NCBI RefSeq assembly: GCF_042242105.1
Contig: NC_092013.1
Coordinates: 12,269,618 to 12,333,617 of the forward strand
Direction: 5' to 3'
Length of the DNA stretch: 64,000 nt
Source: Pempheris klunzingeri
Taxonomy: Eukaryota; Chordata; Actinopteri; Acropomatiformes; Pempheridae
The first letter of the stretch is position 1. The number at the start of each line of letters is the position of its first letter. The position numbers and the translations under genes were made by a program. The notes under the pieces are model-generated. The model made no database searches. It saw only the letters and a program-made list of their open reading frames with translations, and had not been told where the DNA came from. Below, one piece after another: positions 1-64,000 of this stretch.

Positions 1-1150
1 GATATCCGGCACTACGAGCGCGGTGCATTATGGGTAGACCTCTGACCAAACTAAAACAGAAATGTCGTATGAAAAATCGTAATGTAATAGTAACGATGTG
101 TCAACAAAGATCAATTGGTTTTCATTGAAACACGCAAGAACTGTGTGAATGTGGTAAATATAAACCGAAAGTTGCACCGTAAGTAAAACGAAGTGGCATA
201 TTTTCGTGTATATAACGTGACGTGCCCCTGTAATGCTCTTGTGTTGTATGAAAGGAGAGAAGGTTAGCACTCCCCTTGACAAGGATGGAATTGGCCCTTG
301 TGGCCTTCAACACACATACGGTTAAGGCATTGCCACCTACTTCGTGGCATCTCTAACCAAGTTTTTTTCCCACTCATCTGTTACACTTCGACTTTCTTTA
401 ATTGGCGATTTATTATTTCCTTGCCTTACATTTACTGATCTCTGACCTCGTCTCATGTTTTCACAAAGTACTTACAGACCGGAAGCTGCCTGAATATTTT
501 CCCGTGTCTTTGTTTCCTGTGGGCGGGCAGGATGGAAACATTTATTTTTCCTGTTGTAACACACTGCTGAACACATGGAGTGTTTTAAAAAAATATACAC
601 AGTATACAGTCTGTCTCATAAAGTAAAAGTACATTTAACTGTTTGTAAATTCCACCCTAATCTATTGATGGATATTGTATCCTGCAGGCTGGATATTTGT
701 TTGCTCCTACTGTGCCTTTTTGACTATATATTGATAATGTATTCTCTGATGAGCTTAATTTAGATACAAAATGTGGCAGAAAATGAACTGAAATGACGGT
801 AAATTAAACATTTCCATTAAAATGTATGACAGTGAAGGGCCTCTGAATATAACTATCATGATGGTGCTTTATTAAATTGTATTTCTTTACGGTTAAACTT
901 CAGGATACCAGAAGTACATGAAAACATTCATGCAACTTGCATGGTGTTGTTGTTATTGTATCTATTTTGTAACATTATTCTAAAAGGAAATAATGGTATT
1001 TGGTAAAATGGTATGAGGTCCAGTGCCTTGTAGTTTGTCACTTTCTGCGTGTACTGTGTCGTGTGTTAAAAAGCCTTAAATTTGGAAGTGCCACCATTTG
1101 TAGGATTGAGATTTTTTCGTCTTTGTACAATAAAATAAAAAACTATGCAT
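1..1150 (+). other. probable 3' end and 3' UTR of an upstream gene
   Basis: No convincing coding exon is visible. Frame 1 is open from the left edge and ends at a TGA at 43-45, with coding-like codons for a tail ending ERGALWVDL, but 14 codons are too few to name. The rest is AT-rich and stop-rich in all frames. A canonical AATAAA lies at 1129-1134 with a second A-rich run just after it, so a + strand transcript probably ends near 1150. The product is not recognised. Intron or spacer with a chance AATAAA is the alternative. Confidence 0.35.
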
Positions 1151-1159
1151 GATAGAAAA

Positions 1160-1838
1160 TAACTTTTGCAGTTTTATTTATAAATTTCATGTAAAATAGT
1201 CACAGTGTAGTACAAGAGCATACAGTAAAAGATGTGAAATATTTTGGTCTTTAAAAAAACTTGATAATGATGCCTAAAAGTAGCCACTATATATACGACT
1301 ATACATACAACCCACAAACACTAACATACACAGGTTAATTTGTCTAAACATTACACACCAGAATTTGCATAGCACATAAGAAATAAAGCCTGTAAGGTCC
1401 ACTTCATTAACTGGCTGAGGTTTATAACACTGTAAACAGTACATTTGCCCTCATTATAAAGCTGTTATATCATGTAATGTCTCATTAGGCAGCAACAGGT
1501 CAAGATGCACTTATTGTTAAGAATTTCATTTGGATCATGCTGTGGTAATGGTGTTGTTCTTGTTTCTTTTAAGATGCAAGCATACATCAGGCTGACAGAT
1601 ACTAGACAGAAGAGGCAGTTTTTCTTACAGTAACAGCAGAATGTCGGTCTTCACAAAGGTTGTGACTGACATCCAGTATATTGCTCCTGATATGTTTCTC
1701 ATAACTAAAGGCAATCATTTACTTGCACCTGTAACCTGAGCATTATAAGAGTTAACAGACTGGTGAACTGCCCCGTTTAATAAAGACTGACCACACATTT
1801 ATCCACAGATATGTTTAGAGAAGAAGACAACCCCTCCA

Positions 1839-1901
<63 letters not shown>

Positions 1902-2093
1902 AATGTAACCTGATCCTCACGGTATGTTGGGTCACCTTAAGCCTGGGAGGTTGAATTACAGAATGGCTGATCAGTGCATTAGCCATTCATTATGGTGAAT
2001 AAATAACTGTCCATTTGTTCATCTGCACAAATAATGTGCAGGTCCATCTTTACTAGGCTGACCAGTAGGACTGGAGTGTCACGTCCAAGGTGA
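1160..2093 (-). other. ninj1: ninj1 3' UTR with poly(A) signal
   Basis: This is the stretch downstream of the ninj1 stop on the minus strand. A minus-strand AATAAA occupies 1173-1178, giving a 3' UTR of about 0.93 kb. A long CA/TG microsatellite (1841-1899) lies inside it. The transcript end sits only about 40 bp from the AATAAA of the opposing + strand unit, so the two 3' ends meet tail to tail. Confidence 0.6.
1841..1899. repeat. (CA)n microsatellite
   Basis: About 29 uninterrupted CA dinucleotides, read as TG on the ninj1 transcript. It lies in the ninj1 3' UTR and would be length-variable between individuals. Confidence 0.97.
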
Positions 2094-5000
2094 TCAAGCA
2101 GGTGAGGCGGGCTGCTGGACTCCAAAGGCAGTGATGAAGACATTGACCACGACTATGATGAAGACAAAGGCTGTTGTGAAGTTCTCCATGATGTTCAGCT
2201 TATAGTGCGTGCTTTCGTCATTCAGGTTCCACTTAACTGAGAAAGAAAAAGAGAAACGAAACATGAGGCCCTCACCGAGTTTTGCTTAGTCAGTAGGAGT
2301 GACCGCCTTTGTCCTCAAGGGGGCAGCACAGAGTGTCCTGACAGAATAGCAGTGAAGTGAGGTAATCATTACTGAGCACTGTGATATAGATGAACAGCAT
2401 CTGACAGCGCTCCCCTCAGGTGAATCATCAGCTTCATCCTTTATTAGCACATCACACGCCTCGCTGGTCTGAGAAAGAACATTTGTCTTAAGACAGAGAG
2501 GAAATGTGCAGTTTTTACTGTCCATCGGAGGACTAGCAAATCTCCTATGACTCTTAAAAATAGGAAACAGCAGATTGCAGAGGTGACTGAGAGGCGTTTC
2601 TTCCTCCTGTGGCTCTCTAAAGTCAGCTCTACATCACAATAGTATTCTCTGTTAGGGTAAGATAAGGGTACGGTCGGGGGTGTGTGTGGGGGGGAGCACA
2701 CCAATGTATGTCCTGCAAAGCTCAGTCCTTTCAATTTACCAGCCCAGTATGTTAGTCATTAGCCAGTTGTATTGACAAAACAAAGATTGTGCTCCCAGAT
2801 TTATGTGCCCAGATAAGCGTAAATAGGATTTTCAGCTTGTGAAACCATGTGCATAAGGCCCGCGGCTGTAAATCGCTCGTTTTAAACCCTGACATAGTCA
2901 GAAATTCAAGTTTGTCCATTTCTGAAGTCCGTAAACGTGTAGGGAATGTCTGTAGCTGTAGAGCCTGAGTCTGTGCTGAAATCATAACAACGGTGACGTT
3001 ACACAAACACTGAGAACAAAACAAAAAAAGAAGAACTACTTTTGTGATCATTTGAGTACAAACTGAAAGCAGCTGTCGGTCGTGACACTGAAGTCACACA
3101 CATGCGTAGACCCAACAGGGCCAAAAGTCATAATTGTAACTTCAATGTGTAACTTCAGTGTCATGCAAAGTGCAGGAGGTTTGGTTACTGATATTGCTGA
3201 GTTGTCACATAGACAGTCGCTCGCCTGGAACAAAGTAAATGAAACATTATTTATACTTAACACAGCTTTGCAAAAGGAGACACTGAAATAATTTTTCGTG
3301 GCCCAAAACAGAACACAATAACCTCACCTATGAAGATGAGCATAACTCCCACCACCACCTGTAGGATGAGGGAGATGCTAATGAGAGTGATGAGGGGCAC
3401 GTAGAAGGTAAAGTCCTGTCCTTGCTGCAGCACGGCCTTCAGCTGGGAGGCATTAGCCATCAGCAGAGCCACATCCAGCATGCTCTCTGCCGCGCTCTTC
3501 TTGTTGGCATAGTGGTTCATGTTCAGAGGTCCCTGCTGCCTCCTCATGCGGCCTCGCACCAGGGCCTGAAGGCAAACACAAACCCAGACATCAGTACGGC
3601 ACATTAGTGACGTCTGCAATCGAGAACGAGCTGATATTATGCATTTGAAAACTCAGTATTTGAGAATGACCCCTCTCTGCTGCTCTGTGATAAAAATCAA
3701 GCACCTGAAACTAAACATAGTGTGTAAATAGTTATTTTAACATGAAGAAAAATAGAGCGCTGCCATCATATAAATATGTGACTGGCTGTCTCCTACTGGG
3801 CGTTACGACTTATAGAAGTGTGTCAGCATTAATGGGGACTTTTTCCATCAACACCAACAAAATTAGAAACCAGAACTGATCGGTGAGGTTGCAAAACTAA
3901 AAGCCTGATTTAGGCAATCTGAGTTTTTTTTTTTCTCTCTTAGAAAGAGACTGATGGAAGTGAAAGTTTTACAGTGGCTGAACTGCAACAGGAACATCCA
4001 GACCACTGAGCTGCTTTCAGTTGAGGTGTTAAAAGTCAATCTTTGACCACATCCTTTCTTTCGAACTGTTTAAGTCGTGACATCTGAAGCACGAGAAGGA
4101 AACAGACTCGTATTTAATATTCAATGTTGTTTCTTAAATAAATAAAACTGAGTCTGAAATGTATAGTGTTGGGGAAAGTCAAAATGAGCAGAATTTCTTG
4201 TTCCATTTCCACTGAAATGGACTGACTAATGTATGCAGGAAGAGATAATGTGGAAGAATCAATTTCCTTTGTTTTGGTGGAGCAGGAAAGAGAGGAGGTG
4301 CATTTATCCCACAAGTGAAACGAGTACATGGTAAATCATTTAAAAACAAACAGAAAAAACACATCACATCACAGGAAACCAGAGTCACCGCGGACACCTG
4401 TTTCAGGTTTTCATCTGGGTGGAGTGTAAGTCTGTAGCGCTCATTGCAATGCACAATGCAGCCCTTGTGCCCAATTTGGCGACATCAGGCACCAAGATTC
4501 AACCCAGCGCCCTGAGACGCTCATGTGGTTAACCAGCAGATGAGTGAGCTGGGGCTCACTGCATCTGTCACTCTCACTTCTACTACTACAAGCCGTCTTC
4601 ACAAACAAGCTATATTGAAGTCCTCTTCGCACCGACAGGAGTGGTGATCTCTGTGGTCTTCTTTTTCCTCGTGCGCTGGGAACACGTTTAGCCTTGTTGT
4701 CGTCTTCCCACAGAACTTGGCTTGGAGCTGCTGCTGCTCATGAGCCTGTGAAGCCCACTGAGACATTATGTGTGACACTGAGCTCTACAAGCAGACTCGA
4801 TTTACCATTAATGTCTCTAATTGACAAGTTTTGGCAGACAGAAAGCCTGACATGCCCACTGTTGACATGCTCTAAGTCCCTGTCATACTTATTTACTTAT
4901 AAGCTTGGTACCAAGCACCCCTATTATTTTAATAGTGACACTTTAACTACAGCTATACTATATTTCCAATGATCATTTTCCTCACACTGAATGTTGGAGC

Positions 5001-6193
5001 TGAGAAACAAGTAGGCCTGCAACAAATGATCATGTTTTATCATCAGTTAACCTGGATCAATGGTTGCATTTCTGTCAATCTATTAAAAGAAAGAAAAGAG
5101 CCCCAAGCTGATGTCTTTAAATACTTTTAGTTTTGTCCAACTAACAATCAACGATATTCCACTTAAAAAGAGAGAGAAGACAAGAGAGAAGTTAAAATAT
5201 CAACCAACTACTGAAATAGTTGTAGATTCATTTTGTCAAATGTCTAATTAAGTAACAACAAGGACAGTACAGGTCATTACTGACCACCGGGTCAGAGCCA
5301 GGTCCTCCTCTGTGGCTGCTTTATTTACCTTTAACCAAGCACCACACTGTTATTTCAACCAAACACAAACCTGAACTCTCCGTCTATACATATGATACAG
5401 TTGAGGTCCCAAATAGACCAACAGGCCTAATGTGGCATAATGCAACATGATTTGTAGCTGATTGCAGCTCTACATTCCTCTACAGCCCGCATTAGAAATT
5501 ACAGTCTGTGACACAAGTTATAACCTGTTATTCTATATTCTTTAGGGAATAGGGAACATACCCCCTTGGGGGATCAATAAAAGTGAATTGAATTGAATTT
5601 ATCATTAATGACACTTCTCATTGAAAGTTCTGATGACATGAACAGAAACTGTACACAGGCACATCATGCCACTGTCATACATGTTTTGCATGGCACGTGG
5701 ACAGGCTCTCCTGAGGCAGCCTAAGCCTCTATTTGCTTCCCTGAATGTGAGCACAGTTTTAGACCATCTGGTCCGGATCATACCCCTGATTTAGGTCACT
5801 GATCTGACCCCTTCACAGCACACACAGACAGCCCACCTGGTCTGTGTGAGTAACCTCGGACTTCACATTAACCAGCTGAGGAGCAGCTGACTTCGATCAC
5901 AGCTGAAACCTTCAGATGTGCCCTGAAATCTGAGCTGATCCGAAGCGGTCGGGTCACATTATCTGACTTCAAAATGCTCTTTTCGGTCACACCGCGGTGT
6001 CTGAGAGGGCGGCAGAGATGGGTGGACACCGGCCTGCTGTGAAACTGGTCTGGGATCAGAGTCTGATGAGGATTTGGGACAACACTAGTGAACCAGAAGC
6101 TAGTTAAAAGTCTCTCCCCTGTTTCGGCCTTACCTCCGCAGCCTCGCCGTGTCGGTCAGCATCTCCGTTCATCTCCATGTTGTCCGAGGCCAT
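2094..6193 (-). CDS. ninj1: Ninjurin-1 (membrane rupture / adhesion protein)
   Basis: Three coding exons join in phase: 6193-6134, 3565-3328 and 2236-2094, encoding 146 residues (human NINJ1 is about 152). The start is the ATG at 6193-6191, followed by a short acidic N-terminus. The core, residues 35-68, carries the family block NMNHYANKKSAAES with the paired lysines (K42, K43) and the amphipathic helices. Two membrane segments follow: residues 75-99 (YVPLITLISISLILQ...) and about 118-139 (FVFIIVVVNVFITAFGV). NINJ1 oligomerises in the plasma membrane to rupture it during lytic cell death and was first known as a nerve-injury adhesion molecule. NINJ1 is preferred over NINJ2 because the divergent neighbour is wnk2, as on human 9q22. 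Intron 1 (3566-6133) holds little except a possible LINE tail near 5.55 kb. Confidence 0.93.
5540..5602 (+). mobile_element. short LINE-like 3' tail
   Basis: The stretch has a short hairpin (CCCCCTTGGGGG), then AATAAAA and a GAATT-type short tandem end. This layout is typical of truncated fish non-LTR retrotransposon 3' tails; a related tail with (TTATC)n lies at 26.6-26.7 kb. It lies in ninj1 intron 1. No coding part remains. Confidence 0.4.
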
Positions 6194-6644
6194 CTTGTCG
6201 ATCAAACCCCCGGTAGGTCGCTCACATATATGTCGTGGGCTGCGCAGGAGTCGGTGGTCTGGTCGGCGGGCACAGAGACACACAGTGTACCAAAGGCTGC
6301 AGTGACGACAGGCTGGAGACCAGCTCCACTCTACCGCCCTCAGACAGGGGGGCTGAGCTCACAGAGCCTCTCCGGTGAAACCATCTAACTAAGGGGTAAT
6401 TTCCCTAACTGGCTCTGAAATGCTGATGTAATATACCCGAGCCGAGCCGAGCCGTGCTTTAGTCTTAAACTGATACACTGTACAGGCAGAGAGCTGCTAC
6501 ATGGCTCTCTACTGCCACCATGGGCGCTAATGCGGTACTACAGGATGTTGTAGAGCAGTGGCTCTCAACCTGTGGTGCCATGAGGAGGTTCCTAGAAAGG
6601 AGAAGAGCATTTCAGTATGACTATTATTTCAGGACTATTATTTC

Positions 6645-6942
6645 AGTGGTTAGCACTGTTGCCTCACTGTAAGAAGGTCTCAGGGTCTTTCTCTGTGGAG
6701 TTTGCGGACTCTCCCCGTGCTTGTTTGGGTTTTCTCCGGATACTCCAGCTTCCTCCCACAGTGCAAAGACATGCAGGTTAGGTTAACTGGTGACTCTAAG
6801 TTGTCTGTCTCTGCCCTGTGATTGACAGGCGACCAGTCCAGGGTGTACCCCGCCTCTCGCCCAAAGTCAGCTGGGGTTTCCAGCACCCCTGTGACCCTGA
6901 AGGATAAACTGTATAGATGATGGATGGTTGGATTGATGGATT
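6645..6942 (+). mobile_element. dispersed L2-type LINE tail / SINE-like repeat
   Basis: This matches from memory a repeat found widely in fish genomes. The recognisable pieces in order are GTGGTTAGCACTGTTGCCTCAC, TCTCCCCGTGC, CTTCCTCCCACAGT, AAGACATGCAGGTTAGG, GGTGTACCCCGCCTCTCGCCC, GTCAGCTGGG and a closing GATGGATGG-type end. It has no ORF. A second, more worn copy in the same orientation is at about 40.2 kb. Confidence 0.8.
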
Positions 6943-6954
6943 ATTATCTCATTG

Positions 6955-7165
6955 TAATAATAATAACTTTATTTATATGGCACCTTTAAAAACAAAGTTC
7001 TTTGACAGACAAAGCAAAGCCGGATACTCGTGGGGCAATCTAACAGCAGGAAGCCAAACGGTGGGGTCAAACAAAAGCAAAGAGCAACATGCACAGGAAA
7101 CAGTAAGAGAAACAGTAGAGAGAAGGAAGAAAGAGAAACAGATGGGAGAATAGATAAAAGACAAT
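6955..7165 (-). mobile_element. second LINE 3' tail (minus orientation)
   Basis: The segment opens with AATAATAATAACTTTATTTATATGGCACC and continues through AAAGTTCTTTGACAGACAAAGCAAAG. This is the usual 3' end of another fish non-LTR family, here inserted in reverse (TTTATT reads as AATAAA on the minus strand). The downstream part becomes purine-rich (GAGAGAAGGAAGAAAG). Only the tail is present. Confidence 0.55.
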
Positions 7166-7238
7166 AAAGACATCTAATGCTACACACTTGGACTCAGAAG
7201 TGGCCTCCAGATCTGAATGAGTTTTAGAGTAATTCCTT

Positions 7239-7532
7239 TTAAGGTCCCACATTATGCAAAACGCATGTTTAAGTGTCTTTTCAACATAAACGTGTCCCTC
7301 TGTGTGCCGCCTGTCCAACCCTGAGTAAAGACCACCCTCTCTCTTTTTCTCCTGCTCCATCGTAAATGTGAGTGAAAGCACGTTGTTTAGATTTGGCTCC
7401 CCTTACGGTGTCATAAATGGATCCGTTGATCGTGTGATCTGTGTTTTTTGAACATTAGACCATGTAAATCTGTTCTAGTGGGGCCTCCAAATACTAGTAT
7501 GAACTTTAAAATGAGCAGAATATGGGACCTTT
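7239..7532. mobile_element. 294-bp MITE with imperfect TIRs and 8-bp TSD
   Basis: The ends are TTAAGGTCCCACATTATGC and its imperfect inverse ...GAATATGGGACCTTT. Both are flanked by the same 8-bp direct repeat, AATTCCTT (7231-7238 and 7533-7540), as expected for a hAT-superfamily insertion. There is no meaningful ORF, so it is non-autonomous. 'Reference to a hAT parent' is inference from the target-site length. Confidence 0.7.
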
Positions 7533-9179
7533 AATTCCTTTCTTTAGGTCTGGAAATACAGACACACAAGCGCATGAGCGTAATGTAGCTACTCGCTGCA
7601 GACTGTCTGGGTTCATGTATCATTCACTCAAAGACTGAAAATATAAACGGATACAAATAAAAGAATAAATGCAATATTAAAAAAACAATGAATGAATGAC
7701 TAGAGGCTAGCCTAATGAGAGACTGTATAAGTATGACTATTCTGTTCACAGGTTTCACACTCTTCACTGTTAATCTGCCATCAGTAGCCTGAGGACATTT
7801 TGCTGATAATACTTTAATACTAGTGTGAAAATGTGAGTGAAAATTTGAATGCAGGGTCTTAACTTGTAATCGAGTATTGTATCAGTGTGTTATTACTACT
7901 TTTACTGAAATAAATGATGTGAATACTTCTTCCACTACTTCCAGGTGTAATTCTAGTGAAGTCTGGCATGATTGTGATCTTCACCTTTACATTAATGACA
8001 ACTCATAGCACTTTTTACCTGAAAAACCAAAGAGTTTTAGAGATCAAGCAGTTAAACCACAAGAGTTCGTTTCTGTATCACAGCTGATACTGCAGAGACA
8101 AAGACTGGCAACAGTACTACACATATGTTAAACCAAACTACCAGTTGATTTCTCAGACAAGTCATATTCTTTAAGATTATGTGTGTAAAGCGAAGCGAGA
8201 AAACAGCAGCATGGTTGCCGTGGTCATGTGTTAGGGAACGAGACGGAGGACCACACACTGATTGTTTTATTCATGGTTTTACATTGTAAACGAAGGCCTG
8301 ACCACACCCGCCTGCTGTTTCCTGTTATTTCTACTGTTTCCTTGGTGATCAGGGCAGGTCTGTCCTTAAGGTTTGACCCCATAAAATGTAAAACTGTCCC
8401 TGTAGGTTCATCCTTGTGGAGAAACGGAACTCTTTAGAGACCATAAGAGAGAATTTTAACCTTTCTGCCCTTCATTTCTCTCACTTCAAATGTTATGATT
8501 CTGTGGTATAAAACAAACCAATAATATAGTATACAATATAGTGTAATAATGTAAAAATAGTTTTAATTCATGTGTCAAGCCTAAAACAGGGCATAGAATG
8601 ACAGTATGGCCTCTTAACCTCCATCCCTGACCTTTACAAAAACAACAACTTTACTTATGCCACATGTCCACTTTGTGTATTTAGGTTACATTTATTAAGA
8701 TGGTATAAAGTTGCACATCAGTGACAACCTTTAAAAGGTTAATACCCAAATCCCTCTGTATTGCAGCAATTTGTAACATAACTGAATGCAGCCTGAGGCA
8801 ACTCTCTGAGGAAAGTTGTGAATGATAGTAAACTGTAGTATATTTACTAGATTTAATAATCACTGTATTGTATTAACACTGAGAGAGAATGTTAAAGGGG
8901 CTTTAAGACAAAGCTGTAAGGGGCCTTCATTAAAGGGTGTCATGGTGGATATTCAGTGGACTTTGATGATTGGTGATAATCATAATCTTAAGTGAATATG
9001 TAACCTGGTTTATGCTACAAAAAAAAAACATAAGAAAAAGCTATAAAAGTTGGTGGTCTATACTGGTCCCCTTTCTTAAAAACATTTCTTAATTCTACTG
9101 GTGGAGATTTTTGATAATAAGATTTGAAGGTAGATTTTTAACATTTGTATTATTTCATATAGAAACTCATGTGGAATTA

Positions 9180-9822
9180 CACTACTCACAAAAAGTTAGG
9201 GATATTTGGCTTTCAGGTGAAATTTCAGGATGAACCTAAAATGCATTCTAAACTTTCCAGGTGAACTTAATGTGACCTTCTCTAAACTTTTGAATGCACA
9301 TGTCCAACTGTTCAGTGTTTCAGTACTTTTTGCACAAGTTGCTGTTCTCTAACAAGAAGCTTAACAGCAAAATTCACAGCAGGTTTGATCCATGAATCGA
9401 TCAATACATTTCCTGCTTCAGTTAGAATTGGTATTTAAACAGTCCTCCTCATCATGCTGTTCACATTCTGACATCATGGGACCAAGACGACACCTAACAA
9501 TTGATCAACAGCACCTCGCCATTGCGAGGCTTCAAACAGGAAGTCCTCAGACGGAGGTGTTCACTGAGCTTAGAGGGTCACAGAGTGTCATCAGGAGGTT
9601 GTAACAGAGATACAGAGACTGGAAGAGTCACAGAAAGGAGAGGAGTGGACGTCCTTTGGCCACATCCCAATTTATTGAGACACTGAAAATTTTTTGTTGT
9701 GGTATACCTACCACTGTTGGGTGCCCTACTTTCATGATATAATATCACTGTAGCATTCACTTTTTACATTTTCCATATATTTCACCTGAAAGTCGAATAT
9801 CCCTAACTTTTTGTGAGTAGTG
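9180..9822 (+). mobile_element. Tc1/mariner-like element, internally deleted and dead
   Basis: Near-perfect terminal inverted repeats of about 45 bp begin CACTACTCACAAAAAGTTAG at 9180 and end with the inverse at 9822. TA dinucleotides flank the element at 9178-9179 and 9823-9824, the signature target duplication of Tc1/mariner. Inside, from the ATG at 9475, is only the N-terminal helix-turn-helix part of a transposase (MGPRRHLTIDQQHLAIARLQ). A stop follows at about 9602, after which the same frame still reads QRYRDWKSHRKERSGRP. The DDE catalytic domain is absent, so it cannot move by itself. Confidence 0.9.
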
Positions 9823-9959
9823 TATGTTAAACAGTATTAACAATAGGGGCTCACAGCATGCAAAACGTTTACACATTCAGGGATTAAAGAAAGTTGGAAA
9901 ACTCATGTTATAAAAAGCTTATAAAGAAACTTAAACAATAACATAAAACAAAGTGAATG

Positions 9960-11147
9960 AAAACACTGTATGCTGTGAGTTTTATAGGGAAATTACTATA
10001 CTAAGCATTTCCATATTCTTTATAAAACAACTCCTGGAGGAGTGTTACTCCTCAGCCTCCCAGCACAGGGTCCATGTGGACGAGTATCATATTAAGATGG
10101 GGGCCGGTGCGTCTTATCCGGTGGCCCATACTTCCTGGCAGCGTCCCTCCCGGCTGGCAGGCTTGAACAGACATCTTCCCATTGGCAGTTTAGCGCGTCA
10201 CGATGAGGGCGGACGGTGGTGTGGTCCACACAGCCTGTGCCAGCGGAGGCTGAGGGTGCCGCCTAAAAACGCGCAGACTTATTGGATACGTGTTGTTGCT
10301 AGGGGCGTGGGTTGTGGCGTGAATTATTCTAGTTTCCCCAAACCTGAAAGAGATGAAATGAAGGAAGACAACAACAGCCGTATCAGCTGGACGAGAGATG
10401 CTCTGAGAGCCGCCTGCTCCAACCTGAAGGAAACTGTGCCGCAGTGAGCATAATCTGATAAGCGCGTCTCTCCATCCTGCACTCCGCTCCAGGACACCGT
10501 GGAGAGGAAAGAAGAAAAGTACGTGAAGACAGTTAAAGGGAAAATACAGAGAAGCTGAGGTCACACTTCTCAGAACTTATTCTGATTTTCACCCGGAACA
10601 CCTGCGATTTGTTTGCATCAGCCAGAGCCCGGATCGATGAGTGTTTACAGGCGATGACAGCTGCGCACTTGCTCGTCCCGTGGTGTGTCTTTGGGGGGGA
10701 TTAGTCCGTGCCACAGCCTAAACATCCCGGCCTGTCCACTGCAGGCCAGTGGGATCTGTCTGCGGAACAGATCACATTTTTATACTATGCGCCGGAGCGG
10801 GGACCTTATGCAATGTGGAGCAAAGTGTTGTTCGTGAGCTCATAGGTTGAACTGGCAATGACATCAGGCTTAACTTGAATAGCTCTGCGCTGTATTGCAG
10901 CAAGCGGGGCCGGGGCGTGAGGTGGGAAGGAGCAATGCACGCAGCCCTCCGTGCTGGACATTTCGCGGGGATGTTCTGTGTCCTAAACAAATTCAAGGCA
11001 TAAGGCCATACATCCTGAGCTGGCGAACTGCGTCACTGCATGCGAGTGTTGCAGGTAGGCAGCAAACTCTCCCTCCACTGGGAGGGGAGCGTGCTCATCA
11101 TCCTCCCTGCACAATGTCGCCGGTGAGTGTTTAACAAGTTACCGGGG
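9960..11147 (+). promoter_or_regulatory. wnk2: CpG-rich 5' flank, probable promoter and 5' UTR of wnk2
   Basis: Base composition changes sharply near 10.05 kb from AT-rich spacer to GC- and CpG-rich sequence that runs into wnk2 exon 1 (CG clusters at about 10105-10320, 10480-10500, 10590-10690, 10790-10800 and 10900-11170). No TATA box near the start is evident, which fits a CpG-island promoter. A 164-codon open frame (9953-10447) overlaps here but its composition is that of GC-rich non-coding DNA with an AT-rich, non-homologous head. The transcription start cannot be placed from sequence alone. Confidence 0.5.
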
Positions 11148-33458
<22,311 letters not shown>

Positions 33459-35535
33459 TTTTTGAGTAGCATTGTGTCTTCCAATTATGTTACCAAAAAG
33501 AATCTCATTATAGGTCTAGTCAATCTTATGTGCATATACTGTATATATTTAACCAGCATGTATTTAATCATATGTACATACTCGTCTCTATTCTTGAGTT
33601 TCATGTTATTTGTTTCATTTGCATCAACATACCTCATGCCCATATTGCAGTACATAATCCTTGAGTGCAGTGTAATGGTAGTAGTACATTAAAAGATGTA
33701 TAATTAGCCCAATCAGGCTTACAAGTGCAGACTTTTGCATTGCTTATGTATGCACATTACCAACCATTGAATGTACATAATGTATCGTTCATTCATGCTG
33801 TGTTTATATAAATTGTTCATATTTCTGTTGCTCATATCATCCCTATATGTATTTAAGCTGCAGTGTGTATATATGAATTCTCGTTAGTCTGTACATAGCT
33901 CCTGTGTTTGTACAGTAAACATTAGATAATCCATAGGTTGGTGCTGCAGATATGTGTCTTAATGCAACACCTTATTAGCCACCATCATGCCGTCACTGTG
34001 AAGACTTGACATCCTGGTCACTAGGACCGGTTGCTTTACTCTGCTCTCTCAGTCCAAGGATAGGTTTCATTCTTCATCGATGAAATGCTTCCAGCACAAG
34101 CGCTTGAAATATCCTTAAAGAGATTTGAATGAACTTGAACTTTATCTTCAGGTGTAAAAACACCTGTGAGAGTGCCTTGAATTGCAGTTTCAATTTTATG
34201 AAGAAAAGCATTTAGATTCAAAGCAGACACTAGATATTCTATGCTTTCACCTTCAAAGGTAAATTATGTGATTTGAATAATGGATGTGGGTTGAAGCATA
34301 TTTAATTTAACAACAAAACATAATTAAACACTATAATCTGGTCATGTTACAGTCCATAAAATATCACAGATTGTAAAGAAATCTCGTTCACTGAAAACAT
34401 TTTCTTGTGGGAATGCTCTACCACCTGCACCATCGCCTGCATGAATACACTGATATTCTGAATGTGCACAGGTTGATGTGGTGAGTTACAGGAGGATATA
34501 GCTAAGAGAAATTGGCACTGAAAACCATACGACAAGGAGGGCTGAAGGACTCAACATATGAGTCAAAATCATGATCATACCATACCTCTACTAATGCAAT
34601 CTGTAGCTTTACATATTGTTGCCTTTGTGGTTTTTAAGAGACAACTGTGTGGTTGGTTGTTGTTTGATAAATGTTGATGCTATGAAAATGTAAGAGGCAC
34701 ATTAAGAATGTGAATCATTGAGAAGCCACAATTGTTTGACAAGTTATTTGTACAATGCATAGGTTTTCTAAATTGTGTTTATTAGATGCCGGCCTCGCAG
34801 GATCATCTGGCTCATACAGCTCATTGTAATGTATTGTGGCTGACTTGATTCAAAAATCTCCAACAAATATTACGCTGCCACGGTTTCAGTTGCTTCAACA
34901 GTACAGCCTAAAAAAAATAACATGTACACATTTATTGCTTCTCTTTTACGACTTCCCTCGGAATAGTTTGTCGAATGTTTTTATGTATTCTGCAAAGATA
35001 ACAGTGGCAAAAACCTATGAAGTCAAGAAGCAGGATGGGTGTAATGAGGCAGACATAATTATAGACAAATTGGTCAATGCAGTTTTTTGTTATTGTTGAC
35101 TGATCTTTTTGTTTCCCAACCCAAAGTTTTAAAATATTTTTCCAGCGATTTAGTATTGCACACAGTTCCATACAGTTGGGAGACTCACAAGAGACAGATT
35201 TAGAAAAGAATGGTCAACATGATACAGCAGAGGTCAAAAATCCTTTCTACGTTTGCACAGTGTGACAATATTTTCATTCAAATTGAATATTTCGTCCATG
35301 ATGACATTTTTATTTTTCTTGAGGACATCTTCTATGCTGCTATTTTCTTTGTGCTTTTCACAGTGACTCCTGTGTTTGATCTCTTTAATGCTTGCAGTGA
35401 AAGCTAGATGTATGATTGCTTTTGCCTGCTGTGTCACCTGTTTTCCCTGCCATTTCCTGGCCTTGCCAGATCGGTACTCTTTCACAAAAGCTGTACATAC
35501 TTGAAGACAGAAATAATAAATTCATTTTTGCTTGA
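33459..35535 (+). other. wnk2: wnk2 3' UTR, poly(A) signal at 35515
   Basis: After the TAA at 33456-33458 the sequence is AT-rich, with no further in-phase exon and no gene-like ORF. The first convincing AATAAA is at 35515-35520, giving a 3' UTR of about 2.06 kb, which is usual for a WNK transcript. Small open frames within it show no family resemblance. Confidence 0.6.
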
Positions 35536-35955
35536 CACCATACATTAGTAACGATTTTGTTTCATTAACAGTGCACACTGGACATATAAAACCAAATACT
35601 GTGTATCTCTTTCACTTCAAGTTTTCAAACCAGTATGTCATGTCTGTGTTTACATATGAAAAGCTTTCAGTGTGGTTACAAAGTCCTGGTAAAGAGAGCT
35701 GGCCAGACTGACGTCATCATTAAAGCTCAAAAGCAACTGAATTTCTGCTGCATTCCTGCTTCTTCATCCTGTCATACCAATGTGTTTTAGCTGTGTGTGC
35801 TGGTTTCCCAGCAGTGTGTATGTGTGTGGGTGGAAGTTTGTTTTTGTGTGTGTGTGTTTGTCACATGATAGTGATGAAAGAGCAGAGAGGGAAAGAAGAG
35901 TTTGCCCCTTAAAAAAACATTATGTACACATTAATGTTGTCCTTGTCTGTTTGAG

Positions 35956-36004
35956 TTTAAAAGGCAGTTTCAGCTGCCTGGGTTGCACTTTGGTGGGAGC
36001 CATC
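35956..36004 (+). promoter_or_regulatory. possible TATA-type core promoter of ITIH gene
   Basis: TTTAAAAGG at 35956-35964 lies about 40-49 bp upstream of the start codon and would imply a very short 5' UTR, as in many liver-expressed secreted-protein genes. A second AT-rich box (CATATAAAACC, about 35582) is farther up and may serve instead with a longer leader. Which one is used cannot be decided here. Confidence 0.3.
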
Positions 36005-36368
36005 ATGGAGAGAGCTGTGGTGCAACTCACCCTCATTGGGCTGCTGCTGGCTTTGGTTACCACACTACCAAACAAGGTATGGTCACAGTCAAGCTACAGG
36101 ACAGAGCTACATACTGAAAGAACCTGAATCTTTTGAATATATTCAGTAATATGTTGGAAGACATCCAGCTGCTGTCATTACATCTGCAGATACAGTAATG
36201 TTAACAAACTGTGGCCCCTGTATCTACACTGAGGCTGCAGTTTGTCAAGGCAGTTTGTGCACTGTAGCACATAAACTTATTTTGAACAAGCTTGAATTAT
36301 GTAAATTATTTTACAACAAATATCCATAGACAAGTTGATAGCTGTTGAAAGTTTTCTGATTGAAAGAC

Positions 36369-36406
<38 letters not shown>

Positions 36407-39400
36407 CGTGCTTGGATTATTCTTGTTGTAGGATCAAAGTCACATTAAGCTGATTCTATCAATTTCACAGTTAAAACTTGGCATTTGATAAAGGTTTGGA
36501 TGAGTGTAAAACTCCAGGAAATAACAGTCCTCTTAAGTGGCAAAAACATGTTACTGTCTGTGTGAATGTGTATTACTGACGTCATGGGCTCAACTCAACC
36601 TTTTGGGTCATTGGTCCACTTGATGGTAACTATTGAATTATAGGGTAAGACTCTGTTAAGGTTATGGTTAAGGACTAATGTATGTGTAAGTCATTGTAAT
36701 GTGGAATCACTGGACTAGAAATAATGAGAATGGGGAGTTTCTGCAGTTTGACCAATGAGATTTCACTGTTGCCACCCACTAAAACTTTGTTTCATGCTCA
36801 TCTGACCTTTGGTCAGCTGGTTGTCAGCCAGCAAGACGAGCCAAAGCCTTTTTTTTTTAATTGTGAAATGTGCCTCCTGTATTTGCTCAGGCTGACTGGG
36901 ACATCTACAGCTTTCACATCAACTCCACAGTGGCCAGTCGTTATGCCACCACTGTCATCACAAGCCGTGTGGCCAATCGTATGGACGAATCAAAGGAAAT
37001 AGAATTCCACGTCCGGATTCCCAAAAATGCCTTCATCAGTAAATTCAGAATGTGTGTGTGAAACATAAAGAAACATATGTTAAAGAGTTATGGAATTAAA
37101 TCATGGTACTTATTTAAACTAAGATCTTTTCTCACTTCTTCAGGTTTATGGATGGACAGGTGTACGATGGTGTTGTGAAAGCTAAGGAGCAGGCTCAGAA
37201 GCAGTATGCTGACGCTGTATCCCGTGGCCAAAGTGCTGGCATTGTCAGGTACATGCATCAGTGGATTAGTGTATTACCAGGATTCAAACAATTGGCTCTT
37301 ATGTTGTATTTTGTAGGGGAGCTGTGTGTGTCCTTTGGGATAATGGAGAAGAAAAAGATTATGTTTATTTCATCTTATTAATTATTGTAATTTATTACTT
37401 TATAAGTCACTTTTTTACAGAACTTCTCACATGTGGTGGTCATATATAAGCCCTGTTTCATTTCAAGGGGTTGCAAGCCAGAAGAGGTCGGTAGGGGGCT
37501 GCTTTAACGCCATGATTATTGTCTCTGATGTAGTTCTGTAGGGAGGACCCTTGAGGAATTTAAGACCTCCGTGACTGTAGGTGCCCACAAAAAAATCACC
37601 TTTGAACTCACGTATGAGGAACTGCTGAAACGCAGGCTTGGCAAGTATGAGCTGCAAATCCACGCTCGTCCAATGCAGCCTGTCAAAGACTTCAAGGTGT
37701 GTCTTACTTGTTTGTATCTATTAAGTGACAATTCAGGAGAACAATACAGACGTAATAACATTTTCCATGGTCAGAACTACTATCTTATAACTTTTATTTT
37801 ACTCAATGCAAGGTTGATGTTTACATTAATGAGAAAGCTGGCATCAATTTCATCGAGGTTAAAGGAGGACTAAGCACCAAAGCCCTGGCTAATGCCATCA
37901 CCAAGACACATGCAGACAAACAGGTACAACATACAATTCTGATCCCTATTTGATTCAATTGTTATCCTCTTCTCAAGCAGTTATTTTACAGCAATTTGTC
38001 CTGTTTCCAGGCCTGGGTGTATTTTTACCCAACAGAGGACCAACAGAAAACATGCAACAGTTGTGGAGATCAGGGTATAGATGGAGATCTGGTTATTGTT
38101 TATGATGTCAACAGGGACGCCTCAGGAGACATCAAGGTACAGTAAGAGTTAACAGGGGTAGGTAGTAATGAGTTACAAGAAAAGCCACATGATCAAAAAA
38201 AGGATTTGTTTTTAAGGAACAATTAGTCTTCATTTTCCTTTTGTTTAATGGTACATCTACTTTTAAACTGAGAATAGTATTGGTCCAGTAATCTAAGTTT
38301 TACTTTGCTACATTTGCCATTCATCCCTTTGTTACAACTAGTCTGCTCTAAATGTGGGTTTGAGTTTAGGGGAAGGGGGAAAGTGTGTTAAGAGCACCTG
38401 TGCTAGAGATGCCAAGTTGCCGGCTGCCTGGAGAAAAAATAAGCGCAACCTGTTTTTTGACTACGATGCAATGATGATGGAGCAAAATCCAGAACAAGAG
38501 GCAGCTTTCAGCACAAGCCCAGGTCCAAATTTTTAATTTTTTTAAAAAATAGACCGTAACTTGAGTAATTTATTAACGATTTTACTCAAGTAAGTTTCTC
38601 AGATGGTGATTTTAACTTTTCCTTGAATAATCTTTATAAGATTAACAGTACTTTTAGTTGAGTATGGATTTTTAGTACTTTCTGGAGGACTGTTGACTTT
38701 GAATGGTCTACTTGCATCGTATATCTGTAAGAGCTAAAAGATAGCATAGTTATTTAAATGGATGCTTTATCTTCCCCCGTGCTTTCAAAAATTATTTTTA
38801 ATCAATCAAACTTTCTTCTTACTCCCCTCAAGAGATCATCTGGGTACTTTATTCATCACTTTGCTCCATCTGGTCTTCCCCGCATACCAAAAAATGTTGT
38901 CTTCGTTATTGATCAGAGTGGCTCAATGCACGGCAGGAAAATGCAACAGGTACAGTATTTGAAGGGTGTTACTTTGTGAGAGGTTGCCACAGCAGCATAG
39001 GAAGCATTTTAGTATCTATGTTTAGTTTATTACATATATGATTTACCTTACAGGCTTTATTAATTACTTGATTTAAGAACACGCACAAAATGTATTACAT
39101 GGTTTGTCACTTGAATAAAAGTTCTAATGTGTGAATGATGTTCTTGCCCAGACCCGTATAGCATTAATCCATATCTTGAATGACCTGGCAGAAGATGACC
39201 ACTTTGGCCTTATATCTTTTGATAGTAACATTTTTCACTGGAAACGAGAACTTGTTCAGGCCAACAAAAACAACCTGGATAGTGCCAAGCAATTTGCACA
39301 AAATATTAAAGACAGAGGAGGTGAGGTTTTTAACAAGTATTCTATTAAGGGATGTGACCATATGACAGCAGAACGGCAATAATGATTTTTTTTCATTTAA

Positions 39401-42400
39401 TTTCAGCCACAGACATTAATAGAGCAGTGTTGGAAGGAGCACGTATGCTGAACGCACATCCCAGAGAAGGGTCAGCGTCCATCCTTATACTTCTCACCGA
39501 TGGAGACCCAACCACAGGTTACAATAAAAGACATGTGCCCTCAAACATGAGCACAAATACTTTAAGAAATCGAAACCAATCAACACAGTCCATAATTTTC
39601 AAATGATCTGACTGTCACTGGCTTGACTGCAGTCTCAATACCCTCTCCTGTCAGCAAGCTAGAACCTACCCATGTAGGACTTTGAAGATAAAGGACAATT
39701 AAATTAAAGTAATGTCACCATTATTTGCAGTCAAGTGTGTGAAATTTGTGTATATGCACTGAAACTTCTACTAATTACAGGATAGCTGTATCTGATTGAT
39801 TGTACTGAGTAGGAGATTTTGAGTTCAGCTTACCTTTTTAAACCACATGTCTTGTTTCTTTGCAGGGGTGACAAATCTTAAGACAATACAGTCAAATGTA
39901 AAAGGGGCTATTGCAGGCAAATTCCCACTCTACTGTCTTGGTTTTGGCTTTGATGTCAATTTTGAGTTCCTTCAGAAGATGTCGCTGCAGAACAATGGTG
40001 TGGCACGACGGATTTATGAAGACTCTGATGCTGATTTACAGCTGAAGGTATTTGGGTCACCTGCATTTGCCGTATATATTTTGCTACATAGATAAAACTA
40101 GATCAAATTGCTAAAATAGATAAAATTGATCATGGTTGATCATGTTTTCTGTATGGAGTTTGTTGCATTGTTTGTGTAGATTCTCTCGCTACGCTGAGTA
40201 CTCTAGAGGCCAAAGACATGCAGGTTAGGTTAATTGGTTACTCTAAATGGTCCATAGGTATGACTCTGATTGGTTGTCTGGTCCAAGTTGTACCCTACTC
40301 TTGCTCACTGTCAGCTGGGGTATAGATAATGCATGAATGGATGGCTGTGGAGAGATCCATACAGTATCCTTAATGTATATCAACAGGGTTTCTATGAAGA
40401 GGTGGCCACTCCACTGTTGACAGATCTGACAATGATCTACTTGGGTGTGACCAATCTAACCCAGACTAACTTCAGCCAGTATTATAATGGATCTGAGATT
40501 GTGGTGGCCGGTCAGATCACTGACAACAACATTGAAACCTTCACTCCACAAGTTGTTGCTGTTTCGGTAAGGATCAATCCACATCAGCTGTGATATTCTT
40601 TAAGGTTTGTGAAAGTCCCTGTGTACACTCACACAATGATTCCTTTGGTCTATGACAGGGGAATAGAGAGATTATGTTTTCTGACACGAATGCAACCATG
40701 GACTCCACTGAAACAGTGTCTGACAGCTACATCCAGAGGGTTTGGGCCTACCTCACAGTCAAACAGCTTCTAGACAAAGAGTGAGTGTGATGTCCACCAT
40801 CTTTTTTCTCTATTCTTGTTCAAAATCAATTATTTATTGAAGGGCTATAAACCATGCTTTTCTATTTAATCAATTAATAGTTGAATCTATAAAATGTAAT
40901 AATATGAACTGAGAATGTTGGAAAAGGCCTGTCACATCTTTGGTTATAAAATCCAAAAGATTTTCATCCTCACATTTGAGAGGCTTGAACCAGAGAATTT
41001 TTGCCAATTTTGCTGAGACTTAAATGATTTAATGATTATCAAAATGTATGAATAATTTACTGTTAATCAATTAGCCCCCGTAGTTACTGGTGCTACGCCC
41101 TTCAAGCTCTTCATTTTTGCAGGGCACCTATGCAGTTTACATTGGTGCCTCAGGGCCACCATTTCAGACAGAAATAAACCAAAGCAGACTTTTCAAATCC
41201 AGATGTAGAACATGCACTTGGGCGATAGAAATGATGTTCAGTCGTAGACTCCCTTTAGTTTTAGGGGCTTTTCAGATGTTGCATCTAAAAATGTGTGGAA
41301 ATGCCAGCCGTGCCATTCTCAGCCTTTTATCCAAGGTTTTTGGAGGTTGCTACTGTTGCATCTAGTATTACTACACTATCAAATCTGGGCAGTGGAAATG
41401 TTTAGCAAGATAATGTTACAGCAAACATTAGAACAAACTAAATTAGCCAGATAGAACAACTGTTAAAACTAGTAACTTAAAAACTATGTATCATCATGCT
41501 CAACATTGTTTCTTCTGTGTGTCAAAATATTAATAACTTAACAGGTGGTAGAGCTCCAGTTATCCCTTAATGGGTATCTGCTCCTCCGCCATCCATTTGG
41601 CTGCCCTTTAAACCATATGATTGTAATGTCCTTGGATGGCAAGGATGAAGCGTGTCCTGAGGAGTCGATTGGTTAAATCTTGTAATGAACACTGAATTTG
41701 GACACGCAAAAGACACCTAAACAGACCCTTACGTTAGATATTGGACCGATCCAGCGGTGTTGGCAGCAAGACGACGGTCAATTCACCTCCCAGAACCTTG
41801 TGCTTAAAGGAATAGTTCAGACTTTTTTAAATGGGGTCGTATGAGGTACTTATCAATAGACTGTGTACTACCTACAGTATATTGCAGTAAGCATGCTCCC
41901 AGTTTGAATAAGCAGGCAGGAGTCCCTGCATGGATGCTAAGTAATGTATTATGTGGATGGGGACAGCAGAAAAACATATTTTAGCCACAAAAAAAATCAT
42001 AATCATTTTAAGTGTACCCTATATTTAGAATATTTTCACCTCTTTACATTAGACAGCCCTTTTCTAACAGATGTAGCCCATTTATTCCTCAGTAATTTTA
42101 GGGAAGGCCCTGAGTTCTTGAACTCCCTATTTTTAACCTATTTAAATGCTTACCTTAGTTTTGAGTCCCAACCTGAATTTTGATGACTATAATAAAACTT
42201 TTAAAACACACAAGTAAAGGAATAATCACTCATAACATGAATTAGTTTAGAAATAATGAATTTCCTTGTTTTGCTTAGAAAACTCAAAACATGAAACAAT
42301 AATCCCTGTCACTGAAGATTAATTCAAAACCAACTCAAAATTACCTTTTACATGTACCTATATGCACATTTAAACCAAATGAGGTGAGCTCACTCTCACA

Positions 42401-42401
42401 C

Positions 42402-42452
<51 letters not shown>

Positions 42453-43750
42453 AATCATCTCACTCAACCAATTAAGAACCAGTATTACTGTTATGCTCAG
42501 ATACCACTTCCTCTTGGTAACATGAATTCTTCAAAATAAAACATAATATATTTATAGAACAAACTATCTATAATCAAACATCCGTACTTTTTAACACTTA
42601 TTTATTACAATGTCTATTACAATGAATGTTTTTAACCCTTTTATGAAATGTTGTTAACTAAAACACATACTATAGTTTTTAACCTGGCTACACAGAGAAG
42701 TGGTAATTTTTTGTGAAAGAAAGAAACAAGTTATTAAATCATTTAGCATAATAATTTCATTATAACTCTCACTAATATTGTCAAGTAAGCATGAAGTTAT
42801 TGAAATAATGCTATTTTTGTGTCAATTAAACAGTAATTTGAGGGGATCCAAACAGTACGGTGGCCGGGAGGTGCAAAACAATTTTACAATACGAGAAACA
42901 CTTTTACAAAGCTGGAGACAAATTTACATTTTAGAAAACATTTTTACAAATCACATTACATTTTTACTTGCGGCCGAAACAAATTTACAAGTAACTTTTT
43001 CAACCGGAAAGGGAATGTACCAACTGTCGAGTAGAACCGGAAGTGATAAAGAGTTCATGGCGACCCACGATGGACGGCAGTCAAGCGGTCTTTTGCCCGT
43101 TTTGTGGCAAACATATAAGCCGATTAACGCGGTATATTCCCTTTCCGGTTGAAAAAGTTACTTGTAAATTTGTTTCGGCCGCTTGTAAAAGTGTTTCGTC
43201 ACTTGTAAATTTGTCTCGGCGTTTGTAAAAGTGTTTCACGTCTTGTAAATTTGTTTTCTCAAATGTAAATTTGTCTCAGGACTTGTAAATGTGTTATGGC
43301 AATGTAATTTTGTTTTCTGATTTGTAAAAATGTTTTCTAAAATGTAAATTTGTCTCCAGCTTTGTAAAAGTGTTTCTTGTATTGTAAAATTGTTTTGCAC
43401 CTCCCGGCCACCGTAAAACAGTATCAATAGATTACATAATGTTAATTATATGTTATTAGTTATGTTGCCTGTCATGTTTGAATCATGTGTACAATTTGTG
43501 ACAAAGGCTGCAGTTATCTGGCCCTGAAAAGGAGAAGGTGAAGAAAGAGGCCCTGGAGCTGTCATTGAAGTACAGTTTTGTGACCCCACTCACATCCATG
43601 GTGGTCACCAAGCCTCAAGGGGAGAGCACAGACGTGCTCCATAAGCCCAGAGAAGGTGGTGGAACACCAATGACATGGCCAACTCGTTTAGCACATGCGC
43701 CACCCACGAAGACTGGGTTATCAAGGTCTGCGCAAAGTGAGGACACCATA

Positions 43751-43826
<76 letters not shown>

Positions 43827-46800
43827 ATATAATTTAATTAATTAATGAACTTGCCTAATTGATTATTTGATTGGTTGATTAGTTGATCAATTATGGTTAA
43901 TTAATTAGTTTTGAATCTACCGATAGCAATTAAATAATTGAGAACAAAAAATGTAATTTAAAATTAAAGTAAAGTAAACATTAATAGCTAATACTAAGTG
44001 AAAGTATAAGTAAGTCAGTACTTTTGTCTTCATTTAATATTATCACTATCATCATTTTCTTTTTAGGACCAAGAGGTGGAATTCCAGGTAAGAAAAAAAT
44101 GGAGAAGAAGAAGAAAGAAGAAAGAACTGTGGTTATTTGTAATACAAACTGATTTTGAAATGTGAACCCCCTTTCTTTGCACTATTTCTCATGTGTACGG
44201 TTTTTGCACATGGAACATCTTTACTTAATCCAAATATGCTTCAAATTGAATCAAAACCAAAATATGAAAACAGATGTTGCATGTTTGCAAAATTTGAATA
44301 CCGCTCATTGATGCCTAATCACAATATCAATTTACATCTAAAAAGTCAATTAATATTCAAATCTACAAAGGCATTTTGAATTTGAATGTGTTTGACAAAA
44401 AACCTCTATGGATCCACAAGGAGTGACCTTAGGGCGTGAACTCCTTTAGACACACTTGTAGGGTCCAAGCTTATTTATAAATCATGAGTATTTAAAGGTA
44501 AATTTATAACTGTGTTTTCATTTTATGTAACATTTTTTCTCTTTAGCACTGGGTGGTTTTGATGTTGGCTCCTCTAGAGGTATGAGTACACATCTGCAGT
44601 GCTCTGGTGTGTATTTTACTGTATATGGAGCTTTTGCCCCTTAAAAGCACTCCTTGTTCATATTTGAGTGACAACCAAGTTTGTAGGTTTTTTTCAGTCT
44701 TATATTATATGGAATACTTTACCCACAATTACGAAACAAAGTCATTGTCATTTTTTAAATAGTTTTCTCTGGATTTTAAAATGTTGTTCAAAATGTTTTT
44801 CTTTGGTGAATGCAAAGTGATACTAGCAAAGACTGCAGTGAGTTAAAATGTGAGAGGCTAATTATTTTAGCTATTGCTAAATATAACTAGTGATACTTTT
44901 AACAAATGTGTATTTTAACTGAAAATGTGCATGGAAGATATCATAACAGATTCTTAAATTTGACTATTTGTCTTTCCAGTTCTCAAAAGACAACATGTGG
45001 GAAGCCCTGGTTATGGAGGACTGATTCCGAGTTTTGTGTTAATGGATCCTGGAGTGGGTTTTGGTAACTATGATACCTGCCACCCATGTCCAACTAATGT
45101 AAACTACTTTACAAATAACTACTTGGTGAGGCTGTTGGATCTGAATTTCCACTGACAACTACAGACTTCTTTTATCTCTAAACTTTCCACCAAATTTCTT
45201 TTTAGAAGTTTTTGAGATACTGTGCTAAATGAGGCAAATCTCCTTAGTAGAGGTATAATATTTTGCCCTTTTCCCTGACCTGACTTTCTTTGTTTTGTCC
45301 ACATTTACATACACACAGTTTGACAATGATAAAGCTTTCAGGAAAGAATTTGTGTATTTTTGTTTGGTATACAATTAAGAATGCAAGTCACATGATTAAG
45401 CTGTTCCTTCATGGAACAGGTACCAAAAAAGCACAGATTTTCAATTTGTTGTTAATTTTGATTTACATTCTTTGTGAGCATTTAAATCAAGCGTGTGGTT
45501 AAAGTATGAGCTAACTGATGAGGATTAGAATGAGGTTTGTATTAAGTGGTTTGTTTTGAAGCTGAGTTTAGAAATTGTATATCAATTAATATAATAATCT
45601 CTAAAGCTTTGTAAAATAAAAGTATATAATTGTTTTTGTGTAAATGTATTTACAGCTGTTCTTTATGAATTCATTATAGATGAATATCTATATACATACA
45701 TACACATTTGTTTGTGATAACATTGGGTATAACAACTTGTCTCATGAGATGAAATCTACCTTTCCATTGTAGTAGGTCCTGTATTTCATGATGCAGTGGA
45801 TGATGCAGTGCGTGACGTGCAGATGACCATGATGCCAATTGCAGCAACTCATGGTAGAGTATCCCATGGACGTAATTCATGTTAAAGGTTATATAAACTC
45901 TATTTCTATTTATTTGTACCAAATAGTATACAGTGTGCTAATTAATTACTACATGAAAATAAATCATTGTCCTGCAGAATTGACTGACAAATAAACAAGT
46001 GTATGACACACATTGCGTATGTGTATACAGTAAGCCTTAACTATTTTGTTGAGGCATTTCCTTTCTTTGTTTTAGGTGTTTCCTTCTGCTCTGTGACTGT
46101 GTGTCTCTGTGTTCCTCTGAAGGTCCTGTTATCCACAGGTTTTTGCTTCAAACAGAGAATCTCACGCTGTGCTTCGATGTCACTGGAGATGTCAGCCTTA
46201 AACTTCTTCACCATCCCAACCAAGGTCAGTAATGTCCCTCTTTGCAGCAGCATCATTTCCTCTTAATTCCTTAAACAGCCCAGGCACTAAACCCCTCTTA
46301 TTTTGCCTTTTGCTCTCCAAGTTTAATAGAAAATTGTTTTCCCTCTTTTCTCCTCAGGCTATATATGTTATATAGTGTGCACCAACCTATAATTATCTAG
46401 TTTGCAGTGGTGTAAAGTACATTTACTCAAGTGTTGTACTTTAATACAATTTGCCTTAATACAATTTACTTTACTTGAGTATTTGTATTTTATACTACTT
46501 CCTCATTATTTGGGGAATTATTATTATTATTATTATTATTAGTAGTAGTAGTAGTAGTAGTAATAATACTATTATTATTCCAGATCAAAATATTGTACTT
46601 TTTACTTCACAACATTTTTTTACTTACTTTACTTACTTGATATGTTGCCAAAGTTACTACATTAAAACATATGATAATTGTATTAAACACAAGGCATAGA
46701 TAAAGACTAAACCAGTGACTCCCAGCATTTATGGCATGTGACCACTTACAAAAAAGCAGTGTCTAGTTGGAGCCCCTTGTCACTTTTCGTCACATTTTTA

Positions 46801-49800
46801 ACAACGTTTTTAGTTCAACCAAAGAGACATTTCCCAGCTAAACTCAATCAATCAATCAATCTTTATTTATATAGCGCCAATTCACAACAGCGTTATCTCA
46901 AGACGCTTTACATATAGAGCAGGCCTAGACCAAACTCTTTAATTAGAGAGAGACCCAACGATTCAGGAATTAAAAATTCCCACATGAGCAAGCATCAGAT
47001 ATTATATTGAGCAACAGTGGCAAGGAAAAACTCCCCTTTAACGGGAAGAAACCTCAAACAGACCCAGACTCAATGTGGGCGGCTTCTGTCAGGTTCCACG
47101 TTGGGTGGAGGTTGGAGAGAGAGAGAGAGAGACAGAGACAGAGAGAGAGAAACAACACAAACAGCAACCAACGTACCAGCAGTGACTATAGCACTAGCTA
47201 CAGGAGTGTGACTAAAAGATTAGCAGTATAGTATTATTGAAACGCACTAACAGCACTAACAATAGGAATGTGACTAAAAGATTAGTAGTATGATATTATT
47301 GAAAAACATGACGAGTGTCCGACGATCCGCAGCAGTGATTCATGAAGCCAGAAAACCACAGCAGCAGGACCAGGACCAGGATCCACAGGAACCTGAGAGA
47401 GATAGCAAGTTAGTGGCAGACATTAGGCTGACATGAGACATAATGATGGAGAGGAAGAGGAGGATAGAGAATAGAGGAGCTCAGTGCACCATAGGAGTCC
47501 CCCGGCAGTCTGAGCCTATAGCAGCATAACTAGGGGCTGGTCTAAGGCCTGATCCAGCCCTTAACTATGTGCCTTATCAAAAAGGAAGGTTTTTAGGTCT
47601 ACTCTTAAATGTAGTGAGGGTGTCTGCCCCCCGAACCCAAAAGGATCTTGGAGAGAAAGGGAAGGTTGGATATAGGTCTATAGTTAGCTAACACACCTGA
47701 ATCAAGAGTAGGCTTTTTCAGGAGAGGTTTAATTACTGCTAGTTTGAAGGACTGTGGTACATAGCGTGTTCATACATATCCAGTAAGGACGTATTAATTA
47801 AGGGCAGGACCTCCTTAAGTAGTCCAGTAGGAATGGGGTCTAGGAGACATGTTGACGGTGTAGATGAGGAGATTATTGAGGCCAATTCAGAAAGATCAAT
47901 TGGAGAAAAACAGTCCAAATACACATCAGGTGTAACAGCTGTTTCTATGGTTCCTAGGTTTGAAGTTGGATCAGACCCTGTTGAGGGCAGGAGGTGCTGA
48001 CTTTTGTTCTGGCTCTTTGTCAGCCTGGCTATTGTGCTGAAAAGAAATCTAGGGTTGCTTTTATTTTCTTCTATTAATGAGGAGTAGTAGGCGGCTCTGG
48101 CATTACAGAGGGCCTTTCTATAGGTTTTAAGACTATCTTGCCAGATTAAACGGGAGTCTTCCAATTTGGTGGCACACCATATCCTTTCTAGTTTTCTTGA
48201 ATATTGCTTAAGCTCGCGTGTCATCGGAATTATACCAGGGAGCTTGTCTCTTTTCCTTAATTCTCTTCTTTTTTAGAGGGGCGATAGAGTCTAGTATCAT
48301 TCGCAGTGAACCTGCAGCACTATCGACCAGATAATCAATTTGGGAGGGGCTAAGATTAGCATGGGGGTCATCCATAGCACAGGGACACACTGGCTGAAAT
48401 ACTGAAGGAATCACCTCCTTAAATTTGGCAACAGCACTATCAGATAAGCATCTAGTGAGGACCTCTCTGTCATATGGTGCATAGTCTAGTAACAAGAAAT
48501 CAAATGTTATCAGGTAATGGTCCGATAGAATAGAGTTATGTGGGAAGATGGTTCAATTTCAACACCATAAGCCAAAACAAGGTCAAGAGTGTGGTTAAAA
48601 CAGTGAGTTGATTCATTTACACTCTGAGAGAAGCCAATTGAGAACTCCAACCACTGAGTTACCGTACACTACTTTTACCTTTTATACTTGGAGTACAGTT
48701 TGCAAATAATACTTTTGTACTTTTAATTTAATGGGATTTTGAATGACAGACTTTTATTCATAACCATGTATTTTTTCATTGTTGTACCCGTAGTTTTACT
48801 TGAGTGAAGGATCTGTATACTTCCTCCACTACTGCTGGTTTGATTTGTGGTGCTGAGCTGCATTTGTTCTCTTTTGTACTAGAGCTGTATGTGAATGGTG
48901 AGCTTGATTCAATAGCATATGGAGGCTTCAGAAAGATTGCCATCCACTTCAAGACTGACCAGCATGTTGAGATTGACCCCAAGGTAATCACTGTACGAGA
49001 CGGACAGACAGTGACCATCCACTCTCGACAGGATCACATCACAGCTGAAAGGTGACTTTGCATTATAATGGAAAGAATTCGGTTACAATGGCATTCAGTG
49101 GTGTGTGCAGACCCTCTGGGGCTTAAGGTCACATCACAGCAACTTAAAGAATTTTTTTGACACATTCACTTTCCTGTGTAGAGTTATTACAGGATTGATT
49201 AGTAGCCATCAATCTTAACTTGCGTGTCTGTTTTACGGAAGAGTGATGTGACCAGCACCCATTTCCAGTATTCATGCTTAGCTGCTGGCTATAGCTTCTT
49301 ATTTACTGTACGGTGGTTTCAATCCACTCATCTGCTCTCTGCAAGAAAGCCAATCAGCATGGTTCCTAAAATGTCAAACTTTTTTTGAAAAAAGTGCTCC
49401 TATAATGGCATGTCAGAACAGAAAGAACAGCTCAGCACTGAGAGAAAAAAGAGCAGGGTCATCCCCAAACACCCCACGTCACTGATGATATTCATGATGT
49501 TGAATTTGTCATTAATTCACTATTATAAACAAATGTTAATTGCCTTTTATAACTCATGCTCACTTTAATGTACCTGCACATCCGTGGCACACAGATGATT
49601 CTAATTATTTCAGATGGTAAGAGTTGGAGTGTGCAGAATGTGTTTTGATTGACATCTTCCTCACTCTCCCGTTAGCTTTGTTGCACTAAAGTGGGACAAA
49701 TCACACCTTAATGAATGAACCACATTCGTTCGTAATGGTACCTTGAGTCTGGTGACTTGACACTGTTATACTGAGCGTAGTTTTGCGACATGACCTGTGA

Positions 49801-50411
49801 GGGTGTGCAGGGTCTTTGAAAAGAGTTCACATGAAAGTTAAGACAAGTTGCATATTTTTGTAGCTTCACAGTGATTGGGCGAAACAGAGAAATAGATGTT
49901 TCAACCGGAGACACACGCATGGTCATCTTAATTCAGGCCAAGGATGGCGAAGACTTCCTCTGGCCAGTTTTAAGACAGCATCCAGTGGACAGCAACGTTA
50001 CAGGAATTCTAGGTGGGTGATAAAGCTGGATTTACTACTTAATTCATTAAAAGATATAACTATTTCATGCAGGGTGAGCATTTCAGTTTCATTACTTTGT
50101 TGTTTGCCCTCTGTCTGTCCAGCCCTAAAGCCACCAGTTTATGAGGAGGTGCAGACAACTCCCTCAGCAAAACTCAAGATCAAAGACCAGGAGATTGATG
50201 TTATCAGGTATGTTTTTTTCTGCATTGTTAGTTGGTATAGATTACTATTGCTCTGATACACAAAGGTATGTGATCATTTATGTCTTTCTTTTGAAGATCT
50301 GATGCTACTGATCACAGTATCGTCTCTCCCCTGACACGGGACTGCTGGCTGATGTCTGCTGAGTCTGCTCTGCAGGGACGCCTGGATGATTTCATCGTCA
50401 CACAACTTTAA
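36005..50411 (+). CDS. Inter-alpha-trypsin inhibitor heavy chain (ITIH3/4-like)
   Basis: Twenty-two exons in phase: 36005-36076, 36891-37051, 37144-37248, 37534-37696, 37813-37923, 38011-38136, 38833-38949, 39152-39320, 39407-39517, 39866-40047, 40387-40566, 40659-40780, 43507-43655, 44067-44087, 44547-44579, 44980-45063, 45773-45853, 46123-46224, 48883-49051, 49864-50012, 50123-50207 and 50297-50411, giving 868 residues. A signal peptide (1 to about 20) is followed by the VIT domain ([13 protein letters not shown] to [11 protein letters not shown]). A von Willebrand A domain starts near 266 with the metal-site motif DQSGS (273-277), and an ITIH C-terminal domain follows ([18 protein letters not shown]). 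ITIH chains are secreted by liver and bind hyaluronan and protease inhibitors. The DPHF motif used for chondroitin-sulphate linkage is replaced by GPVIHRF, so an ITIH4-type, unlinked chain is likely. The exact paralogue is uncertain. Confidence 0.92.
36371..36404. repeat. (TG)n microsatellite
   Basis: About 17 TG units in ITIH intron 1. Confidence 0.95.
38155..38700. mobile_element. worn hAT-like transposon remnant in ITIH intron 6
   Basis: The left part reads GGGTAGGTAGTAATGAGTTACA. The right part has repeated ACTTGAGTA/ACTTTTAGTTGAGTA/TTTTAGTAC phrases, seen in a large fish family whose consensus I recall as GGGTAGTAACGCGTTAC…ACTTTTACTTGAGTA. Between them is a 61-codon frame (38354-38536) ending [19 protein letters not shown] next to a GT-like donor, perhaps a relic of the element's own gene. 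Ends are not sharp enough to call a target duplication. Confidence 0.4.
40193..40345 (+). mobile_element. worn copy of the L2-type tail
   Basis: It shares AAAGACATGCAGGTTAGGTTAATTGG, GACTCTGATTGG, GTCAGCTGGGG and the ATGGATGG-type end with the 6645-6942 copy, but lacks the first 100 bp and has more changes. It lies in ITIH intron 10, ending about 40 bp before the next exon. Confidence 0.75.
42404..42450. repeat. (CA)n microsatellite
   Basis: About 23 CA units in ITIH intron 12. Confidence 0.95.
42856..43415. mobile_element. foldback element with 20-bp-period internal array
   Basis: The 5' end TACGGTGGCCGGGAGGTGC is inverted exactly at the 3' end (GCACCTCCCGGCCACCGTA). The direct repeat AAACAG flanks both sides (42850-42855, 43416-43421). 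The inverted arms stay almost identical for about 105 bp from the tips. The right arm contains twelve units with a core TTGTAAAnTTGTnTC spaced 20 bp apart (core G at 43164, 43185, 43205, 43225, 43245, 43265, 43285, 43304, 43324, 43344, 43364, 43384). The left arm carries fewer units, with an internal deletion of roughly 120 bp, then rejoins the inner arm motif AACTTTTTCAACCGGAAAGGGAAT. The unpaired centre (about 43035-43120) encodes [17 protein letters not shown]. There is no transposase. The superfamily is not recognised. Confidence 0.88.
43754..43823. repeat. (TA)n microsatellite
   Basis: About 35 TA units in ITIH intron 13, just downstream of the exon ending at 43655. Such tracts can extrude as cruciforms and often collapse in assemblies. 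Confidence 0.95.
46406..48836. mobile_element. CAGTGGTG-ended DNA transposon interrupted by a LINE
   Basis: The left end CAGTGGTGTAAAGTACATTTACTC (46406) and the right end ...GTATACTTCCTCCACTACTG (48836) are imperfect inverse copies. The outer parts contain the ACTTGAGTATTTGTATTTTATACTACTT phrase characteristic of a common fish hAT-like family. A LINE fragment (46838-48660) splits the copy. The left flank also holds (ATT)n/(TAG)n at about 46516-46580. It fills almost all of ITIH intron 18 and ends about 45 bp before exon 19. Confidence 0.65.
46838..48660 (-). mobile_element. L2/CR1-like LINE fragment, minus strand, broken ORF2
   Basis: Read on the minus strand it begins inside an ORF2 after the endonuclease ([33 protein letters not shown]). 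It continues with [45 protein letters not shown] and [20 protein letters not shown], and reaches the start of the reverse transcriptase ([36 protein letters not shown]). Frame changes near 48240, 48530 and 47745 and the missing YADD catalytic core make it dead. After a deletion it ends in the family 3' UTR (GGCAAGGAAAAACTCCCC, TTTATTTATATAGCGCC), tipped by (TCAA)n at 46841-46860. Clade assignment is from remembered sequence only. Confidence 0.8.
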
Positions 50412-50750
50412 CTGCGAACCACGTTGAATCCATTTAAAAAATTATCCAAACTCTGATTCATTATAGAAAAAGAGTTTTCACCTGTTGCCTACATAGATAG
50501 ATAAATAATATCCCACATCTACTGTTTCGTTTGTTTGGAGTAATTCCTCAGTCTTAATCAAAAAAGGTTAAAAGACAAAATAGGAAATCAAGAATGTACA
50601 GTGGCATTTGTTTTACAGCACGACAGCCCTTCATGACATCAGCTTACCTTCCAAAATGGCCTTATTGCTCAGACTTGTTATTTTCTGCATTGAATCTGTA
50701 CATTTAATATTCACATATAATTAAGACATTAAAGTCATGTAATTAAAAAC
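50412..50750 (+). other. ITIH 3' UTR with ATTAAA signal
   Basis: Downstream of the TAA at 50409-50411 the first usable poly(A) signal is ATTAAA at 50728-50733, giving a 3' UTR of about 0.34 kb. An AATAAA at about 51411 is a possible distal alternative. Confidence 0.5.
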
Positions 50751-52625
50751 ACTCTTCATTTTCAAATGATATTGTTATGTTTTACATGACTATGCCAAAA
50801 CACTGTCAGTGACTTACTAAAAGATCGCTAAAATGTATAATGCTTGCTGATCAACCACCAGGAATAATACTGACTCATGGTCAAGCACTGCATCACTGCT
50901 GCAGGCTCTTATAGCAGAGCTGGACCTACAGCTTACTGCCACAGTTTGGACTCTACTGAACCCTGCAGTCTTTTGTCGACACAGCATGTGCCTCTGCTAA
51001 GCACCCTAACCCTTATTGGTATAGAATGAATTCAAAAATGAACCATCAACCCTAAATACGCCTTTTTATCCACGTTTGAAAAGCAAAAGTGGAAGTAGTG
51101 GAATGTCACTCTGCTGTTTACATAACTTTATATTCTGTCATAACGGAAGAAGCAGCCAGGCTTTAGTTTACATGTGCCAGGCCTTGTTAGTTGAACAACC
51201 TGGTTAACGGTGTTGTTTTTCATGTATGTGAAAGTGTATACAAATGTAGCCAATGCTATGAAACAAATGAGTAATGGAGGATTTTGTATAGATTTTAAAA
51301 AAGATTACTGAATCTTTTAATGAGATAATGAGACAACGAGCAGTATACACATCTTACTGCACATTTGTGGCAACAGTGGCCTATTCCAAGCCTTTAATAA
51401 CAATATAACAATAAAACAGACAGGGCAATTAGGATAAAAATTCTGGCATTCAAAGTTTTTGTCACATGAAATAAAGAATATTAGTGAATTTGATGCGTTG
51501 CATGTAAAGTAAACATCGGAGCTGGTTCAGGTGAGCTCTGGGCTCTGCTTCACTCCCTGTTTATTTGTCATTAGTTTAAACAAAGGCAGTGGGCCATATC
51601 TTAATCTAGAAACGATAACTGTGGTGTTTAAAAGAAACACACAGTAAAGAATACTGTGAAAAAGGCATTGATGTACAGTGATGCCACCCCTGTTCTCAGT
51701 ATCTTATGTTGTAGCGTGTTTAGGTCTATAGGGGGCGCTTAGAACCCATACACTCAGTGTAAGAGAGCCCAGAGTGAGGGTGTCTCAGCCAGGAGCTGGC
51801 CCGTGCAGTCCTGTTGTGTTCCTGCTGCATGCTAATAAAGCAGCACTTGTTGTTAGCTTAGCTTCTGTCGTTTTTTCACCTAAAGGACTTATCCACACTG
51901 TCTGTGGACACAACAATAACTACAGCCATCAGTTAAATGCTGTGGAGTGAAAATAGCAGGTTGAAATATCTGAACTGAAATTGAGTAATTGTATAAAAGT
52001 TTAGTGCCTCACAGTCACAGTAAACACACATAGCTTAAGTAAATATACCGTCTACTCTTGCTGTAACAAAGTGACTCTCCCACATCGAAGTGCACAATAG
52101 ACAGTTCTTGTTTGTTTTTTCACGCTGCTTTCACCACATCTCCAGAGAGTGACAAGGGTTTTGTATTTAGCTCAACATTATGTGGTCAAACCAGTCAAGC
52201 TGCTGCGCGAGCCGAGTGTTGTGTTGCATGGCAGTCCTCTCTCAATGAACTGCACCATCAGTGCAGGTCAAAGGTATGTGGATTCTTAATGGAGTGGAGG
52301 TGATAAACTTGTTTGTCAGAGCACGGTTTAGCAAGAACTGCAAAGGGAGGGACCTTTCACAATTCCACATAACCAGTCAAGGGGAAAAAAAAAAAAACAG
52401 CTATGAGGTGTTAAATGTGTTTAAAATCCTGCTCTATAAAACTAATTTAACCCACAGCTCTAGGTGGAGTCTTGTTTTGATCATAAAAAACACTTTTGGA
52501 CTTTGACCCATTTAGATCGAGCTGGTTACACTGTAATGAGGAATTTCGATCAGGAACCCTCAGTGTTATGTGCATTTACACATGCAAGGGACGGTGCAGA
52601 GACTAAATCAGGCACCAGCAAACAG
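50751..52625. other. intergenic spacer between ITIH and the IL-17 receptor
   Basis: This stretch is AT-rich with no gene-like ORF. The only distinctive part is 51700-51890, GC-richer and LTR-like: TGTTGTAGCGTGTTTAGGTC..., a TAATAAAGCAGCACTTG polyadenylation-type segment, then TTTTTTCACC, with CTTAT on both sides (51703-51707, about 51888-51892). It may be a solo LTR of an endogenous retroelement, but it has no canonical CA end. Confidence 0.4.
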
Positions 52626-52627
52626 CA

Positions 52628-52695
52628 GGAGAGGGAGAGGGAGAGAGGGAGAGAGAGGGGGAGAGAGGGAGAGAGAGGGGGAGAGAGGGGGAGGG
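52628..52695. repeat. purine-only (GAGAGAGGG)n tract
   Basis: About 68 bp of almost pure purines with a repeating GAGAGAGGGG unit, near the probable start of IL-17 receptor transcription. Such polypurine tracts can form triplexes and often lie in promoters. Confidence 0.85.
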
Positions 52696-52699
52696 CCTG

Positions 52700-53384
52700 A
52701 GTCAGGGCAGTGACGTGCTCTATGATTCACTTTTCCCAGACTCAAGCACCTGTTGGCAACTTTGGCAACTTGTGTGCAGCTGAATAATCTATGGAAAGGA
52801 AAAACATTCCTTATGATGGATTACTTTGGATCAGTAAAAGAAACACGGTGAGTAAACTAGATGATACTTCTGTGTAACTTGATATAATTTCTAATGTTAC
52901 AGTAACTCTTGTGTTGTAGCTTTGTTTGCTTGTTCATTGCTTGAAGGTGTTTTGAGAAGGGACTGTCCGGTTCCTAGTTTGTCTTTCTGTTAAGGGATTT
53001 GTGTTCTTGGTAAACATCAGAACACCAGAAAAACTGGAGCTAGTTTAAGAGGATACAAGGTGTTTTTCATTGTAAAGTTTCATTAAAAGGAAAGGTATGA
53101 AGTAACAACTGCCAGAAAACAGCCACCAGCATTAATTTATGTCTCTTCTTCCACAGGCCATAACCAAGAGTGAAACCAAAGTATCAACCAAAACTATGCT
53201 CCAGCAGTTTGTCACATTTCACTGCCTCCCATGCCAGCATGCAGTTTCAGCCGGGACATCATCAAGTTAATCTCCAACCTAAGCGTATGATCTGGAAGGA
53301 GAGCAAGGTTTTCATGTCACTCCTGGAGACAGACATTTGGAGAAAAGTGCTGTAGGACACAAATCTTGAGTGTCATCTGGCAAA
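52700..53384 (+). promoter_or_regulatory. probable promoter and split 5' UTR of the IL-17 receptor gene
   Basis: A CRE-like TGACGT occurs at about 52712. A GTGAGT donor at about 52849 and a good acceptor (CTTCCACAG ending at 53157) suggest a non-coding first exon ending near 52848. A second leader part (53158-53384) would be continuous with the coding start. Short upstream ATGs are present in that leader. No TATA box is clear. Confidence 0.4.
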
Positions 53385-56300
53385 ATGTTTCCTCCTGGAT
53401 GGTCCATTTGGAGCATTTTACTGACTCTACCTATATCAGCCTGTCATTTGGAGATTTGCAGATGTGACAGCCATGAAGTCATATGCTCACAGGTACTGTA
53501 GGGTTCACTGGATACACTGAATTTCCTGTGCTGCAGGACAGTGTGTACAGTTTTTGTTGACAGAACACACTTTAAATTTCCTTTCAGTACTGGTGCAGTC
53601 TTCTCTTTTCATAATTAATTGTTTACCCTCAAACATTAAAAACAGATAACGCATTAACTATCTGACAGCTTGTCAAAATATACAGCTGCTGTATGTATAT
53701 TAATCAGAAAATAGGAACCTGGATGACATCTGGATGGTAGAAAATCTACCATCCAGATGCCACAAATTAAAACATGTCTCTCATTCTCCATTTCAAATGT
53801 TCCCTCCTTTTAGGGTCTCTCTAACTGCAACATGAAGGATGAGATGCCTCTTACTGAAGCAGAGAATAAAGCTGTGGATGTCCAAAACCTGACGCCATAT
53901 TTCAAGCTCTGCTGTAAGGACGGAGTGGCATGTGCTTTATATCTGGTGATAGACACAGAGGTCATCATCCATTTAGATAAAGACATGGAAGACAAAGACC
54001 ACTCTGGGCTTGATGAGGAGGATTATATCGAGGAGACGAGGAATCCAAAAGGTCAGGTGCATGCACGCCACTGTCACTGTTATTACTTATTGCTAAAGGA
54101 CTATACCGGTTGTTTTTTATATTCAAATCTATTAACTGCCTTTGACAGGCCACCTCACAAAGTATACCACAAGTTTTTAAATCATTTCCTACCACTGAGG
54201 CAGGCACTGACTTAATTTGATTTCAGTTGTACATGAAAATCAACACACAGAATAATAGTTGCATTATTGTCACATGGCAGTTGATACTGGAAATTATCCA
54301 AGATATGACTCCCAGCTCCAGAGCAGCATGTTGAGAAATCATTACTGGAAGAATGAATGGGCAAACATGGGGCTGTTGAAAAGGATGATGTGAAATTATC
54401 AGCAGTTTGTTGGATTTGTATAAATTGTTGCTGTTCGTGTCCCGTGTCAGTGTTCCCTTGACCGCACTACAACAATGTAACTTACAAGCCACCATGGAGA
54501 TTAGATACTATTTAGCTTGATTTAATCACTGATTAATTGATTTAGACAAATAATAGACTAATCTAAAACGTTGATTGTGGTTGATTTGAATCTAGCGGAG
54601 TAAATAAACACCAGAGGCAATGATACAACTGAAAAAACTGTAAAAATGTGTGGTATCCACTGAAAAAACTGATTGGCAATACAAGTCATACACAAATGTA
54701 CAATATGTTGAGTATACTCAGGTCTTTTAGTGCCGTCCTTACAGTTCAGTTTTCCATTACTGTGACTGAATTCCAAGCTCCACCTTTGTTCTACTTTCTC
54801 TGTCGCAACAGTGTCCGTGACGGTGTGCTACAATGCAGTATCTACCATGCCCAGGTGCAAGAAGGTGGAGTTTAATGTTAATCATGCAGCTCTTGCTCAA
54901 CAAAACCATGCAAAGGTACTGTAGACTCACCACTGTTAAGTATACAGTCTGTACTCTCAATAGGGATACACTGTATGCCCACTTCCACTCACCTTATCAT
55001 ATAAACTGTGTGTGTGTTTGTGACATCTATAGTTTTCCATGGTGATTACAAAGCCAGCCGGAGTTTCCTTCAGCAGTCAGGTGGTTGTTTTTTCCTCTAA
55101 ACCACCACATCTAAGGGAGGTTGTTGCTCCTTCTCTAGATGAAGGTAAAGCTCGGCCTGTCAGAGTTTAAACTGCAATCCACCAACACTTAACTAGTTAC
55201 TACAATACGGAAAGAGTACTTGACACACACTGTATTACTATCTGTCCTCAGTGTGCACCCAGGAGCTGCAGGAACGTGTAGCAGAGTGTCATGGTAAATA
55301 ATCCCCAAATAACACATGTATTAGTTTTTCTTGTGCCATTTTGCATCTGTACATTTCCTTTTGCTTTTTCTTCTTTCAGTGCCCAGACTCAGCAATGTTA
55401 GCTTTAACAAGGAGATGAATCAGGTGGAGCTACGGTTTGCTGGCCAGTATAAGAGCCGCCCCTCTGTGTGCATCCAGAATGAGCGAAATGGAAGATGTCA
55501 GGTTGGTGTTGTTGTTTTTTTGCGCCTGGTGTTATTGTTGTTGTTTTTGGGGTTTTGCTGTTGTTGTTGTTTCTGCAGACATAAAGAAAGTTTTATTAAA
55601 GCCATAATATGTACAATGTTACTTTACAGAGATGGGACACAATGACCATCCCAGTGTATTCTGTGACCCCTTGCATGTGTTTCCAGGTACCATCACTTAA
55701 ACATCATGATTACTTATGGCAAGCATATCAATAGTGTGGTGTCTATATATACAGAACTATATGACGGATGTGTTTTTAGGTGTGGGATGAGGATAATCAG
55801 GAGTCTAGGCGCTCTCAAAGCTGCCCCTTCAAGCACACAGGTGAGAAGTCTTAAGGCCTCTTTTTTTAGCTTTTTAGTTGTTGTTTCTTTCTGGTCTCAA
55901 TTAACCCAATGAAGGGTGGGATGTTTAACATTCGAACGCTGATGCTCCCTATGTGTCCATTCTAGATGTAATCCAAAGGAACATATGGCAGAATGTGTCA
56001 GTGTCTGCAGGCCCACATCAAATGAAAGACCACAGTACGATGCTGTTGTGGAACCTGTCTGCCCCCTGCAGGCTGGAGGGCGAAGTGTGGCCCTGTCACA
56101 AAGAGAGCAGCTGCAGGGAGATGAAGGGCTTCAGGCAACAGCTGGAAAATGGCACATGGAGACAAAACAGCGGAAAGTGGGTAAGAAAAAAAACTGTAAT
56201 ACTGATACCTTGTACCTGTCATTTTAAGCCTCTCTTTGTTTTGTTTTAACACTCCTTATCATTAAATGTTGCCTTTTATTTCCAAAATTATCTGACAGTA

Positions 56301-58136
56301 TTACATGCACATATGCATATATTCTGCAGCTCTGATGCAGATGTCTGGTGCAAAATGTTACATTCAATTTACAATTCAATTCCCATTTTGCCAAATTTCA
56401 AACTGACATATTTGGTATCATTGGAAACTTTGTGATCTCTCAGCTTGGGTCTGTAATGACTGACCCTAGATTTATACTTGTGTCCTCTTCAGGAGAAAAT
56501 TGGGGTGTTTGAAGACATCAACCTCCAGCTCTCACCATGCGTGATGGTAAAGTATTCGCAACCTGTAAGTTACATATATATAGTGTCCCCAGTTACTGAA
56601 CTTGAATGACTCATTTATTTGTATCCGTTTGCGCAGGTGAGAGTAAAGGGAATGAGGCATGAACTGGGTCCATTCTGTTTTAATAACAGTGAGTCTGACA
56701 CAGTTTGTTATTACAGAAGCTGATTCTGGTTGGAACGTGATATATTTTGCAAAAATACAGCACCTGTCCCTTAAACTTTTTATAAATGGGGTTTTGTTTT
56801 GTCCTAATTGCAGCTGACAGGCAGCGCTGGAGTCTCTTATTTGTTGGTGTTATGCTGCTGATTTGCTTGACAGTGCTCATATTCTTCCTCCTCCGTGGCT
56901 TTGTCAAGAGTACGTTTTTGTTTTTTGTTTTTTTTCATTTTGCATTTACAATGTTAAATATGTAAGAATACCAGAAGAAACATGCTGTACATGAGGAAGA
57001 CAGAGCAGTGTCTAATTGCTCTGCTCTGGAATTTGCAACCAAGCCATTATAAAATATGCATTATCCAACTTGAACAGATTTTCCTCAGGCATTTCACACA
57101 AAGGCTCCCTTTATTTTCCTCATAGACCAAATCTTGTTTACTAGATCTTGGAATTATTAATAACGTCTGCGCTGGTCATGCATATGTTTAACCTACATAC
57201 AGTTTAAGGACTCAAGTATTTGTGTCACTGAAATGATAAACATCCTTGTACTGTATCTTTGCCCTCTGGTGTATTTACTCTTAATTTTCTTGCTTTTAAA
57301 GAATGGGTGTGGAGCTGGCATCATGGAGGATTTGTAGAGAGTGAGTATTTTCTACTTATAATTTAAAAAAATTCATGATGATGATGGAGGATGCCATCTC
57401 TCTGACAATTGTCCATTTGTTTTTATCATCTAAAGTAGGCAGAAAGCATCGAGTTGTGTTGCTGAGCCCCCCAGATGTGGATAATGGTGTTTTGGAGTCA
57501 ATATGTCGACTCGGCTCCCTGCTCTGTAACCAGGGCTTCAGTGTGTCTGTGGACCAGTGGAGCAGGAGGGAGCAATGCACTTGGGGGCCTCTGCCATGGC
57601 TGCACTCCCAGGTGCTGGAGCTCAACAGCCAGGGCGGCCGAGTTGTGCTCGTCTTAACCCGCAAAGCCTTGGAGAGAGCAGAGGAGTGGACCCATCGGCG
57701 CAAAGACGTTATCAAGACGAAGGAGGAGGACAAGGGTCTGTCTCAGATATGCTCCTCTTACTCTGATGTGTTCACAGCCTGCCTGTGGCTCATCCAAGTG
57801 GACATGCAGCTGGGCAGAGCTAGAGAACGTTTTGTTCTGGTGAAATATGACTCCCATCCAAGAGGTGACAGGAATCTACCAGAGCTCCTTCAGGGGCTGC
57901 CCCTGTTCCAGCTACCCTCTCAGACTCAGGCTCTCATGTCTGAGCTCTCTGTAGCAAGGACAGGGAGGCAACCAGGTAGGACGACATGGACAGGGTGGAA
58001 ATGGAGTGCCTCAGATAGACGGAGAGCAAAGACGAAAGAGGGACTCGACCAGCAGAAAGCATCACACTGGAAATACGCTGGAGCTGAAAAAAACTTGGAA
58101 ACAGAGCCTTTAAAGCGCCTACAGATGTCATGCTGA
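53385..58136 (+). CDS. Interleukin-17 receptor with SEFIR domain (closest to IL17RC)
   Basis: Thirteen coding exons in phase: 53385-53492, 53814-54051, 54812-54915, 55033-55144, 55252-55293, 55380-55501, 55780-55840, 55966-56180, 56493-56546, 56637-56688, 56814-56909, 57302-57340 and 57436-58136, giving 647 residues. The signal peptide is about 1-20 (WSIWSILLTLPISA). The Cys-rich ectodomain has LCCKDGVAC, an acidic loop EEDYIEETRN, TVCYNAVSTMPRCKKVEF, and SCPFKHTD followed by LSAPCRLEGEVWPC. One membrane helix is at about 375-398 (LLFVGVMLLICLTVLIFFLL). The last exon encodes the SEFIR domain (RKHRVVLLSPPDVDNG, VDQWSRREQCTWGPLPWLHS, RVVLVLTRKALE), which recruits Act1. IL17RC pairs with IL17RA to sense IL-17A/F. 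The ectodomain order fits IL17RC, though GPLPWL is also IL17RE-like. CRELD1 follows, as in human. Confidence 0.88.
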
Positions 58137-58610
58137 ACATGACTGTTGTTCTCTGCATGTGAAGGACATGTTCATCTAAATGGTGGATGAGATAAACACA
58201 CAGGACACTCCCTGTCTGGAGTTTTTAGCCCAAAAATCATTTGTTTTTACTTAAGATGTGAAATAATTCCCTAAAACTGTTGGGCACTGTAGTTTTTAGC
58301 ACTGTGTATTTGCTGGGGACTATTTTCAGCCGTGGAATTTGATGTGCTGTGAAAATCTCAGGCATGCAAAGTGTCACATTCTGCCACAATGTTGTGTTTC
58401 ACAGATAAATTATACCATACTTTGGCTACACAGAGAATACTTGTTATTAAGATAAATTCATTGCTTGTTTTGGTCTTTTCTTTAGAACATGACCAGACCT
58501 ATCCCTTAAGCTACGAATTATTTATTCTAAAAGATTAACTATATCCATGTGACGTTACTATAAGTCTGTCAACACTTGTCTATAAATAAATATGCTTATT
58601 TTTGTACATC
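58137..58610 (+). other. IL-17 receptor 3' UTR, poly(A) signal at 58585
   Basis: The stretch after the TGA (58134-58136) is AT-rich with no ORF. AATAAA at 58585-58590 followed by a T/G-rich stretch makes a standard poly(A) site near 58610. Confidence 0.65.
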
Positions 58611-59108
58611 ACGGATCTTGGATTGTGATTGGCCAGTTTTCACTAAGTGGTGTTGATGTCATTGGTGCAATTTGGTGTCAGTTTAAGGACACGGAGAAGT
58701 GTTTGGTAAGCATATTTCAGTACATACCGAAGGGGGGGTGCTCTGAAGCCGATGTGTGCTCCGCTCGCTCGGGATGTTTTTTTAAAACAATCAAACGCAG
58801 CTGTGTGTTCACCACATTTAAAACTTTACCAAAGACAACTCAGCCGTGACTGTCCCAGCGCGCCCAGAGGAGGTAAAGAAAGCCTTACCAGTTTTGAAGT
58901 CCACTTAAATGCTTGCTGTTTTAACTTTTCCATTTCACTTTTCCCGCGAACTGGTTATATTCCACAGCTCAGAATGTGACGTGAAATTCTGAAATGAACG
59001 CTCAGAATGTGACGTCAAGTAAGGAAGCACGCTATCAGAGTTTTAAAGTTTTAAAGCTAAAGGACACCACAAGAACCCTACAAACCTACAATTACACCAC
59101 TCCTCTAT
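58611..59108. other. short spacer, candidate upstream region of the CRELD1-like gene
   Basis: No coding exon is visible. The expected N-terminal CRELD exons (Cys-rich head, Trp/Glu-rich block, first EGF) were searched for in all frames and not found. Two near-identical copies of CTCAGAATGTGACGT... occur at about 58970-58980 and 59001-59013. Confidence 0.5.
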
Positions 59109-59660
59109 TAGTGATGGGAATTTCGGCTCTTTTTAGAGAGCCGGTTCTTTTGGCTCGGTTCCCTAAAAAGAGCCGACTCTTTCGACTCCAAAGTGGCTCC
59201 TCGGATTTTTTTGTTGCTTCCATAAATTTATTACCAAATTATGTGTAAAATGAATTACTAATGTAAAAAACACATTATATATTATATTTATTGTTTATAC
59301 GGCTTTATTAATTTTAAATTATTTAGTTTTACTGGCTCATAGAGCTCTGGGCTGTAGGTCTTGGTGGCTGTGGTGTTGTCCTGGATGATGCTGTAGACAT
59401 TGTAGGAGCAGTAGACACACTGGCACCTTCATTAACAGCAGGTTCCCTTGCTTGTCTTTCCTCCTCTAACTGAATTGATGGGTGAACAGTACACACGCCT
59501 GTGCAGGTTGTTTGTGGAGCCTGCCCGATATGAAATTTTAATTTTGCAAAGTCTACACTCTGCCCTCGAACTATCAATTATATTAAAATGTGTCCAAATT
59601 TTACTACGTTTTCTGTCGCTCATTTTTCTCATCTGTCCTGCATGTAGTCTCTGACTATGT
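59109..59660 (-). mobile_element. hAT transposon fragment with BED zinc finger, frameshifted
   Basis: The edge TAGTGATGGGAATTTCGGCTC at 59109 is the terminal repeat of a common fish hAT family. A perfect 12-bp subterminal hairpin follows (GGCTCTTTTTAG 59125-59136 against CTAAAAAGAGCC 59163-59174). On the minus strand from ATG 59623 it encodes a BED-type finger (SKIWTHFNIID, CRLCKIKI, NNLHRR). A one-base shift then moves the reading into CTVHPSIQLEEERQAREP and TPQPPRPTAQSSMSQ. The catalytic RNase-H-like and dimerisation parts are missing, so it is dead. The outer limit beyond 59660 is unclear. Confidence 0.8.
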
Positions 59661-59977
59661 AGCAGTGCTCTCTCCCGCTCTCTTGTCTCTCCCTCACTCC
59701 AGTTCCTGTCCTCACTGTGCTGTGTGTCTGTTTTGACAGGCACTCGCTCGCGGAGACTGATTATGGTCCATCAAGAGATTATTGTTTAATATAATAATAA
59801 TATAATGTACCTGTAGTAAAGGAGAGGTATAAAGTTCCACATGAAGAAAATACTAAAGTAAAGTTCCTGAGTGCTGCATTAGTACAGTATGCACTTAGTA
59901 CTTTGCAAGCAAGCAACATTTACCAAGTCTGGATGTGATATTTTGGACAACATAAACAACTTTATCTTTTGGACCTG

Positions 59978-61764
59978 ATGGGACAGATGGGCGTGAGGAT
60001 GCTTCACAGGAAGCTGCTGCAGGCTGCTTGGCTGTGTTGTTTGTTGGCTGTTCGGGTGCACAGCTGTCCAGAAAGCTGCAAACAGTGTTCAGGTCCAGAA
60101 AATGACCGGTGTGAGGAATGCAGAGCAGGATGGACACTACATCGTAACTCCTGTGTAGGTACTGTATACAGAGCTTTGTCTATGAGGCTGGAAATCACCA
60201 TATAGATGTACGGCAAAAGACAAGCAGACCAATGACTAAATGTATGTATGTTTTGATCTGTTTTAGATATTAATGAGTGTGACAACGAGCGAGGTATCTG
60301 CCCTACAAACAGCTTCTGCTTCAATACAGAGGGTTCCTTTGAGTGCACAGGTCAGCCGTTTGAATTGGCATGAATGACACAATATGGTGGCTATGTCTGT
60401 AGACAGAAATTGAATAAAAACGAAATAAGTAACCAAATAAACATTCAAAAGAGCTGGAAAGTAATGAAGATTAATATTCATAATTTTCCAGAGGGCTGGG
60501 GTGACATCTTTACATCATGTTTTGTCCAACCAGTAGTCCAAAACTTAAATGTATTTGATTCATAATGACATTAAAGAGGAAGAAGCAGCATTTTTGCTTT
60601 GAACAATGAATTAATCAGTTTTTATATAGATATTCAGAATATCTATTATATAATATTAATATATATATCTGAATATGTCAGCAAATAACATTATAAGTTA
60701 TGAGTGTACACAGAAATATAGAGCTGTTTTTACTTTAACCTCCTATCAGCTGGTAAAAAAAAAAAAAACACCAACCAGTTAATAATGTGAATTATTTTTT
60801 ACTTTACTCATATATTTTTTCTAGTTTATTTTATTTTATTAATAAGTCTTCCATTGTAGCCCCTGATCAAGAGGGATCTGTACAGGGAAACATGCATATG
60901 TTGTTTTCCGCAGCCATCTGCCTAGTAGCTACAGTCTTGTGTTATGCCCAACTGAGTAGCTCCAGTGGTGAGATTGAATATTAAGTATTACTCCCTGCCT
61001 GATCTAATCCAAATGTGGTTTGTGGTGTTTTTTTGCTCGTATATTGTATTGAGAACTCAGTGCAGTCTGTAAATGTTGAATGCTCTTTCCTCAGACTGTG
61101 ACCCTGCCTGTGTGGGCTGTATGGGTAGGGGACCAGCACGCTGTAGGAAATGTGCATCGGGGTACACACTGTCGGGGTCCAAGTGTTTAGGTGATTGCAT
61201 GAAAGAAAATATTTTGAGCATTTAGCATTTCACAGAAATGCATTAATTTTGTCCTTCCAAAGAGTTTTGAAGTTATAAAGTCCCTGATGAGATTATCTCA
61301 CATGCCTCTTTTTCCTCTGCTCAGATATAGATGAATGTAGTGTCAGGGTACTTGCCTGTCATGGTCTGGATGAGATTTGTGCCAACACAGAAGGCTCCTT
61401 CCGCTGTGTCTGCGCTGAAGGATTCATCCGCAAGGACGGTGCTTGTGTGAAGAAGCAGCAGCTTAGTGAGTCTCAACACATTACACAAGCACATGAACGC
61501 CAAACCTACCTGCAATCTGCTACATGTCCATCTACCTGTGCAGGTGTTCAGGAGAAAGGTCTGTTTGAGGACATCCAGGATGACGAGGTGGAGGTGCTGC
61601 AGCAGATGTTCTTCGGGGTGGTGCTTTGTGCTCTGGCCACACTGGCTGCTAAGGGAGATTTAGTCTACACATCTGTATTCATGGGAGCGGTGGCAGCCAT
61701 GGCAGGGTACTGGCTCTCTGACAAGGGAAACCGTTTGTTAGACAACTTCCTAAAGGGATCTTAA
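59978..61764 (+). CDS. creld1: CRELD1 (Cys-rich with EGF-like domains 1), N-terminally short form
   Basis: Exons 59978-60158, 60267-60350, (60860-60967), 61095-61190, 61325-61465 and 61544-61764 are in phase, giving 240 residues, or 276 with the bracketed exon. Human CRELD1 has about 420. Order: signal peptide about 1-29 (LLQAAWLCCLLAVRVHS), furin-like repeat CPESCKQCSGPENDRCEEC, calcium-binding EGF (DINECDNERGIC), second Cys-rich repeat (CDPACVGCMGRGPARCRKC), EGF (DIDECSVRVLACHG), then two membrane helices (LQQMFFGVVLCALATLAAKG, YTSVFMGAVAAMAGYW). Everything from the human CSGPEES region to the C-terminus is present; the N-terminal CRELD/WE domain and the first EGF are not. CRELD1 is an ER membrane protein tied to calcineurin/NFAT signalling and heart-septum defects. 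Three ATGs (59978, 59987, 59999) could each start it. Confidence 0.9.
60860..60967 (+). CDS. creld1: CRELD1 optional hydrophobic cassette exon (36 codons)
   Basis: It is bounded by an acceptor (TTCCATTGTAG) and a GTGAGA donor, is 108 bp long, and is phase 1 at both ends, so it can be in or out. It encodes APDQEGSVQGN followed by a strongly hydrophobic run MLFSAAICLVATVLCYAQL. Inserted between the first calcium-binding EGF and the next Cys-rich repeat, it would add a membrane-spanning or internal signal-like segment. I know of no equivalent in human CRELD1. Confidence 0.5.
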
Positions 61765-62710
61765 AGCTCAAAACCACGGGTGAAAGGGCACCCGTTTTTT
61801 ATATGGCTGAGACAATTTATGTGCCACCGCTCAGCAAGGCTGTAAACAGCTACTGTTCAGACAAAGCAGGTGAATCTTGTGCATTTTTATTGTATTAAGG
61901 AACAAAAGTTATTGATGTGAAAATACTTCATGGTCTGAAAGATATTTATTAATATTGCATTTCTCGTCCTGTAAGAGAAATGATCATATTAACCTTTTAA
62001 CAGCCTTGTTAATGGAATTCAGCTGAAGTGACAAATTAAGCAACATTTTTCTCTGTCCAATCAGCTTTTTTCTGTACTGCCAGTTTTTATTTCAGTTGGT
62101 ATGGACAATATGTTTTTATTTTTATTTTGACTGACTAAGATTGATCGTGATTGTTTAAGTACAGGGTCATACTGTAATATCACAGAGCTACAAAAGCCTA
62201 TAGCGAATGTAGAGTGTGTGTAGCTGTATTTTTATTTGACAGCAAAACAAACTCCAGTCACTTATGAAGACTGTGGGATGCAGTTGAAAGGGTACAAAGG
62301 GTTATGGTAAGGTTAAAGAGAAAGAAAAATGCTTTCACAGATTCCACTTTTTTCATCAATTGTCCAACAGTTGTCCAATATTTCTTTGCAATGAGGGGGA
62401 AATGACCCATGAATGTGTCTTGCTTTATATTGTTTTCTAGCAGCTAACTTGCTCTAGCATTTATATATATAAATTAATATTATATACGTATTAGATTTTC
62501 CTCTCACACTGTATCACTAGTTGTATTTGCATGCTTTAAATATAAAGCTGTAACACTGAGTAGATTATTGTTCTAAATTATTTAATCTCTAGTGTGCTTG
62601 TTGGGACTTTACAATAGTATCACACCATACATTTAAGTTGTATACCATGACTGTATTAGTTCTAGAAAATGTTGGAATTAACGTTTATAATTTTAAAAAA
62701 ATTACAAACA
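61765..62710 (+). other. creld1: CRELD1 3' UTR and convergent spacer
   Basis: AT-rich with no gene-like ORF. No canonical AATAAA on the + strand was found, so the cleavage site is unknown. An opposing minus-strand poly(A) signal starts at 62731-62736. Confidence 0.45.
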
Positions 62711-62715
62711 GAGAC

Positions 62716-63643
62716 AGAAAGAAAGTCAACTTTATTTGATGGATATAAACAAGCTGGCCAACACTCAATAGTAATATTCTGTTACAGCACATACAATAGC
62801 AAACTGGGGCACTGAGGACAGCCGCCTAGGTTTAAAAAACAAAAAACATTACAGAGTATCCATGCTTCATTCAAAACTTTGACTCATTCTCGCTTTTTTT
62901 CTTTAGGGACTTCCTCTGATAAAGTGTTTTTTTTTAAATAGATTTTTCTCTTATGCATTCATAACACACACAGACACACACACACACATACTGACACACA
63001 AACACACCCCCCACCCATAAATGCATCTATGCACACACGCGCGCACGTCTCTCTTTTCTGAATACGTTTACACAAGCAACCCCAAAAACATGCTGCACTC
63101 TCACAAAACTGCACAGGCTGTCTACTAATGGGACACAGTAAGTGAGACACACATCACTCTCAAACACAACATCACACCGTCACAATGCACGATGCAGATG
63201 CAATTAATGAGGAATGATGCTTCATGGGAGATTAGCTCACGTTCACACAAGTAATCATTCAGCATGCTGGACACTCACATTTAACTTGTTCCTAGGTTTT
63301 TACTGTACAGCTCAAAACATTTACTTATACAAATAGTACAGTCTCAAACTGGCATATTCAATAAGTTGAAACAATAGAAAAAATAAAGTTAACTTAAATA
63401 AAAAATGAGTAATAAAAAAGTAAACACAACATTTGTTCTGTCAAACAAAAATGTTTCTGGCATTGGTCACAGTGATTTGTTTAATCCAAAGTTTTCAGCA
63501 ACGTACAGTAAAAGAAAAGCAACCTGTATACAACAATAAAGTGAAAATGTATGCTAGGCTTTTCATACTTTTTCTTGAAGGCCGTTGACAATTACTGGTG
63601 AATCTACAGGCCTTTCAGCTCAGGTCTCTCTACGCGGCTGCTT
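62716..63643 (-). other. 3' UTR of a minus-strand gene entering from the right
   Basis: The plus-strand TTTATT at 62731-62736 reads AATAAA on the minus strand, about 910 bp downstream of the proposed stop codon. The stretch is stop-rich and carries an interrupted CA tract (62965-63008). This fits a convergent gene whose body lies outside the window. Confidence 0.4.
62965..63008. repeat. interrupted (CA)n tract
   Basis: CACACACAGACACACAC... with single-base interruptions, within the proposed minus-strand 3' UTR. Confidence 0.85.
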
Positions 63644-63808
63644 CTAGGCACAGATGCAGACTTGACTTCTTGACTCCACCTCACACTGAGTGTGACGTCT
63701 GTCATTCACAACCAGGATTAGTCTCTTGTCTAAGACCAGGAAACCAGCCTCAGCGTCTAAGCCTCTGTTTCTCCTAAACCTTTTTGACACAACAGTGGAG
63801 AAATCGCT
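63644..63808 (-). CDS. possible last coding exon of an unrecognised gene (partial)
   Basis: On the minus strand an acceptor (CTGTTCTCTATGCAG) is followed by the only open frame: 54 residues containing FSTVVSKRFRRNRGLD, AGFLVLDKRLILVV and a Cys-containing tail ending CEVESRSQVCICA, then TAG at 63646-63644. The two other frames close quickly. The residue pattern looks protein-like, but I do not recognise the family. A nearby GTAAGT (about 63837) is only about 29 bp from the acceptor, too close to be its intron's donor. It may instead be all 3' UTR. Confidence 0.3.
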   Translation of the reverse strand, partial: SDFSTVVSKRFRRNRGLDAEAGFLVLDKRLILVVNDRRHTQCEVESRSQVCICA

Positions 63809-64000
63809 CTGCATAGAGAACAGGAGATTATACTTACATCATCACTTTCAGTTGGCACATTATGTAAAAATCAGCATGCATGGGCACAATTGAAATGGTT
63901 CATGTTTTCTACCATGTAAATCATATATGGTATTTCATGGTAGGAGAACCCCCTACTTCAAGTATTCAGTAGATAAGGACCTGAAAATGGAGGATTCATA

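Follow-up and report, generated by a model that had tools for sequence, protein, structure and literature searches.

Within a 64,000 bp stretch of the Pempheris klunzingeri genome, which was analysed as a whole and is termed the window here, lies a 560 bp sequence with inverted arms in which a short motif recurs about every 20 bp. The locus raises the question of what type of mobile element this is, and of what the repeated motif, or core, does within it. The reading favoured here, at a probability of roughly 0.6, is that of a non-autonomous foldback transposon of IS3EU-like type. Its arms are probably built as arrays of sites for a transposase, and in this it is comparable to Galileo.

Structure, copies and age of the element

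The foldback element spans positions 42856-43415 of the window exactly, as the preliminary description had it. It has the termini TACGG..CCGTA and the tip sequence TACGGTGGCCGGG. Its parts are as follows.

42850-42855, no strand: left target-site duplication, AAACAG
42856-43021, forward strand: left inverted arm, 166 bp, with the tip TACGGTGGCCGGGAGGTGC (repeat search)
42875-42990, reverse strand: core array of the left arm, with five clear units plus a degenerate one
43022-43130, forward strand: loop separating the arms, 109 bp (from the arm coordinates of the repeat search)
43070-43138, forward strand: candidate protein start of 23 residues, with no significant Pfam match; a putative remnant of a coding parent
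43131-43415, reverse strand: right inverted arm, 285 bp, read from its tip at 43415 (repeat search)
43162-43396, forward strand: core array of the right arm, 12 units spaced 20 bp apart except for one step of 21 bp and one of 19 bp
43416-43421, no strand: right target-site duplication, AAACAG

The repeat search paired the arms in two sections, an outer one of 112 nt with 94% identity (42856-42967 with 43304-43415) and an inner one of 84 nt with 87% identity (42938-43021 with 43131-43214). Perfect tips of 19 bp had been described; they are indeed perfect but longer, as the first 37 bp of the two ends are identical in the window copy. The tip 13-mer, with two mismatches or fewer, is found twice in the window compared with 0.19 matches expected, and folding of the whole element strand gives z = -27. 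The element thus displays what is expected of a foldback: long inverted arms, internal tandem repeats and little else. A comparison of the element with Rfam gave no match up to E = 1.

The element is abundant in its own genome, where at least 252 matches were found in 645,938,514 bases (439 contigs); the count is a lower bound, with 172 candidates seen and 40 scored. The preliminary description had allowed for a single-copy sequence, and this can be set aside. Thirty-nine other loci were sampled and searched with the tip 19-mer, allowing up to four mismatches. Both ends were detected at 32 of these loci and one end at six, and one locus had no tip in the stretch fetched; in a wider stretch round this locus (L053), one tip appears. 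A perfect tip is present at L053:4353 (C5:15394352), outside the stretch fetched initially; ∼490 bp separate it from the part of copy L033 that was matched. Together with the window copy, the 32 loci form a set of 33 two-ended copies that range from 439 to 846 bp in length. A plain satellite, i.e., a head-to-tail array that lacks transposon ends, was considered as well; it does not fit these 33 copies, in which the arrays lie between tips and of which 28 have perfect target-site duplications.

The 6 bp duplication reported earlier, with the sequence AAACAG, is perfect on both flanks of the window copy, and perfect 6 bp duplications flank 28 of the 33 copies (perfect duplications of 7 bp: 0/33). 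The imperfect ones have one mismatch (three copies), two mismatches (one copy) or four mismatches (one copy). With the orientations of the 28 perfect copies pooled, G or C occupies the outer positions of the duplication in 39/56 cases, and A or T occupies the next positions in 44/56 and the middle positions in 43/56.

In-register arms differ from their consensus by a mean of 1.2% at all sites and 0.9% outside CpG; these are 36 of 72 arms, and the other 36, whose ungapped identity with the reference arm was below 90%, were dropped. The family has moved recently, as had been proposed. Copies with six units look older; their best matches with the window copy are 84-87% identical. The element is real and tidy in structure, exists in many copies and has been mobile in recent times, and that it is a mobile foldback element is virtually certain.

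The order of modules in the copies, determined by BLAST, bears on the history of the family. A single loop (X-A-B-X) is present in 16 of the 33 copies, seven in one orientation and nine in the other. Eight further copies have one doubled-loop order in common (L016, L019, L025, L027, L036, L024, L034 and L044; five and three per orientation), and because this order is shared, the rearranged form itself has probably moved several times. The remaining nine copies have module orders of their own. The candidate protein start in the loop (best Pfam E of 0.027, not significant) suggests how the foldback might have formed: the 5′ end of a coding parent, with its first codons, may have become joined to an inverted copy of itself.

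Termini and superfamily

The superfamily was not recognised in the preliminary description. IS3EU elements have TA..TA termini and a target-site duplication that is usually 6 bp (PMC10045372), and in rust fungi they display TAYGG..CCRTA termini, a 6 bp duplication and terminal inverted repeats (TIRs) longer than 30 bp (PMC12730594). The ends of the window copy, TACGG..CCGTA, fit this pattern; duplications of 6 bp are the rule in the family (28/33 perfect), and the TIR exceeds 30 bp, with 112 nt at 94% identity and the first 37 bp identical. Judged by its ends alone, the element is likely of the IS3EU type.

IS3EU is among the Repbase superfamilies (PMC5753468) and is included in a table of transposable elements of four teleost species, with 17838 copies in one column (PMC4746887). 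The ends, the 6 bp duplication and a TIR longer than 30 bp are common to the present family and to IS3EU/GingerRoot elements as these appear in the available parts of PMC10045372 and PMC12730594. The element here differs in having no transposase and in its two ends, each a long arm that carries an array of cores in 20 bp steps; no such arrays are described in the available parts of the same two papers. Among the matches listed for literature on IS3EU, GingerRoot, foldback elements and fish, there is no title on this family, and Repbase or Dfam may already catalogue it. The family itself is new unless Repbase already holds it; most of its features resemble those of known transposons.

A foldback of another superfamily, e.g., of hAT or P type, might carry TACGG ends and 6 bp duplications by coincidence. 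The transposase of the family was not identified here, which leaves room for such an origin, and hAT families with duplications of 5, 6 and 7 bp exist (PMC12730594). However, the five terminal bases and the length of the duplication both fit IS3EU, and an origin in another superfamily is very improbable.

Eight stretches of 10 kb were scanned for tips and long open reading frames, and no parent element was seen in them. Seven of the stretches (L048-L054) lie around copies that lack a tip; one tip but no second is present in each, and these seven incomplete copies are read as truncated. The eighth (L055) surrounds a two-ended copy. By eye, long open reading frames in the stretches resembled a LINE, a transposase of Tc1-like type and a GTPase gene of the host. 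In a viral contig collection, neither the tip 19-mer nor a two-unit pattern has an exact match. In a general genome contig collection, the tip 19-mer has two exact matches (L056 and L057), both bacterial and both without core units; these are taken as chance matches, and L057 looks by eye like an ABC-transporter coding sequence.

Spacing and length of the core array

The right arm carries 12 units with the core TTGTAAAnnTGTnTC or near variants of it. Their starts, at 43162, 43183, 43203, 43223, 43243, 43263, 43283, 43302, 43322, 43342, 43362 and 43382, agree with the 20 bp phase previously noted, including the one 19 bp and the one 21 bp step. The left-arm array, with five clear units and one degenerate, has steps of 20, 20, 20, 20 and 21 bp. 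Within the 64 kb window, 16 sequences match the core pattern at one mismatch or fewer, and 15 of them are inside the element; in 100 shuffles, the mean was 0.65 matches and the maximum three. The core is A/T-rich and fixed, and except in a few units it has a TGTAAA half and a TGT half. An alternation of two unit types had been described for both arms; it is present in the inner part of the array, but strict alternation fails in the outer part. The units are not hairpins, as three pieces of the array fold no better than shuffled sequences (z of 0.97, -0.16 and 0.30).

The two-ended copies have 66 arms, and in all 66 the distance from the tip to the start of the first core is 34 bp. The number of units is less uniform: 12 in 33 arms, 10 in 10, 11 in seven, six in seven and nine in four, with 17, five, four, three and two units in one arm each. 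Most arms are therefore arrays of 6 to 17 core units.

Arm length changes by whole units in this family. The 10-unit arm differs from the six-unit arm by an extra block of 79 bp that consists of four units and is bounded by a pair of identical ATGTAAATTTGTCTC cores. In the 12-unit arm there are two additional inner units (41 bp). The 846 bp copy L043 (301-1146) has a right arm of 17 units in which the 79 bp four-unit block is present three times in succession, and this arm is an array expansion. Recombination or slippage between identical cores would allow the array to grow or shrink with the 20 bp step kept. An array of evenly spaced sites can thus grow by whole units with its register kept.

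These length changes limit what can be read from the spacing. Of 616 inter-unit intervals, 603 are 19-21 bp and 13 fall outside this range, in a count based on a motif with two mismatches or fewer that stopped at gaps of more than 45 bp and skipped steps of less than 12 bp, so that larger phase breaks are left out. Some of the out-of-range intervals stem from a degenerate unit. Conservation of the phase across copies, proposed earlier as a check on the array, is thus borne out as a description; it is no test of function, because in-register copies are ∼1% apart and have inherited the phase, and because changes by whole units keep it without selection. Within the array, two indels are present in eleven intervals, and the probability of two or fewer ranges from 0.011 to 0.623 over the assumed divergence and indel rates. 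The shortage of indels is not decisive, and with arms changing by whole units, the 20 bp phase is weaker evidence than the identity of the cores.

The spacing had also been taken to place the sites on one face of the DNA. The helical repeat of DNA is 10.5 bp per turn, and 20 bp is equivalent to 1.90 turns, or about -34 degrees per step. Neighbouring sites face nearly alike. The twelve sites span 220 bp from the first unit to the last, and with each step ∼34 degrees short they would make roughly one full rotation, with no relation in facing between the two ends of the array. A single face for the entire array is not supported, and the argument from a two-turn spacing is weaker than the preliminary description held.

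Candidate roles of the cores

From sequence, the cores are best read as an array of binding sites, and the chances that the sites are those of a transposase are put at about even. One line of evidence is the pattern of variation within the array. When the 12 units of the arm consensus are compared in pairs, their cores are on average 81% identical and their spacers 27%, which is the chance level; this is in keeping with the earlier observation that the core is kept while the 5-6 bp between cores vary. The 15/5 division into core and spacer was drawn from these same units, but the variance between columns is independent of the division, and the observed value was reached in 0/5000 simulations on a star phylogeny and in 0/5000 on a duplication tree, both uniform models. 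Two coarser measures give less strong results: the number of invariant columns was reached in 1/5000 (star) and 154/5000 (tree) simulations, and that of highly variable columns in 68/5000 and 48/5000. The difference in identity suggests past selection on the core.

Recent copies give a different result. The preliminary description had proposed to align copies and see whether cores are conserved while spacers drift, and among recent copies this was not found: variant sites outside CpG amount to 32/177 in the cores and 9/46 in the spacers (Fisher p = 0.83). Non-CpG divergence appears ∼3-fold lower in the cores (0.55%, compared with 1.6% in the spacers). This gap was rejected as a sign of constraint, as one segregating spacer site carries most of it and it vanishes when variant sites are counted. 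Among recent copies there is no visible constraint on the cores, and the binding-site reading gains no support from them; a lack of constraint is expected if copies are neutral once inserted.

It is conceivable that the units are a passive minisatellite in a transposon arm, i.e., by-products of slippage whose likeness and step are inherited and of which no protein reads anything beyond the tip. Changes of arm length in whole units between identical cores are consistent with this, as is the absence of constraint in recent copies, and for several of the assumed rates chance could account for the shortfall of indels. Furthermore, the arms with two, three and four units (L020, L026 and L009) are in copies with perfect target-site duplications, which indicates that many sites may not be needed; loss of units after insertion is possible. 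On the other hand, plain slippage copies whole 20 bp units and leaves unexplained why spacers are 27% and cores 81% identical. The fixed distance from the tip to the first core also argues against a passive array, although shared ancestry could produce it as well. A passive minisatellite is considered rather unlikely.

The cores might instead bind a host protein, such as a forkhead-like factor or an architectural protein, that helps the parent to be expressed or brings the ends together by bending. The A/T-rich fixed core with its two halves in nearly all units would suit such a protein, and TGTAAA resembles part of a forkhead site. A single forkhead site is shorter than the core, however, and both arms carry the core beside the cut ends, which is less readily explained by a host factor. 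This alternative is quite unlikely.

If the cores are sites of a transposase, a mechanism can be outlined. A parent element would encode an IS3EU-type DDE transposase, which would move the foldback by cut and paste. The cores would be its recognition sites, and several transposase molecules would load on each arm before the ends pair and are cut.

Arrays of this type have parallels in other transposons. The Foldback (FB) elements of Drosophila also have long inverted arms of short tandem repeats, some of ∼20 bp; they differ from the present family in host, ends and target-site duplication. Sleeping Beauty-type elements differ in having two sites per end, a TA target and a Tc1/mariner transposase. 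The likeness to them is that their bipartite TIRs hold more than one transposase site per end, in the form of tandem repeats in longer TIRs (cited in PMC3688188). Galileo, of the P superfamily in Drosophila, likewise has long, internally repetitive TIRs and non-coding copies composed of two TIRs (PMC3573991). Its arms change by the number of tandem repeats and by recruitment of inner sequence (PMC3573991), and additional sites bound by its transposase lie in the tandem repeats (PMC3688188). In outline, the change of arm length by repeat number is the same here; transposase sites within the repeats are known from Galileo and putative in the present family. Galileo differs in its ends and superfamily and in its F repeats of ∼210 bp, compared with 20 bp here, and the arms here have more units.

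The available parts of the IS3EU literature examined hold no description of how IS3EU transposases recognise their ends. One bolder proposal, unlikely as it stands, is that each arm is a landing array for IS3EU transposase that is tunable by repeat number: about a dozen sites just under two turns apart would be covered by a filament wrapped once round the helix, and the series from 2 to 17 units would record selection on site dosage. A young family whose arms have 2 to 17 near-identical units in one genome would be a natural dosage series, and it could show whether many subterminal sites aid mobility, as proposed for Galileo.

Several other features are present in the window. A U6atac minor spliceosomal snRNA gene of full model length (135 bits) is at 241-368 on the forward strand. 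Exons at 17663-19702 on the same strand have a protein kinase match (17663-18043) and an OSR1_C match (19139-19702) and appear by eye to belong to a WNK-type kinase gene. A degenerate, telomere-like CCTAAC array of 9.8 copies is at 32824-32881, and a 177-amino-acid open reading frame at 47739-48272 on the reverse strand, with no significant Pfam match, looks by eye like a remnant of a non-LTR retrotransposon. An exon at 57345-58136 on the forward strand encodes a SEFIR domain, which occurs in interleukin-17 receptors.
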